Positions 1-64,000 of a DNA stretch of 64,000 bases are shown in pieces; the first letter of the stretch is position 1; each line of letters opens with the position of its first letter. A model generated the notes under the pieces. That model saw nothing but the letters and a program-made list of their open reading frames with translations. It did no database searches and had not been told where the DNA came from. The DNA is from Methanofollis fontis (GTDB lineage: Archaea; Halobacteriota; Methanomicrobia; Methanomicrobiales; Methanofollaceae). The stretch covers positions 1 through 64,000 of the forward strand of contig NZ_PGCL01000002.1 in the NCBI RefSeq assembly GCF_004297185.1, read 5' to 3'. A program made the position numbers and the translations under genes.

Positions 1-1
1 G

Positions 2-547
2 GGGGCAGTGGCGGCCGACGAGATCGCCGTCATCGAGGAGGAGCGCTGCTCCTACTGCTATGGCGGGATCGAGGGTATGTTCGAACACCCGCTTCTCAGC
101 CTCCGGGCCTACCGGGAGCCCCTGCGGTTGGCGACGGCGGCAGCCTGCATGCTTGGCATCGATCCCGCACCTCTCTCAGGATTTGCCGCCCTCCCCGGCA
201 GGATGGCCATTTCTCAAGAGGGGCAGGTGCTCATCGTCGACAATGCCAGCAGCGGGGCATGCCGGGAGACCGCTATTGAGGCGGCGGCATATGCCAGGCG
301 TCTTGCCGGCGCCGCCCCCCTCACCCTGGTGATCGGGACCGAGGGCCGGACCATCTGCGAGGGATTCCCGGTGGAGGAAGTGCGGGCGGCGATCCGGGAG
401 ATCGCCCCGGCACAGACGGTGACCGTCGGGGATTATTCTGATGTCGGAGATGAATCTGCCAGCGATCTCACCTCGGGGATCCGTATCGCACGCAGAATCA
501 CACAGGACGGTGGGGTTATTCTTCTTGCCGTCAAGAGTTGGAGATAA
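2..547 (+). CDS. cfbE: Coenzyme F430 synthase, MurF-like ligase (C-terminal part)
   Basis: The gene runs off the left edge, so only about 180 C-terminal residues are present. The visible part resembles the C-terminal domain of Mur ligases (an FAALPGRM segment followed by VDNASSG). CfbE performs the last F430 step, an ATP-dependent closure of the propionate side chain into the carbocyclic ring. The assignment rests mainly on context: it is followed 1 nt later by cfbD and then cfbB, as in known F430 clusters. The N-terminal ATP-binding domain is outside the window. Confidence 0.8.
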   Translation, partial: GAVAADEIAVIEEERCSYCYGGIEGMFEHPLLSLRAYREPLRLATAAACMLGIDPAPLSGFAALPGRMAISQEGQVLIVDNASSGACRETAIEAAAYARRLAGAAPLTLVIGTEGRTICEGFPVEEVRAAIREIAPAQTVTVGDYSDVGDESASDLTSGIRIARRITQDGGVILLAVKSWR

Positions 548-548
548 G

Positions 549-1622
549 ATGGATTACATTCAGCCACGCCCCAGTTCAATCGTCGCCGCCCTCTACACCG
601 CCCGTGACCTCGGGGTGGAGGTGGCGATCCTCCACGGCCCGTCGGGCTGTTCCTTCAAGCACGCCCGTCTCCTCGAAGAGGACGGCATGCGGGTGCTCAC
701 CACCTCGCTCGCCGACAACGAGTTCATCTTCGGCGGGCAGGACGTGCTCGAACGGGTGCTCAAAAACGCCGAAGAGGAGTTCCGACCGAAACGGATGGCG
801 GTGGTCGGCACCTGCGTCTCGATGATCATCGGCGAGGACATGCAGGCGGCGATCGACGCCTCCGGAGTTGTGACTCCGACGATTGCCATCGAGATCCATG
901 CTGGATATCGGGAGAACATCCAGGGCGTGATCGCTGCCCTCGAACCGGCCGCCTTCGCAGGCTGGATCAGCGATCAGGAACTCGAACGTCAGCGGAGATT
1001 GCTCGCAGCGGCAAACGAGGTCGAACGCCTCCGGGGGGCGGCTTCACAGCCCTATATCGAACCCTCGCGCGGCGACCTCAAGCATGTGGCCGCCCGCCGT
1101 CTCATCGACCTGGCGCGGAGCGGGCGCCGGGGCGTGGCTGTCATGAACGCCAAGAAGGAGACTGCCTATATGTTCGCCGACGAGCTGATCGCCCTCCACG
1201 ACGCCTGCCCGGATGCGGCGATCACGTACATCGCCAATCTCGAGGACCGGGGTCTGCCGAAGGTGAGAACGGATGCCGCCAATATCAGGGAGGGCATGGC
1301 CGAAGGTGGCCTTGAACCAGAGCTCCTCGGCGCTCTCGACGAATACGGGGCGAACGGCGATGCTGTCGGCGAACGGATCCGGGAAATCGGAGCAGAATTC
1401 GCCCTGATCGTCGGCGTGCCCCATGCCGTCCCCCCTGAGTACACGGAGGGGGTCGAAGTGATCTCGGTCACCAACGGGCCGCGGCAGGTCGCCCCCCTGC
1501 GGGAGATGGGGCATGCGGCGGTGGTCGTCGAGGTCGATCTCCACCCGCAGACCCTGGGCGTGCGCTCGATCGTCGGGAGCGAGTTCGGGGCGGTGCTGCG
1601 GAGCATTGCACGGGGTGAATGA
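549..1622 (+). CDS. cfbD: Ni-sirohydrochlorin a,c-diamide reductive cyclase, NifD-like subunit
   Basis: A 357-residue nitrogenase-component-1-like protein. CfbD, with the NifH-like reductase CfbC (not in the window), performs the multi-electron reduction and ring cyclisation that gives 15,17(3)-seco-F430. Cysteines that could ligate an Fe-S cluster occur in HGPSGCSFKHARLLEEDG near the N-terminus and in VVGTCVSMIIGED. An upstream in-frame ATG at 441 exists, but the start at 549 is preceded by GGAGATAAG and follows the cfbE stop directly, so it is preferred. Tightly linked operon with cfbE and cfbB. Confidence 0.88.
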   Translation: MDYIQPRPSSIVAALYTARDLGVEVAILHGPSGCSFKHARLLEEDGMRVLTTSLADNEFIFGGQDVLERVLKNAEEEFRPKRMAVVGTCVSMIIGEDMQAAIDASGVVTPTIAIEIHAGYRENIQGVIAALEPAAFAGWISDQELERQRRLLAAANEVERLRGAASQPYIEPSRGDLKHVAARRLIDLARSGRRGVAVMNAKKETAYMFADELIALHDACPDAAITYIANLEDRGLPKVRTDAANIREGMAEGGLEPELLGALDEYGANGDAVGERIREIGAEFALIVGVPHAVPPEYTEGVEVISVTNGPRQVAPLREMGHAAVVVEVDLHPQTLGVRSIVGSEFGAVLRSIARGE

Positions 1623-1623
1623 G

Positions 1624-3003
1624 ATGAAGGCCCTCCTGATCACCGGGGATCGTTCGGGCAGCGGAAAAACGAGCATCACCCTGGCTATTGCTGCCCTGCT
1701 GGCCCAGGAAGCACCCGTCCAGACCTATAAGGTGGCGATGGACTATATCGACCCCTCCTATCTCTCGGCGGTCACCGGGCGCCCCTGCCGGAACCTGGAC
1801 AGCTATGTGATGGGGCCTGATGAGATCAGGGCCGTCTTCGAGCACGGGGCGAGCGGTGCCGAGATCGGGCTGGTCGAAGGGGTGCGGGGGCTCTACGAGG
1901 GTGCTGAGGCGATCGGCGACGCCGGGAGCACGGCATCGATCGCCAAGGCCCTCGACCTGCCGGTGGTGCTGGTCGTGGACGCCCGGAGCATCACCCGGAG
2001 CGCCGCCGCACTGGTGAAGGGGTTTGCCGCATTCGATCCCGATGTGCAGATCGCAGGCGTGATCCTCAACAATCTCTCCGGTGCGGGTCATCGCCAGAAG
2101 ACGCTTCGTGCGGTCGAGCACTACTGCGACCTGCCGGTGATCGGTGCGATCCCGAAGAGCGAGGAAATGCGGCTTGCGATGCGCCACCTGGGCCTTGTAC
2201 CCTACCGGGAGGGTCAGGAGAGTGGTGATTTTCTGGAACGGGTTGCGGCGGTGAAGGAGGTGATCGGCACCTACGTCGATCTGGATGCCCTCAGGGGGCT
2301 GATGGCCGATTACACCTTCACCGGTGCAACAGGGCCGTTCCTGCCGCCGCAGGAGAGCGACCTGCGGGTGGCAGTCGCCTACGACGAGGCCTTCAACTTC
2401 TACTACAACGACCTCTTCGACATCCTGCAGGGCGGCGGGGCGGCGGTCGTCCCCTGGTCGCCGGTCCACGATCCCCTGCCTGAAGCGGACGGCTATATCA
2501 TCGGCGGCGGGTATCCGGAGATGCATGCGGCTTCGCTTGAGGCGAACGATCGGGCGCGGGAGGCGCTCAGGGAGGAAGTGATGAACGGCACCCCGGTCTA
2601 TGCCGAGTGCGGGGGGCTGATCTACCTCACGAAACGTCAGAATCTCAGCGCCGGATGGGAGGGGCGGGAGCAGGACGAGTCGTTTGAGATGTGCGGGGTC
2701 TTCGACGGCGAGACCTTCATGCCCGTCCGCCGCACCCTCGGGTATGTGGAGGGAAGGGCGGGCAGCGCCTCGCCCTTCGGTGAGGGGACCTTCCGCGGGC
2801 ATGAGTTCCATTACTCGGACGTGCGTCTGGCAGCAGGGACCAGGTATGCCTATGAACTCTCCCGGGGCACCGGCATTGAGGGATCGCGGGACGGCGCCGT
2901 GGTCAGCAACACCCTGGCCAGCTACACCCATCTCCACCCGGTGCCGGCGGCCCCCTTCTTCCATGAATTCCTGAACCGCTGCCGTGCTGCCCGAAGGACG
3001 TGA
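1624..3003 (+). CDS. cfbB: Ni-sirohydrochlorin a,c-diamide synthase (CobB/CbiA family)
   Basis: A 459-residue glutamine amidotransferase of the cobyrinate a,c-diamide synthase family. The N-terminal ATP-binding half starts with a P-loop-like [11 protein letters not shown]. The C-terminal class I amidotransferase domain has a nucleophile region AECGGL and a late HLH. It amidates the a and c acetate side chains using glutamine and ATP. CbiA homologues also serve cobamide synthesis; position immediately after cfbD (1-nt gap) favours the F430 role. Start at ATG 1624 rather than the longer in-frame extension that would overlap cfbD. Confidence 0.88.
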
Positions 3004-3059
3004 TCGCCCTCCGGCACGACCATAAAAGACTATACCCTTGTGCAGACAATAAAATCTTC

Positions 3060-3926
3060 ATGATAATTTACCTCAACGGGGAATTCGTCCCGAAGGAGGA
3101 GGCAAAGGTCTCGGTCTTTGATCACGGTCTCCTCTACGGTGACGGCGTTTTCGAGGGTATCCGGGCTTACGATGGTCGGGTCTTCCGGCTCGAGGAGCAT
3201 ATAGACCGCCTTTACGACTCGGCAAAGACCCTGGACATCCAGGTCCCCCTCACAAAGGAAGAGTTTGCTGAGGCGATCCTCGAGACCCTGCGGAAAAACA
3301 ACCTCAGGGACGCCTATATCCGTCCGGTCGTCACCCGCGGCGTCGGCGATCTCGGACTTGACCCCCGCAAGTGTGGAACGCCCACCGTCTTCATCGTCGC
3401 CACCGAATGGGGGGCGATGTACGGCGACCTCTACGAGAAGGGACTGACGGCGATCACTGTCTCGGTCAGGAGAAATCCGGCCGAGGCGATGCCGCCGAAC
3501 GTCAAGAGCCTGAACTACCTTAACAATATCCTGGCAAAGATCGAGGCGAACTACAAGGGCGGCGACGAGGCGATCTTCTTCGACACCCGCGGCAATGTGG
3601 CCGAGGGGTCGGGCGACAACATCTTTGTGATCAAGAACGGCGCCATCATCACCCCCTACACCCTCAACAACCTCCGGGGGATCACCCGTCATGTGGTCCT
3701 GGAGGTTGCCGCCTCCCTCGGGGTCCAGGTGAACGAGCAGAACCTCGGCTACTTCGATCTCTACTCGGCCGACGAGGTGTTTGTCACCGGAACCGCTGCA
3801 GAGGTTGCCCCGATCACGAAGATTGACGGCCGCATCATCGGCAATGGTCAGCCCGGTCCGATCACCCGCCAGCTGATGGCCGGATTTACGACTGTCACCC
3901 GGAAGGAAGGCACGCCGATCTACTAA
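3060..3926 (+). CDS. ilvE: Branched-chain amino acid aminotransferase
   Basis: A 288-residue fold type IV PLP enzyme that interconverts leucine, isoleucine and valine with their 2-oxo acids. The N-terminus ([23 protein letters not shown]) is typical of the family, and [13 protein letters not shown] contains the expected PLP lysine. Starting at ATG 3060 removes a 20-residue leader without family features. TATA-like sequence (cataaaagactata) lies 20-35 nt upstream, implying a very short leader. It is separated from cfbB by 56 nt, and no F430-related role is suggested. Confidence 0.92.
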
Positions 3927-3971
3927 TAAACGGTGACGTGCACATCTGCCCCGGCAGGGGCACCTCTTTTT

Positions 3972-4820
3972 TCAGGGCATGAGCAGGATGCATGCCGCAC
4001 CTGCGACCATCATTCCTGCACTCAACCCCCGCCTCAGTCGCTCACCCTCCCTGAAGAGGGCGCCGCCCAGCAGCACCGCGAAGAGTATGCTTGTTCTTTT
4101 TACAGAGATCACATAGGGGACGATCTGGATCAGGAGGGCCGATCCGATTGCCATGATTTCAATGGCCAGCAGTCCGCCGAGCACAAGGGGAGGCAGAACC
4201 CCGCAGCCATGGAGAGAGGAGCGGTCGAAGGCGGCAAAGATGAGGAGAAAGCAGCCGATACACAGGAGATCGATCCCGTAGCCAACGAATAATCCGGCAT
4301 TGATGAGGAGGATCTTGTCCACATTGGCGGTGATGCTGTAGATTGCCGCCACACAGAGCATCAGTGCGGCGCCCGGATGGGAGGAAAGAGCATGGAAGGG
4401 TGCCGAAATCCCTCCGCTTCCCCCGAGAAGATAGGAACCGGCAACGATCAGCAGAATCCCCGCCATACCGCCGGCGCCGGGGCGCTCGCCCAGGATGAGC
4501 CATGAGGTCAGGACCAGGAAGAGGGGGGTGAACGAGAGGAACGGGATCGCCAGAGAGATATCGGTCGTTGCAAGAGCGCGGAAGGTTAGCCTGACTGCTG
4601 CAGTGTTCAGAATGGCGGAAACGGTCAGGACAGGCAGGATCTCTGGGCCCGGCAGGGGGAGGTGGGTGATGGCGGCGATGAGGAGAAGGATGAGACCGGC
4701 ACAGAGAAATGCGCTCCCGGCGAGAAGAGGTTCAGGGCAGCGCCGGAGCCAGTGCTTGGCAGTGATATAATACAGGGCGTTGAACAGGGCGCCGGTGAGC
4801 GCGAGGGCCGTCCATAGCAT
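3972..4820 (-). CDS. EamA/DMT-family membrane transporter
   Basis: A 282-residue hydrophobic protein with about ten predicted membrane segments arranged as two EamA-like halves (for example ALALTGALFNALYYITAKH at the N-terminus and a repeat in the second half). Members of the drug/metabolite transporter superfamily export amino acids, sugars or other metabolites, and the substrate cannot be read from sequence. It converges with ilvE, with 45 nt between the stops. No nearby operon partner. Confidence 0.85.
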   Translation of the reverse strand: MLWTALALTGALFNALYYITAKHWLRRCPEPLLAGSAFLCAGLILLLIAAITHLPLPGPEILPVLTVSAILNTAAVRLTFRALATTDISLAIPFLSFTPLFLVLTSWLILGERPGAGGMAGILLIVAGSYLLGGSGGISAPFHALSSHPGAALMLCVAAIYSITANVDKILLINAGLFVGYGIDLLCIGCFLLIFAAFDRSSLHGCGVLPPLVLGGLLAIEIMAIGSALLIQIVPYVISVKRTSILFAVLLGGALFREGERLRRGLSAGMMVAGAACILLMP

Positions 4821-4923
4821 TCAATCACTTTTCCTGGACAGGTCAGACACCATGCACTGAGGTGCCCGTTATGCCCAAGGTTTAAGTACGATGGCTGGCA
4901 TAAATAATAAGGCAATACTACGG

Positions 4924-4996
4924 GCTGCTATAGTGTAGGGGCCAATCATGTCGGCCTTTCACGCCGACGACAGGGGTTCAAATCCCCTTAGCAGCA
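4924..4996 (+). tRNA. tRNA-Glu (UUC)
   Basis: A 73-nt cloverleaf. The acceptor stem gctgcta pairs with tagcagc and the discriminator is A. The anticodon arm is tcggc-ctttcac-gccga with anticodon TTC, and the T-arm is aggggttcaaatcccct. CCA is not encoded. A TATA-like element (ggcataaataata) lies about 25-30 nt upstream. Confidence 0.97.
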
Positions 4997-5238
4997 TTCT
5001 GTTCTCTGACCGCTCTTTCCCTGCTTGCATCATCACGTTCTGACCTCCCGGATTGATGTGGCGCCCACCTGCCCGCGACTGCTGGAGAACTACCCGGCAA
5101 TCGGGTGTGTAGACACGGTTTACTCACATGGTTCGAGAACTGACCCCCCGTTCCATGCCCTCCGGCGCAACGTTCATATCGTCACAGATCAACGGATGGT
5201 CCATCGGGCGGCGTCATGCCGCCCCGGGGGGACAGATC

Positions 5239-5625
5239 ATGAGTTATGCAAGCACCGTTACGGTCGCCGGTCCGAGGATCCTGCCCTCGGACACCATCTT
5301 CGGGAGCAGTGTCAGGAGTGCCGACGGCGAGCACCTCGGGGTGATCCAGCACCTGCTCCTCGACACCACATCAGGAAGCATTGTTTTTGCCGTTATCTCA
5401 TTCGGCGGCATACTTGGCCTCGGCGGGAAACTCTCTCCCGTGCCGTGGAAGGCGCTCAGCAGGGGAGCTGAGGAGAAGGACTTCGTGCTGAACGTGACAA
5501 AAGAGACACTGGCATCAGCGCCCTCTTTTGACCGGAATCACTGGCCGAAACCCGAGGAGATCGAATGGTTTGAGCGGGTTTTCCACTTCTATGGGCTTGA
5601 ACCCGGGTGGACCGGTTCGCGATAG
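5239..5625 (+). CDS. PRC-barrel domain protein
   Basis: A 128-residue protein with a PRC-barrel fold in its first 80 residues (SSVRSADGEHLGVIQHLLLDTTSGSI and the following FGGILGLGGKLSPVPWKAL). PRC-barrel proteins occur in RNA maturation, photosynthetic reaction centres and stress proteins; in archaea many small ones are unassigned. I chose ATG 5239 because a G-rich stretch precedes it and the family motif starts soon after; an in-frame start 111 nt upstream would add a low-complexity extension. Monocistronic as far as visible. Confidence 0.75.
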   Translation: MSYASTVTVAGPRILPSDTIFGSSVRSADGEHLGVIQHLLLDTTSGSIVFAVISFGGILGLGGKLSPVPWKALSRGAEEKDFVLNVTKETLASAPSFDRNHWPKPEEIEWFERVFHFYGLEPGWTGSR

Positions 5626-6037
5626 AGTCTGCAATTGCCATGGTGCTGGAAAGGGCAGATCGACCCGCTGCCATCGGAGGGATCCCCTCCCTCTGGTGCC
5701 ATGACAGGATCGATACCACAGGTCAGGTAGTGCACATTGCCGTCCCGTTCCCTCTCAGGTGCGTCGGTGATGTGGGGATACCTGTCATGGGCGTAGAGGA
5801 GTGATCGAATAAGGGATTCTAAGTTCTGTAACGCTGTTGTGACCCGGTATGCCTGAAGATTCATGCCCCTCTCTGATGTAAAGGTCTCCAGGGATTGGGA
5901 TCAGGCTCTCTTTGAACGATGGTGCCACCATCCCCTCCAGATAACCGGGCAGGAATGCAGATCGTTTCTGGATGCAATGTTGCCAATGTAAAGGCAAAAA
6001 AATCACTCAAATAGAAATCCATGAGGAATAGAGGGGA
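5626..6037. other. Intergenic stretch without a convincing gene
   Basis: About 410 nt between the PRC-barrel gene and the HEAT-repeat gene. Two short minus-strand frames (91 codons ending at 5589 and 73 codons ending at 5785) are open, but they overlap in different frames and show no recognisable motif or clear ribosome binding site. They could be remnants of one decayed gene. No tRNA or hairpin terminator was seen. Confidence 0.4.
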
Positions 6038-6523
6038 TCAGCTCCCCTCATAGGCCTCCATCACCATCGAGAGATACTCCTCCCCATGTTGTTCATACTG
6101 ATGGTAGACCTCATCGATACCGGCAGGATCACCCAGTTTGATCAGTGCCGCCGCCGTTAGCACGCGGCAGCACATCGACCCCTCCTCCCGGATGATATCG
6201 ATCAGCGGCCCGACCGCTTTTTTGTCGCCGATCTCGGCAAGCGCCCAGACTGCTGGATTTCTGATCCCTTCCCCACCACTGCGTGCGGTTTCGATCAACG
6301 GATCCACTGCCGGATTCCCCACCCTGGCAAGCGCCATCGCAAACCTCCATCGGCCCTCTCCATCTGCCATGACGAGTTTTTCCACCAGAGGTCCGACTGC
6401 CGGTTCTCCTATCTTCCTCAACTCCTCCATCGCCCGCAGGCTGCTGTAGATGTCTCCCTGTTCGACGACATCTGCCAGCTGTGGCACACCTGTCCCGGTC
6501 TGCACTTCTGTGGTTTTCTGCAT
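6038..6523 (-). CDS. HEAT-repeat protein
   Basis: A 161-residue protein with three to four HEAT/PBS-lyase-type helical repeats, visible as the recurring pattern AVGPLVEKL, AVDPLIETA and AVGPLIDII, each followed by an AL or AVWALAEIG helix. Such repeats form protein-binding solenoids, and no catalytic residues are evident. The start at 6523 is preceded by GGGGGGAT, which supports it over an upstream in-frame start. The gene lies between isolated genes, so context gives no role. Confidence 0.78.
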   Translation of the reverse strand: MQKTTEVQTGTGVPQLADVVEQGDIYSSLRAMEELRKIGEPAVGPLVEKLVMADGEGRWRFAMALARVGNPAVDPLIETARSGGEGIRNPAVWALAEIGDKKAVGPLIDIIREEGSMCCRVLTAAALIKLGDPAGIDEVYHQYEQHGEEYLSMVMEAYEGS

Positions 6524-6603
6524 TGCGGCATCCCCCCTGCCACACAGACCCGTCGCAGTCAGGATAAAAATAGGTTTACACACCGCAAACGATTTACATA
6601 TCT

Positions 6604-8931
6604 TTAAATATTAGAAAACGTCGCCACAGTGGCGGGATGATCGAACAGTGAAATAAGGAGGGCGCTGGTCCGGTTTTCATCGTCCAGGAGGGGGGCAACC
6701 GTTGCAAAAATGGAGAATCGATTTCCATCTCTTCCCTTTCCCTCAATCACACCGTACCAGGTCTTTCCGTTTTGTGCAGCTGCAAGTATATTTTCGACAG
6801 GGACCGCATCCGACACAATATCTGTCACATTCATACCGACAAATTCACATTCCCTGCCGTACCCCCATTTCCGCAGGGCAGCAGGACTGGCAGCTGATAT
6901 CGTACCCCTCAGGTCCGTGATCGTGCAGGCATGATCCCGGTATACATTAAATTGCTCAATATTCATCAAATTCCTATTTTTCCTGTGGAGGTTGGATATT
7001 TCGGCGAGAAGAACCCGATGTGCCTGTTCCATCTCCGTCATGTCCTCATAGGTAACGTAATGCATCCCGTCTGCAAGCATCACCGGTCTGAAGAGGATGA
7101 CCTTCTCGGTACCGTCACCACACCTGACCGTGAATGTTCGGGGTATCGCTTCCCCCCCATCCGCTCTGTTGCGATCCTGTTTCCAGAGGTTAATTGCTGT
7201 TTCTCGAATCTCGGGATCGGGAAATGCCTGCATGAACCAGGCCCGATCGTCCGGGAGATCCTGGCGGGTGTACCCGAACACCTCCGTGAACTTGCGGTTG
7301 AGATAGATATAGCGCCCTTTACGGTCGATGAGAGAGATCGGGAGGGGTGATAGATTGATGACGTTCCTGAAGCGTTCCTCACTCAGGCGAAGACGTTCCT
7401 CGGTCACCCGCCTTCCAATTGCAATTGAAGCCTGCCTGATGAACGATTCAACGGCCTGTGGTTCGTCAATTTCTTCCTGATCAGAGAGATAGATGACAAC
7501 ATCCCCTAAGAGGCGTCCCTCCCAGAGAAATGCAGCCACGTAGAGTTTCCACAGCCCGAGGTCGCTACAGACCTGTTCGCACACATCATACGGGATCCGG
7601 TGCATGGTCATATCATAGAACGACACTCGCTCGTTATCGGTTTTCGGCCCGATCAGAAATGGTTTCAATCCACCATCCCGGAGCTCCATCGAATGTATGG
7701 CGTACTCCGGAGAAAATAGATCATCAAACGGCAATGTGAGCCCTATCCCCTCTCTCCCCAGGATTTTGAATAGAGAATCCTGAAATTGATGATCCTGGAG
7801 TGCCGCAATGGAAAATTTTTGTTCGTCCTCATCGTAAGACATCACCGACACCCCCGCACCGGGCACAAGTTCGGTGATCCGTCGGGCCACCAGATCGTAG
7901 TTGTCGACATCAGGCGGCAGGTCCACAAGTTCCATTGCTGATTCTGCAAGGAACGTCATTATTCGGAGGTGCTGATCGGTTTTCCTCTTCAGTTCCCACT
8001 CCGCCGTAATATCCCGTGCAGTGGTCTGATACTCTTTCACCTTCCCCTTTTTATCAAATAATGCCCGTATTGTCATCCTGTAGCGGGGCGGTGCAGCAGT
8101 CGCCTCTTTCAGTCGTTTTCTGATCCGGAGGTCCATGGTGCAGACCGGATCTGCCGGGCTCAGTCCCCGCAGAATCCTGGAAACCTCTTCAATATCTTCA
8201 GGAAAGAGAAAACTCTTGATTTTCTGTCCGATAAGGGTCGTTTCTCCAACGCCCGCTCTATCACAGAACGCACCATTGACAAAAGTGATTGTCCCGCCCC
8301 TGGTGAACCTGCAGATCGGTTCTGTCTGGTCCTCCACGATCGCCCGGTAACGCGCCTCACTTGCACGGAGTCTGTTTTCAAAGCATTTCCGTTCGGTGAT
8401 ATCTTCGAGAATGATGGTGCGCCCGCGTTCTCCGTTCTCAAACACGGTGGGGACCACCTGCATGCTGTAGTGGTACTCTCTGCCGTCGGTCTGGTATGTG
8501 ACCTCGGTGATCGCCTGTTCCTGACTGCTCCCCTCAATCGTGGTGCGCGCCATGGGGGTGGATATGATGGGCAGGTCGACCTCAGCAAGGGACCGACCGA
8601 TCAGGTCTGATCGCTTACTGCCGACACATTCGAGGAAGCGGTCGTTCATCTGGAGAATATGGAATGAATGATCGAGAATGAGGATCATATTCTGTGTGAA
8701 ACAGAGAAATGATGAGATGGGCAGGCGTTGTGCCAGAGAATAGAGTTTGGCATTGCCGACCCTGGTCATCTCCACTTTTCCGGCAATCTGCAGCACCTCA
8801 AGATGCCTGGAGACGGAGTTTCTGGTGAGGTGCGTTTTTCGTGCGATCTCGGTGATCGTCATGCCCTTCGGTCGAAACTTCAGAGTGCGCAGGATCAGGT
8901 CGGCAGATTCCGGCAGGGCAGAGGCATACAT
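6604..8931 (-). CDS. Multi-PAS/GAF sensor with N-terminal winged-helix domain
   Basis: A 775-residue soluble protein. Residues ~5-70 form a winged-helix DNA-binding domain (TITEIARKTHLTRNSVSRHLEVL). It is followed by PAS (~75-180), PAS (~190-310), a GAF-like region (~330-500), PAS (~505-620) and a final PAS that ends in LFDHPATV. No histidine kinase phospho-acceptor or ATPase domain is present, so it is probably a one-component, signal-responsive transcription factor. Such HTH-PAS proteins are common in Methanomicrobiales, and the ligand is unknown. ATG 8931, with GGGGGGAC upstream, is preferred over GTG 8949. Confidence 0.82.
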   Translation of the reverse strand: MYASALPESADLILRTLKFRPKGMTITEIARKTHLTRNSVSRHLEVLQIAGKVEMTRVGNAKLYSLAQRLPISSFLCFTQNMILILDHSFHILQMNDRFLECVGSKRSDLIGRSLAEVDLPIISTPMARTTIEGSSQEQAITEVTYQTDGREYHYSMQVVPTVFENGERGRTIILEDITERKCFENRLRASEARYRAIVEDQTEPICRFTRGGTITFVNGAFCDRAGVGETTLIGQKIKSFLFPEDIEEVSRILRGLSPADPVCTMDLRIRKRLKEATAAPPRYRMTIRALFDKKGKVKEYQTTARDITAEWELKRKTDQHLRIMTFLAESAMELVDLPPDVDNYDLVARRITELVPGAGVSVMSYDEDEQKFSIAALQDHQFQDSLFKILGREGIGLTLPFDDLFSPEYAIHSMELRDGGLKPFLIGPKTDNERVSFYDMTMHRIPYDVCEQVCSDLGLWKLYVAAFLWEGRLLGDVVIYLSDQEEIDEPQAVESFIRQASIAIGRRVTEERLRLSEERFRNVINLSPLPISLIDRKGRYIYLNRKFTEVFGYTRQDLPDDRAWFMQAFPDPEIRETAINLWKQDRNRADGGEAIPRTFTVRCGDGTEKVILFRPVMLADGMHYVTYEDMTEMEQAHRVLLAEISNLHRKNRNLMNIEQFNVYRDHACTITDLRGTISAASPAALRKWGYGRECEFVGMNVTDIVSDAVPVENILAAAQNGKTWYGVIEGKGRDGNRFSIFATVAPLLDDENRTSALLISLFDHPATVATFSNI

Positions 8932-9039
8932 CGATGTCCCCCCAGACACGATAATGCATGACGGTGTATTTACTATTTCCTGATCCGGGAGAGATATGCG
9001 AAATTATCGGTCAAACGGACCGAAGTGCCCTTCACCGGT

Positions 9040-9639
9040 TCAGATCAGTTCTCCGCCAAACCGCCGCCCGACCTCATATGCCGCATCCATGATGTCGTCA
9101 TGCTGTTTCACCGCACCACGTTCGAAGATACCGGTGACCGGGAAACGCTCCGTGATCCGGTAACCGAGTGCCTCAAACGGCATTGCAATTGCCTCGATGG
9201 CAAACCCCATCTCGCGGATATCCTCCTGCTCGCAGACCGAGAAAACCAGTGCACGCCGCTCCTCTCCAGCAAGACGGCTTGAATACCCGCCCGGTCGCTT
9301 CGAGGGAAAGGTGTAGTAGGGGTAGAGGCGGTCGATGAACGATTTTGTCATGCTGGTCACGTTGTAATTATAGGTCGGCGACCCGATCACCACTCCCTGC
9401 GCCTTCTCCAGTTCAGGATAGAGCAGGTGCATGCCGTCCAGAAACCTGGAGCAGGTCAGGTCTTTTCTGCAGCGTTCGCATCCGGTGCAGGCCTCGATCG
9501 TGTAGTCTCGCAGGTGCACCCGTTCCACATCCGCACCCGCATCGACCGCCCCCTCCAGGATACGGTCGAGCAGGATGTCGGTGTTCCCCCGGGGGCGCGG
9601 ACTGCCGCCGATGCCCAGGATACGCCGGGGATCAGGCAT
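9040..9639 (-). CDS. Iron-sulfur flavoprotein / NADPH-dependent FMN reductase family
   Basis: A 199-residue flavodoxin-fold protein. The FMN phosphate loop is GIGGSPRPRGNTD. CTGCERCRKDLTC provides cysteines in the region that binds a [4Fe-4S] cluster in archaeal Isf proteins, and GSPTYNYNVTSMTKSFIDRL is the second flavin-binding segment. Isf proteins pass electrons from ferredoxin, sometimes to oxygen or peroxide. ATG 9645 and 9639 are both possible; the second is spaced better from GGAGG. A second, divergent member of the family lies at 15.1 kb. Confidence 0.82.
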   Translation of the reverse strand: MPDPRRILGIGGSPRPRGNTDILLDRILEGAVDAGADVERVHLRDYTIEACTGCERCRKDLTCSRFLDGMHLLYPELEKAQGVVIGSPTYNYNVTSMTKSFIDRLYPYYTFPSKRPGGYSSRLAGEERRALVFSVCEQEDIREMGFAIEAIAMPFEALGYRITERFPVTGIFERGAVKQHDDIMDAAYEVGRRFGGELI

Positions 9640-9871
9640 CTCCATCCCCTCCCCTGTGTGCAGATGAACTCTGCTGTGTCATCGCTCTCATCATCGCGTT
9701 GTAGACAGTTGGGAATAAAAAATCGTCGCATACAGCGGCAGAAAGAAAAAAATTATTGAGGTGATATTGTCAGGTGAAAAGGGTTACAAACCGGACTGTA
9801 TGAATGGCGCGTTCACACAGACGATGGAAACTGCAGATAGTGTACAGGATTTTTTCCTTTTCAGGGGACGT

Positions 9872-9901
9872 GCAAAAATAAGTAAGGCAGAGGTGCCTTA
9901 C
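9872..9901 (-). terminator. Intrinsic-type terminator of the mcr operon
   Basis: On the minus strand an 8-bp perfect stem (GTAAGGCA / TGCCTTAC) with loop CCTC is followed by TTATTTTT. The mcrA stop codon TAA lies inside the 5' arm, so translation would run into the hairpin. Confidence 0.75.
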
Positions 9902-11604
9902 TTTGCCGGGATGACCAGAGAGCGTTCGCCTGCCGGCATGAACTCCCTGATGGCGCCCTTTGCGAACTCGCGGCGGGGTTCGGCGAAGTCGAACGTCAGC
10001 GAGGGGTCCGCGAAGGTGATCTTGATCAGGGGCTCAAGGCTGAATGCATCGCCGCGGCTGTAGTGGGCACTGCCCACGATGGCGGCGTACTCGCCCTGGT
10101 GACCCACGTTCATGGCGTAGTTCGGGTAGTTCGGACCACGCAGTTCGCCCATCAGACCGCGGTCGGGCTCCATGGAGAGGGAGTTTGCCGATCCGCACTG
10201 GTCCTGCAGGTCGTAGCCGAAGAATCCGAGGCGGCTCCAGCCGTCCTTGTGGATGAGCATGGAGAGGTACCAGCCGTTGAGACCGGCGTTGGAGTTGCCG
10301 GTTGCAATGGCGGATGAGAGACCGGACGCAGCGGCGATGACACCGGCACGCTGGGAACCGCCGAAGTGGTCCTCCATCATGGTCGGGAACTGCTCGTACT
10401 GCTCCATGGCGTTGATGGTGACCTCGGTGGCGATGTCGTTGACGATTTCCTGGGTGGGGGCGACCTTGTCGGTTGCAGACGGGTTCTTCCAGTCGACCTT
10501 GTACTTGTCCTTGATGTAGTCCATACCGTAGTAGGTGAACTCGTCGAGGATGTTGTCGGTGTATGCTGCCGTGGCGTACTGGGTGAAGCCGACACCGCCG
10601 GACATGTAGGAACCGAGCCAGATCTGGTCGAAGAGCATGGTACCAGCGCCGACAACCTCAAGGGCCGCCTTGGCGGGGTCGTTGGGGTACTTGCGGTCGG
10701 CCTGGATCATGTCGGAGAAGTGGCCGAACTTGATACCGCCGGGCTCGTTCGGGCCGCGTGCACGGCGTGCCGGAAGGATGGATCCCATCTGGATGACGCC
10801 TGCGTGCTTGGCGGCGAAGGACAGGTCGGCGACTGCGGCCTCACCGGCGCACATGCGGTATGCGGCGATGTAGGACATACCGATCTGCATCGCAGACCAG
10901 CGGGAGGTGGTACCGCCGTCACAGGTGCGCGAGACGATCGACGGGATGTGGATCGACTGGTACATCGACTTGCCGACCTCGGCCTTGAGCTCCTCGGCCT
11001 GCTTCTTCGGGAAGAGCTTCTCGATGTTCAGGAGGAACTGGGGCTCGATGTCGTCGGCGAGTTCGTCGTCGCCGGTGAAGACCTTCACGTAGCAGTCATC
11101 GGTGAGCGCCGGGTGGGTCTCGACCATGTGCTCCTGGACCACGGCCGCGCCGGGCATGGCGTGGTTGAGGATGTGGAGGTACTCGTTGATCGTCTCGGGG
11201 GTGACTTCCTTGCCGAGACGCTTCTGCAGGGTGGCGTGGGCCATGTCCATGCCGACAATAACGGTCCTGCGGATCTCGTCCCACATCTGCTGCATGGCAG
11301 CGTTGTTGACGAAGTGCAGGTCGTCACCCTCGACGTAGACGCCGGTGCCGGAGACCTCGTAGGTCATCAGCTGGCGCTGACCCATCGGGATGCCGCCAAG
11401 GTGGCAGCGCTCGGGGTCGTACATGGAGATACCGCGCTGCATCTCGATGGCACGGGACTCCTTCATGAACTCAAGTTTCCGCGGGGACTGGCGGACGCCG
11501 CCGAACTTGTAGAACTCGGTCTTCTCGGACTGGACGTCCTGTCCCTGGAACTTCTCCTTGAGCGACTTAAGGAACAGTTTCTGGGCTCTCTCAATCTTTG
11601 CCAT
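9898..11604 (-). CDS. mcrA: Methyl-coenzyme M reductase alpha subunit
   Basis: 568 residues, full length. McrA carries most of the F430 site of the (αβγ)2 enzyme that reduces methyl-CoM with coenzyme B to methane. By alignment with the M. marburgensis protein, Q157 matches the axial Ni ligand, H267 the N-methylhistidine, R281 the methylarginine, Q418 the methylglutamine, G463 the thioglycine, D468 the didehydroaspartate and C470 the S-methylcysteine site (in [11 protein letters not shown]). Presence of the residues does not prove each is modified. ATG 11604 is preceded by GGAGGAGTGA; the GTG at 11613 overlapping mcrG is less likely. Confidence 0.99.
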
Positions 11605-11609
11605 TGTAT

Positions 11610-12374
11610 TCACTCCTCCTTCGGCATGAAGCCGTATTTGGTCCTCAGCGAGTGGATCCGCTGGATGTATTCGATGTATTCGGGGTCTTCACGGAGCGAG
11701 GTACCAGCGAGCGAGTGGAAGATGGTGCTGTGCTCCTTGAGCCAGGCCTCGTCCATGGGCTTGCCGACCTCGACCGCACGGTCCAGGGGCACACCGATCT
11801 GGTCCTTGACGTACTTGACGACACCGTCGTCGCCGAGCACGCAGCGCTGCAGGGCGTCGAACATCATGCCGTCCTCTGCGAGACGGAGGGAGTGACCGTG
11901 CACGGTCGCACCACGGCAGGAGACAGTTGCCGGGTCGAAGACCTCGGTCTCGATGAGCATCTTGGAGTACTGGTCAAGGTCACGCTCGCGGCACTCGACG
12001 ATCTGACGGCCGGAGAGCGTACCGGGGTCGATGCCGCGGAAGCGGTAGCACTCCATGTAGGTGCGCTGGTAGGGCTGTGACGGTGCGTTGAACATCGAGT
12101 CTGCGAACTGGATGTAGCGGACGCGGTCGCCGGCCTTTGCTCCCTCTGTGGGCTTGACCAGCTTGCGCATCGGGTCGGCGGGCTCCTGCTGCTCGGCCAG
12201 GGGCGGGTGGGCGGTCGGGTAGGCCGCACCGGGGGCCCGGTGCCCGAGGATCAGAACGACGTCTTCGTCGGTAATGGAACGAAGTTTTGCGAGTTCGAAG
12301 TTGGGGTTCATCTGGTTGCGCCTGTTCTGGGCCACAACTGAAGTACCCGGACCATACTGTGGTGTGTATGCCAT
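11610..12374 (-). CDS. mcrG: Methyl-coenzyme M reductase gamma subunit
   Basis: 254 residues, full length. The N-terminus [24 protein letters not shown] and the region [19 protein letters not shown] are characteristic of McrG, which completes the active-site channel. The start is preceded by a strong Shine-Dalgarno, GAGGTGA. It follows mcrD by 9 nt, and mcrA begins 5 nt after its stop. No mcrC gene lies between mcrD and mcrG. Confidence 0.98.
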
Positions 12375-12383
12375 TTTGTCACC

Positions 12384-12920
12384 TCAATTGATTTTATCTG
12401 ATGTATGTTCTCTCTGAACCTGATTCAGACAGTCTTCCCCCGCTGTTCGGGGCACAGATCTCGGGATGATCGTGGGTCCGTCCCTTTTTCGTGGATCAAC
12501 AAGGCCAACGACTGCTTCGTCGACATTCGGCCCGTATTTTGCATAATCCACAAGGCTCGGACTGCTCTTCATGAACCGGCCCGTCTGGAGGCGGTAGGGT
12601 ATCGCAGTGAAAAATTCATCGCATACCGTCCTTATCTCCTCAATCACCCCTTCGTCATCGACTTCAAGGATGAACGTGCCGGCCTGAACCTTCATCTCGA
12701 CTGCGGCACCGCCGACCTGGATTGTCCGCCTGTTGGAGTTGGGATTTGCCGAACCCCTCGCCGGTCCGTACGGGACGGTGGCCGGGAGGCCGGGACCGTT
12801 GATCACGATCCGGCGGATACCCGGCACCTCTGCACAGCGACCGAGAAATTTTTCGGCCGTCTGGGGCGAAAGGAGCCTCAGGGGGACAATCCTGCACTGG
12901 GGGAAGGCTGAATCAGGCAA
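12384..12920 (-). CDS. mcrD: Methyl-coenzyme M reductase operon protein D
   Basis: 178 residues, McrD family. McrD is not a subunit of purified active Mcr; it associates with assembly or maturation forms and is thought to help F430 loading. The family match is in IRRIVINGPGLPATVPYGPARG and in the IQVGGAAVEMKVQAGTFILEV segment. The only plausible initiator is TTG at 12920, which overlaps the mcrB stop (TTGCCTGA); no ATG, GTG or other TTG occurs in frame before residue 76. Weak initiation may keep its level below the catalytic subunits (inference). Confidence 0.93.
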   Translation of the reverse strand: MPDSAFPQCRIVPLRLLSPQTAEKFLGRCAEVPGIRRIVINGPGLPATVPYGPARGSANPNSNRRTIQVGGAAVEMKVQAGTFILEVDDEGVIEEIRTVCDEFFTAIPYRLQTGRFMKSSPSLVDYAKYGPNVDEAVVGLVDPRKRDGPTIIPRSVPRTAGEDCLNQVQREHTSDKIN

Positions 12921-14229
12921 TCAGATCAACGCCCTTGGCGATCTGGTCCATCGGCTTGTTGAATACGTCGATCTTGCCGTAGGTCTCGCCCATCACCTTG
13001 GAGGTGCCCTCGGGGGCGAACATCTGGGTGCCGGCGTCGAGGGCGCAGGCGGCGACCACACACGGAATGGCGACGCCGTTGGCGTGCCTGGTCACGACGT
13101 GGTTGCCGTTGAAGATACCCGGACCGCCGCCACCGTAGATCGAGTGGCTGAAGAACGAGAAACCGACGGCAGTACCCATCACACGACCGAAGTCGCAGGA
13201 GGGCAGACCGGTCTCGTGCTCGATGAGGTCGTTGAAGTAGAGCAGGGTCGAGGAGACAGCCTGTGCAAACCGGCCGGCACCACAGTTGACGATGGTTGCG
13301 GCGAGGGAACCGGCGGCCACGTAGGCGTTCCAGAGCATCGGGTCCTTGGTGTCGAAGTACTGGAAGTACCCGCCCTTCTTGCCCGGAACGATGACCTTGT
13401 CCTCGATCGCGCGCTCAACCAGGGACTGGACGACCGTACCGACGGTGCCGGTCTCGCCATTGTTCTTGACGAGGTCGTAGACCATGTTGTTGGCGTTGAG
13501 GCCCTGGTAGGCGTAGGCGAGGAGCTGGTAGCGCTCGAAGGGGCCGATGGCGGCGCCCATCTCGAACTCACCGGCGGTCTCGAGGGTTGCGGCGAGGGCA
13601 ACACCCTGCAGGGAGTTCCTGCCGGTCATCATCACGTAGTGGTTGACCGGGATGTTGCGGAGTGCGTAGCCGATACCTTCGTTGTTCTGGGGAATGTTCA
13701 GGATCGAGGAGACCAGCGCACCCTGCATGTCCATGGTGTGCGGGTATCCGCCCCAGCATGCCGCCTTGACGGTCGATGCGTTGAAGGCGTCGATGTCGAA
13801 CTGGTCGACGATGGCGTAGGTGGCCGCGGAGGCGACCGAGGTGATCGCCGCATCGTAGGTGGCGGCGTTGGCCAGACGCTTCGTCGGAACCTGGACAAGC
13901 AGAAGCTTGCCGTCGTTGAACTCCAGGATCTCGGTGTCGTCGCCTTCTTCGACCTGGACCATTTCCTTGATCTTGGCAACGATGGCGTCCTTGTTCTCCA
14001 TGATCGCAAGGTCAAGTTCACGGCCGCGAACCTTTCCCTTTCCAAGCTTCCCGGCCTTGAGGGCCTGTTCGATACCCCCAAGGTTGACATTAATCGTTCT
14101 CTTTGTCAGGTCAATGATCTTGCTGGTAGCCGGGTTGACCAGCGGGCTGATCTTGTCGAGGGAGACGCCGCTCTTGAGCAGCTTCCCGTCGTCTGAGTAG
14201 AGATCGATTGTTTCTGAATATGCTGCCAT
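12913..14229 (-). CDS. mcrB: Methyl-coenzyme M reductase beta subunit
   Basis: 438 residues, full length and first gene of the operon. Family features include the N-terminal MAAYSETIDLYSDDGKLLKSGV and the glycine-rich FSFFSHSIYGGGGPGIFNGNHVVTRH near the active site, where β-subunit residues bind coenzyme B and F430. The start is preceded by AAGGATG. Transcription probably begins about 110 nt upstream at a TATA promoter, leaving a structured leader (see separate entries). Confidence 0.99.
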   Translation of the reverse strand: MAAYSETIDLYSDDGKLLKSGVSLDKISPLVNPATSKIIDLTKRTINVNLGGIEQALKAGKLGKGKVRGRELDLAIMENKDAIVAKIKEMVQVEEGDDTEILEFNDGKLLLVQVPTKRLANAATYDAAITSVASAATYAIVDQFDIDAFNASTVKAACWGGYPHTMDMQGALVSSILNIPQNNEGIGYALRNIPVNHYVMMTGRNSLQGVALAATLETAGEFEMGAAIGPFERYQLLAYAYQGLNANNMVYDLVKNNGETGTVGTVVQSLVERAIEDKVIVPGKKGGYFQYFDTKDPMLWNAYVAAGSLAATIVNCGAGRFAQAVSSTLLYFNDLIEHETGLPSCDFGRVMGTAVGFSFFSHSIYGGGGPGIFNGNHVVTRHANGVAIPCVVAACALDAGTQMFAPEGTSKVMGETYGKIDVFNKPMDQIAKGVDLIA

Positions 14230-14280
14230 ATCAGTACATCCTTTTACCCTTTGTGCAGGAAGGAACGTTCACGTGGGATT

Positions 14281-14340
14281 CCGGGCTGCAGTCCCAGATA
14301 AATCCCCGAGAGTCACTACTGCAAGCCCCGAATTGGGACT
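14281..14340 (-). promoter_or_regulatory. Structured 5' leader of the mcr transcript (candidate)
   Basis: The predicted mcr leader begins with AGTCCCA, which pairs with TGGGACT 14290-14296 (7 bp). The enclosed loop holds GGGCTTGCAG (14328-14319), which pairs with CTGCAGCCC at 14291-14283 (9 bp, one bulged T), just beyond the first helix. The two helices share nucleotides 14290-14291, so they are either mutually exclusive or form an H-type pseudoknot with a shortened first helix. No known riboswitch class was recognised. Folding was done by eye. Confidence 0.5.
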
Positions 14341-14370
14341 ATAGATCTATCCCAAAGGCCTCATATAAAA
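14341..14370 (-). promoter_or_regulatory. mcr promoter (TATA box and start-site palindrome)
   Basis: On the minus strand TTTTATATGA at 14370-14361 fits an archaeal TATA box. A perfect 10-bp palindrome, ATAGATCTAT (14341-14350), lies between it and the predicted start near 14340. A protein bound there would block polymerase loading (inference). Confidence 0.65.
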
Positions 14371-14783
14371 GTTCCCAATTATTTTTAAGAAATTCAGATA
14401 ATATGACATTTTTATGAAAATAGTTATAATTTAGTAATAAAAAAATATCTGCAATATTCTTGTCTTTACAGATATGGTGGCCATATATCTAATATGTTTG
14501 TAAAAACCCGAATATTGGTCGAATTTTATGAATACTTATTCATAACAATATGAAATAATATCTGAATTGTTAATATAATTTGATTATTGCTGACATGGGT
14601 GACCGGAGGTGCCCGGTACAAAAGAGAAAACAACTCCCAGATAGAAGAAAAGAGTTTGAACTACGAGTATAATGTCCTTTTCCTGGTTTGGGGAATGATA
14701 TATAAATAAAAATCTGCCTTTGTACCTGGAAGAGGGAAAAAACGCATCAAACGTGCCCTGATCGGGCAGGAACAAAAAAAGGT
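14371..14783. other. AT-rich mcr upstream region, no gene
   Basis: About 410 nt, strongly AT-rich. It contains a perfect 7-2-7 palindrome ATGAATA-CT-TATTCAT (14528-14543), an ATATGG-TGG-CCATAT repeat (14472-14486), a GC-rich hairpin ACCGG/CCGGT (14602-14617) and a TATA-like TATATAAATA (14698-14707). No coding frame is convincing. It probably holds distal control sites for mcr and may hide a small RNA. Confidence 0.5.
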
Positions 14784-14960
14784 TTAGTACCGGGGTTTCC
14801 TGTGCTTGGGAAGACAATCCCTGCAGTAGACCGGTCTCCCTTCTGTCGGTTTGAAGGGAACTTCACATTCCTTACCGCAGTCTGAGCAGACTGCCTTATG
14901 CATCTCGCGGGGGCCGCGGGAGAAGTTGTCCCTCTGACCTCCAAATCTATTGCCGTACAT
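14784..14960 (-). CDS. Small CxxC-x17-CxxC zinc-binding protein
   Basis: A 58-residue protein. Cysteines at 25, 28, 46 and 49 give exactly CxxC-x17-CxxC (CSDC then CRDC), a pattern named for small methanogen proteins, plus an extra Cys32. The N-terminus (MYGNRFGGQRDNFSRGPRE) is glycine/arginine-rich and the C-terminus basic, which suggests nucleic-acid binding, but function is unknown. It has its own promoter: AATATATATAGAG about 45-55 nt upstream, and AGGTTGA just before ATG 14960. Similar motifs appear as domains in larger archaeal proteins. Confidence 0.8.
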   Translation of the reverse strand: MYGNRFGGQRDNFSRGPREMHKAVCSDCGKECEVPFKPTEGRPVYCRDCLPKHRKPRY

Positions 14961-15137
14961 TGCTCAACCTATGCAGTTGATGCTGCAAGGAGTCATTTGG
15001 GTGCTCTCTATATATATTCATGCATGCACGCCATCGCCATTGCGTCTCCGGTGAAAGGCATTCCGGAGGGAGTGGGTCTCCCCCGACAACGGGATACTGT
15101 TTTTATTTCATGAGTGCCCAGTCCCAGATGGAGCATC

Positions 15138-15803
15138 ATGAAGATCATCGGTATAAACGGGAGTCCGCGGGGGAAAGAGAGTACGACACGCCGCCTTATC
15201 GAGGCGATACTCGCCGGTGCCCGCGAGGGCGGGGCGACGACCACGTTCATCGATCTCGGGTCGACGGAGATCAGATACTGTTCTGGCTGCGGACTCTGTT
15301 ACGAGCGTGGGGAATGCCCGAAAAAAGATGACTTCCAGAAAATTTTTGATGACATGCTTGCCGCTGAAGGGATTGTTCTGGGTTCACCCAACTACATCAA
15401 CAGTGTCACCGCACAGATGAAGACTTTCCTTGACCGTATGGCCGACGCCATCCACTGCCAGCGGTTTACCGGTAAATATGGGTGTGCCGTCTCGACCGCA
15501 GGGGGGTCGCGATCAGATGAGGTGGCGAACTACCTCAACGAAACCCTGAGAATCCTCGGGGCCAATACGGTGGGCGGCGTGAGCGTTGATATCTGTGGTG
15601 ATGAAGAGCGCCTCTTTGCCGCCGGGGAGCAGGCATATCGGTTGGGGCAGGACCTCGCCCGTGCGGTGGCGGAGGGTCGCCCCTACCCGGAGCAGGAGAC
15701 CTTTCACCGTGAGATGGAGGAGAGAATGAAGGCTCTCGTGACTGCGCACAAACACGTCTGGAAACATGAATATGATTACTGGGCAAAAATGGGTCAAAAA
15801 TAA
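15138..15803 (+). CDS. Flavodoxin-family NAD(P)H-dependent oxidoreductase
   Basis: A 221-residue flavoprotein with the FMN loop GINGSPRGKESTT and GSPNYINSVTAQMKTFLDR. CSGCGLCYERGECPKKDD supplies four cysteines that may hold an Fe-S cluster, as in the Isf family. The C-terminal ~40 residues form a charged helix. The electron partner is unknown. ATG 15138 is chosen because the flavin motif starts at residue 5. Its distant relative at 9.0-9.6 kb shares the layout, not close identity. Confidence 0.82.
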   Translation: MKIIGINGSPRGKESTTRRLIEAILAGAREGGATTTFIDLGSTEIRYCSGCGLCYERGECPKKDDFQKIFDDMLAAEGIVLGSPNYINSVTAQMKTFLDRMADAIHCQRFTGKYGCAVSTAGGSRSDEVANYLNETLRILGANTVGGVSVDICGDEERLFAAGEQAYRLGQDLARAVAEGRPYPEQETFHREMEERMKALVTAHKHVWKHEYDYWAKMGQK

Positions 15804-15844
15804 AATCGGAATGTCTATATGGTGATCGTGAATATCCCTGATCC

Positions 15845-16264
15845 ATGCGGATCATTCACCTCCTGATCGCCCTCCTGGCAGCAGCGCTCCTGTGTGCGGG
15901 GTGCACCTCAGAATCGCCACCCCCCACTCCTGCACCCGGGGAGATGGTCACACCTGCCCCGACGCCCGGTGCCGCCGCCGCCATCTCCGTCGAGACGCTG
16001 AGCCTCACCCCGCGCTACAGCCCCGACGGTTCCTTCTCGATGGTCGCCCGGATCAGGGCGGAAAACACCGGCACGCTCGATGTCACCGGCGTCGTCATCA
16101 CCGTCGAACTCGTCGACACCGCTTCGAATACGATCAGCGACTCAAAAAATCAGTATATCGAGCGTTTCATCCCCGGCGACTCGAAGATCTATGATATCAC
16201 CCTCGCCGCCGAGGCCGGACGGACCTATGAGGTCCACAGCCGCGTCGTCTCGGATCAGTCCTGA
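15845..16264 (+). CDS. Secreted lipoprotein of unknown function
   Basis: A 139-residue protein with a lipoprotein signal: positively charged start, hydrophobic core LLIALLAAALLCAGC, lipid-attachment Cys at residue 20. A Pro/Thr-rich linker (about residues 25-45) follows, then a beta-rich domain with NTGTLDVTGVVITVELVD, reminiscent of FxLYD/DUF-type immunoglobulin-like domains that often accompany extracytoplasmic binding. The stop overlaps the convergent Mut7-C gene by 10 nt. Substrate or partner is unknown. Confidence 0.75.
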   Translation: MRIIHLLIALLAAALLCAGCTSESPPPTPAPGEMVTPAPTPGAAAAISVETLSLTPRYSPDGSFSMVARIRAENTGTLDVTGVVITVELVDTASNTISDSKNQYIERFIPGDSKIYDITLAAEAGRTYEVHSRVVSDQS

Positions 16265-16743
16265 TCCCCGATAAGGTCCTTTCGCATTCGCCGGGTATGC
16301 GACCCCTCCCAGTAGAGGCGCCGGCAGGTCGGGCACCAGAAAAAGGTGAGGGATCGGCGGTCGGCAGGGGCATATGCCGCCGACTCGATCTCCCGCTGGC
16401 GGGCCGGCCTGAGGGGTGTGTTGCAGATCGAACACCGGTCGAAGCGGAGCGACGGCACGATAAGGCCCATATCGGTGAGCTGGTGCACCTGTGCCGCCGG
16501 GTCCTCAGAACCGATATAGATCCCCTGTGCTCCGGCGCGCCGGGCGAGCTCGGCGTCTCGGGTGAGCAGGATCCGCCCCTGCGTCTGCGCAATCGAGAGG
16601 ATCACCGAGTCTTCCCTGGGATTTCCGGGGGAAAGGGCATTGGCGCTGATCGTGTCATAGCCCATCAGCCGCAGACGGCGGGTGAGGGTGCCGAGCATGC
16701 GGTCGGCGATAAACCGCGTGCACTCCTCAGACCGAGCGCACAA
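16255..16743 (-). CDS. Mut7-C RNase-domain protein
   Basis: A 162-residue protein of the Mut7-C family, a PIN-like nuclease fold fused to a zinc ribbon. The N-terminal part has FIADRMLGTLTRRLRLMGYDT and ILLTRDAEL with the family's acidic residues; the C-terminal part has CSIC and CPTC zinc-binding pairs. An RNase role is predicted for the family but has little biochemical support. TTG 16743, inside the end of amrS (17-nt overlap), keeps the conserved start; the next ATG would cut into it. Confidence 0.8.
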   Translation of the reverse strand: MCARSEECTRFIADRMLGTLTRRLRLMGYDTISANALSPGNPREDSVILSIAQTQGRILLTRDAELARRAGAQGIYIGSEDPAAQVHQLTDMGLIVPSLRFDRCSICNTPLRPARQREIESAAYAPADRRSLTFFWCPTCRRLYWEGSHTRRMRKDLIGDQD

Positions 16744-17737
16744 CAGGGATCCTCTCCCCGCAGTCCCCGCACCGGTCGCCTTCCAGACCCATGATCCGGC
16801 CCGAAAACCCCGAACGCTCGATCAGGAGGGCGCCGCACGACGGACAGAAGGTATTTTCATAGTCGCCAGGTGGGACGTTCCCTGCATAGACATACCGGAT
16901 GCCAAGGTCCCGTGCACACTGGAGGATCTTCTCGATCGTCCGGAGCGGGGTCGGTTCGCGGTCCCGCATCCGGTAATCGGGATGGAAGCGGGTAAAGTGC
17001 ATCGGCACATCGGGCCCCAGGTTCTCGACCACCCAGGAGATCAGGGCTCGCATCTCCTCCATTGAATCGTTGAGCCCCGGAATAACCAGAGTGACCGTTT
17101 CGATATGCATGCCGTGTTCATGTGCCGCCACCGTGGCGTCAAGCACCGGCTGCAGGCGTGCACTGCAGACCGACCGGTAGAACTCGTCGGAAAACGCCTT
17201 GATATCCACGCGGAAGGCGTTGAGCATCGGTGCCAGTTCGGCAAGCGCCTCCTCGGTGATATAGCCGTTGGTCACATATACGGTGCCAAGCCCCTGCTCC
17301 CGCGCCAGAGCGCCCATCTCAAGGGGGTACTCGTGCCAGATGGTGGGTTCGTTGTAGGTCCACGAGATCGATGCGGCACCGCCTGCGTTCGCCCGTTCGA
17401 CGCCGCGCTCTGGCGATATCTCAAACAGGGGCAGGTCATCAATGGACGACTGCGAGATCTCCCAGTTCTGGCAGTGCCTGCAGCGGAAGTTGCAGCCGAC
17501 GCCGCCGAGGGAGTAGGAGGTGCTCCCGGGCAGGAAGTGGAAGAGCGGTTTTTTCTCGATCGGATCGATCGCCTCCGCCGCCACCCGCCCGAAGGTGGCG
17601 GCATACAGCGTCCCGCCCCGGTTGATGCGCACGCCGCAGATGCCGTGTTTTCCATCGGCGATCCGGCACCGGTGGGCACAGAGGGAACATCTGACCGTGC
17701 CGTCACCAAGCGGGGCATACTGGTGCGCCTCGTACAT
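16727..17737 (-). CDS. amrS: AmmeMemoRadiSam system radical SAM enzyme
   Basis: A 336-residue radical SAM protein. CNFRCRHC gives the CxxxCxxC that binds the SAM-cleaving [4Fe-4S] cluster. An N-terminal zinc-like CSLCAHRC and a C-terminal CPSC/CGDC pair frame the barrel. Annotated relatives are PflA-like activases. The family usually co-occurs with AMMECR1 and MEMO proteins, which are absent here. It is translationally coupled to the Mut7-C gene. The reaction is not established. Confidence 0.85.
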   Translation of the reverse strand: MYEAHQYAPLGDGTVRCSLCAHRCRIADGKHGICGVRINRGGTLYAATFGRVAAEAIDPIEKKPLFHFLPGSTSYSLGGVGCNFRCRHCQNWEISQSSIDDLPLFEISPERGVERANAGGAASISWTYNEPTIWHEYPLEMGALAREQGLGTVYVTNGYITEEALAELAPMLNAFRVDIKAFSDEFYRSVCSARLQPVLDATVAAHEHGMHIETVTLVIPGLNDSMEEMRALISWVVENLGPDVPMHFTRFHPDYRMRDREPTPLRTIEKILQCARDLGIRYVYAGNVPPGDYENTFCPSCGALLIERSGFSGRIMGLEGDRCGDCGERIPVVRSV

Positions 17738-17835
17738 ATGCCCGGATAGGGCGGTGCGCCGGTTAAACCTATGGGGGGAGACGGAATCAACAAGGTATAT
17801 GAAAGCCCAGAGAGAATGGGTACGGTTAGATCAGC

Positions 17836-18540
17836 ATGAAAAAAATGGTTCTCTCCCTTGGCGGCTCAATTCTGGTGCCATCTCTCGAAGCCCATACTGT
17901 CTCTGAGTATGCGGCAGTACTGATACAGATGGCGTTGCGGGGTCAGGTGTATGTCGTTGTCGGCGGCGGTGGCGAGGCCAGGCGCTATATCGGGGCGGCA
18001 CGCTCCCTCGGCATCAACGAGGCGGCATCAGATGAGATCGGGATCATGGTCACCCGCATCAATGCCACCCTCCTTGTCTATGCCCTCGGCGATGCCGCCT
18101 ATCCTGCGGTGGCTGAATCCTACCGCCAGGCGAAGGAGTTCGGCGAGTCCGGGAAGATTGTGGTGATGGGCGGCGTGACGCCGGGTCAGACCACCGACGC
18201 CGTTTCTGCGGTGCTCGCCGAGACGGTGGGGGCCGATCTGATCATCAACGGCACGTCGGTCGACGGTATCTATTCGGCCGACCCGAAGGCGGACCCGGAA
18301 GCGCAGCGGTATGATCGAATGAGCGCACAGGACCTCCTCTCGATCATCTCTGCGGCGCGTCTTGATGCGGGGTCCAATACGGTCATCGATATCGTGGCCG
18401 CCAAAATTGTGGAGCGAAGCGGCATCCCCCTTCTGGTGGTCGATGGCAGAAATCCGGAAAACCTGTCAAAGGCGGTCTGTGAGGGGACATTCTCGGGTAC
18501 GATCGTCAGCGACGGCGAATGCAGCCCGCTTCCCCTCTAA
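17836..18540 (+). CDS. pyrH: UMP kinase
   Basis: A 234-residue amino-acid-kinase-fold enzyme of the archaeal UMP kinase type, phosphorylating UMP to UDP. Visible motifs are the N-terminal LSLGGSIL, VVGGGGEARRYI and the nucleotide-binding GTSVDGIYSADPKADP. Length matches archaeal PyrH (about 225-235). ATG 17836 and the in-frame ATG three codons later both work. It stands 50 nt upstream of tRNA-Pro. Confidence 0.92.
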   Translation: MKKMVLSLGGSILVPSLEAHTVSEYAAVLIQMALRGQVYVVVGGGGEARRYIGAARSLGINEAASDEIGIMVTRINATLLVYALGDAAYPAVAESYRQAKEFGESGKIVVMGGVTPGQTTDAVSAVLAETVGADLIINGTSVDGIYSADPKADPEAQRYDRMSAQDLLSIISAARLDAGSNTVIDIVAAKIVERSGIPLLVVDGRNPENLSKAVCEGTFSGTIVSDGECSPLPL

Positions 18541-18592
18541 TTCGATATCACCATAATTATTTTAGGACAAACCACAGAGAGTACAGGGACGC

Positions 18593-18667
18593 GGGGTAGT
18601 AGGGTAGCCTGGTCCATCCTAGAGCGTTTGGGACGCTTTGACGGCAGTTCGAATCTGCCCTACCCCA
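18593..18667 (+). tRNA. tRNA-Pro (UGG)
   Basis: A 75-nt cloverleaf. The acceptor ggggtag pairs with ctacccc, discriminator A. The anticodon arm is gagcg-tttggga-cgctt with anticodon TGG, and the T-arm contains gttcgaatc. The 3' end is 5 nt before the nth start codon, so the two are probably transcribed together. Confidence 0.96.
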
Positions 18668-18672
18668 CTTTT

Positions 18673-19338
18673 ATGGATTCTGATACGGCCTGTTCCATCT
18701 ATCGTGCCCTGTGCTCCTGTTATCCTGAGCGGATTGAAAACGGGATCAGCTACGGCGATCCCTTCCGTGTGCTCATCCTCACCATCCTGTCGGCGCAGAC
18801 TACCGACCGCTCGGTAGAGGCGGTGCGTCCGGTCCTCTTCTCCCGCTACCCGTCACCCGCCGATCTTGCGGCAGCGGATGTGGAGGAGGTGGCGGCAATC
18901 GTCAGACCGACCGGGTTTTACCGGATGAAGGCACGCCATATCGTCGGGGCGGCGCGGATGATCGTCGAGGAGTACGGCGGCAGCGTGCCCTGCCGGATGG
19001 AGGACCTCCTCCGTCTGCCCGGGGTGGGGAGAAAGACCGCAAATATCGTGCTCTCCAATGCCTTCGGGATCAGTGAGGGTATCGCCGTCGACACCCATGT
19101 CCGGAGGATCTCGCGCCTCCTCGGCCTGACCGATGCCGGGGAACCGGCGAAAATAGAAAAGGACCTGACCGCACTCTTTCCAAGGGCGGTCTGGGGCTCG
19201 GTGAACGCCCTGCTCGTCCAGCACGGTCGGGCGGTCTGCATCGCCGGCAGACCGCGGTGCACCGCCTGCGTGCTCAGGGCATGGTGCCGATATTACCGGG
19301 ATGAGGTTCAGGGGAACAGGATCGCAACAAGCACATAG
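18673..19338 (+). CDS. nth: Endonuclease III, DNA glycosylase/AP lyase
   Basis: A 221-residue HhH-GPD base-excision enzyme that removes oxidised pyrimidines. The helix-hairpin-helix LPGVGRKTANIV contains catalytic K121, and D140 lies in AVDTHV. The C-terminal CIAGRPRCTACVLRAWC matches the C-x6-C-x2-C-x5-C iron-sulfur loop. ATG 18673 is essentially at the tRNA-Pro 3' end, leaving no room for a promoter or Shine-Dalgarno; translation probably starts on a processed, near-leaderless mRNA. The end overlaps the convergent phosphate transporter by 31 nt. Confidence 0.95.
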   Translation: MDSDTACSIYRALCSCYPERIENGISYGDPFRVLILTILSAQTTDRSVEAVRPVLFSRYPSPADLAAADVEEVAAIVRPTGFYRMKARHIVGAARMIVEEYGGSVPCRMEDLLRLPGVGRKTANIVLSNAFGISEGIAVDTHVRRISRLLGLTDAGEPAKIEKDLTALFPRAVWGSVNALLVQHGRAVCIAGRPRCTACVLRAWCRYYRDEVQGNRIATST

Positions 19339-20483
19339 CTCCCCCATGCCACGGCCGCCGCTGCCGGGACGGTCATGATCCATGCGGCAACGATGTCCCT
19401 GACGATCCCCCACTTCACGGCAGAATAACCCTTCGTGGCCCCGACCCCCATGATTGCTCCGCTGATCGCATGCGTGGTAGAGACCGGGACGCCGAAGGCG
19501 GTGACCACCGAGAGCACGGCGCCACCGGCGCTCGAGGCGCAGAAGCCCTGGTACGGCTGCATCCGGGTGATGCGGTTTGCCATCATATCGACGACCCGCC
19601 AGCCGCCGAGGAGGGTTCCAAGGGAGATCGCAAAACAGGAAAGAAGGATGACCCAGAGGGGGACCACAAAGTCGGAGAGCATACCGGCGGCGACGAGCAT
19701 GGCGGTGATGATCCCCATGGCGTTCTGGGCGTCATTGCTCCCATGCCCGATCGCCTGAAAGGCGGCGGCGACAATCTGGAGTTTTTTAAATCCATGGTTC
19801 AGCAACGGCGAGTTTGAACGGGCAAACAACCGGATGATAACGACGCCGAAGGCGTATGCCGCCATAAACCCGAGCACCGGGGAGACAACCATGAAGACGA
19901 TGACACCAAGGATCCCGGAGAGGGGGAGGATGTCAACGGCGACAAGGATGGGGATCAGGACGGCGATCCCGCACAGCCCGCCGATGAGGATGTAGCGGTT
20001 CCAGGCCTCACCGTGTGTCACCGAGAGGAGGATTGCAACGGCAATGCCCAGGAGCGCACCCACAACCAGCATGATCACCAGCTCCGATACGAGGGAGGCG
20101 GAGGGCCAGAGGATCGACCCGATCCCGGCGTGCGCTGTGGCGGCGCCGAGGAGACCGCCGATGAGGGCATGACTGCTCGATACCGGAATGCCGAAATACG
20201 AGCAGAAAAACACCCAGATGACCGCCCCGACCATGGCCATCAGGATGATGAGCGGTGTGAGCGCCACCGGGTCCACAAGACCGCGTCCGATGGTCTTGGC
20301 AATCGCCGTCGTGAACAGCAGGGGGCCGACGAGATTGAAGAAAGAGGCGAGGAGGACCGCTCTGAGCGGCGAGAGCACCCTGGTGGCGATAACGGTGGCG
20401 ATGGAGTTCGCGGCATCGTTGAGCCCGTTGACAAAATTAAACAGCAGGGCCAGCGCGATGCCGAGGATGATGACGATTTCCAT
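19308..20483 (-). CDS. pit: PiT-family inorganic phosphate transporter
   Basis: A 391-residue membrane protein with the two PiT signature regions: FNFVNGLNDAANSIATVIATR at the N-terminus and GHGSNDAQNAMGIITAM in the second half. These transport metal-phosphate with H+ or Na+. It follows the DUF47 gene by 4 nt, the usual pairing for this family. It is convergent with nth and overlaps its end. Confidence 0.93.
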   Translation of the reverse strand: MEIVIILGIALALLFNFVNGLNDAANSIATVIATRVLSPLRAVLLASFFNLVGPLLFTTAIAKTIGRGLVDPVALTPLIILMAMVGAVIWVFFCSYFGIPVSSSHALIGGLLGAATAHAGIGSILWPSASLVSELVIMLVVGALLGIAVAILLSVTHGEAWNRYILIGGLCGIAVLIPILVAVDILPLSGILGVIVFMVVSPVLGFMAAYAFGVVIIRLFARSNSPLLNHGFKKLQIVAAAFQAIGHGSNDAQNAMGIITAMLVAAGMLSDFVVPLWVILLSCFAISLGTLLGGWRVVDMMANRITRMQPYQGFCASSAGGAVLSVVTAFGVPVSTTHAISGAIMGVGATKGYSAVKWGIVRDIVAAWIMTVPAAAAVAWGSYVLVAILFP

Positions 20484-20487
20484 GCTC

Positions 20488-21117
20488 TCACGAATGTCTG
20501 ATGGCGATATCTGACAGGACGTTCGCTACGTCCTCGCACTTGTCGGTCGCCTCTTCAAGGTTCTCATAGATGTCCTTGAGCTTGATGATCGTAATGGCGT
20601 CGTTGGTTGCGAAGAGGTTCTTGATGGCCTCTCCGAGCACCACGTCGGCGAGATTTTCCAGGCGGTTGATCTCGATGCAGTGGCGTTCGACTGCCTTTGG
20701 ATTATCCAGCTTGCGGATCATCCGCACTGCCGTCTTGACTTCGGTCGTCGAGAGATTGATGAGTCGGGCGAGTTCCTGCATATAGGTGTCGGTTTCTGTG
20801 ACACCGTAGCCGTACATCTGCTGTGTCGTGCCGTCGATATAGTCAAGGATGTCGTCGAGTGCCTTGGCAAGACGGGAGATCTCCTCCGGTTCAAGGGGGG
20901 TGATGAAAGTCAGATTGAGCTGCTCGAAGATCTGGTGGGAGATGGCGTCGCCCTCGTGCTCGATCTGTTTCATCTTATGGCACTTGTTCTGTACATCCTC
21001 GTAGTCATTGACGAGGTTTTGAAGGAGTTCGGCTCCTTCATTCGCCGTATCGGCCAGCTTTTCAAACAGGTCAAAAAACGCCCTGTCCTGCGGCACGATC
21101 CATTCTTTCAGACCCAC
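20488..21117 (-). CDS. DUF47 (PhoU-like) phosphate transport accessory protein
   Basis: A 209-residue, mostly helical protein of the DUF47/PhoU-like family, which normally sits next to Pit transporters and is thought to control them. Features include MKQIEHEGDAISHQIFEQLN and IEINRLENLADVVLGEAIKNLF, repeated metal-binding E/D-xxxD-type motifs. The initiator is GTG 21117, with GGTGA upstream. A TATA-like CTATATATCG lies at about 21194-21203, giving a leader of roughly 55 nt for the two-gene operon. Confidence 0.88.
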   Translation of the reverse strand: MGLKEWIVPQDRAFFDLFEKLADTANEGAELLQNLVNDYEDVQNKCHKMKQIEHEGDAISHQIFEQLNLTFITPLEPEEISRLAKALDDILDYIDGTTQQMYGYGVTETDTYMQELARLINLSTTEVKTAVRMIRKLDNPKAVERHCIEINRLENLADVVLGEAIKNLFATNDAITIIKLKDIYENLEEATDKCEDVANVLSDIAIRHS

Positions 21118-21429
21118 GTTTCACCGGTCATTCGTTGATCGTCAGCGGGCAAAAATTCATCCCCTCATCGTGCCGGAAGCACGTTCTCCCTCGATATATA
21201 GGCATCTCATGAACAATTGGAACATGCCGCCGAAGACAATAGTGTGTGCACCCCCTATTGGCAGATCGGTAGATCTCCATATGGTCGGCTGAACCCTCCC
21301 TCAATGGCAGGTGGCGCCCAGACCGGGGACAGGAAGTCGACGTCGAACTCCCCATACCACGATGCGCTTGAGATCATACTCCTGGAAGACGTGTGTGTTA
21401 ACGGAGAAATCGGAAAAAAATGATGATGT
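21118..21429. other. Intergenic stretch with the DUF47-pit promoter
   Basis: About 310 nt between the phosphate genes and the first tRNA-Ala copy. Apart from the TATA-like sequence near 21194-21203 (minus strand) I see nothing definite. Short frames on both strands lack motifs. Confidence 0.5.
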
Positions 21430-21538
21430 GATGGACCGAGCGGGAATTGAACCCGCGGCCTCTTCCATGCCAAGGAAGCGATCTTCCCCTGATCTATCGG
21501 CCCGCTACCCTATCATATTGGGCGCCATCAGATAAAAG
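21430..21538. repeat. 109-bp direct repeat, copy 1 (tRNA-Ala plus promoter)
   Basis: Identical over 109 bp to the copy at 21689. It covers the whole tRNA-Ala gene and 35 bp of its upstream DNA including the TATA-like CTTTTATC. Flanks differ at once on both sides. Confidence 0.95.
21432..21503 (-). tRNA. tRNA-Ala (GGC), copy 1
   Basis: On the minus strand: acceptor GGGCCGA/TCGGTCC with a G3:U70 pair (the alanine identity element), discriminator A. The anticodon loop TTGGCAT gives GGC, and the T-arm has GGTTCAATTCC. 72 nt, CCA not encoded. Confidence 0.96.
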
Positions 21539-21688
21539 AATTGGTCCGGGTGCACCTGATCGTGGGATCTGCGCACCGGATCGGGCATGTTCGGGAGAGA
21601 ACAAGCGCGGAGATCGTGTGAATGGTTTGCACCGGGCGCCGCCTGCCATCGAGCAGAGGCGCTCTCCAATCGAGATAATTCAAAAACA

Positions 21689-21797
21689 GATGGACCGAGC
21701 GGGAATTGAACCCGCGGCCTCTTCCATGCCAAGGAAGCGATCTTCCCCTGATCTATCGGCCCGCTACCCTATCATATTGGGCGCCATCAGATAAAAG
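21689..21797. repeat. 109-bp direct repeat, copy 2 (tRNA-Ala plus promoter)
   Basis: Second identical copy, offset 259 nt. The 150 nt between the copies has no gene that I can identify. Confidence 0.95.
21691..21762 (-). tRNA. tRNA-Ala (GGC), copy 2
   Basis: Same sequence as copy 1, with G3:U70 and anticodon GGC. It keeps the same upstream TATA-like element, so both copies are probably expressed. Confidence 0.96.
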
Positions 21798-21825
21798 GAG
21801 TGGATCCATCCGCCCGCAAGAGGGG

Positions 21826-22953
21826 TCAGGGATCCCTGAAATTGGGGATGGAGCGCAGGACCCGCGCCCGTGCGTCGGCGGTCTCCGGCCTCTGCATCAC
21901 CACGCCGTCCTTGATGACCGGTTCGAGCAGGGGCGTTGCACCGGTCGGTCCGGACGCCGACGCCAGAAGGACAGTCCGCTCCCCGTCCGGGGATTCCCAG
22001 ACCTGCTTGATCCCGCTCCATTTGCCGCGTTTTGCAATCGCTTCTCCCTCTATCGAAACAATGTCAAGGGAAAAATCGATGACCGGAGCATTCGCAATTG
22101 CACCGCCGACACCGAAACTCGCCACGATATCGCGATAGGTGCGGATGTCTTCTTCGGTCACCCCCCCGGAGAGGAAGATCCCGACATCCTCGTGCCCACG
22201 GCTATCGAGCTCCCAGCGCACCTCCTCCAGTATGGAACGCATGTTCCCCCGCCTGGAGCGCGGTGTGTCCAGCCTGACGCCGGTGGCGGCGGTGCAGGTC
22301 ACCGCCCTGAGGCACTCCTCCTTCTCGTCGCCGAAGGTGTCGCAGAGCATCAGGCGGGGCACATCAGGGGGGGCATGCCGGTCAAAGGCGACCCATGCCT
22401 CCTCAGGCGAGGCATGGCACATGACATATGCATGCGGCATCGTCCCGACCACGGGGATGCCCGGCGGCGCCGTTGTATTCGAGACTCCATCCACGCCCCC
22501 GATCCATGCCGAGCGCTCGATCATCGGGGCGATGGCCGGGTGCTGCCGTCGCGATCCGAAGGAATACACCCGCCTCCCCCCGGCGGCGCCGACGATATGG
22601 GCGGCGGCGGTTGCGATGCCGGATGCATGACAGAGAAACCCGAGTAGCGCCGTTTCGTAACGCCCGAAGTCGCTGTAGCGGCCCGAGATCCGCATCACCG
22701 GTTCGCGGGCCGAGAAGAGACTGCCCTCCGGCATGGCGTCGACGTCCACCGGCAGGCCCTCCAGCAGGGCGATCACGTCGTTAAGCCCGCAGAAGACACC
22801 TGGAGAGCGAGGCATGCCGGTCGTGGTCACCTCCATCGTGACCTGCGGGTTTTTTTCTTCTTGTTTGAGGATCTCCTCGCACCGCTGGAAATAGATGTCC
22901 GTGCACCCGCCGTCTGCGATTGTGTCGTCGTCAACGATATGGAAACGCCCCAT
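21826..22953 (-). CDS. pncB: Nicotinate phosphoribosyltransferase
   Basis: A 375-residue enzyme of the archaeal NAPRTase type, making nicotinate mononucleotide from nicotinate and PRPP in NAD salvage. Key regions are YSFGSRRQHPAIAPM, with the histidine used for autophosphorylation in the family, LCDTFGDEKEE, and VRLDTPRSRRGN, a phosphoribosyl-binding segment. ATG 22953 (MGRFHIVDDD) is preferred over TTG 22968. Divergent from the nucleoside phosphorylase gene, with 118 nt for both promoters. Confidence 0.9.
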   Translation of the reverse strand: MGRFHIVDDDTIADGGCTDIYFQRCEEILKQEEKNPQVTMEVTTTGMPRSPGVFCGLNDVIALLEGLPVDVDAMPEGSLFSAREPVMRISGRYSDFGRYETALLGFLCHASGIATAAAHIVGAAGGRRVYSFGSRRQHPAIAPMIERSAWIGGVDGVSNTTAPPGIPVVGTMPHAYVMCHASPEEAWVAFDRHAPPDVPRLMLCDTFGDEKEECLRAVTCTAATGVRLDTPRSRRGNMRSILEEVRWELDSRGHEDVGIFLSGGVTEEDIRTYRDIVASFGVGGAIANAPVIDFSLDIVSIEGEAIAKRGKWSGIKQVWESPDGERTVLLASASGPTGATPLLEPVIKDGVVMQRPETADARARVLRSIPNFRDP

Positions 22954-23071
22954 GCTCAACCACGACAACGGTATTCGTCGGCCCCGATGAAAAAGGAGTG
23001 GTTTTTACTCTTCGCACGCCCACGTTTGTTGAGATGGCAGGCATACATGCTGACAGCAGGAGGGAGCGCTG

Positions 23072-23746
23072 ATGCTCGGCATCATCGGCGGCACCAGCCT
23101 TCTCTACTGCACCCTCCCCGAACTCAGCACAAGGGCGGTCCCGACCCCCTACGGTCCGGCCGAGGTGATGACCGGCGACATCGCCGTCGTGCTCAGGCAC
23201 CAGTACGGCAGGCCGCCGCACCGGATCAACTACCGTGCGCAGATGGCGGCGCTCGCCCTCTCCGGGGTCGACCGGGTGATCACCGTGGGTTCGGTCGGGT
23301 CGCTGAAGCCCGCACTGGCCCCTGGCAGCGTGGTAATCCCGACCGATTACCTGAGCCTCACCGACATCCCGTCCTTCCATGACGGCGCCATCGAGCATGT
23401 GATGCCGGAACTGGACACAGGACTGATCGAGCGTCTCGGCACCGTCCTGCCGGAGGCCCTCACCGGCGGCACCTATGCGCAGACACGGGGACCGAGGATC
23501 GAGACCGTCGCCGAGGTCCGGGGGCTTGCAAAGGTCGCCGACGTCGTCGGGATGACCGTGGCCTCCGAGGCGACGCTGGCGAGAGAACTCGGGATCCCGG
23601 TGGCCGCCGTCTGCACTGTGGACAATTATGCGCACGGGCTTTCGGAGGAGGTGCTCACCTACGAGCACATCCTCGCCACCTCGAAGAAATATGCCCGCCG
23701 GACCGAGGGGCTCATCGAAACGATCGTGGACGAACTGGGAGATTGA
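23072..23746 (+). CDS. S-methyl-5'-thioadenosine/thioinosine phosphorylase family protein
   Basis: A 224-residue purine nucleoside phosphorylase-fold enzyme of the MTAP family. Motifs are IIGGTSL for phosphate binding, TVGSVGSLKP, and YAQTRGPRIETVAEVR with VGMTVASEATLARELGI. In methanogens such enzymes cleave methylthioinosine formed by the deaminase encoded next door, recycling by-products of SAM chemistry. Whether this one prefers MTA or MTI is not decided by sequence. The next gene starts 5 nt after its stop. Confidence 0.85.
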   Translation: MLGIIGGTSLLYCTLPELSTRAVPTPYGPAEVMTGDIAVVLRHQYGRPPHRINYRAQMAALALSGVDRVITVGSVGSLKPALAPGSVVIPTDYLSLTDIPSFHDGAIEHVMPELDTGLIERLGTVLPEALTGGTYAQTRGPRIETVAEVRGLAKVADVVGMTVASEATLARELGIPVAAVCTVDNYAHGLSEEVLTYEHILATSKKYARRTEGLIETIVDELGD

Positions 23747-23751
23747 TACCT

Positions 23752-25047
23752 ATGAAGGAGATTGCACAGGGAGAGAGCGTCCTGATCAGGGACGTTACAC
23801 TGGACGGCAGGCAGACAAACATCAGGATCGAGGGGAAGACGATCGTTTCCATCGGACCGGAGCCCGGCGGGGAGACGGATGTGGTGATCGATGGGAAGGG
23901 CGGCATCGCCCTCCCCGGCCTCTACAACACCCATACCCATTCGGCGATGAGCCTCCTGCGGGGGTATGCCGACGACATGCCCCTCCAGCAGTGGCTTGGC
24001 GAGAAGATCTGGCCGCTCGAGGCCCACCTGACCGCCGCCGACGTTTACCAGGGGACGAGACTGGCGTGCCTGGAGATGATCCGAACGGGCACCGTGGGCT
24101 TCAACGACATGTACTTCTTCATGGAGGAGACGGCCCGCGCCGCCGACGAGATGGGGATGAAGGCGCAGGTCGCCTACGGCTTCATCGATCTCTTTGACGA
24201 GGAGAAGCGCGAGAACGAGATCCGGGCCACCGAAAAACTCGTCCGCCATATCAGGGGGATGAACAACGACCGGATCCGGGCGGCGGTTGGCCCCCATGCC
24301 ATCTATACGGTTTCCCCCGAGGGATTGCGCTGGTGCGCCGAGTTCTCCCGCCAGAACGATATCGGCATCCACATTCACCTCGCCGAGACCGAGCAGGAGG
24401 TGAAGGACTGCATCGAACAGAATGGCATGCGGCCGGCCGCTCTGCTGGACGATTGCGGCTGCATCACCCCGCGCACGGTGGCCGCCCACTGCTGCTGGCT
24501 GGATGCGGATGACTGCACCCTGCTCGGGGACCGGGGGGCGTTTGCCTCCCACAACCCATCATCCAACATGAAGCTCGGTGTCCATCGGGCGATGCCCTGC
24601 GAGTGGCTGCGCAATGCCGGTGCCGGCATCTGTCTCGGGACCGACGGGTGCGCCTCGAACAACAACCTGGATATGTTTGAGGAGATGAAATTCGCCGCCC
24701 TCCTCCAGAAGTTCTACTGGAACTCGCAGACCCTCCTGCCGGCCGCTGAGACGCTCTCGATGGCGACGGCAGGCGGCGCCGCCGCCATGGGTTTTGACGG
24801 GGGGCGGATCGAGGTCGGGGCACCGGCCGATATCGTCCTCCTTGACCGCGCCGCCGTCTGCAACACCCCCCTGCACAACCCGGTGTCAAATGCTGTCTAT
24901 TCCTGCAACGGCGGTGCCGTCACCACGGTGCTCTGCAACGGCAGGGTCCTGATGCAGGACCGCTTCATACCCGGCGAGGAGGAGATCCTGCGTGAGGCGG
25001 CGGATGCGGCGGCCTCCCTGGTGGGACGGGCGACCGAACAGTCCTGA
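23752..25047 (+). CDS. dadD: 5'-deoxyadenosine/MTA/SAH deaminase
   Basis: A 431-residue metallo-dependent amidohydrolase of the MtaD/DadD type. NTHTHSAMSLLRG holds the metal-binding HxH; HIHLAETEQEV, AHCCWLD and GTDGCASNNNLDM are the later metal and substrate motifs. In Methanocaldococcus DadD deaminates 5'-deoxyadenosine, MTA and SAH; the coupled phosphorylase suggests the same salvage here. ATG 23752 follows AGAT after the upstream stop. Converges on the acyl-CoA ligase gene. Confidence 0.87.
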   Translation: MKEIAQGESVLIRDVTLDGRQTNIRIEGKTIVSIGPEPGGETDVVIDGKGGIALPGLYNTHTHSAMSLLRGYADDMPLQQWLGEKIWPLEAHLTAADVYQGTRLACLEMIRTGTVGFNDMYFFMEETARAADEMGMKAQVAYGFIDLFDEEKRENEIRATEKLVRHIRGMNNDRIRAAVGPHAIYTVSPEGLRWCAEFSRQNDIGIHIHLAETEQEVKDCIEQNGMRPAALLDDCGCITPRTVAAHCCWLDADDCTLLGDRGAFASHNPSSNMKLGVHRAMPCEWLRNAGAGICLGTDGCASNNNLDMFEEMKFAALLQKFYWNSQTLLPAAETLSMATAGGAAAMGFDGGRIEVGAPADIVLLDRAAVCNTPLHNPVSNAVYSCNGGAVTTVLCNGRVLMQDRFIPGEEEILREAADAAASLVGRATEQS

Positions 25048-25148
25048 GTGTGCGCTGAAGCAAGGATTATCCCCTTTTTCCGGAGGGGGGTTTGCACCGG
25101 GAGAGCGGAGGCGGACGGACCATCCGAAATGCCGGGCCAAAAAAAAGA

Positions 25149-26849
25149 TTATGCGGTCTCGATATGCGAGACGGTGTCGAGACCGAGTTCCTCGATCGCC
25201 ATGTCCCGCATCTTGAATTTCTGGATCTTCCCGGTCACCGACATGGGGAACGAGGTGACGAACTTATAGTACTTCGGGATCTTGAAACGGGCGATCTGAC
25301 CGGTGCAGAACTCGATGATCTCGGCGGGGGTGACGCTCTGCCCCTCCTTCGGCATTACCCATGCCATCAGCTCCTCGCCGTATTTCTCGTCCGGCACGCC
25401 GATCACATAGGCGTCGGCGATCCTGGGGTGGTGGTGGAGGAACTCCTCGATCTCACGGGGGTAGATGTTCTCGCCGCCCCGGATCACCATCTCCTTCAGG
25501 CGTCCGGACATCCGCACATACCCCTCCTCGTCCATGACGCCCAGGTCACCGGTGTAGAGCCAGCCGTTGGCGTCCAGGGTCGCCCGCGAGGCCGAGGGGT
25601 TGTTGTAGTAGCACTTCATCGTCATATAGCCGCGTGCACAGATCTCGCCGACCTCGCCCCGCGGCAGGATCCGCTTCGTATTCGGGTCGATGATCTTGAT
25701 CTCGGTGTGCGGGAACGCCCGCCCGACCGTCGAAACCCGGCGGTCGAGGGGGTCGTCCACCGTGGTCATCGTGACGCCGGGCGAGAGTTCGGTCTGGCCG
25801 TAGACGATGACGATATCACGCATGTTCATCAGGGCGTTGACCTTCTTCATCACCTCGATCGGGCAGGGCGATCCGGCCATGATCCCGGTCCGGAGACTGG
25901 AAAAATCATATTTCGAAAAATCCGGGTGGGAGAGTTCGGCAATGAACATTGTCGGCACCCCATGAAGGGCGGTGCACCGCTCGTTCTGGACGGTCATGAG
26001 CACCGCCTCGGCATCGAAGACCGGGCAGGGGATGACCATCGTCGACCCGTGCGTGACCGATGCCATATTCGAGAGCACCATCCCGAAGCAGTGGTAGAAG
26101 GGCACCGGGATGCAGAGGCGGTCCTTCTCGGTGAAGCGCATCCCCTCACCGATGAAATAGCCATTATTCATAACGCCGTGATGGGTGAGCACAACGCCCT
26201 TCGGGTACCCCGTGGTGCCGCTCGTGTACTGGATGTTGATGGCGTCGTCGAAGGCGAGGGACTCCTCGCGTTCCATCAGTTCGTCCGGACTGATCGACGC
26301 CCCCTTTGCCATGAATTCGTCCCAGGTGTACATCCCGTTGTACGGGATATCGCCGATGAATACGACGGTCTTCAGGAACGGAAACTTTTCCGAGGATATC
26401 CGGCCGGGTCTGGCATCGATCGCCTCAGGGCATGCCTCATAGAACATCCCAACATAGTCCGAGGTCTTGAACCGCCCCTGGACGATCAGTGTCGAGACTT
26501 CTGCCTGCTTGAGTGCATATTCCAGCTCAAAGACGCGGTAGGCGGGGTTGATGTTCACGAGAATTGCGCCGATCTTTGCGGTGGCGAACTGGATAAGCGT
26601 CCACTCGGCATAGTTCATCGCCCATATTCCGACGCGGTCGCCCCGCTCCACCCCGAGGGCCATCAGTGAGCGGGCAAGTCCGTTCACCCGCTCGAGGAAC
26701 TCAGCGTACGTCCAGCGGATATTCTGGTGCACTGAGACCAGGGCCTCATTTTCCGGGTATTCGGCGGCAATCCGGTTCAGCATCGCCCCGATCGTCTCGC
26801 CCATCAGCGGGATGTTCGAGGTTCCGCATGCATAGCTTCCCGTGACCAT
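25149..26849 (-). CDS. AMP-forming acyl-CoA ligase
   Basis: A 566-residue adenylate-forming enzyme. Motifs are IQYTSGTTGYPKGVVLTHHG (P-loop), VIVYGQTELSPG (A5), GWLYTGDLGVMDEEGYV (A7) and a late PMSVTGKIQKFKMRD with the catalytic lysine. Closest in style to medium/long-chain fatty-acid CoA ligases; acid substrate not deducible. Methanogens often encode several of uncertain use. ATG 26849 is chosen because the extended frame upstream runs through the tRNA-Trp gene antisense and is not coding. Confidence 0.88.
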   Translation of the reverse strand: MVTGSYACGTSNIPLMGETIGAMLNRIAAEYPENEALVSVHQNIRWTYAEFLERVNGLARSLMALGVERGDRVGIWAMNYAEWTLIQFATAKIGAILVNINPAYRVFELEYALKQAEVSTLIVQGRFKTSDYVGMFYEACPEAIDARPGRISSEKFPFLKTVVFIGDIPYNGMYTWDEFMAKGASISPDELMEREESLAFDDAINIQYTSGTTGYPKGVVLTHHGVMNNGYFIGEGMRFTEKDRLCIPVPFYHCFGMVLSNMASVTHGSTMVIPCPVFDAEAVLMTVQNERCTALHGVPTMFIAELSHPDFSKYDFSSLRTGIMAGSPCPIEVMKKVNALMNMRDIVIVYGQTELSPGVTMTTVDDPLDRRVSTVGRAFPHTEIKIIDPNTKRILPRGEVGEICARGYMTMKCYYNNPSASRATLDANGWLYTGDLGVMDEEGYVRMSGRLKEMVIRGGENIYPREIEEFLHHHPRIADAYVIGVPDEKYGEELMAWVMPKEGQSVTPAEIIEFCTGQIARFKIPKYYKFVTSFPMSVTGKIQKFKMRDMAIEELGLDTVSHIETA

Positions 26850-26947
26850 GTAAATTCCCAGTACATGAGGAAGAGCGGACTTAAATGATTGATGATCTGG
26901 AAACACAATTATTAAATCGGGAGAACTCGAACGTATACGGTGGCAGC

Positions 26948-27115
26948 GGGGTCGTGGCCTAGTCCGGAATGGCGACGGGCTCCAGCGGTCTTTGCGCGTG
27001 ATGAACAATGGGTCTGCTGAATTGATGATGACCCGTTGGAGCACTGATGCGAGTCGTGTTCCCCGTGCATGTCGGAGAGACCCGTCGATCGTGAGTTCAA
27101 ATCTCACCGACCCCA
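26948..27115 (+). tRNA. tRNA-Trp (CCA) with intron
   Basis: The acceptor GGGGTCG pairs with CGACCCC, discriminator A. Exon 1 runs to the nucleotide after anticodon CCA (26982-26984). Exon 2 begins at 27080 (position 38), so the anticodon stem ACGGG/CCCGT forms only after a 94-nt intron (26986-27079) is removed. The T-arm is gtgagttcaaatctcac. TATA-like ttattaaatc lies about 35 nt upstream. Confidence 0.96.
26998..27047 (+). ncRNA. Intron-encoded C/D box guide RNA for tRNA-Trp
   Basis: Inside the intron are box C GTGATGA (26998), D' CTGA (27017), C' TGATGA (27023) and D CTGA (27044). The D guide (27033-27042) pairs with the unspliced exon 1/intron junction, placing C34 at the fifth base before the box. 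The D' guide (27008-27016) pairs with spliced positions 35-43 and places position 39 there. These are the sites known from Haloferax tRNA-Trp (Cm34, Um39); here position 39 is C. Confidence 0.9.
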
Positions 27116-27321
27116 CGTTTTCTGATTCTGATCTATCTATTGTCCGAGTGCTCTTCCCGAACTATCTTGAGATTCCGGCAGACTGCAGGAACCGTCATCA
27201 ATACCATACCTATCACAGGGGAGGGTATCCCGCGTTGCTCAACTCTGAGATGGGGTCCCGTAATCCCGGTGTTCTGCGGGTCTTATGATTATTGACGCTT
27301 CACCCCGCACCCACCCCCTCC

Positions 27322-27335
27322 CGCCACTTTATTTA
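27322..27335 (+). promoter_or_regulatory. TATA promoter of fae-hps
   Basis: CTTTATTTATC lies in a GC-rich context, about 45 nt before the fae-hps ATG, which predicts a leader of about 20 nt containing GAAGGGA. Confidence 0.55.
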
Positions 27336-27376
27336 TCTGCCCGCCCCACTCTCATACTGCATTGAAGGGATTGCCC

Positions 27377-28558
27377 ATGTATCTGATAGGTGAAGCTCTC
27401 GTTGGAACCGGCCCCGAACTTGCCCACGTCGATCTCGTGATGGGCGACAAGGAAGGGCCGGTCGGGATGGCCTTTGCGAACAGCGTCTCCCAGCTCTCCG
27501 CAGGCCACACCCCCCTCCTCGCAGTCGTCCGCCCCAACCTTCTCACCAAGCCCGCCACCCTCATCATCCCGAAGGTGACCCTGAAGAAGGGCGAGCAGGT
27601 GACCGAGATGTTCGGCCCCGTCCAGGCGGCGGTCGCAAAGGCTGTCGCAGACTCGGTCGAAGAGGGGATCTTTGACGGTATCGATATCGAAAACACCGTT
27701 ATCCTTGCAAGCATCTACCTTGCACCGGATGCGGCGGACTACAACCGGATCTACCGCTACAACTACGGCGCCACCAAGCTGGCGATCCGCCGCGCCATCC
27801 AGCAGTTCCCGGACACTGAGACCCTGCTCTACGAGAAGGACCGCGCCGCCCACGCCGTGATGGGCTTCAAGGTGCAGAGGCTCTGGAACCCGCCCTACCT
27901 GCAGGTGGCGATGGACCTCGTCGACATGCGCAAGGTGGAGCAGGTGCTCACCTCCGTGCCCGAGAACGACCACGTGATCATCGAGGCGGGCACCCCCCTG
28001 ATCAAGCAGTTCGGGCTCGCCGCCCTGGCAGAGATCAGGAAGGTCCGCCCGAACGCCTTCATCATCGCTGACTTAAAGACCCTCGACACCGGCAACCTGG
28101 AGGCGCGGATGGCCTCAGACGCCGGTGCCGACGCCGTGGTCATCTCCGGTCTCGCCCCGAAGGCGACGATCGAGAAGGCGATCGAGGAGACGCACAAGAC
28201 CGGGATCTACTCGGTAATCGACATGCTCAATGTCGAGGACCCGGTTGCCCTGGTGGCCTCGCTCAGGATCAAGCCCGATATCGTGGAGCTCCACCGCGCC
28301 ATCGACGCCGAGGGCGATGAATATTCGTGGGGCAACATTCCGGCGATCAAGAAGGCCGCCGGCGGGAAACTGCTGGTGGCGACGGCAGGCGGCATCAGGC
28401 AGGAGGTCGTCGGCAAGGCGCTCGCCTCCGGCGCCGACATCCTGGTCGTCGGCCGCGCCATCACGGCGAGCAAGGATATCCGCCATGCCGCCGAGGAGTT
28501 CCTGGAGCGGCTGAACTCCGAGGAGATCGACCAGTTCCGTGTGATGACCGATTTCTAA
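27377..28558 (+). CDS. fae-hps: Formaldehyde-activating enzyme / 3-hexulose-6-phosphate synthase fusion
   Basis: A 393-residue fusion. Residues 1-~165 are Fae (MYLIGEALVGTGPELAHVDLVMG), condensing formaldehyde with tetrahydromethanopterin. Residues ~170-393 are Hps, an OMP-decarboxylase-fold aldolase (IIADLKTLDTGNLEARMASDAGADAVV) acting on ribulose-5-phosphate and formaldehyde. In methanogens the fusion is thought to run toward ribose phosphate, with Fae trapping released formaldehyde; rpiA at 59.4 kb would act next. Phi isomerase is not in the window. ATG 27377 is preferred to a TTG five codons upstream. Confidence 0.95.
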   Translation: MYLIGEALVGTGPELAHVDLVMGDKEGPVGMAFANSVSQLSAGHTPLLAVVRPNLLTKPATLIIPKVTLKKGEQVTEMFGPVQAAVAKAVADSVEEGIFDGIDIENTVILASIYLAPDAADYNRIYRYNYGATKLAIRRAIQQFPDTETLLYEKDRAAHAVMGFKVQRLWNPPYLQVAMDLVDMRKVEQVLTSVPENDHVIIEAGTPLIKQFGLAALAEIRKVRPNAFIIADLKTLDTGNLEARMASDAGADAVVISGLAPKATIEKAIEETHKTGIYSVIDMLNVEDPVALVASLRIKPDIVELHRAIDAEGDEYSWGNIPAIKKAAGGKLLVATAGGIRQEVVGKALASGADILVVGRAITASKDIRHAAEEFLERLNSEEIDQFRVMTDF

Positions 28559-28584
28559 ATCGGTTGCTCGACAATAAATGGGAT

Positions 28585-28622
28585 CGTCCCTGGAGATCAG
28601 GGACGCCCCCAACCCCTTTTTT
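28585..28622 (+). terminator. Hairpin terminator after fae-hps
   Basis: A perfect stem CGTCCCTG / CAGGGACG with loop GAGAT is followed 11 nt later by TTTTTT. The spacing is loose, so terminator function is likely rather than certain. Confidence 0.55.
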
Positions 28623-28761
28623 CCAGCAGTTTTTCCATAAAACCAACCCCTGTTCGCAGTGCGAAATGCATGTCTGGTCTTCCCATATCCTGTGCCAGGG
28701 ACGCTGCCCCTGTCGAAAACCCCAATTGTTCTGGAGACACATCCATCTGCAGGAACCATTC

Positions 28762-29928
28762 ATGTCATCGAACACACTCCGGTATTTTGATCACTCCGCC
28801 ACCACGCCGACGCACCCCGACGTCTTGGCGGCGATGCTCCCCTACTTCACCGAGCGCTTCGGCAACCCCTCCTCGCACTACGGGATCGCCGGGGACTCCC
28901 GCGCCGCCGTTCGGAAGGCCCGGGCACAGGTGGCCGCGGCGATCGGGGCCAGTCCAGAGGAGATCTTCTTCACGGCCGGGGGGACCGAGTCGGACAACTG
29001 GGCGATCAAGGGGGTCGCCCTCGCACACCCCGAGGGCCGCGGTCATATCATCACCACCGCCATCGAGCACCACGCTGTCCTCCACACCGTCGACTGGCTT
29101 GAAAATCTGGGATATACGGTCACCCGTCTCCCGGTCGACTGCTACGGGCGGGTCGATCCCGGGGATGTTGAGGAGGCGATTAAGGACGATACGATCCTCA
29201 TCTCGGTGATGACCGCCAATAACGAAGTCGGGACGATCCAGCCGATCCGCCGGATCGGCGAGATCGCACGCCGGGTGGGGGTAGCCTTCCACACCGACGC
29301 CGTGCAGGCGATAGGGAACATTCCTATTGATGTGGAGCAGGACCGGATCGACCTCCTCTCCCTCTCGGCCCACAAGTTCTACGGCCCAAAGGGGGTTGGC
29401 GCCCTCTATATCAGGCAGGGCACCGTCGTCGACACCCTCATCCACGGCGGTGCACAGGAGAGCGGGCGGCGCGCCGGCACCGAGAACCTTCCCGGCATCG
29501 TTGGCCTGGGGGCAGCGATCGAACGCGCCTGCCGGGACATCCCGGCCCATAATGCACGGATCCTCGCCATGCGCGATCGCCTCCTCAGGGGAATTCTTGA
29601 GCAGATACCGAATGTCCACCTCAACGGGCACTCTGAAGAGCGCCTCGCCGGCAACCTCAACCTCTCGTTTGACGGTGTGGATGGCGAGGCGCTGCTCACC
29701 ATGCTCGGTATGCGGGGGGTCTGTGCCTCGACAGGAAGCGCCTGTTCGTCCGGATCAGAATCCCCCTCCCATGTGCTCACCGCCCTCGGCGTGCCGCCCT
29801 CCCGCGCCCGCTCCTCTCTCCGCCTCAGCCTCGGCGACCTGAACGACGAAGAGGATATCGACACCCTCCTCGCCCTCCTGCCCGATGCTGTTGCACGTCT
29901 CCGTCGACTCTCCGGCACCGGTGCCTGA
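28762..29928 (+). CDS. nifS: Cysteine desulfurase
   Basis: A 388-residue PLP enzyme supplying sulfur for Fe-S clusters. K205 in LSAHKFYGPKGVG binds PLP. C328 in CASTGSACSSGS is the persulfide-forming cysteine. The family start YFDHSATTP is at residue 8, supporting ATG 28762 rather than the much longer upstream frame. It is followed by the NifU/IscU scaffold, an isc-like pair. Many methanogens lack a desulfurase, so this pair is an organism-level trait. Confidence 0.93.
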   Translation: MSSNTLRYFDHSATTPTHPDVLAAMLPYFTERFGNPSSHYGIAGDSRAAVRKARAQVAAAIGASPEEIFFTAGGTESDNWAIKGVALAHPEGRGHIITTAIEHHAVLHTVDWLENLGYTVTRLPVDCYGRVDPGDVEEAIKDDTILISVMTANNEVGTIQPIRRIGEIARRVGVAFHTDAVQAIGNIPIDVEQDRIDLLSLSAHKFYGPKGVGALYIRQGTVVDTLIHGGAQESGRRAGTENLPGIVGLGAAIERACRDIPAHNARILAMRDRLLRGILEQIPNVHLNGHSEERLAGNLNLSFDGVDGEALLTMLGMRGVCASTGSACSSGSESPSHVLTALGVPPSRARSSLRLSLGDLNDEEDIDTLLALLPDAVARLRRLSGTGA

Positions 29929-29973
29929 TGCCGAAGGGTTTTGACGGCGGCGGACATACCAGTGAGTGATCAG

Positions 29974-30360
29974 ATGCAGTTCACAGAGACCGTCATGGAC
30001 CACTTCGAAAACCCCCGGAATGTCGGGGCGCTGGAGGACGCGGATGCCGTTGCCGAGGTCGGAAGTCCGGAGTGCGGTGACACCACCACCCTCTACCTGA
30101 AGATCCGGGAGAACAGGATTGTGGATGTCAGGTTCAGGACCCTCGGGTGCGCCGCCGCCATCGCATCCTCGAGCATGGCGACCGAATTGATCCTGGGTAA
30201 GAGCCTGGAGGAGGCATGGGCCCTCACCAATACCGATGTCGTCAGGGCGCTCGGCGGTCTGCCCGAGCAGAAGGTCCACTGCTCGGTCCTGGCCGAAGGG
30301 GCGATCCGCGAGGCGATCAACGATTATCGCAGAAGACAGGGGCTCGAACCCTGGGAGTGA
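29974..30360 (+). CDS. nifU: Fe-S cluster scaffold, NifU/IscU family
   Basis: A 128-residue scaffold with the three invariant cysteines C34 (PECGDTT), C59 (TLGCAAAIASS) and C103 (VHCSVLAE), and the accompanying aspartate in CGD. It has only the IscU-type domain, not the longer NifU form. The HscA-binding LPPVK is replaced by LPEQK, in line with absence of Hsc chaperones. ATG 29974 lies right after GTGATC; GTG 29962 is an alternative. Pairs with the desulfurase 45 nt upstream. Confidence 0.9.
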   Translation: MQFTETVMDHFENPRNVGALEDADAVAEVGSPECGDTTTLYLKIRENRIVDVRFRTLGCAAAIASSSMATELILGKSLEEAWALTNTDVVRALGGLPEQKVHCSVLAEGAIREAINDYRRRQGLEPWE

Positions 30361-30505
30361 ATCCCTGCATCTCGCAGGGCCGCAAAACCAATTCGATCTT
30401 TTTTATTTGCCGGTGAGGGGGTGGCACACTCCGACAACCGATCCCTTCCCCGCCTGGAGGGGGAACGGCCCATAGACACCCCCCCATGGCACCGGATTGT
30501 CGCCC

Positions 30506-31168
30506 TTACTCCGCCTCCACCTCAATCGATTCGCCGGGCTGCAGGAGCGCCACCCTGATATCGGTGGTCCGTTCAAGTGCATCGACAAACCCGGAGAGAT
30601 CCTGTTCGATCACCGGGAAAGTGTTGTAGTGCATCGGGATCACGGTCCGTGCCCCCACAAACTCGGCCGCCATCATCGCCTCCTCCGGCCCCATCGTATA
30701 GCGCCCACCGACCGGCAGCAGGGCGACATCGGGATGATAGAGGTCCCGGATCAGTTTCATGTCGGAGAAGAGGGCGGTATCCCCGGCATGATAGACGGCG
30801 ACACCGTCCATCCTGATGACAAATCCAGCCGCCACTCCGCCGTAGGTGCCGAACCCCGCACATTCAAGCCAGGAGGAGTGGAGGGCCGGCGTCATCGTGA
30901 ACCTCACCCCCTCCACCTCGATCGTCCCGCCAAGGTTCATCGGTTCAGCCGGAACCCCCCGTTCCCGGAGGTATTTCGCTACCTCATTCATCGCCACCGT
31001 CGGTTTCTGGAACCGTTCGGCCACGCCGAGGTGATCGGCATGGGCATGGGTGATCGCCACAATATCGGGATCGGCATCGATCTCACCTGACGGCACAAAG
31101 GGATCGATCAGCACCGTACGGCTGCCCTCAAGGAGAAAACATGCATGTCCAAGCCATCGGATCTTCAT
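30506..31168 (-). CDS. UPF0173 metal-dependent hydrolase
   Basis: A 220-residue metallo-beta-lactamase-fold protein. THAHADHLG gives the HxHxDH metal motif, and HAGDTALF and PMHYNTF supply later ligands. The UPF0173 family is widespread in archaea, with no settled substrate. ATG 31168 follows GGGTGAGC and is preferred over the GTG two codons earlier. Faces nifU convergently, with a T-rich 145-nt gap between them. Confidence 0.87.
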   Translation of the reverse strand: MKIRWLGHACFLLEGSRTVLIDPFVPSGEIDADPDIVAITHAHADHLGVAERFQKPTVAMNEVAKYLRERGVPAEPMNLGGTIEVEGVRFTMTPALHSSWLECAGFGTYGGVAAGFVIRMDGVAVYHAGDTALFSDMKLIRDLYHPDVALLPVGGRYTMGPEEAMMAAEFVGARTVIPMHYNTFPVIEQDLSGFVDALERTTDIRVALLQPGESIEVEAE

Positions 31169-31217
31169 GCTCACCCGGTATGCATTACCGGATAAAAAAG
31201 GAGGGGTGTAAGGGGGG

Positions 31218-31826
31218 TCAGGAGATGTCGATCAGTTCGGCTTCGGTCGTATCGATCGCCTCTGCAAGCCCGTCGTTGGTGACACTACGCGTCATCTGTT
31301 CGGTCAGGTCACGGTCCTCCAGGACATCCTTGATCCGCTCGAGGTAGGGATCGAGGGTGGTATCCTCGTCCATTGCGATCACATGCCGGTACTCGCGCAG
31401 AGATGACGAACTGATCCCGAGGATCGACGAGATCTCGTTCATTGTCTTGCCCGAATCAATCAGGTCCGAGAGTTCGCTCCGTTCAAACGGCATATCAAAG
31501 TCAGACTCCCGGAAGAGCTTGATCCGTACGCGGGCCCGTGCCACAGTCTTCGCCAGTTTCTCGTTGCCGAGTTCGCGTGCGATCTCTGTGTCATTCTTTC
31601 CTTCATTGAAGGAGATGACCAGCGTCGCAAGCTGGCGGGGGGAGAGCTTTGTCTGGAAGAAACCCTGATCGAGGATTTCACGCATGATGAGGGCGACCTC
31701 ACGCCCGACCGCATCGCGGTCCCTCAGGCTCCCGTGGATCTTCTTCATTGGCTCGACGATCTCCGTCTTGCTCGTGAGATCCTGGAAGAGTGCCAGGAGT
31801 TCCTTCTTTCTCTTTTCGGCTGGCAT
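31218..31826 (-). CDS. HTH protein resembling haloarchaeal Cmi4
   Basis: A 202-residue protein. A helix-turn-helix is suggested by TMNEISSILGISSSSLREYRHVI (about residues 126-148), and an earlier NDTEIARELGNEKLAKTVARAR segment resembles a second one. The overall order (EPMKKIHGSL near the start, DGLAEAIDTTEAE at the end) recalls haloarchaeal 'conditioned medium-induced protein 4', from memory only. A DNA-binding regulator is plausible. Its AT-rich promoter (aaatattaaatattataag) lies 30-50 nt upstream. Confidence 0.6.
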   Translation of the reverse strand: MPAEKRKKELLALFQDLTSKTEIVEPMKKIHGSLRDRDAVGREVALIMREILDQGFFQTKLSPRQLATLVISFNEGKNDTEIARELGNEKLAKTVARARVRIKLFRESDFDMPFERSELSDLIDSGKTMNEISSILGISSSSLREYRHVIAMDEDTTLDPYLERIKDVLEDRDLTEQMTRSVTNDGLAEAIDTTEAELIDIS

Positions 31827-32117
31827 GACTATACCACACTAGGTCAGGAATACAATTCCTCTTATAATATTTAATATTTCGTAAATTGTGCAAGGGTTCG
31901 TATTGGCTGGCATTTGTCACATCGCCTCCGGAAATCCAGATAGGGGTCCAAAACCAATCCTGAGAAAAAAAGAAACATTTAATAGTGATAATCGGACTTC
32001 CATGATCTTCTCCGTGTTCGCCGCAACGGAACCTCCCTATCCTATTCGATTTTTGTGATCCTGCGCACCATCGAGGAAACTGTGCCATACTATACAGATT
32101 CTATAATAAATGTTGTG
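31827..32117. other. Intergenic region between cmi4-like gene and RNA candidate
   Basis: Holds the minus-strand promoter of the HTH gene near 31850-31880. On the plus strand there is a TATA-like catttaatag (31977-31986) followed by a TCCGT/ACGGA hairpin and TTTTT at 32050-32054, possibly a very small RNA. No coding frame is supported. Confidence 0.35.
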
Positions 32118-32216
32118 GTCCGGGGGAGGCAGGGGGCGGGAACGACACTCCCGGAGCCGGGTCCCCCTCTGTGCACCGGTGGGCTGGTGGGACCATCCGA
32201 CGGCTGCCTCTCCTTC
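32118..32216 (+). ncRNA. Candidate structured RNA upstream of glyS
   Basis: A GC-rich island in AT-rich DNA folds into a closed domain. An outer helix (32122-32130 with 32206-32214) encloses hairpin A (CGGGA 32137-32141 / TCCCG 32149-32153) and a long arm B built from AGCCG/CGGCT (32155-32159/32201-32205), GGTCCC/GGGACC (32160-32165/32189-32194, opposite a six-base bulge) and ACCGG/CTGGT with a 4-nt loop. TATA-like sequence lies at about 32088-32108. It resembles no RNA family I recognise. Independent RNA or glyS leader are both possible. Confidence 0.5.
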
Positions 32217-32287
32217 GCAACGCCATATTCCTGCAAAAGTGGCCTTTTTAATCTCACGGCAGAAATAGAATAACAGGACTGATCGCA

Positions 32288-34009
32288 GTGAGTGATATCT
32301 ACGATAAGGTCATCGAACTGGCAAAGCGCCGCGGTTTTGTCTGGCCATCGGCCGAGGTTTACGGCGCCGTTGCAGGGTTCATCGACTACGGCCCCCTCGG
32401 TGCAATGATGAAGCGCCGGATTGAGGATATCTGGCGCCGCTTCTATGTCATCAGGGAGGGCTACTATGAGATCGAGTGTCCGACCGTCGGCACAGAGGCC
32501 ATCTATATCGCATCAGGACATGTGAAAGGGTTTGCCGACACCATGTGCCAGTGCCCCCACTGCACCGAATACTTCAGGGCGGACCATCTGGCCGAGGGGT
32601 GCGGTATCGTAAACGCCGGGACACTCTCAAAGGAGGACCTTGCGGTGGCGATCAGGACGGCCACCTGTCCGTCATGCGGTGAGGTCTTCGGCGAAACCGA
32701 GGTCTTCGACTTCAACCTGATGTTCCAGACGACCATCGGGCCGGGGTCGCAGCGGACGGGCTATCTGAGGCCGGAGACGGCGCAGGGGATCTTCACCGAC
32801 TTCTCCCGCCTCTCCCGCTTCTACCGGATGAAACTCCCCTTCGGCGCCGTCCAGATCGGGAAGTCCTATCGGAACGAGATCTCGCCCAGGCAGGGGATGA
32901 TCCGCCTGCGGGAGTTCACCCAGGCCGAGGCGGAGATCTTCGTGAACCCGGAGAACAAGAGCCATCCGGGATTTTCCCGATACGCCGATTACGTCGTCGA
33001 ACTCTGGGGGATCGAGCAGCAGCAGACCGACGCCGATCCGGTGGAGCGGACGATGCGCGCCGCCGTGGACGAGGGGATCATCGCCAACGAGTATATCGCA
33101 TACTATCTTGCCCTCACCCACGACCTCCTGGTCACCATCGGCATAGACAGCAAGCGCCTCCGGTTCAGGCAGCACCTCCCGGACGAGCGTGCGCACTATG
33201 CGATCGACTGCTGGGACGCAGAGGTCAGGTCCGAGCGTTTCGGATGGGTGGAGACGGTGGGCATCGCCGACCGCACCGATTATGACCTCCGCGCCCATGC
33301 CCATGAGAGCGGCGACTCGATGACGGTCTTTGTCCCCTACCCCCAGTCCAGGACCGAGCGGAGGAAGCGGATCGTCGCCGACATGGGCGTGCTCGGTCCG
33401 AAGTACCGCGGGAAGGCAAAAGCGATCGCCGACGCCCTTGCCGCCGCCGCACCCGGTCCGGAGGGTGCCGAGGTGGTCGTCGACGGCGAGGCGATCTTCA
33501 TCCCCGGCGACCTCTACACCGTCCACGAGGAGGAGGTGGAGGTGCGCGGCGAGGAGGTGATGCCCCATGTCATCGAACCCAGTTACGGCATCGACCGGAT
33601 GGTCTACGGCGTGCTGGAGCATGCCTATGACGAGGAGATCGTCGATGGCGAGGAGCGGCGCGTGCTCCGTCTTGCCCCCGCCGTCGCCCCGGTGCAGGTG
33701 GCGGTCTTCCCGCTTGTCAACAAGGACGGGCTGGATGCGATCGCACGGACGATCACCGCCGACCTGCAGGAGGCCGGGATCCTCACCGACTACGACGACA
33801 ACGGTGCTATCGGCCGCCGGTATCGCAGGCAGGACGAGATCGGCACCCCCTATGCCGTGACCGTCGACTATGATACAAAGGAGGAGGGGACGGTCACCCT
33901 CAGGGACCGCGACTCCATGGAGCAGGTGCGCATCCCGACGGCGGAGATCGCCCGGGTGCTGCCGTCCCTGATCCGGGGCCGGATCTGCTTTGCCGACCTG
34001 GACCAATGA
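32288..34009 (+). CDS. glyS: Glycyl-tRNA synthetase, dimeric class II
   Basis: A 573-residue archaeal/eukaryotic-type enzyme. Class II motifs are RPETAQGIFTDF and FGAVQIGKSYRNEISPRQGMIRLREFTQAEAE (motif 2), with motif 3 in PSYGIDRMVYGVLEHAY. An inserted zinc-like CQCPHCTEY...CPSC is typical. The C-terminal anticodon-binding domain begins near residue 470. The initiator is GTG 32288, preceded by GGACTGATC. The stop overlaps the hef start by 4 nt (ATGA). Confidence 0.96.
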   Translation: MSDIYDKVIELAKRRGFVWPSAEVYGAVAGFIDYGPLGAMMKRRIEDIWRRFYVIREGYYEIECPTVGTEAIYIASGHVKGFADTMCQCPHCTEYFRADHLAEGCGIVNAGTLSKEDLAVAIRTATCPSCGEVFGETEVFDFNLMFQTTIGPGSQRTGYLRPETAQGIFTDFSRLSRFYRMKLPFGAVQIGKSYRNEISPRQGMIRLREFTQAEAEIFVNPENKSHPGFSRYADYVVELWGIEQQQTDADPVERTMRAAVDEGIIANEYIAYYLALTHDLLVTIGIDSKRLRFRQHLPDERAHYAIDCWDAEVRSERFGWVETVGIADRTDYDLRAHAHESGDSMTVFVPYPQSRTERRKRIVADMGVLGPKYRGKAKAIADALAAAAPGPEGAEVVVDGEAIFIPGDLYTVHEEEVEVRGEEVMPHVIEPSYGIDRMVYGVLEHAYDEEIVDGEERRVLRLAPAVAPVQVAVFPLVNKDGLDAIARTITADLQEAGILTDYDDNGAIGRRYRRQDEIGTPYAVTVDYDTKEEGTVTLRDRDSMEQVRIPTAEIARVLPSLIRGRICFADLDQ

Positions 34010-36222
34010 AGAGCGTCAGCCATCCCCTCATCCGGCCGGACAGCCTCGAAGAACGTCAGTATCAGATGGCGGTCGCCCTGCGCGCCCTGGATGCCCATAC
34101 GATGGTGGTGCTCCCGACCGGACTCGGCAAGACGGCGGTGGCCCTGATCGTAGCAGCGTCCCGCCTCTACCGCGAGGGGGGGCGGCTTCTCGTCCTCGCC
34201 CCCACAAAACCGCTGGTCGAACAGCACCTCCGCTATTTTTCCGAGCGCCTTGCCCTGCCTGAGGGGTCCTGCGCCATCTTCACCGGGGATACCGGACCTG
34301 ATGAGCGCACTGCACTCTGGGAGGAGTCGCGGGCGATCTTCGCCACCCCGCAGGTGATCAAGAACGACCTGATCGCCGGGCGCTACACCCTCAATGACGT
34401 CAGCCTGATGGTGGTGGACGAGTGCCACCGCACCGTCGGCAACTACTCATATGTCTTCCTCTCCCGCCGCTATCTGACCTCCGCCGCCCGCCCGCTCCTG
34501 CTCGGGATGACGGCCTCGCCGGGCGGCGACCATGGCAGGGTGGAGGAGGTGATCGCCAACCTGGGCGTGGTGCAGGTGGAGACACGGACCGAGACCGACC
34601 CCGATGTCCGCCCCTATGTCCATGAGCGCGATGTGGAAAACCGGCCGGTCCCTCTCCCCGATGGACTTTCGGCCGCCATCGGCGACCTGCACATCCTCAT
34701 CGAGTCGCGCCTTGCCGCTGTCAGGAACGCCGGCTTCCAGGCGCCGTCCCGCGAGAAACTCTCGATGAAATCGCTGAACCTGCTCAACGCCTCGATCCAG
34801 GCCAGGATCGCACAGCGGGACCCGGCGGCCTTCACCGCTGCCTCGGTGTATGCGGAGCTGATGAAACTCCGCCATGCCGTATCGCTGGCAGAGTCGCAGG
34901 GGAGCCGCGTGCTCCGCACCTACCTGGAGAAACTCAGCGCCGAAGGGCGGTCGTCGGGCGGGACAAAGGCGAGTCAGCGTCTGGCCGGTGACCCGGTCTT
35001 CAGGCGCCTCTGCGAACGCGCCGCCTCATGGGACGGCGAACTCCACGGCAAGGCAACGCTCACGATCGACCTGGTGCGCGAGCAGGTGAGGGCGCACCCG
35101 GAGAGCCGTACGATCGTCTTCGCCACCTACCGCGACACCGTCGGGCTGCTTGTCGAAGACCTGCGGGCCGCCGGCATCCAGGCCGAACGCTTCGTCGGTC
35201 AGGCCTCCCGGGATTCCGAGAAGGGGCTGACACAGAAGAAGCAGATCGAGATCCTTCGCCGCTTCAGGGAGGGGGAGTTCCCGGTGATCGTTTCCACCTC
35301 GGTCGGCGAAGAGGGACTCGATGTCCCCTCCACCGACCTTGTCGTCTTCTATGAGGCGGTCCCCTCTGAGATCCGGAGCATCCAGCGGAAAGGACGAACC
35401 GGAAGGAGCGGAACCGGCCGTATCGTCGTTTTGACGACTAAAGGGACCTCGGACGAGGTCTACCGTTTCGTGAGCCAGCAGCGAGAACGGGCGATGCAGA
35501 AGGGGATACGCGCCCTGGCCAAGGTCACCGCCCCGCCGGTGCACCAGACGGAGATCGCCGCCTTCGGCGGGGCTGAACCGGCGGGACCGTCCATCGTCGT
35601 CGACGACCGGGAGACCGCCTCGCGGGTTGCAGAGACGCTCTCTGACATGGGCGTGCAGATCACCCTCGCCCGCCTGGATGTCGGAGACTATGCGATCGGG
35701 GATCGGATCGTCGTTGAACGGAAGAGCGTTCAGGACTTTGCCGACACCCTGGTGGACCGCGACCTCCTTGGACAGGTGCGCCACCTCGCCGCCGCAGCGC
35801 CCCGCCCGGTGCTGATCATCGAGGGTGATGGCGACCTCTATGCGGCCCGTGACATCCACCCGAATGCGATCCGGGGAACGCTTGCGGCGATCACTGTGGA
35901 CATGGGCGTGGCGCTGTTGTGGACCCGCACCGCCGAAGAAACGGCAGAGATGCTCGCTGTTCTGGCCAGGCGGGAGGAGATGGAGCGGGGAGAGAGAAAA
36001 CTCCTCCCGAAAAAATCCGCCGCCCCGGTTGGTGAGCAGCAGGAGAATATCATCGCCGCCATCCCTGAGGTCGGGCTGAAGGGGGCGCGCGCCCTCCTCT
36101 CACACTTTGGTACGGTACAGGCAGTCATCGACGCTGAAAAAGAGGACCTGATGCAGGTGGCGGGGATCGGTGAAAAAACAGCCGGGACGATCGAGGCGAT
36201 CGTCCGACGCCCCTACGGTTGA
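34006..36222 (+). CDS. hef: Hef helicase/nuclease
   Basis: A 738-residue FANCM/XPF-like protein for processing stalled forks. The SF2 helicase half has LPTGLGKTAVA (motif I), VVDECHR (DECH box), GMTASPGG and QRKGRTGRSGTG (motif VI). The nuclease half carries GDYAIGDRIVVERKSVQDF near residue 570, the GDX(n)ERKX3D signature; in XPF proteins this active site cuts branched DNA. A helix-hairpin-helix pair occupies ~676-738. Both halves are intact, as in Euryarchaeota. Translationally coupled to glyS. Confidence 0.96.
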   Translation: MKSVSHPLIRPDSLEERQYQMAVALRALDAHTMVVLPTGLGKTAVALIVAASRLYREGGRLLVLAPTKPLVEQHLRYFSERLALPEGSCAIFTGDTGPDERTALWEESRAIFATPQVIKNDLIAGRYTLNDVSLMVVDECHRTVGNYSYVFLSRRYLTSAARPLLLGMTASPGGDHGRVEEVIANLGVVQVETRTETDPDVRPYVHERDVENRPVPLPDGLSAAIGDLHILIESRLAAVRNAGFQAPSREKLSMKSLNLLNASIQARIAQRDPAAFTAASVYAELMKLRHAVSLAESQGSRVLRTYLEKLSAEGRSSGGTKASQRLAGDPVFRRLCERAASWDGELHGKATLTIDLVREQVRAHPESRTIVFATYRDTVGLLVEDLRAAGIQAERFVGQASRDSEKGLTQKKQIEILRRFREGEFPVIVSTSVGEEGLDVPSTDLVVFYEAVPSEIRSIQRKGRTGRSGTGRIVVLTTKGTSDEVYRFVSQQRERAMQKGIRALAKVTAPPVHQTEIAAFGGAEPAGPSIVVDDRETASRVAETLSDMGVQITLARLDVGDYAIGDRIVVERKSVQDFADTLVDRDLLGQVRHLAAAAPRPVLIIEGDGDLYAARDIHPNAIRGTLAAITVDMGVALLWTRTAEETAEMLAVLARREEMERGERKLLPKKSAAPVGEQQENIIAAIPEVGLKGARALLSHFGTVQAVIDAEKEDLMQVAGIGEKTAGTIEAIVRRPYG

Positions 36223-36566
36223 CGGAGGAGGCGAAGCGCCTCTGATCCGGCCAGCACCGCCTCCATCAGGGTCAGGCAACGGCGTTCGTCTCCTTCTGTC
36301 TCCACCCGGGCACAGAGGGCGGTGATAGCGGACTCGATCGCCGCTCCGGCCGATCCCTCTCCTGCGACAGGAATGGCGGGCGCCGGTGCAGGTGGTGCCG
36401 CGGGGGCGCGCCTCTCCTGACCCCTTCGCTCGGCGCAGACGACGCAGACCGTCTCTCCCTTCAGCTCAAAAAGGGGAGATCCACAGACTTTGCACTCTTT
36501 TGCGAGCATTTTTCCCCCTTTCAGGAGGTAATCTGCCATTATATCCTCGGATTTTCTCTCTGTCAT
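36213..36566 (-). CDS. Sjogren's/scleroderma autoantigen 1-like zinc-ribbon protein
   Basis: A 117-residue protein with ADYLLKGGKMLAKECKVCGSPLFE and a second CVVC, the N-terminal domain that defines the family. An Ala/Pro-rich linker and a C-terminal helix follow. Function is unknown in archaea. ATG 36566 follows CTGGAGGCC and is preferred to a TTG eight codons upstream. Overlaps the end of hef by 10 nt in convergent orientation. Confidence 0.85.
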   Translation of the reverse strand: MTERKSEDIMADYLLKGGKMLAKECKVCGSPLFELKGETVCVVCAERRGQERRAPAAPPAPAPAIPVAGEGSAGAAIESAITALCARVETEGDERRCLTLMEAVLAGSEALRLLRQP

Positions 36567-36639
36567 CGGGGCCTCCAGCAGGTCAGACAAATGAATGTAT
36601 ATAAGAGTGACAGGGGTATAGTATTAAGGGTGATTCAGA

Positions 36640-36903
36640 ATGGCCACTCCTGAGGAAACCATTAATGTATGTATCCAGATGCTTCAGCATATTTCAGAGG
36701 ACAATACGATACCGCGCAACATCCGACGGGTTGCGGATGAGACCAGGACGCTCCTGACGAACGACCAGAAGAGCATTGGTCTGCGTGCCGCCGAGGCCAT
36801 CTCCACCATCGACGAGATCAGCAATGATCCCAACATGCCCGTCCATGCCCGGACGCGGATCTGGGAACTTGTCTCGCAGCTCGAAACCATCCCCCTTGAT
36901 TGA
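36640..36903 (+). CDS. UPF0147 family protein
   Basis: An 87-residue helical protein matching the archaeal UPF0147 family ([39 protein letters not shown]). Its function is unknown, but it is widely conserved. Promoter TGTATATAAG lies 35-45 nt upstream, and GGTGATTC stands just before the ATG. Strong individual promoter, compact gene. Confidence 0.9.
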
Positions 36904-36933
36904 TCCGGTTTTTCTTCTCCGACTACCATTTTT

Positions 36934-37350
36934 TTACGAAAGCACCGTGCAGACGACGGTCCGCTCACGGCGCTGCCTGATGTCCAGTTCGAGGAGAACG
37001 ACCTGCTGCCAGGTGCCGAGCACCGCTGCGCCGTCTCTGACCGGGATGGTGAGGGACGGACCGACAATGGACGCCCGGACATGCGAGCGCCCGTTGCCGT
37101 CTCCCCATCGCCGGTCATGGGCATAGGGGATGCCGGATGGGGCGATTGCCTCGAAGGCATCCCTGAGGTCCTGCAGGACGCCGTCCTCGTATTCGATTGT
37201 TGTCAGGGCGGCGGTGGACCCGATCACAAACAGGTGACAGATCCCGGTTGTGACGGCGCTCTCGGCGACATGCCGCCTGACCTCGGCGGTGATATCGACA
37301 ATATCTCCCTCCCCGCGGGTGGTGAGAGAGATCTCAGACTGATAGACCAT
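36934..37350 (-). CDS. YjbQ-family protein
   Basis: A 138-residue single-domain protein of the YjbQ/UPF0047 family. Hallmarks are GICHLFVIGSTAALTTIEYEDG and HDRRWGDGNGRSHVRASIVGPSLTIPV. Bacterial members show weak thiamine-phosphate synthase activity, so the physiological role is unsettled. It follows gyrA on the same strand (63-nt gap) and may be read from the gyrase operon. Confidence 0.88.
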   Translation of the reverse strand: MVYQSEISLTTRGEGDIVDITAEVRRHVAESAVTTGICHLFVIGSTAALTTIEYEDGVLQDLRDAFEAIAPSGIPYAHDRRWGDGNGRSHVRASIVGPSLTIPVRDGAAVLGTWQQVVLLELDIRQRRERTVVCTVLS

Positions 37351-37413
37351 GATCTCCGGTCAGGCGGGCATGGGACAAAAGGGTGCCGCCTGCCTGCTGA
37401 AAAAAAGGAGGGG

Positions 37414-41911
<4,498 letters not shown>

Positions 41912-41936
41912 TTAAGGTACATGGGATCCGGACCGA

Positions 41937-42245
41937 TCACTCATAGGTGCCGATCTGCGGATCCGCTATGCCGAGGCTGCGATCGATCTCCACCAGCAGT
42001 TTCTCAAGCACCCGTTTTGCCTCGGCAAAGTCCTCCCTGTCCATGGTGCCGGGCTGGTGCCAGATCACGCGCTTTCGCAATTGTTCGACGAGTGTTGCGA
42101 TTTTTGTGTCTGCAAACTGCTCGGGGAGGACCAGTTCGTCGAGATGGTCGGCCGCGCCATAGAACGCCTGCTCGGGCGGGAGGGCGAAGTGCCTGCTGAG
42201 GGCGACGAGGGGTATGATAAAACCCCTGCCAAATTTGCTCTCCAT
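41937..42245 (-). CDS. Conserved hypothetical protein
   Basis: A 102-residue soluble protein (MESKFGRGFIIPLVALSRHF at the N-terminus, a helical middle with LVEQLRKRVIW). I do not recognise a domain. It has normal codon use and sits between gyrB and the cation transporter, 45 nt from cbiQ. A conserved, lineage-restricted methanogen protein is the likeliest reading. Confidence 0.6.
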   Translation of the reverse strand: MESKFGRGFIIPLVALSRHFALPPEQAFYGAADHLDELVLPEQFADTKIATLVEQLRKRVIWHQPGTMDREDFAEAKRVLEKLLVEIDRSLGIADPQIGTYE

Positions 42246-42290
42246 AGATGGAAAAAAAGGTCATCCGGCTATATAGACCTCACGCCCCGC

Positions 42291-43103
42291 TCAGAGCAGC
42301 CATGCCGCCAGTGCGATGACCGGGATAGATATCAGGCTGATGGTGAGAAACGCACGTTCTGAGTATGTCAGGGGTTTTTTCCTGACGAAAAGGTGGGAGT
42401 CCTTCCCGTAGCCGCGGCAGAGCATGCTTGTATAGGTCCGCTCCCCCTGCTCAAACGACCTGAGAAAGATCGTCCCGATGGTGTAGGCGAGCATCCGCAG
42501 GCGGTAGCGGTGGGGGAGGGACCGGTCGAAGGAATCAAAGCACCGGGTCGAGAGTGCCGCCTGTACCCGCAGGTACATCCGCCCGAAGACGAAGAGGTAG
42601 CGGACCATCATCCCGATGACCAGGGTGAATTCGGGCGGGAGTCCTAGGCGTCCCGCACCCTCGAGCATCGCCTGCATCGTCGTCGTGGAGGAGAGGAGGA
42701 TGATGAAAGATATACAGACCAGGTATTTCACAGCCAGGATGGATGCGAATTCCACTGATTCGGCATAGACGGCGATGCCGAGGGGGAGGGTGAAGAGGGC
42801 ATGAAATTCGTCATAATGCGGGTTCTGGAAAAATATCTGGAAAAATATCAGGAAAAAACCGAAGGGCAGGATCAGGAGGAAACGCTTGAGATAGACCAGG
42901 GGGGAGAGGTCGGAGAAGACCCAGAGAACGGCGAATAAGATCATCATCACGATGCCGAACCGGTAGACTGCCGTGGTGTACGGGAATGCGACGGCGGTCA
43001 CGATGGCGACCAGGGCAATCAGGATCTTGACGCGGGCGTCGCAACGGTGAATCCTGCTGGTGCCCTGCGCCGTCCCCTCGATGGAGAAGAGTTCTTCGAT
43101 CAT
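42291..43103 (-). CDS. cbiQ: Cobalt/nickel ECF transporter, transmembrane protein
   Basis: A 270-residue EcfT-type protein with five to six membrane helices in the first ~200 residues. The coupling helices end in the signature-like region ALSTRCFDSFD. It transmits ATPase movements to the substrate unit CbiM. Start overlaps cbiO stop by 4 nt (ATGA). Last gene of a four-gene unit. Metal is Ni2+ or Co2+ and is not decided by CbiQ. Confidence 0.9.
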   Translation of the reverse strand: MIEELFSIEGTAQGTSRIHRCDARVKILIALVAIVTAVAFPYTTAVYRFGIVMMILFAVLWVFSDLSPLVYLKRFLLILPFGFFLIFFQIFFQNPHYDEFHALFTLPLGIAVYAESVEFASILAVKYLVCISFIILLSSTTTMQAMLEGAGRLGLPPEFTLVIGMMVRYLFVFGRMYLRVQAALSTRCFDSFDRSLPHRYRLRMLAYTIGTIFLRSFEQGERTYTSMLCRGYGKDSHLFVRKKPLTYSERAFLTISLISIPVIALAAWLL

Positions 43104-43933
43104 TGCGATCCCCGATAGGCGTCGAGAAATGCCGCCTCCACCTCATCATAGGAGTAGCCCTCGGCAAGCGGAACGCCTGCCCCGCGCAGCGAGCGCATCA
43201 GCCGCTGGAGTGTCGGAACATCGAGGCGGGTGCGCTCCAGCAGTTCGGCCTGAGAGAAGATCTCGGGCACGGTTCCATGGGCAACGACCTCTCCGCTGTC
43301 CATCACATACACATAATCGGCAAGTTCGGGCACGAGATCGAGGTGATGGGTGGAGAAGATCACCGTCATCCCGAAGCGCTCCGGGAGGGTGTTCACGAAC
43401 CCGATCAGGTCGGCGACGCCCTGCGGGTCAAGCCCGGCGGTCGGTTCATCGAGGACAAGCACCTGGGGCTCCATTGCAAGTATTCCGGCGATTGCCACCC
43501 GTTTTTTCTCCCCGCCTGAGAGGTGGTGGGGCGGACGATCCCGCAGTGCGTCCAGGGAGAGCAGACGGATCGCACTCTCGACGCGGTGCCGGACGGTCTC
43601 CTCGTCGAGGCCGAGATTGGTCGGACCGAAGGCGATATCCGCCTCCACCGTCGGGGAGAAGACCTGATCGTCGGGGTTCTGAAACACGATGCCGATCATC
43701 TTGCGCACTTCCCGGAGGTTCGATTTCGTGATCGGTTCCCCGCGGATGAGCACCTCCCCTGAGGTCGGTCGGAGGAGGCCGTTCAGGTGTTTGAACAGGG
43801 TGCTCTTGCCCGCCCCGTTCGCCCCGATGACCGCGATCCTGGATTTCCTGCCGGCGATGAAGTCCACGTTCCGCAGGGCCGGAGGTCGGTCTGGATAGGA
43901 GAAGGTCAGGTTGCGGGTCTCGATGATGTGCAT
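43100..43933 (-). CDS. cbiO: Cobalt/nickel ECF transporter, ATPase
   Basis: A 277-residue ABC ATPase. The Walker A is GANGAGKST, the signature HLSGGEKKRVAIAGILAM, the Walker B VLVLDEPTAGLDPQG, and the H-loop STHHLDL. The C-terminal helix is the CbiO-type extension. ATG 43933 (MHIIETRNLTFSYP) is preferred over a TTG 18 nt upstream. Operates as a homodimer beneath CbiQ. Confidence 0.93.
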   Translation of the reverse strand: MHIIETRNLTFSYPDRPPALRNVDFIAGRKSRIAVIGANGAGKSTLFKHLNGLLRPTSGEVLIRGEPITKSNLREVRKMIGIVFQNPDDQVFSPTVEADIAFGPTNLGLDEETVRHRVESAIRLLSLDALRDRPPHHLSGGEKKRVAIAGILAMEPQVLVLDEPTAGLDPQGVADLIGFVNTLPERFGMTVIFSTHHLDLVPELADYVYVMDSGEVVAHGTVPEIFSQAELLERTRLDVPTLQRLMRSLRGAGVPLAEGYSYDEVEAAFLDAYRGSQ

Positions 43934-43965
43934 CAGAGTGTGTTTCTCCAAAAAAGGATAAAGAG

Positions 43966-44304
43966 TCAGTGTTTTGAGGCGGCAACCAGTCTGCCGACAC
44001 CGAAGACGATGATGAGGGCAAGGATTGTGCCGGCGACGACTGCAATCACCTCGCCGGTTTTTCCTGCCTCATCGCCCATCGTGTAGTCGGGCATCGGTGC
44101 CGCGTACTCCATGCCCCCCTCGTGGCCGACGGCCTCCGGGTCGCCGTCCTCGGGCGAGGGTCCGGTCAGGGATTTTTCGTCCTGGACATAGAGTGCCGTG
44201 GACTCCAGACCATCAGGATCGCCGGATGCCAGGAAAACTGCGGCAACGCCGATGACAAGGGCGAGCGCAAGTCCGATTGCCACGAACTGGCGTGTCTCCA
44301 TCAT
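43966..44304 (-). CDS. PDGLE-domain cation transport protein (CbiN-like)
   Basis: A 112-residue protein with two membrane segments (VAIGLALALVIGVAAVFLAS and VIAVVAGTILALIIVFGVGRL) enclosing a short extracytoplasmic loop. The PDGLES motif after the first helix defines the PDGLE domain, replacing CbiN in many Ni/Co transporters. It overlaps the cbiM stop, with GGAGGT upstream. The second of two adjacent ATGs (44301) is equally possible. Confidence 0.85.
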   Translation of the reverse strand: MMETRQFVAIGLALALVIGVAAVFLASGDPDGLESTALYVQDEKSLTGPSPEDGDPEAVGHEGGMEYAAPMPDYTMGDEAGKTGEVIAVVAGTILALIIVFGVGRLVAASKH

Positions 44305-44939
44305 GCCGATACCTCCCCGGTACTCTTCATCAGGTCGGGGCGGGCGGATGTGATGAGGTAGATGGCGCCGGCGGTGATCACCGCTTCGATGATGCCGATG
44401 GCGGCGTGGTAGGTGCCCATCGCAATGAGACCGGGCACCAGGGGGAAGGTTCCGGCAATCCACATCTCTACCGATGCTGCAAGAGCCGGGATGAAGCATG
44501 CAAACCATGCGGCGACGGCGGCGGCGAGGTAGGTGTTCCTGACGGCGCCTTTCAGCCCCATGTAGGTGTAATACCCGACAAAACCGCCGATCACGCCCAT
44601 GTTCACGATGTTCGCGCCCATCGTGGTGATGCCGCCGTCGCCGAAGACGATACCCTGCACCAGCAGCACCAGGGTGAGGATAAATACGGCGGCATAGGGT
44701 GAACCGAGCAGGATGGCGGCGAGCGCACCGCCGACAAGGTGCCCGCTCGTGCCCATGCCGACCGGCAGGTTGAAGGCCTGGATCGCAAAGATACCGGCCG
44801 CAAGCACGGCGACGAGGGGGACCTTCTCCTCATCGAGCTCGTTTCGCGCCCAGCGAAGGGCCAGGACGATGAAAACAAGGGCAATCAGCCAGTACACAGC
44901 CGCCTGCCCGATAGGGATGAACGCATCAGGTATATGCAT
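44301..44939 (-). CDS. cbiM: Cobalt/nickel ECF transporter, substrate-binding membrane component
   Basis: A 212-residue membrane protein of the CbiM/NikM type. The N-terminus MHIPDAFIPIGQA has the histidine at position 2 that coordinates the metal in NikM/CbiM, and NLPVGMGTSGHLVGGALAAILLGS is the other conserved segment. Nickel is an attractive guess given F430 demand, but cobalt for corrinoids is just as compatible. First gene of the cbiM-PDGLE-cbiO-cbiQ operon, with a palindromic promoter 15 nt upstream. Confidence 0.93.
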   Translation of the reverse strand: MHIPDAFIPIGQAAVYWLIALVFIVLALRWARNELDEEKVPLVAVLAAGIFAIQAFNLPVGMGTSGHLVGGALAAILLGSPYAAVFILTLVLLVQGIVFGDGGITTMGANIVNMGVIGGFVGYYTYMGLKGAVRNTYLAAAVAAWFACFIPALAASVEMWIAGTFPLVPGLIAMGTYHAAIGIIEAVITAGAIYLITSARPDLMKSTGEVSA

Positions 44940-44953
44940 GGTTTCTCAGCTGA

Positions 44954-44984
44954 GGATAACACCTTTTTGAATATAAGTGTTACC
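44954..44984 (-). promoter_or_regulatory. cbiM promoter with inverted-repeat operator
   Basis: On the minus strand GGTAACAC and GTGTTATCC form an 8-bp inverted repeat (one unpaired base) separated by 14 nt. The TATA-like TTATAT (44976-44971) lies between the arms, so a bound repressor would cover the TATA box. The predicted start is about 44945, giving a nearly leaderless mRNA. The geometry suits a metal-responsive dimeric or tetrameric repressor such as NikR. Confidence 0.65.
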
Positions 44985-44991
44985 AATTCAT

Positions 44992-46149
44992 TCAAGAGAT
45001 AAGATCTTTCAAAAACGCCCGTATCGATGTGCCGGCGATGGCGCTGACTGAGAGCAGGAACCGCGGGTTTCTCATCAGGCGGCGTGCCAGGACGCCGGGA
45101 CGGTCCATATCGCCGTAGCGGATGATCTGGTCCCGGATCGCGGGATCGGACAGGGTCGTGAGGAGGCGGTCGATATCTTCGGCCGAGAGATCCTGCCTGA
45201 GCCGCCAGAACCGCATGCCAAGAGAGAGTTCTCTGCCGAAATCATCTGTCCAGAGGCGCTCGTAAGCGGAGAGGGATTCATCTGAGAAGTCGTCGGCATC
45301 ACAGGCGGCGACGGCGACGGAAGCGGCATGGCGGGCCGATCTGACGCCGGTATAGACGCCGCCGCCCGACGTGGGTTTCGGGAAACCGGCGGCGTCCCCC
45401 ACAAACAGTGTCCGCTGTCCGTAGGTCTGCGGCATCGGGCCGAGCGGGATGGTGCCGGTGACCAGATGGGTGCAGCCCCGGAGGTAGGGGGAGGCAAACC
45501 GGAAAAAATCCTGTTTTACATCACGAAGTCCGCAGAGGCCGACGCGGGCCCGCCCCTCCCCGCACGGGATCACCCAGCCGAAAAACTGTGGAGCGGCATC
45601 GGGATGGATCTCGACGAGGTGCTGCTCGCAGCTGAGCGGCACCTCTGCCTGAATGCCGGAGAGATAGTAGGGCGAACGCTTCATCCCGAGCATCCGGGCG
45701 ATGCCGCCCCGCGGTCCGTCGGCGGCGATCACCATCCTCGCCTCCACCTCCCGCCGCCCGAAAGCGCCGCAGGTGGAGAGGTGCCCGCCTGCCATGCCGG
45801 TGACGGTGGTCTTCGGCCAGAACACCGCCCCCGCCGATGCGGCGGCCGCGGCCATCTCGGCATCGAGGGCGGTTCGGTCCACCACATATGCCTTCGTGGT
45901 GCCGGCATCAAATTCGAGGTGCGACCCCAGATCCGAGACGATCCGTGCGCCGGTGACCCGGTTCAGGACCGGGCGTTCGGATACCCGGCACTCTGCAAAT
46001 GCCGCAGATGAGAGCAGACCGGCGCACTGGGCCGGAAAACCGGGTGTTGCATGCTCCTCAATGCAGACGACCGAGAGTCCGGCCTCTGCGCACGCACCGG
46101 CCGCCGCCGATCCCGCCGGTCCGGCGCCGACCACCGCAACATCGTACAT
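44992..46149 (-). CDS. Geranylgeranyl-reductase-family flavoprotein
   Basis: A 385-residue FAD-dependent oxidoreductase. MYDVAVVGAGPAGSAAAGACAEAG is the dinucleotide-binding fold, FPAQCAGLLS a family feature, and LFVGDAAGFPKPTSGGGVYTGV the FAD ribityl motif. Relatives saturate the isoprenoid chains of archaeal lipids, while others reduce different prenyl groups, so substrate is open. ATG 46149 is chosen because the nucleotide-binding motif starts there; the frame extends 63 nt upstream. Confidence 0.85.
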   Translation of the reverse strand: MYDVAVVGAGPAGSAAAGACAEAGLSVVCIEEHATPGFPAQCAGLLSSAAFAECRVSERPVLNRVTGARIVSDLGSHLEFDAGTTKAYVVDRTALDAEMAAAAASAGAVFWPKTTVTGMAGGHLSTCGAFGRREVEARMVIAADGPRGGIARMLGMKRSPYYLSGIQAEVPLSCEQHLVEIHPDAAPQFFGWVIPCGEGRARVGLCGLRDVKQDFFRFASPYLRGCTHLVTGTIPLGPMPQTYGQRTLFVGDAAGFPKPTSGGGVYTGVRSARHAASVAVAACDADDFSDESLSAYERLWTDDFGRELSLGMRFWRLRQDLSAEDIDRLLTTLSDPAIRDQIIRYGDMDRPGVLARRLMRNPRFLLSVSAIAGTSIRAFLKDLIS

Positions 46150-46229
46150 CCAGAGAGGTATCGGTTCCGCCCCTACATCAACCTCCCGATGGCGTTCCCT
46201 TATGTCCCGCACCGCCCAACAGTAGGGGG

Positions 46230-46592
46230 ATGAGGGACGAGCCCGTGTTCAGGTGGAAACAGTGCCTGATCATCAGAAACGATATAAAAATGAGCTGCGG
46301 CAAGAAGTGCGCACAGGTGGCCCACGCCGCCATCGGCGCCTATGAGCATGCGGCAAAGGATGTAAAGAAGGCATGGATGTCCGAGGGGCAGAAGAAGGTC
46401 GTCCTGAAGGTGAACGGCGAGCGCCCGCTCTTTGAGCTGAAGGCGGCGGCCGAGATGGCCGGGATCTCCTGTTCGCTTATCCAGGACGCGGGTCTCACCG
46501 AGATCCCGCCCGGCACCATCACCGCCCTTGGCCTGGGGCCGGCAAAGAGCGACGACCTGGACCGGATCACCGGGGGCCTCCAGCTCCTATGA
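46230..46592 (+). CDS. pth2: Peptidyl-tRNA hydrolase, archaeal/eukaryotic type
   Basis: A 120-residue Pth2 enzyme, which releases tRNA from stalled peptidyl-tRNA. The family core KMSCGKKCAQVAHAAIGAYEHA and the LIQDAGLTEIPPGTITALGLGP region are both present. ATG 46230 is preceded by AGGGGG. Its stop overlaps the start of truD by 4 nt (ATGA), a tRNA-related couple. Confidence 0.95.
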   Translation: MRDEPVFRWKQCLIIRNDIKMSCGKKCAQVAHAAIGAYEHAAKDVKKAWMSEGQKKVVLKVNGERPLFELKAAAEMAGISCSLIQDAGLTEIPPGTITALGLGPAKSDDLDRITGGLQLL

Positions 46593-47860
46593 TCCCGACG
46601 CCCTACCCCCTCGAAGCAGACCTCGGGATTGGCTGGTACGCCACCGACACTCCCGGCGCCGGCGGCGTGCTCAGGCAGAGCCCGGAGGACTTCGTCGTTG
46701 AGGAGATCCCGAAGGACGGCGCGGGGGAGAGCGGCCCCTATCTCCTCTGCCGCCTGACCAAACGGAACTGGGAGCACCAGCACGCCATGAAATCGATCGC
46801 AGCGGCGCTCGGCATCTCCCACCGGCGGATTGCCTGGGCGGGCACCAAGGACAAGAACGCCCTCACCACGCAGGCGATCACCATCTACAATGTGGACGAA
46901 GCGGCCGTCAGGGCGCTTTCCATCCGAGATATGGAGATCGAACCGGTCGGGAGGAGACAGCACCAGCTCAGCCTCGGGGACCTGGCGGGCAACCGCTTCC
47001 GGATCGCCATCCACGACTGCGACGGACCTGATCTGGAGCGGACGGTCGAGTCCTGCACGGAGGCGGCGGCGGGGGGTTTCCCGAACTATTTCGGGCTGCA
47101 GCGGTTCGGTGTCGTCCGCCCGGTCACCCACCTCGTCGGCAGGGAGATCCTGCGGGGAGACTATGAGGGGGCGGCGCTCACCTACATCGGCCTCGCCTGC
47201 CCGGACGAGGAGGAGTCGGTGAGGGAGATCAGGACGGCATTTCTGGAGGAGCGGAATGCAAAGGCGACGATCGCCGCCCTCCCTCGCCACCTGGGTTTCG
47301 AGCGCTCCGTGCTCTCCGGACTCGCCGAGCGCCCGGACGATTATTCCGGTGCGCTGAAAAACCTCCCGCCGAAACTGCTCTCGATGTTCGTTTCGGCCTA
47401 TCAGTCCTGGTTGTTCAACCGCGTCCTCTCGATGCGGTGCGCCGATGGTGCCGGCCTCGACGAACCCCTCCCCGGAGACCGCCTGCTGTTTGCAAACGGA
47501 CGGGAGGACGTGGTCACAGCGGTGAACACCCGTGTGGTATCGATCCATATCGCCCGCGGTCGGTGTGCAATCGCACTTTTCATTCCCGGGTCTGAACCGA
47601 CGTCCGGCACCGGGGCCGGTGACGAGAGGATGGCGGCCCTCCTCGATGAGGACGATATCGGGGCAGAGGATTTCAGGCGTGCGTCAGAGTTTGTGGGACT
47701 GCGCTACAATGGCGCCCTGCGGCCGATCGCCGTAAAAACAGAGATTGATGCCGGGGTGTCGGGACAGGACATCTGCCTCTCCTTCCGTCTCCCCCCCGGC
47801 CATTATGCCACGACCATCTGCCGGGAATACATGAAGGCCGACCCCCGCGCCATGATCTAG
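46589..47860 (+). CDS. truD: tRNA pseudouridine synthase D
   Basis: A 423-residue TruD. Catalytic aspartate D88 is in AGTKDKNALTTQ. NYFGLQRFGVVRPVTHLVGREILRGDYEGA and SYQSWLFNRVLS are later conserved segments. Archaeal TruD/Pus7-type enzymes modify U13 and related tRNA positions. Coupled to pth2; the last 4 nt overlap the convergent sppA stop. Confidence 0.95.
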   Translation: MIPTPYPLEADLGIGWYATDTPGAGGVLRQSPEDFVVEEIPKDGAGESGPYLLCRLTKRNWEHQHAMKSIAAALGISHRRIAWAGTKDKNALTTQAITIYNVDEAAVRALSIRDMEIEPVGRRQHQLSLGDLAGNRFRIAIHDCDGPDLERTVESCTEAAAGGFPNYFGLQRFGVVRPVTHLVGREILRGDYEGAALTYIGLACPDEEESVREIRTAFLEERNAKATIAALPRHLGFERSVLSGLAERPDDYSGALKNLPPKLLSMFVSAYQSWLFNRVLSMRCADGAGLDEPLPGDRLLFANGREDVVTAVNTRVVSIHIARGRCAIALFIPGSEPTSGTGAGDERMAALLDEDDIGAEDFRRASEFVGLRYNGALRPIAVKTEIDAGVSGQDICLSFRLPPGHYATTICREYMKADPRAMI

Positions 47861-48639
47861 GAGGACAGGTTCCGGGCTCCCTCAATGGCGTCGAAGAGGT
47901 TGCCGTACTCGTCTGCAAGCCCGATCCGGACCGCCTCCTCCCCCCTGATCAGGCGCGCGTTCTCGATCTGGGCCCGCTCCACCGGGCGCTGCTCGATCAC
48001 GTCGGCAAGGAAGTCCTCGAAACTCTCGTCCACGAGCGCCTGCACATACAGGCGCTCGTCGTCGGTCAGCGGGCGGTAGGGCGAGGTGATATCCTTCTGG
48101 TCGCCGGACTTGACAACCTCGACCCGTTTTCCCTCTGTTTCCATCCACTCGCTCTCGTCCGGGAAGAGCCAGATCACCCCGATGCTCCCGGTGATGGTGT
48201 CAGGGGAGAGATAGATCCGGTCGGTGTGGGCGGCGATGAGATAGCCGGCAGAGGCCGCAAGGTCGCCCATCGAGGTGACGACCGGTTTTCTGGTGCGGGC
48301 ATATTCAAGGTCGCGGACGATCTCCTGCGCACCTGCCGGACTTCCGCCCGGGCTGTCGATCCGCAGCACGATCGCACGGGTGAGGGGATCGTCGGCAGCC
48401 GCCCGCACCTCACGGCCGATATATTCACTCCCGACATATCCCCCGCCGGAGAAGTCGCCGGTGACGACTTCACCATCGATGCGGATGACGGCGACATCAC
48501 TGACCCCGTCGGGCGAGAGGAGGATATAGGTGGCGATCCCGGCTATAGCGACGATCAGCACGAGGACGACCACGCCAAGCCGACGCCGGATCCGCCGCCA
48601 GCGCTGGGCCCGCTCGATCTGTTCGAGGAGGGCGCTCAT
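47857..48639 (-). CDS. sppA: Signal peptide peptidase SppA, short form
   Basis: A 260-residue membrane-anchored serine protease. An N-terminal transmembrane helix (~21-41) is followed by an extracellular domain. S130 in GDLAASAGYLIAAH and K182 in KSGDQKDI are the Ser/Lys dyad, 52 residues apart as in Bacillus SppA. It degrades leftover signal peptides. The Shine-Dalgarno GGAG overlaps the end of arfC, so the two are an operon. Confidence 0.92.
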   Translation of the reverse strand: MSALLEQIERAQRWRRIRRRLGVVVLVLIVAIAGIATYILLSPDGVSDVAVIRIDGEVVTGDFSGGGYVGSEYIGREVRAAADDPLTRAIVLRIDSPGGSPAGAQEIVRDLEYARTRKPVVTSMGDLAASAGYLIAAHTDRIYLSPDTITGSIGVIWLFPDESEWMETEGKRVEVVKSGDQKDITSPYRPLTDDERLYVQALVDESFEDFLADVIEQRPVERAQIENARLIRGEEAVRIGLADEYGNLFDAIEGARNLSS

Positions 48640-48643
48640 CAGG

Positions 48644-49327
48644 TTATTCTCCGTAGCAGACGGCGTATTCAGTCACCAGGTTCGTCCCGCAGAGGTAGTG
48701 GCGCTGGAGGCTGAGGCGGATCATCTCGTCCTCAGACTCGATATGCATCCCGCCCACCAGTGAGGGGGTGTCCTCCCCGCCGACGATGAAGGGAAGATGG
48801 ATGAGCCTGATCTCATCGACAAGGCGGTGCCTGAGCATATGCCAGTTCAGGGTCGGACCGCCCTCAATCATCATCCGTTCGACCCCGTAGTCCTCCCTGA
48901 GGATCCGCATCAGCCCGACGAGGTCCACGCGGTTCTCGCCGCAGACGACGACATCCGCCCCGCGGTCGCGGATCGCCGCCACTCGATCCGCGGGAGCGGC
49001 GCGGGAAACGGCGATGACTGTCTGGGCGTCGGGCTTGAGCACGTTGGCATCGAGGGAGATCTCTGCCATGGATGAGGGGATCACCCGGATCGGGCTCTTT
49101 CCCGGGACGTGCCGCACCGTCAGAAAGGAGTTGTCGATGGCGATTGTCCTGGATCCCACCATGATGGCGTCGCATTCGGCCCTCGTGCGGTGGAGGAGGA
49201 GCTCGGTCTCATGCGCCATATATTTCATCAGGATCTTGCTGGAGGCCCCACGCCTGAGGGTGAGTTTGCCGTCGACGGTGATCTCCGACATCATCAGCAC
49301 ATGCGGCCGTATTGTTCTATCAGACAT
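48644..49327 (-). CDS. arfC: Diaminohydroxypyrimidine-ribosyl phosphate reductase
   Basis: A 227-residue RibD C-terminal-type reductase (ArfC/Rib7 family), acting on 2,5-diamino-6-ribosylamino-4(3H)-pyrimidinone 5'-phosphate in the riboflavin and F420 pathways. Characteristic segments are MSEITVDGKLTLRRG, AIMVGSRTIAIDNSFLTVR and MMIEGGPTLNWHMLRHRLVDE. Length fits. It precedes sppA; no direct functional link is apparent. Confidence 0.9.
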   Translation of the reverse strand: MSDRTIRPHVLMMSEITVDGKLTLRRGASSKILMKYMAHETELLLHRTRAECDAIMVGSRTIAIDNSFLTVRHVPGKSPIRVIPSSMAEISLDANVLKPDAQTVIAVSRAAPADRVAAIRDRGADVVVCGENRVDLVGLMRILREDYGVERMMIEGGPTLNWHMLRHRLVDEIRLIHLPFIVGGEDTPSLVGGMHIESEDEMIRLSLQRHYLCGTNLVTEYAVCYGE

Positions 49328-49429
49328 AATCCATGGGATATATCAACCCGGTGATTTAAAAGGGGATCTGCGGAGGGTGGAGGCGACGCAAAGCAATCCT
49401 TATCCACATGGCCGCCCCTTGTATCTGGT

Positions 49430-50062
49430 ATGAATATTACGGCGCTGAGGCCCCGGCTCATCTCAAAACTCGAGCCAATTGCTGATTTTTTCATCAGGGC
49501 GGGGTTCAGCCCGAATCAGATCTCCTACCTGTCCCTCCTCTTCGGGGTGTTCTGCGCGGTATCGTTTGCATATCGTCTATTCCTGCCCGGGGCGGTGCTG
49601 CTGCTGATCTCTGCCATCCTCGACCTGGTGGACGGCACGGTGGCACGGAAGAAGTGCTGCCAGACGAAGTTCGGGGCGGTGATTGACTGGGTATTCGACA
49701 AGTATGTCGACGCCCTGGCACTGCTTGGTGTCGGTCTTTCCGGGATCGCCATCGTCAGCGGGTTTACACCGCTCCCGCCGGCGGCAGACTGGGCGGTCGT
49801 GGCCATCGCCATCTTCGGTTCGATGATGAACACCTTCATCAAACCGGTTGTCTATGCCGAGGTCGGCTTCAGCGACCGGGTAGGGGGGAAGATCCACGAT
49901 CCCCTCGAGGGGATCGGGTTCTTCGGGAGGCCGGAGACCCTGATCGCCCTCATCATCGGATCGGCGATCGGGTATGCCTGGGTCGCTGTGATCATCATCG
50001 CCGTGTGCACCAACCTCTCCGCGATCCAGCGGATCATTTACCTCTCGGGATCGCTCTCGTGA
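49430..50062 (+). CDS. CDP-alcohol phosphatidyltransferase (archaetidylinositol-phosphate synthase-like)
   Basis: A 210-residue membrane enzyme joining a polar head group to CDP-archaeol. ILDLVDGTVARKKCCQTKFGAVIDWVFDKYVD carries the DGxxAR-x8-GxxxDxxxD metal-binding motif, and several membrane helices follow. The motif suits archaetidylinositol-phosphate or -serine synthases. The end overlaps artA by 29 nt convergently. In Haloferax, Pss enzymes supply the lipid used by ArtA, so proximity is of interest but not proof. Confidence 0.8.
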   Translation: MNITALRPRLISKLEPIADFFIRAGFSPNQISYLSLLFGVFCAVSFAYRLFLPGAVLLLISAILDLVDGTVARKKCCQTKFGAVIDWVFDKYVDALALLGVGLSGIAIVSGFTPLPPAADWAVVAIAIFGSMMNTFIKPVVYAEVGFSDRVGGKIHDPLEGIGFFGRPETLIALIIGSAIGYAWVAVIIIAVCTNLSAIQRIIYLSGSLS

Positions 50063-50840
50063 TCTCGTCCCGGTAGATCCCGATCAGGGCATCGGCCGTC
50101 CGGCCGAGGGACGGGATGATCTGGAAGAGGAGGTAGGCGATGGCGACCAGTGCCACAAGAGCCCCGAGTTCGCAGAGGACGTTGTGGGACCAGAAGAAAC
50201 TCTCGTAGCCGAACTCCCCGTTGCCGGCGATCCCGGTGAGGTACGGGAACCACTGGTCGGTGTAGGCGACGATCACAAACACGTTCCTGAAGATATTGAG
50301 CAGGTAGATCGTCGGGACGATCAGGAGGATGGCGGCCAGTTTCTGGCGGAGGGTGGTCGGGACGGCGGCTGCGACGCCGATCATGATTGCCATGCTCTGG
50401 ATGCCGGTGCAGCCCAGGATGATCTCGACCCTGAAACCGTTTCGCCAGAACATGTTCCAGTCGAACATCGAATAGTCAACGCCCATCGCTGTGAGGCACC
50501 AGGCGATCTGGCCGACGACGATGCCGATGAGCCAGTCACCGAGGGGTGTGTAGGCGAAGGGGATATAGACAAGGGACGCCGCCGCCGCTGCCCTCGTGAG
50601 GTAGATCACATGCTGATCCCCCTCGCGGAGACGCTTTGCCGTCACCCAGACGAGGGGCACCGAGACAACGGCCAGCGTCGGGTAGAGGAAGTTGTTGATG
50701 GAGAGGTAGTAGGGGATCTCCGCGAAGAGGAAGAGGACCATGAACACCCAGCCTGCGATGCCAGCAAGGAAGCTGTGACGGCCGGGGATAAGAAAGGCAA
50801 CAAAGGAAACCAGCGCTGCGAAGATGAGGAGTTCTTCCAT
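50034..50840 (-). CDS. artA: Archaeosortase A
   Basis: A 268-residue integral membrane protein with seven or eight helices. C144 in LGCTGIQS and R185 in NIFRNVF are 41 residues apart, as in Haloferax ArtA (C173/R214), and SHN at 218-220 supplies the third polar site typical of exosortase relatives. ArtA removes PGF-CTERM tails and leaves proteins lipid-anchored. No PGF-CTERM substrate gene is in the window. Confidence 0.9.
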   Translation of the reverse strand: MEELLIFAALVSFVAFLIPGRHSFLAGIAGWVFMVLFLFAEIPYYLSINNFLYPTLAVVSVPLVWVTAKRLREGDQHVIYLTRAAAAASLVYIPFAYTPLGDWLIGIVVGQIAWCLTAMGVDYSMFDWNMFWRNGFRVEIILGCTGIQSMAIMIGVAAAVPTTLRQKLAAILLIVPTIYLLNIFRNVFVIVAYTDQWFPYLTGIAGNGEFGYESFFWSHNVLCELGALVALVAIAYLLFQIIPSLGRTADALIGIYRDEITRAIPRGK

Positions 50841-50968
50841 CCCATACTACTCTTGCCCGTCGGGTAAAAAGCGTTCTCACCTGGACAGAACTGTGCGGTA
50901 TCCCCTGCATCCCCTGATTTTAACCCGGATACAAGGCTTAATCACCGATGCATCCCAACAGAGAAGGG

Positions 50969-51283
50969 ATGATGTTCTGTCCGAAATGCAACAGCCTGAT
51001 GTCCTCCTCGGGAGGACAGCTGAAGTGCAGGCGTTGCGGGTATATTCAGGCAATCGAGAAGGAAGACGACCTGAAGATCACGACCTACCGCACCGAGAAG
51101 GAGATCACCATCGTCGACGATGATGAAAAGACTCATACTCTCCCGACCATCCAGATCAAGTGCCCGAAGTGTGACTGCAACCTCGCCTTCTGGTGGCTCC
51201 GCCAGCTCAGGAGCGCCGATGAGAGCGAGGTCAGGTTCTTCAGGTGTACGGAATGCGGGCACACCTGGAGAGAATACGATTAA
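50969..51283 (+). CDS. tfs: Transcription factor S (TFIIS/RPB9-like)
   Basis: A 104-residue factor. The N-terminal zinc ribbon begins MMFCPKCNSLM and continues with CRRCGY. The C-terminal zinc ribbon is CPKCDCNLAFWWLRQLRSADESEVRFFRCTECGH, with the DE acidic pair needed to stimulate RNA cleavage by stalled polymerase. Start is ATG 50969, with 50972 possible; GAAGGG precedes them. Stands alone. Confidence 0.94.
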   Translation: MMFCPKCNSLMSSSGGQLKCRRCGYIQAIEKEDDLKITTYRTEKEITIVDDDEKTHTLPTIQIKCPKCDCNLAFWWLRQLRSADESEVRFFRCTECGHTWREYD

Positions 51284-51888
51284 TCTCTCCATTTTATTGA
51301 ATATTGTCAGGGGATGATATTTCCGGGGTTTCTTCCGGCAGGGGAGCGCCACCCCTCCGGCACTCATTCTGGGGGCTGAATCCTCTCATTCATCCAGACG
51401 TATGGATAAAATGTGGTTGGTTCGGGGATAAGCGCAGCTGAGTGGCGCAGATATCAGAATAGGTTCAATCCGAATAAACTACTTCAGCCCCCTTTCAGCA
51501 CTTTCCTGCGCCCCGCCCCCTGTTTCGCCCTCTTCATGATTGAAGATTCTTCTGAAAACGTCTTAAATTATGGTTTTATTGGATATTTGTTGAATAAATG
51601 TCATTTTTATCTTTAAAATAGCCTTAATCTGGGTTTTATTGGCAGGGTGCAGTCATAATGTCTCTTTATTGGGTGAAATGACATATTAATGCCATATTGG
51701 CTCATCAATGGCGTTTAAAATTGGTTTAATTGCTTTTTAAGTCTTCTTTTGTGTGGATGTTGTCTGAATCAAATGCGACCAATTTATATTGTGTTCACGT
51801 GCACCTTTTCAAGAAATCTCAGTTTTCCGGACGCATTTTATAAAAATGGATGCATATCATTCGGGAAATTGCTTCATCAGGAGATTGC
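51284..51888. other. AT-rich intergenic region upstream of putP
   Basis: About 600 nt without a convincing gene. GGTTTTATTGG occurs twice exactly 60 nt apart (51572-51582, 51632-51642), with a related CTTTATTGGG at 51664-51673. A small GC hairpin (AGGGG/CCCCT) lies near 51340-51357. It probably contains the control region of the symporter; no TATA box could be assigned with confidence. Confidence 0.5.
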
Positions 51889-53382
51889 ATGTTCAGTAAC
51901 GGTCTTGAACTACTCGCAGCATTCGTCGTCTATCTCGGCGCAATGGTTTTAATCGGTTTTCTCTACTATCAGAAGACCCAGACGGTCTCAGACTATATTC
52001 TCGGGAGCAGAGGGCTGAACCGCTATGTGGCGGCACTCAGCGCAGAAGCCTCCGATATGAGCGGGTGGTTGCTCATTGGTCTTCCCGGACTCGCCTATGT
52101 CTGCGGCATGCAGGCAGCATGGGTGGCGATCGGTCTGATCATCGGCACCTTCCTCAACTGGAAATTTGTGGCGAAGAAGCTCCGCATCTATACGCAGAAT
52201 GCCAACGACTCCCTCACACTCCCTGACTTTTTCAGGAACCGGTTCAATGACCGGTCGGATGTGCTCGGCGGGATCTCGGCGGTATTCATCCTGATCTTCT
52301 TCCTGATCTACACCTCGGCGCAGTTTGTTGCCGGTGGCAAACTCTTCAATACCGTCTTCGGGATCGACTATACGGTCGCGCTCCTGATAGGATCCCTGAT
52401 CGTCGTCACCTACACCTTCACCGGGGGCTTCAAGGCGGTATGCCTCACCGACTTCATCCAGGGAACACTCATGTTCTTTGCGCTGATCACCGTCCCCCTG
52501 ATGGCATGCTTCATCATGGGCGGTCCGGGCGTGACGGTGGACGCCATCAGTCAGCTCAATCCAGCGCTGCTCAATCCTTTCCTTGACGAGAACGGAAATC
52601 CACTGACCGTGATCGCCATCGTTTCGTTGCTGGCGTGGGGGCTTGGCTATTTCGGGCAGCCGCATATCCTGGTCAGGTTCATGGCCATCAGGCGCCCGGA
52701 GGAGATCCGGGAGGCGCGGAGTGTTGCGATGATCTGGGTGATCATCTCCCTCTGTGCTGCAGTTGCCATTGGACTGGTGGGGAAGGTGTTCCTCTCACAG
52801 CCCCTGGTTGGTGCGGACTCGGAAACCGTGTTTATGGTGTTGACCGGTGATCTTTTCGTCTCGTTCATCGCAGGGATCATCCTCTGCGGCATCCTTGCGG
52901 CAATCATGAGCACCGCCTCCTCACAACTCCTCGTGAGCGCCTCCGCCGTTTCCCAGGATCTCTATAAGGCATTCTTCAGAAAAGAGGCTGGAGATGGCGA
53001 GCTGATCTGGATCAGCCGTTTATCTGTACTGATCGTTGCTGTGGTCGCTATCCTGCTTGCTCTTGACCCGGAAAGCCTGGTCTTCTCTATCGTCTCCTAT
53101 GCCTGGGCAGGATTTGGCGCTGCATTCGGGCCGACCCTCCTTATGGGGCTGTTCTGGAGGAGAACGACCAGACAGGGCGCTCTTGCCGGCATCGTTGTCG
53201 GCGGTCTCACGGTGCTGATCTGGAAGCATTTTGCGTTCTTCGGTCTCTACGAGATCGTCCCCGGTTTCATCCTCTCGCTGCTTGCGATTTATGTCGTCAG
53301 TCTGCTGACGCCTGAACCGGAGAAGTGCATTACAGACGTCTTTGACGAGACGGACAGGATGCTTCAGGAGTCCGACGCCTGA
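51889..53382 (+). CDS. putP: Sodium/solute symporter (PutP-like)
   Basis: A 497-residue SSS-family protein with about 13 membrane helices. Early conserved parts are DYILGSRGLNRYVAALSAEASDMSGWLLIGLPG, giving the Na+-binding region, and GYFGQPHILVRFMAIR, common in proline transporters. C-terminal TPEPEKCITDVF is cytoplasmic. Proline is the standard prediction but related amino acids or betaines are possible. Start at ATG 51889 with GGAG; frame open further upstream but unconserved. Confidence 0.88.
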   Translation: MFSNGLELLAAFVVYLGAMVLIGFLYYQKTQTVSDYILGSRGLNRYVAALSAEASDMSGWLLIGLPGLAYVCGMQAAWVAIGLIIGTFLNWKFVAKKLRIYTQNANDSLTLPDFFRNRFNDRSDVLGGISAVFILIFFLIYTSAQFVAGGKLFNTVFGIDYTVALLIGSLIVVTYTFTGGFKAVCLTDFIQGTLMFFALITVPLMACFIMGGPGVTVDAISQLNPALLNPFLDENGNPLTVIAIVSLLAWGLGYFGQPHILVRFMAIRRPEEIREARSVAMIWVIISLCAAVAIGLVGKVFLSQPLVGADSETVFMVLTGDLFVSFIAGIILCGILAAIMSTASSQLLVSASAVSQDLYKAFFRKEAGDGELIWISRLSVLIVAVVAILLALDPESLVFSIVSYAWAGFGAAFGPTLLMGLFWRRTTRQGALAGIVVGGLTVLIWKHFAFFGLYEIVPGFILSLLAIYVVSLLTPEPEKCITDVFDETDRMLQESDA

Positions 53383-53402
53383 AGGATTCTCCTCTTTTTT
53401 TC
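53362..53402 (+). terminator. Terminator overlapping the putP stop
   Basis: Stem CTTCAGG/CCTGAAG with a 9-nt loop, followed 9 nt later by TTTTTTTTT at 53394-53402. The putP TGA stop (53380-53382) lies in the 3' arm. Confidence 0.65.
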
Positions 53403-53793
53403 TTCGCTGTTCTTGGGGTTTCCCTCCCGGCACGCCTCTGTTGATCCGCCGCATTTCCCATGTTGCCTGTGGCCTTTTTTTTATCCTCCCTGTCTCCATT
53501 GCGACTGGACAGGAAGACCGATCCCCGCTCTGCCGGGGTGGTTCGTGGGGTTGTGCTCCCCCCATTGCATAGGGATGGGACGAATCGAACGGATAGGGGG
53601 CCAAAGATGGTGTTCAATGGGCCTTTCATCGATCCCCGTATAGCCTTGAGGAACGACCTGTCCGCGGCCCCTTCCCCCCAGAACTCTACGGGATCCTGTC
53701 GTGCGGCGGAATAATGGGTGAGAAAACCCTGTCAACAGAGGTACAGGGAGACCAGAATGGTTTCAACAGGGAAAAAAAAGAGTGAAGGGTAGA
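53403..53793. other. Intergenic stretch, nothing identified
   Basis: About 390 nt between convergent putP and the acetate-CoA ligase gene. Short frames on both strands are unsupported; no tRNA or clear structure. Confidence 0.45.
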
Positions 53794-55857
53794 TCAGGGC
53801 AGCCCGATCGACTTCGCCCGGCAGCGCTGCCAGACGACGCGGCCGACCACCTTGAAGGTCTGCTCGAGTTCGTCGAAGTTGGGGATGCCGTTCTCCTTGA
53901 GGAGCTTGATGCCGGCGTCCATGCTCTCGCCGCCAAGGAGGGTGGCGATCACCGGGTTGTCGGTCTTGTTGCTGAAGTCGGTCACCCGTCGCGCAAGCCC
54001 CTCTGAGGTGAGCACCAGGTTGGGGAAACTGATCACGAAGGCGATGTCCCAGAGGTCGGAGTGACGCGCCAGCACATCGAAGACCTGCTCAAACCGCTTC
54101 TCTGAGGCGTCACCGAGAAGGTCGAGGGGGTTGCCGTGGCTCCAGTAGTCGGGGAGGAACTCGTTGAGTTCGTTCATGATCTCCTCGGGGAGATCGATGA
54201 GCTCGATACCGTACATCTCGGCGTAGTCGGAGGAGAGAACGGCGAACCCACCGGCGTTGGTGATCACGATCGCCCGGCGGCCCTTCACGTAACCGCTCGG
54301 CGCCGCCAGAAGTTCGGCCGCCTCGAAGGCACCGCGGAGCGCCCGGACCGGGATGACGCCCGAGCGGCGGAACGCCTCCATATAGACCTCATAGGAGCCT
54401 GAAAGGGATCCTGTGTGGGATGAGGCCGCCTGCTGGCCCTTCGTCGAGGACCCGGACTTGATGGCGACCACCGGCTTCTTCTTTGCCACCTCAGAAACGA
54501 CCTCCATGAACTCCCGACCGTCGTTGAGCTGCTCGACATAGAGGATCACCGCTTCGGTGTTCCTGTCCTGCTCCACGAACCGGAGATAGTCGAGGAAATC
54601 GAGATCGGCCTGGTTGCCCACCGAGAAGACCGCCGAAAACCCGATGTCCTGGGTCAGGCTCCAGTCCACGACGGTGTTGATGATGGCGCCGCTCTGCGAG
54701 ATGAAGGCGATATTGCCGGGGTTGGGCGACTGGTGGACATAGGTGGTGTCCAACCCGCGGGGCGGGACGATCAGCCCGAGGCAGTTGGGGCCGACGATGC
54801 GGATATTGTAACTGCGGGCAATCTCGATCATCCGGTCCTCGAGGATCTTGCCCTCCGGCCCGGTCTCCTTGAAGCCCGCCGTGATCACGACCACCAGAGG
54901 TACGCCCTTCTCACCGCACTCCTGCAGTACGCGGGGCACATGGACGGCGGGAACGGTGATCACCGCAAGGTCCACCGGGTTCGGGATGGCGGTTACGGTC
55001 GGATAGGCCTTGAGCCCCTGGACCTCGGTCCGCTTGTTGTTCACCGGATAGATCTGGCCCGGGAAGTGGAGGAGGTTGTGGAGAACCGCATACCCCATTT
55101 TCTTCTGGTCGGAGGAGGCCCCAACGACCGCCACCGAGCGCGGGGTGAAGTATTCGGGCGGAACGGGTTTTCTCTGCTTGCGACCAGGCGGGCGGTAGTC
55201 GTCGTCGACGATGATCCGTGCGTCCACTGCGCAGGCGCCGCTCTCATAGAGACGGAGCGGGTTGATGTCGAACTCCATCACATGCTGGTTTTCCTCGAAG
55301 AAACGGGCGATGCCGGTGAGAATCTCGACAAGCGCCTCCTCGTCCTTTGCCTTCATGCCCCGGTAACCGGCGATCAGCGGATAGGCGTTGATCTCCTTTA
55401 CCATGGTCCGGATCTCGTGATCGTGGATCGGGAGGATCCGGAGGGTGACATCCTTCATCAGTTCGACGAGCGTCCCGCCCATGCCGAAGGTGATCACCTT
55501 TCCGAACGCCGGATCGGTCTTGCCGCCAAGGATCAGTTCAAGGCCGGGCCGTGCCATCTCCTCGACGATGACACCGGTGATCTCCGCATCCGGGTTGTAC
55601 TCCTTTGCTGATTTGACAATGGAATTAAAGGCTTTCTTTGCCTCGCCATCCCCTGATATGCCCACAATGACACCGCCGGCATCACTCTTGTGGACGATCT
55701 GGGGTGAGATGATCTTCATTACGACAGGATAGCCGATCGCTGCGGCCGCCTTTGCGGCCTCATCGGCGCCTGTGACAATCTGGAATGCGGGGGTAGGTAC
55801 ACCATAGTTCTGGAGGAGTTCATACCCCTCGGCCTCGCTCAACATTCTGTTTGCCAT
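53794..55857 (-). CDS. acd: Acetate-CoA ligase (ADP-forming), fused beta-alpha
   Basis: A 687-residue fusion. Residues 1-~230 are the ATP-grasp beta domain (PVVMKIISPQIVHKSDAGGVIVG), and ~235-687 the CoA-binding and ligase alpha part, starting YFTPRSVAVVGASSDQKKMGY. GPNCLGL and SSHTGSLSGS are late motifs, the histidine in the latter being the phosphohistidine candidate. It interconverts acetyl-CoA + ADP + Pi with acetate + ATP. ATG 55857 follows GTGAGGTTA. Divergent from acs. Confidence 0.92.
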   Translation of the reverse strand: MANRMLSEAEGYELLQNYGVPTPAFQIVTGADEAAKAAAAIGYPVVMKIISPQIVHKSDAGGVIVGISGDGEAKKAFNSIVKSAKEYNPDAEITGVIVEEMARPGLELILGGKTDPAFGKVITFGMGGTLVELMKDVTLRILPIHDHEIRTMVKEINAYPLIAGYRGMKAKDEEALVEILTGIARFFEENQHVMEFDINPLRLYESGACAVDARIIVDDDYRPPGRKQRKPVPPEYFTPRSVAVVGASSDQKKMGYAVLHNLLHFPGQIYPVNNKRTEVQGLKAYPTVTAIPNPVDLAVITVPAVHVPRVLQECGEKGVPLVVVITAGFKETGPEGKILEDRMIEIARSYNIRIVGPNCLGLIVPPRGLDTTYVHQSPNPGNIAFISQSGAIINTVVDWSLTQDIGFSAVFSVGNQADLDFLDYLRFVEQDRNTEAVILYVEQLNDGREFMEVVSEVAKKKPVVAIKSGSSTKGQQAASSHTGSLSGSYEVYMEAFRRSGVIPVRALRGAFEAAELLAAPSGYVKGRRAIVITNAGGFAVLSSDYAEMYGIELIDLPEEIMNELNEFLPDYWSHGNPLDLLGDASEKRFEQVFDVLARHSDLWDIAFVISFPNLVLTSEGLARRVTDFSNKTDNPVIATLLGGESMDAGIKLLKENGIPNFDELEQTFKVVGRVVWQRCRAKSIGLP

Positions 55858-56318
55858 TCGATTAACCTCACTATTACCGCAACAATACCTGACCTCTCGT
55901 GCCTGAAATGTACCGGTTCTCTCTAAAATCTCCGGAAAGGGGGGCAACGGGGTCAGATGAGAGTAGTGCTGTCATCCATCCGTGTGGTGCACACGTGGAC
56001 GCTTATCATACAGTCGGACTCGCCCCTATATGGTCTTTTTGAATTTGTTGAAGGGGATGTCGTCAATTGCCGAATTCCGATCCCATTTCTTTCTCCTTCA
56101 GTGGGTGTATTTTCGTATTATTTTTTAGAATCAGACTTTTTTAGAGAAATCACGCCCTTTATGGGGTCTGCGCGATTCTTCATTGATAATAATGACAATT
56201 CGTCATGTCGCCAATAAGCGAAAATAATCCATTATTTTGGGCATTAAGCCGATATTTTTGGATAACCACAAAATATTTAATAAACCATCACTATTGATCG
56301 TGTAAAATAGGAGGGACC
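55858..56318. promoter_or_regulatory. Divergent acd/acs control region
   Basis: 460 nt separating two acetate-activating genes. On the acs side there is a perfect 8-2-8 palindrome AAAATAAT-CC-ATTATTTT (56222-56239), then TATA-like AAAATATTTAATA (56270-56282), then GGAGGG before the ATG. A GTGTGGTGCACACGTG motif (55981-55996) resembles a second inverted repeat. No gene is supported inside. Confidence 0.5.
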
Positions 56319-58214
56319 ATGACCGAACAGGATTTTGCTGTACCCCTGGAGACCCCGAAATACTACCATCCCGATCCCCGCTACCGGGAACACTCGTGGA
56401 TTGGTGACTATGGAGAGGTCTACCGGAGGTTCCTCAACGATCCGCTGCTGTTCTGGAAGGAGCGGGCGGCGGAAATCGAATGGTTCGAACCCTTTGACGA
56501 GGTGATGGAATGGGAGTTCCCGTACTGCCGCTGGTACCTCAACGGAAAACTCAATGTCACCACAAACTGCATTGACCGCCATGTCAGGGACGGGCGGGCA
56601 AACAAGGTCGCCCTGTTCTGGCGAGGCGAACAGGGAGAGGAGAAGGCCTACACCTACAGCCAGCTCCTCAGGAACGTATGCGCCTTTGCAAATGCTCTCA
56701 AGCGGATCGGAGTGCAAAAAGGGGACCGTGTCTGTATCTATATGCCGGTCGTGCCTGAACAGGTCATCGCTATGCTCGCCTGTGCCAGGATCGGCGCCGT
56801 CCACACAGTGGTATTTGGCGGATTCGGCGTTCACGCCCTCAATCAGCGGATCCGTGACTCGGGATCCAGGGTGGTGATCACCTCGGACGTCTCAATGCGT
56901 CGCGGCAAGGAGATCCAGCTCAAACCGATTGTGGAGGAGGCGGTCGTCAATGCTCCCTCCGTCGAGGCGATCATCGTCCACCGACGGAGTACGCCGGGTG
57001 TCGAACTCCACTCCGAGATCGAACTCGATTTCTATGAAATTCTGGAGAAAGAATCCAACACCTGTGAACCCGAAGTCATGGATGCCGAAGACCCGCTCTT
57101 CCTCCTCTATACCAGCGGGACGACCGGATCTCCCAAGGGGATCATCCATGCCTGCGGCGGGTATGCAGTCGGCACCCAGTATACCACAAAATATGTGCTT
57201 GATATTAAGGACGACGATGTCTACTGGTGCACAGCGGACCCGGGATGGATCACGGGACACAGTTATGTGGTCTACGGGCCCCTCCTCAATGGGGCAACGG
57301 TCTTCCTGACTGAAACAACTCCTGATTTCCCTGATCCGGGGATCTGGTGGAAGCTGATCCGGGACTATGGCGTCACCGTCTTTTATACAGCGCCGACGGC
57401 AATCAGGATGTTCATGCGGGTCGGCGAACACTGGCCCGACCGCTATGACCTCAGTTCGCTGCGGATCCTTGCTTCGGTGGGCGAACCCCTCAACCCCGAG
57501 GCCTTTGAATGGTTCTATCACCATATCGGCAGGGACCGTTGCCCCATCGTTGACACCTGGTGGCAGACCGAGACCGGCATGCACATGATCACCACGATGG
57601 TTGGAGAGCCCATGCGCCCCGGATTCGCCGGAAAGCCGATTCCGGGTGTGATGGCAGACGTCGTAGACATGGACGGGAAACCGGTCGAACCCGGCAACGG
57701 TGGTTACCTCGTCATCAAACACCCCTGGCCATCGATGATGCGGAGCGTCTACAACAACGACGAACGTTACCGGCAGTACTGGACCACCATCGACCGCCTC
57801 TACACGGCGACCGATCTGGCGGTCAAGGGCCATGACGGGAACATCATGGTCATCGGTCGGGCCGACGACCTGATCATCGTGGCCGGTCACAATATCGGCA
57901 CCGCCGAGGTGGAGTCCGCCCTTGTCTCCCATGAAGCGGTTGCCGAGGCGGCGGTGATCGGTGTCCCCGACCCGGTCAAAGGGAATCAGATCAAGGCATT
58001 CGTCATCCTCAGGGATGGTTACGGTGGGAGCGATCGCCTGAAGTCTGACCTCAGGTACCATGTGCGAATGACGGTTGGTCCGATCGCCATGCCGAGTGAG
58101 ATCAAGTACATGGACTCCCTCCCCAAGACCCGGAGCGGGAAGATCATGCGCCGTGTGCTCAAGGCCCAGGAACTTGGTATGGACCCCGGCGATACATCGA
58201 CACTTGAGGATTGA
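56319..58214 (+). CDS. acs: Acetyl-CoA synthetase (AMP-forming)
   Basis: A 631-residue enzyme. Motifs are LLYTSGTTGSPKGIIHACGGY (P-loop), WCTADPGWITGHSYVVYGPL (typical of Acs), DTWWQTETGMHMIT (A5), YTATDLAVKGHDGNIMVIGRADD and TRSGKIMRR, whose lysine is the acetylation-controlled catalytic residue. In hydrogenotrophic methanogens Acs is assimilatory. The start is preceded by GGAGGG; tbp follows 42 nt downstream. Confidence 0.97.
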   Translation: MTEQDFAVPLETPKYYHPDPRYREHSWIGDYGEVYRRFLNDPLLFWKERAAEIEWFEPFDEVMEWEFPYCRWYLNGKLNVTTNCIDRHVRDGRANKVALFWRGEQGEEKAYTYSQLLRNVCAFANALKRIGVQKGDRVCIYMPVVPEQVIAMLACARIGAVHTVVFGGFGVHALNQRIRDSGSRVVITSDVSMRRGKEIQLKPIVEEAVVNAPSVEAIIVHRRSTPGVELHSEIELDFYEILEKESNTCEPEVMDAEDPLFLLYTSGTTGSPKGIIHACGGYAVGTQYTTKYVLDIKDDDVYWCTADPGWITGHSYVVYGPLLNGATVFLTETTPDFPDPGIWWKLIRDYGVTVFYTAPTAIRMFMRVGEHWPDRYDLSSLRILASVGEPLNPEAFEWFYHHIGRDRCPIVDTWWQTETGMHMITTMVGEPMRPGFAGKPIPGVMADVVDMDGKPVEPGNGGYLVIKHPWPSMMRSVYNNDERYRQYWTTIDRLYTATDLAVKGHDGNIMVIGRADDLIIVAGHNIGTAEVESALVSHEAVAEAAVIGVPDPVKGNQIKAFVILRDGYGGSDRLKSDLRYHVRMTVGPIAMPSEIKYMDSLPKTRSGKIMRRVLKAQELGMDPGDTSTLED

Positions 58215-58224
58215 ATACCCAACG

Positions 58225-58233
58225 CTTTATATA
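58225..58233 (+). promoter_or_regulatory. TATA box of tbp
   Basis: CTTTATATA lies 24-32 nt before the tbp ATG, so the predicted start is at or next to the ATG and the mRNA would be leaderless. No Shine-Dalgarno is present. Confidence 0.7.
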
Positions 58234-58256
58234 CCTTTTTTACGTCTTTTATAAAC

Positions 58257-58817
58257 ATGCAAGGTAACCCGGAGGAATCCCTGAAGATAGAAAATATTGT
58301 TGCTTCTGCGAAAGTGACCGATTCTCTCGATCTTCCTGCCATTTCATCCAGGATCCAGGGGGCCGACTATAATAAAAAGCGTTTTCCCGGCGTTGTTATC
58401 AGGATGCAGGATCCCAAGATCGCCGCCCTGGTCTTCGGGTCAGGCAAGGTCGTCCTGACCGGTGCAAAGAGTGTCGAAAGCCTCAACCGCGGCCTGGAGA
58501 TCCTGGGAGGGAAGCTCCGTGACCTCGGTATCGAGATCGATGAACACCTGACCTATACCATCCAGAATATCGTCACCTCCGCGGACCTCGGAAAACCAAT
58601 CAACCTGAACAAGATCGCCATCGGTTTCAACCTCGACAGGATCGAATATGAACCCGAGCAGTTTCCCGGACTGGTCTACCGCCTTGAAGAACCAAAGGTG
58701 GTCGTCCTCCTCTTCGGATCGGGCAAACTGATCATCACCGGCGGCAAGAAACCCGAGGATGCGAAGGGCGCTGTCCGAAAGATCATCACCGATCTCTCCA
58801 ACCTTGGCCTCCTCTGA
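58257..58817 (+). CDS. tbp: TATA-box-binding protein
   Basis: A 186-residue TBP made of two direct repeats (about 5-95 and 96-186). Paired features are VVIRMQDPKIAALVFGSGKVVLTGAKS in the first and LVYRLEEPKVVVLLFGSGKLIITGGKK in the second. It recognises TATA boxes with TFB. Methanogens often encode several TBPs; only this one is visible. Own promoter between acs and the gene. Confidence 0.98.
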   Translation: MQGNPEESLKIENIVASAKVTDSLDLPAISSRIQGADYNKKRFPGVVIRMQDPKIAALVFGSGKVVLTGAKSVESLNRGLEILGGKLRDLGIEIDEHLTYTIQNIVTSADLGKPINLNKIAIGFNLDRIEYEPEQFPGLVYRLEEPKVVVLLFGSGKLIITGGKKPEDAKGAVRKIITDLSNLGLL

Positions 58818-59037
58818 ATGATACCTTTTTTAATTATAGAAACAATATATTAGATAGGTGACCGGGGTCCATCAGCAATTGAGGCGCTATACGGCGCTTT
58901 TTTCTGAGACCTCCATCATCATGGGTTGGAAATACCCCGAAGGTCTTTTGAATGTCTCATCAGATAAAAATTATATCATTTGATAATATTCTTATATTAC
59001 CGATATTAACATAATATGTGATAACCGGGTGACTACG
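58818..59037. promoter_or_regulatory. tbp 3' region and promoter of HTH gene
   Basis: Contains an AGACCT/AGGTCT stem (58916-58953) around a GGG/CCC inner pair, followed by TTTT, possibly the tbp terminator. AT-rich DNA follows with a TATCA-TT-TGATA palindrome (58974-58985) near the start of the regulator gene, perhaps an autoregulatory site. Confidence 0.4.
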
Positions 59038-59412
59038 ATGAAAGCAGAAGAAGTCCTGTACTTTACACAACGAGAAGAAGAGTTCGCCACCCTGCTCATG
59101 GATATCGGCATCAAGCGCAATGTCGCCAAGGTTCTTGTGTATCTCGCCAACACCGACGAGGCCACCTCGCGCGAGATCGAGCGCGGCACCGACCTCAGAC
59201 AGCCCGAAGTGAGCATTGCAATGCGCTTCCTCAAGGAGAAGAAATGGATCAACTCCCGCGAGAGCAAGGCTGAGAGTAAAGGGCGCCCGGTGAAGATCTA
59301 CTCGCTCGCGAAACCGATCAACGATATCATCGATATAATCGAGAAAAACAAGAAAAAAGAGGTCGACAACCAGCTCGCCCTGATCGAGAAGGCGAGGGGC
59401 CTCATCTCCTAG
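59038..59412 (+). CDS. Winged-helix transcriptional regulator
   Basis: A 124-residue TrmB/MarR-like protein. The winged helix spans ~30-85 (NVAKVLVYLANTDEATSREIERGTDLRQPEVSIAMRFL) with a lysine-rich C-terminal coiled helix (IEKNKKKEVDNQLALI) suited to dimerisation. No ligand domain is present. ATG 59038 is preferred to GTG 59029. The end overlaps rpiA by 11 nt. Confidence 0.8.
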   Translation: MKAEEVLYFTQREEEFATLLMDIGIKRNVAKVLVYLANTDEATSREIERGTDLRQPEVSIAMRFLKEKKWINSRESKAESKGRPVKIYSLAKPINDIIDIIEKNKKKEVDNQLALIEKARGLIS

Positions 59413-60100
59413 TGAGAGTCCGGCACCCCTCTGATTCCCCGATCAAAACCGTTATTTTTTCCGCATACTCCGTGAACAACCCGCATGTCAGGACGCCGGG
59501 GATGGCGTTCAGGCGTGCCGCCAGGGCTGCAGGTTCGTTGATGGTGCCGAAGGCACAGTCGAGAACGAAGTTGCCGTTGTCCGTGATCACGGGTCCGTCT
59601 TTCCTGACTGCCTCCCTGATCACCGGTTCGCCGCCCAGGGCACGGATGTGCCGCCCGACACCGACCGTCGCATAGGGCACCACTTCAACCGGCACCGGCG
59701 CCGTGAGGCACTCGCTGACCTTTGTTGCGTCCGCCACGATCAGGATACGTTCGGAGGCGTCTGCCACGCATTTTTCCCGCGTATGCGCCGCACCGCCCCC
59801 CTTGATCAGGTTGAAGCGGGCATCGATCTGATCGGCGCCGTCGATGGTCAGGTCGATCGATGAGACGCCGGGCAGGTCCACCACCAGGATGCCCGCCTCC
59901 CGTGCCCGGAGGGCCGACTGGTAGGAAGTGGGGATACCGGTGACCGCGATCCTCTCCTCCTGTATCCGCTCCCCGACCCTCTGGATCGCATACTGCGCCG
60001 TCGAACCGGTGCCAAGGCCCACCACCATGCCGTCCTGCACCTGTTCTGCTGCAGCATAGCCTGCAATACGCTTTGCTTCAAGGTTGTGCTGTTTGCTCAT
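59402..60100 (-). CDS. rpiA: Ribose-5-phosphate isomerase A
   Basis: A 232-residue RpiA. GLGTGSTAQYAI is the phosphate-binding start, DLTIDGADQIDARFNLIKGGGAAHTREK carries the catalytic region, and DNGNFVLDCAFG is near the C-terminus. It interconverts ribulose- and ribose-5-phosphate, connecting with the Hps reaction. Length normal. Confidence 0.95.
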   Translation of the reverse strand: MSKQHNLEAKRIAGYAAAEQVQDGMVVGLGTGSTAQYAIQRVGERIQEERIAVTGIPTSYQSALRAREAGILVVDLPGVSSIDLTIDGADQIDARFNLIKGGGAAHTREKCVADASERILIVADATKVSECLTAPVPVEVVPYATVGVGRHIRALGGEPVIREAVRKDGPVITDNGNFVLDCAFGTINEPAALAARLNAIPGVLTCGLFTEYAEKITVLIGESEGCRTLTRR

Positions 60101-60145
60101 CTGAAAAAAGGTATGTGAGCGCGGGGAGATAAGGTGTGCCGCCCC

Positions 60146-60925
60146 CTACTCAAAGAGGGAGGAGAGGTCGGCACCCGCCGCTCCGGCGGTGCAGTCGAGG
60201 GTGATCGGGGTGACGGAGATGTTCCCCTTCCTGATGGCATGGACATCAGTGCCCTCCTCTGCATCCTCAACGAGGGGGCCGTTGATCCAGAAGTACGGCC
60301 GTCCACGCGGATCAAGGCGCCGCTCCACCCCGGTGTGGAAGAGCTTACGGGCAAGGCGCGTCACCTCATACCCTCCCTGCACGTGGGAGGGGATGTTCAC
60401 GTTGATCACATCGGCGTGCGAGGGAAAGCCGCGGGCGATCAGGCGCTCGCAGACATCCCGGACGATCCGCTTTGCCTCATCGAAACTGCTCCCGCAGTGC
60501 CGGGGGTCGTCGAACTTGTCGCCCTGATCCCAGACCTGCAGGGAGAAGGCGACGGAGGGGAAACCATGGTTCGAGGCCTCCAATGCCGCTCCGACCGTTC
60601 CCGAGGTCATGATCGACTCATAGGAGAGGTTCTCCCCGATGTTGATCCCGCTCACCACCAGATCTGGCTTCAGGTCCAGGGCAAAGAGCCCGATGATCAC
60701 GGCGTCCGTCGGTTTCCCGCCGACCGACCACGCCGGAGCTCCGTCCACGGCGATCCTGGTCGCACGGATCGGTTCAAAGATGGAGATCGAGCGCCCGACC
60801 GCACTCTGCTGGGTGGCCGGAGCAACAACGGTCACATCTGCAAAACCGGAGAGCGCCTGATAGGTCGCCCAGATCCCGTTTGAATAGACCCCGTCGTCGT
60901 TTGTGAGGAGTATCTTCGGTCGCAT
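60146..60925 (-). CDS. surE: 5'/3'-nucleotidase SurE
   Basis: A 259-residue SurE. LLTNDDGVYSNGI gives the metal-binding DD, SISIFEPI and GKPTDAVIIGLF follow, and LVVSGINIGENLSYESIMTSGTVGAALEA is the family's longest conserved segment. It dephosphorylates nucleoside monophosphates. ATG 60925 is chosen, since the longer frame upstream has no conserved sequence. Upstream of rpiA by 45 nt, same strand. Confidence 0.94.
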   Translation of the reverse strand: MRPKILLTNDDGVYSNGIWATYQALSGFADVTVVAPATQQSAVGRSISIFEPIRATRIAVDGAPAWSVGGKPTDAVIIGLFALDLKPDLVVSGINIGENLSYESIMTSGTVGAALEASNHGFPSVAFSLQVWDQGDKFDDPRHCGSSFDEAKRIVRDVCERLIARGFPSHADVINVNIPSHVQGGYEVTRLARKLFHTGVERRLDPRGRPYFWINGPLVEDAEEGTDVHAIRKGNISVTPITLDCTAGAAGADLSSLFE

Positions 60926-61132
60926 GGTCCTACCGCATGGGTGAGACTGCAGGCACGATAATACTGTTTGAACGGTTTGGGAGAGGCCGGGGGCAGAAGA
61001 CCGGTGTTCCTGCGGCACAGGAGGACGGTCGAGACGATCGATCAGCCGGTGATGCCCTGGTCGGGCAGGGAGCGCCCCTCCTGTACGGCAGACCAATATC
61101 TACAAGAGACGGCGGGGCCAACACTAAGGAGA

Positions 61133-62017
61133 ATGCGGGCATTTTGTGCGGAATATACGGTTTTCCATGATCCTGACCTTGCGGTGGAGGGACGGGCCAT
61201 GCTGGATGTGCTCTCGGCGAGTTTTACGCGGTGCGGATATGAGGTCGTCACCCCGGAGGGAGGCGATCTCGCCGCGGAGATCCGGACCCGCGCCCCCTCC
61301 TGTGATGTCGGACTGGTCATCGCTCCCGATGATATCCTCGCGTCCCTTACCCGGGCAGTGGAGGAGTGCACCCACAATATCGGTTGCGGCTCAATGAATG
61401 TCGCCCTCTGTGCAAACAAACAGCGGACCGCACAAATCCTCGCCTCCCACGGCATACCGACCCCGGCCGAAAAAGCGACCGGTACGAAGGTGATCAAACC
61501 GGTGCACGGGTGTGCGGCGCATGGTGTCCGCCTCTCCGAAGCGGCCCCGGCCGCGGGCGAGATCGGGCAGGAGTATATCGAGGGCGAGCACCTCTCGGTC
61601 AGCCTTGTCGGGAGCAGGATCGTCGGGGAGGCGTGTCTCTATTACTCGGGCGCCGCACCCCTGGTGCTCGCCGTCAACCGCCAGCAGGTCAGCCTGCAGG
61701 ACGGTGTGTTCGTCTATGCCGGCGGGGAGACGCCGATCGAACACCCGCGGCACGATGAGATCGTGGACGCCGCCGTCCGGGCTGCAACTGTTCTCGGGTG
61801 TCAGGGGTATACCGGCGTGGATATCGTGCTTGCCGACCGGCCGTACGTCGTCGATGTCAACCCCCGCCCGACAACGAGCATGGCCGGGATCGCTGCCTGC
61901 ATGGAGGAGGAGATCGCCGCTATTCTTGTGGACGCCTCATATGGTAAACCTCCTGAGCGGGTGCATTTCAACGGTCGGGTGCGCTTCGACAAGGACGGGC
62001 AGGTGGTGCGCCTGTGA
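61133..62017 (+). CDS. mfnD: Tyramine-L-glutamate ligase, ATP-grasp (methanofuran synthesis)
   Basis: A 294-residue ATP-grasp enzyme. LVIAPDDILASLTRAVEECTHNIGCG is the N-terminal fold, TKVIKPVHGCAAHGV the ATP-binding part, and YVVDVNPRPTTSMAGIAACM the late metal-binding motif. MfnD attaches the first glutamate to tyramine. Assigned from homology memory plus coupling to mfnF. ATG 61133 follows AAGGAG. Confidence 0.85.
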   Translation: MRAFCAEYTVFHDPDLAVEGRAMLDVLSASFTRCGYEVVTPEGGDLAAEIRTRAPSCDVGLVIAPDDILASLTRAVEECTHNIGCGSMNVALCANKQRTAQILASHGIPTPAEKATGTKVIKPVHGCAAHGVRLSEAAPAAGEIGQEYIEGEHLSVSLVGSRIVGEACLYYSGAAPLVLAVNRQQVSLQDGVFVYAGGETPIEHPRHDEIVDAAVRAATVLGCQGYTGVDIVLADRPYVVDVNPRPTTSMAGIAACMEEEIAAILVDASYGKPPERVHFNGRVRFDKDGQVVRL

Positions 62018-62946
62018 TCGGGATCGATGTGGGCGGGGCGAACCTGAAGGTGGTGGACGACGGCGGCGCCCATATCCACTACTGCCCTCTCTGGGCGGAA
62101 GCGCCGCTCGCCGATCTCCTCTCCGCCTATGCGGGAAGGGGTGAGAACGCCGCTGTGGTGATGAGCGGCGAACTCGCCGACTCCTTTGCCTGCAAGGCCG
62201 AGGGAATTCGGTTTATTGTGGATGCGGTCAGGGAACAGTTTCCGGATGCGCTCTTCTACGGCACGGACGGACGCTTCCACGACGGTCCGGTGCCAGAACT
62301 TGCCGCCGCAAACTGGCTTGCATCCGCCGACTGGCTCCGGGAACGACATCCTTCTGCCGTCCTCCTCGATGTAGGCAGCACCACCGCCGATATCATTCCC
62401 CTCGGCCAGTTTGACGACCTCCTCGGCCTCACCGATCTTCTCCGCCTCCAGAAGGGCTATCTGGTTTATACCGGCATGCTCAGGACGAATGTGGCGACGA
62501 TCCTGCGGGCGGCCGAGATCAACGGGATCTTCACGCCGGTCTCGACCGAATATTTTGCCTGCAGCGCTGATGCCAATCTCGTGCTCGGCCAGATCGACGC
62601 CGCCGACTACACCTCGGCCACACCGGATGGCGGCGCCGTGACGATGGAGGCGGCGCTGCGCAGACTTGCGCGGGTGGTCTGCTCTGACCTCGAGGAGATC
62701 GGCGAGGAGGCCGCACGAGGCATCGCCATCCAGTTCTGCGCCGCACAGCAGGGGATGATCCTCCGCGCCGTTGGCGAGTGCATGCAGCGGTCCGGCGCAC
62801 AGGAGGTCGTGTGTGCGGGGATCGGGGCCACCCTTTTTACGGAGATCCTGGGGAGTGTGAACCTGAACCGTGACCTCGGCGGGATGGCCGACGCCCTCCC
62901 CGCCTGTGCCGTCAGGGAGGTGGCGAGACGGACCGCCTCCTCCTGA
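62014..62946 (+). CDS. mfnF: Methanofuran biosynthesis protein MfnF
   Basis: A 310-residue hydantoinase/oxoprolinase-type ASKHA protein. IGIDVGGANLKVVDDGG is the phosphate-1 region and LLDVGSTTADIIPL the phosphate-2 region. MfnF couples the furan and phenol-glutamate halves in the methanofuran core. GTG 62014 overlaps the mfnD stop (GTGA). It ends in TGA close to another small frame. Confidence 0.86.
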   Translation: MIGIDVGGANLKVVDDGGAHIHYCPLWAEAPLADLLSAYAGRGENAAVVMSGELADSFACKAEGIRFIVDAVREQFPDALFYGTDGRFHDGPVPELAAANWLASADWLRERHPSAVLLDVGSTTADIIPLGQFDDLLGLTDLLRLQKGYLVYTGMLRTNVATILRAAEINGIFTPVSTEYFACSADANLVLGQIDAADYTSATPDGGAVTMEAALRRLARVVCSDLEEIGEEAARGIAIQFCAAQQGMILRAVGECMQRSGAQEVVCAGIGATLFTEILGSVNLNRDLGGMADALPACAVREVARRTASS

Positions 62947-63161
62947 GCATTCTGCTGCTGACGGGTTCCCTCCTGATCACCATCGTTTTATATGCCGTCG
63001 GCCTGCCGTTCTTCTTTCTCTTCCTGTTCATTCCGCTGATCCCCTTCTTCGGCCGCTCGCAACGGACGAAGCGTTGCCCGGTCTGCGGATGGGAAACCAC
63101 AGGCAACGAGAACTTCTGCCCCTTTGACGGTACCAGGCTCGACCATTCCGATGGTGAGTGA
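62937..63161 (+). CDS. Possible small membrane zinc-ribbon protein, no standard start codon
   Basis: An open frame of about 75 codons with coherent protein features: a hydrophobic stretch (LLLTGSLLITIVLYAVGLPFFFLFLF) then RCPVCGWETTGNENFCPFDGTRL, a clear zinc ribbon. There is no ATG, GTG or TTG in frame after the upstream stop at 62871. GGAGGTGG at 62916-62923 offers a ribosome site, and CTG or ACG could start it. It may be a real gene with a rare start, or one with a sequencing error. Confidence 0.5.
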   Translation, partial: LLLSILLLTGSLLITIVLYAVGLPFFFLFLFIPLIPFFGRSQRTKRCPVCGWETTGNENFCPFDGTRLDHSDGE

Positions 63162-63620
63162 TACGATCGAGAGCAGTGAGTTGGGGATACGGAGTCCATA
63201 GAGCTCGGTCGACGGCACCGCCCCTGCCTGCCTTGTCGCATAGTTCCTCACCGATCCGCGATCGAGCACGATTCGCATGCTCTGTAGCAGTCGGGCGGCA
63301 TTGTTCATGCTTCGTCCCTCGGCGAGAACAAGGCAGAGGTCGACGATCAGGGAACCGACGCGGGTGTCTGGATAGAAGGGAGAGTCTGCCGATGCAAGTG
63401 CTCCGCAATCCACGCACCTGAACCGCCGCACCCAGACCGTGATCTCTCTTTTCCCGCCGGCCCCTTCGATCATGGCGAACCGCCGTCGCTTGATGTCATG
63501 GGGCCGCACCTCCCCGCCGCACTGCGGACAGCGTTCGCAATTTCCGAATTCAACGCCGTCAATGGCGGATATCGACATCACAACAAGGTCCGCAATCATC
63601 GGCGGGACACGCACCTGCAT
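62988..63620 (-). CDS. Zinc-ribbon protein of unknown function, transposase-like N-terminus
   Basis: A 210-residue protein. Residues 28-75 hold CERCPQCGG and CVDCGAL, a zinc ribbon framed by IKRRRFAMIEG. LVLAEGRSMNNAARLLQS resembles an HTH segment of transposase-type proteins, but no catalytic triad is present. The C-terminal third (from about residue 155) lies antisense to the well-formed zinc-ribbon frame on the other strand, so the gene may be truncated or end abnormally. The first half looks protein-like. Confidence 0.5.
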   Translation of the reverse strand: MQVRVPPMIADLVVMSISAIDGVEFGNCERCPQCGGEVRPHDIKRRRFAMIEGAGGKREITVWVRRFRCVDCGALASADSPFYPDTRVGSLIVDLCLVLAEGRSMNNAARLLQSMRIVLDRGSVRNYATRQAGAVPSTELYGLRIPNSLLSIVSLTIGMVEPGTVKGAEVLVACGFPSADRATLRPLRAAEEGDQRNEQEEKEERQADGI

Positions 63621-63664
63621 GGATCAACCTGCGCCCCCCCGGTTTTTTAATCTATCAGACGGAG

Positions 63665-63783
63665 TTTGTTAAACAAAACTGTGCTCAGTTAACATGATGC
63701 TATTATCGAAAAAACGGAAAATTCTTCGAATTTCCACAAATATTCACCAAAAAATACGCGCCGTGGGATAAGAGTTAAATATA
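63665..63783 (+). promoter_or_regulatory. fdhA promoter with inverted repeats
   Basis: TTTGTT-A-AACAAA (63665-63677) and GGAAAATTC-TTC-GAATTTCC (63716-63735, one base off) lie upstream of TATA-like TTAAATATA (63775-63783). The predicted start is near 63807, leaving an 11-nt leader that contains GAGGTAAG. This region also serves the divergent minus-strand gene. Confidence 0.5.
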
Positions 63784-63817
63784 CCCGAGATGACGTTTTC
63801 GTATCCGAGGTAAGACT

Positions 63818-64000
63818 ATGGACATGAAGTATGTTCAGACAACATGCCCGTACTGTGGTACCGGGTGTACCTTTAACCTCGTTGTCAAGGACGGGAAGGT
63901 CTGCGGCGTCCAGCCGTACCACCGCTCTCCGGTCAACGAGGGTAAGGTCTGCCCGAAGGGCACCTATGCATGGGAGTTTGTGAACCGTGAGGACCGTCTC
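63818..64000 (+). CDS. fdhA: Formate dehydrogenase alpha subunit (5' part)
   Basis: Only the first 61 residues are in the window. [28 protein letters not shown] contains the CxxCxxxC part of the [4Fe-4S] site, completed by the cysteine in [13 protein letters not shown], the molybdopterin-oxidoreductase N-terminal domain. The [10 protein letters not shown] stretch matches F420-linked methanogen FdhA well. The catalytic Cys or Sec and rest of the gene are beyond the right edge. Confidence 0.9.

Follow-up and report, generated by a model that had tools for sequence, protein, structure and literature searches.

Virtually all methane of biological origin is the product of MCR, one of the most abundant methanogen enzymes, and to our knowledge no cis-acting RNA element has been described for the mcr operon. 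Bacterial mRNAs of the ompA type carry stabilizing stem-loops at their 5′ termini, and the leaders of ribosomal protein mRNAs are autoregulatory and bind protein. In archaea, crcB and TPP riboswitches are found (PMC2864571), and the mtaA and mtaC mRNAs of a cold-adaptive methanogen are credited with long, stabilizing 5′ UTRs (cited in PMC5378194, an article that makes no mention of mcr). A limited search of the open-access literature, which omitted key surveys, turned up no account of a leader RNA for mcr.

The mcr leader analyzed here lies in a window of 64,000 nucleotides from Methanofollis fontis and consists of a 5′ hairpin (P1), a conserved unpaired box (box 1), a second stem (P2) and a less conserved 3′ part. 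Like the stem-loops of ompA-type mRNAs, P1 starts only a few nucleotides from the 5′ end, as judged from the spacing to the TATA box, and lies upstream of the gene for an abundant protein; unlike them, its stem sequence and the adjoining single-stranded box are conserved across the order Methanomicrobiales, at the operons of one enzyme only. Ribosomal protein leaders are likewise limited to the operons of one gene product and combine unpaired conserved boxes with variable hairpins, but the mcr leader has no known binding protein, and a role of MCR subunits or of McrC/McrD as its binder is pure conjecture. With the mtaA and mtaC 5′ UTRs it shares a place before methanogenesis genes and a presumed influence on mRNA stability, although those leaders belong to other genes and another order, and no conserved motif is described there. 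The crcB and TPP riboswitches are also structured 5′ leaders in archaea, whereas the mcr leader has no Rfam match, shows no expression platform and follows a single enzyme in its distribution. At the gathering threshold of Rfam 15 the leader gave no match, and a relaxed search returned chance matches only (E 2.3 and 3.6, both on the opposite strand). The element belongs to a known kind, the cis-acting 5′ leader RNAs, but appears to be undescribed as a family.

Architecture of the mcr leader

The first gene of the leader-bearing mcr operon is mcrB (12913..14229, minus strand; ORF of 438 aa), whose relatives are 66–94% identical, and the leader occupies 14340-14230 of the minus strand (111 nt). 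For comparison, leaders were collected upstream of mcrB and of its paralogue mrtB. Read 5′ to 3′, the common layout is a TATA box, 30–32 nt, P1, box 1 immediately behind it, P2, which has no fixed sequence, the less conserved 3′ part, which carries UUCAGU and UAUUGUAY or AUUGCAC, and the ribosome site. In M. fontis the features are as follows.

14362..14369, minus strand: TATA box TTTATATG of the mcr operon, from its sequence and its spacing in relatives
14338..14341, minus strand: inferred transcription start, from the TATA spacing and the published Methanosarcina rule
14335..14340, minus strand: 5′ arm of P1, (A)GUCCC, present in 129 of 147 distinct mcrB/mrtB leaders
14324..14329, minus strand: 3′ arm of P1, GGGGC(U), pairing with 14335-14340
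14312..14324, minus strand: box 1, UUGCAGUAGUGAC, with the order-wide consensus GUGCARUAGUGAC
14301..14306, minus strand: 5′ arm of P2, GGGAUU, a covarying stem in the genus alignment
14281..14297, minus strand: distal helix and loop of P2, CUGGG-ACUGCAG-CCCGG, predicted probability 0.94–0.96 in the full leader
14275..14280, minus strand: 3′ arm of P2, AAUCCC, pairing with 14301-14306
14237..14260, minus strand: box 2 and ribosome-binding region, UCCUGCACAAAGGGUAAAAGGAUG, almost unchanged among Methanofollis mcr leaders

A first-pass annotation of this DNA had predicted that the mcr mRNA begins at a helix arm near 14340. That prediction is well supported by the comparison of leaders and is sound, because the TATA box lies at 14369-14362 and the same spacing recurs in relatives: 85 of the 90 leaders with a scorable box (at least 6/7 match) have 30–32 nt between the TATA box and the initial G of GUCCC. 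In Methanosarcina, transcription starts about 23 bp 3′ of the TATA box (PMC11409679), and by inference the mcr mRNA begins no more than about 2 nt away from the opening base of P1. The distance from P1 to the AUG varies from 107 to 133 nt while that from the TATA box to P1 stays at 30–32 nt. Farther upstream of mcr, a gene for a small CxxC...CxxC zinc-ribbon protein is found (14793-14961, minus strand); it was rejected as a conserved partner of the operon, being near mcr in some Methanofollis genomes only.

Across the order, P1 follows the consensus GUCCC-(3–8 nt)-GGGAC. Its stem sequence is nearly invariant and shows no double change, both arms are retained around a loop of 3–8 nt, and its five core pairs have a predicted probability of 0.96 in the full leader. 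The GUGCA positions of box 1 carry 1.4–1.7 bits each (41 sequence clusters). The distal helix of P2 is formed by 14297-14293 with 14285-14281. At the place of box 2 and the ribosome-binding region, other Methanomicrobiaceae have a related UUGCACAAA..GGUAA..GGA. A tiny ORF is also present just upstream of mcrB (14231-14239, minus strand; AUG-UAC-UGA, in relatives AUG-AAC-UGA). A single base separates its end from the mcrB start codon, and it overlaps a weak SD-like AAGGAUG; Methanofollis mcr leaders conserve its AUG, and Methanoculleus mcr has a frame-shifted AUG there.

Covariation and folding

The comparison of relatives indicates that P2 behaves as an RNA structure and, because P2 has compensatory changes, that the leader acts as RNA. 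In Methanofollis, 93% of the cells of P1 and P2 together are paired, and none of 500 shuffles, which preserve column make-up and not relatedness, scored as high in paired cells or covariation. In the Methanogenium group, five of the six P2 pairs show double changes (0/500 shuffles as high), and in Methanoculleus mcr the P2 hairpin is present with covariation that is not significant (62/500 shuffles as high); all these counts, those for Methanofollis included, are biased toward the proposed pairing, since the clade-wise alignments and the P2 registers were both picked by eye after inspection of the sequences. Folding against dinucleotide shuffles agrees for the P2 region, with a mean z of −1.15 (p about 2e-6, 55 clusters), and a promoter control sequence gave a z of 0.03. 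Because P1 has no compensatory changes, the case for its pairing rests on the retention of both arms around variable loops.

The last 45 nt before the AUG are, if anything, less structured than shuffles (mean z +0.32), and masking of the ribosome site as a general feature is unsupported by this folding. A further candidate helix, P3, would pair GUGCA of box 1 with the RBS-proximal UUGCAC/UAUUGUAY. Its complementarity exceeds that of shuffled sequence (p about 3e-4), and it was rejected, as pairing within a lineage was no better than pairing with the sequence of other lineages. For box 1, neither a second conserved fold nor lineage-specific covariation with the RBS-proximal region was found.

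Two overlapping helices specific to one genome

The first-pass annotation had proposed a cis-acting RNA at the 5′ end of the mcr mRNA, in the form of two overlapping helices that would make a pseudoknot or switch. A structured leader does stand at this position, and across the order, but it is not the structure proposed. The two complementarities exist in the sequence: helix A has seven Watson–Crick pairs on the minus strand (14340-14334, AGUCCCA, with 14296-14290, UGGGACU), and helix B has nine pairs around a bulged U (14328-14319, GGGCUUGCAG, with 14291-14283, CUGCAGCCC). Neither is conserved inside the genus. Helix A is intact at 7/7 pairs in one of 129 distinct leaders, namely that of this genome, and among eight distinct Methanofollis mcr leaders only 50% of the cells of helix A and 57% of those of helix B are paired, roughly the level reached when the partner is slid by one column, as against 93% for P1 and P2. 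No compensatory changes were found in either helix among relatives, an outcome that the first-pass annotation had itself named as refuting, and in helix B not one pair is changed on both sides in the eight Methanofollis leaders. The 3′ arms of both helices (14283-14296), which lie in the distal helix and loop of P2, are unique to the species and rank with the leader's most variable stretches in the genus. Some 7-bp Watson–Crick helix can be found in 22% of shuffled 111-nt leaders.

Predicted folding gives a similar picture. In the ensemble of the full leader, helix A has a probability of 0.00 and helix B of about 0.04. Helix A stays at 0.00 at every transcript length tested, and helix B reaches 0.78–0.99 in transcripts ending at 14279-14270 and is then displaced by P1 and P2. 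Helix B may form in passing while this one gene is transcribed, and is at most such a transient, because it dominates only in those transcripts. Nor was any switch-like anatomy seen, the last 45 nt before the AUG being no more structured than shuffles. Helices A and B are chance matches in a single genome, and we give almost no credence to a pseudoknot or switch built from them, which is rejected because neither helix is conserved.

Distribution among Methanomicrobiales

Of 232 genomes from the order Methanomicrobiales, 140 contain a match to a strict pattern for the element, some of these matches being chance. A covariance model of P1 and box 1 (R1) was run against 394 genomes from the phylum; matches at E<1e-4 were confined to Methanomicrobiales, at one or two per genome, and those outside the order reached only E 1e-3 to 1e-2. 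The genome of M. fontis has two R1 matches, at mcr and mrt only. All inspected strong R1 matches precede mcrB or mrtB, and two weak matches to the pattern alone (L177 and L178) have no mcrB downstream. Among the named carriers are Methanoculleus chikugoensis, M. sediminis, Methanogenium marinum and Methanocalculus taiwanensis. The element is absent before mcr-I of Methanospirillum, Methanoregula and Methanolinea, and from Methanocorpusculum.

Comparison of the leaders thus places one order-wide element at the putative mRNA 5′ end of mcr and mrt in most Methanomicrobiales. On the McrB tree it occurs on both deep isoenzyme clades and its absences are clustered, as scored by a regular expression that wrongly counted L055 as a carrier; because of this pattern the element is probably ancestral to both the mcr and the mrt operon. 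MCR expression in general does not depend on it, because it is absent from the mcr-I clade and from Methanocorpusculum.

Departures from the common form were also seen. Leader L018 has a GUCUC/GAGAC form of P1, a compensatory change, together with a partial duplication. Diverged relatives keep the RBS-proximal UUGCACAAA box, whereas their 5′ hairpin has changed (L010, L018) or disappeared (L005). The mcr-I leaders of Methanoregula and Methanolinea (L019, L024, L025, L027, L030, L032) have a different conserved upstream sequence of their own.

Proposed function and alternative readings

Our preferred reading, to which we give a probability of about 0.45, is that P1 and box 1 at the mRNA 5′ end are read by a sequence-specific partner that sets the lifetime and/or the translation of mcr and mrt mRNA. 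The partner, most likely an RNA-binding protein, would recognize these two features at the very start of the mRNA, the P1 hairpin would block attack on the mRNA from that end, and recognition and block would jointly set the lifetime and/or translation of the mRNAs for both MCR isoenzymes. That the partner reads sequence is suggested by the absence of covariation in the P1 stem and the near-invariance of box 1. An effect on mRNA lifetime or initiation rate would be likelier than an on/off switch, given the 5′-terminal position of P1 and the open ribosome site. Somewhat more tentatively, the element may represent an undescribed class of regulatory RNA that goes back to the ancestor of Methanomicrobiales. 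A dedicated sequence-specific factor or signal would then read P1 and box 1 and control both MCR operons together after transcription. As a candidate of another kind, a trans-encoded small RNA directed against the 3′ arm of P1 or box 1 was rejected: a genome search allowing two mismatches gave fewer matches than the reversed-pattern control.

The leader could instead be a constitutive shield and spacer, in which P1 stops a 5′-to-3′ exonuclease like archaeal RNase J and P2 acts as a spacer for the ribosome site, with neither regulation nor a specific partner. The start of P1 no more than about 2 nt from the inferred 5′ end, the unstructured ribosome-binding region (mean z +0.32) and the stabilization ascribed to the long mtaA and mtaC 5′ UTRs (cited in PMC5378194) would all fit, but a mere shield needs neither an invariant stem sequence nor an order-wide GUGCARUAGUGAC box, and we regard this explanation as possible though unlikely. 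Conserved single-stranded boxes beside variable hairpins also resemble an aptamer, and mcr and mrt have cofactors in common, so that the unpaired boxes might be the putative binding pocket of a riboswitch for F430, a precursor of it, coenzyme M or nickel. P2 covaries and the boxes are conserved, but P1 does not covary. Such a metabolite riboswitch is improbable, however, in view of the confinement of the element to mcr and mrt, with no occurrence found at genes of cofactor synthesis or transport, and of the lack of a conserved expression platform, as the RBS is unmasked and box 1 has no second conserved fold; nor does the leader sequence show a U-rich terminator.

The fixed distance to the TATA box and the lack of covariation in P1 would suit an element that works as DNA, with GTCCC-N-GGGAC and the downstream box bound as DNA or tuning promoter escape or early pausing. 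Yet the spacer between the palindrome arms varies from 3 to 8 bp, which would rotate the half-sites against each other, and P2 covaries as RNA, which makes a DNA-level role quite improbable. Box 1 can also be read as a mini upstream ORF near the 5′ end, start-Gln-stop (GUG/UUG-CAR-UAG), and the codon pattern fits strikingly: a start, one codon and a stop are read in 113 of 129 leaders, 33 of the 34 clusters that have this form carry CAG or CAA as their second codon, and variation falls on the start base and third codon bases, with one TAG-to-TAA change. The frame is kept in 34 of 41 clusters, but independent single-base indels in several lineages (L054, L064, L084, L167) break it and keep both halves of the box; the stop is lost in L013, and no SD stands at a suitable spacing. 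The mini ORF was rejected on the strength of these indels, and we hold it to be very unlikely.

A compact element common to mcr and mrt throughout an order offers a defined target for pull-down of the regulator and a testable handle on how MCR isoenzyme levels are set. Were the element an undescribed class, the methane-forming step would have a dedicated regulator at the RNA level.

Elsewhere in the window

On the plus strand, at 26948-27115, lies a tRNA gene with an intron, and the intron matches the box C/D RNA sR3 (26994-27049).
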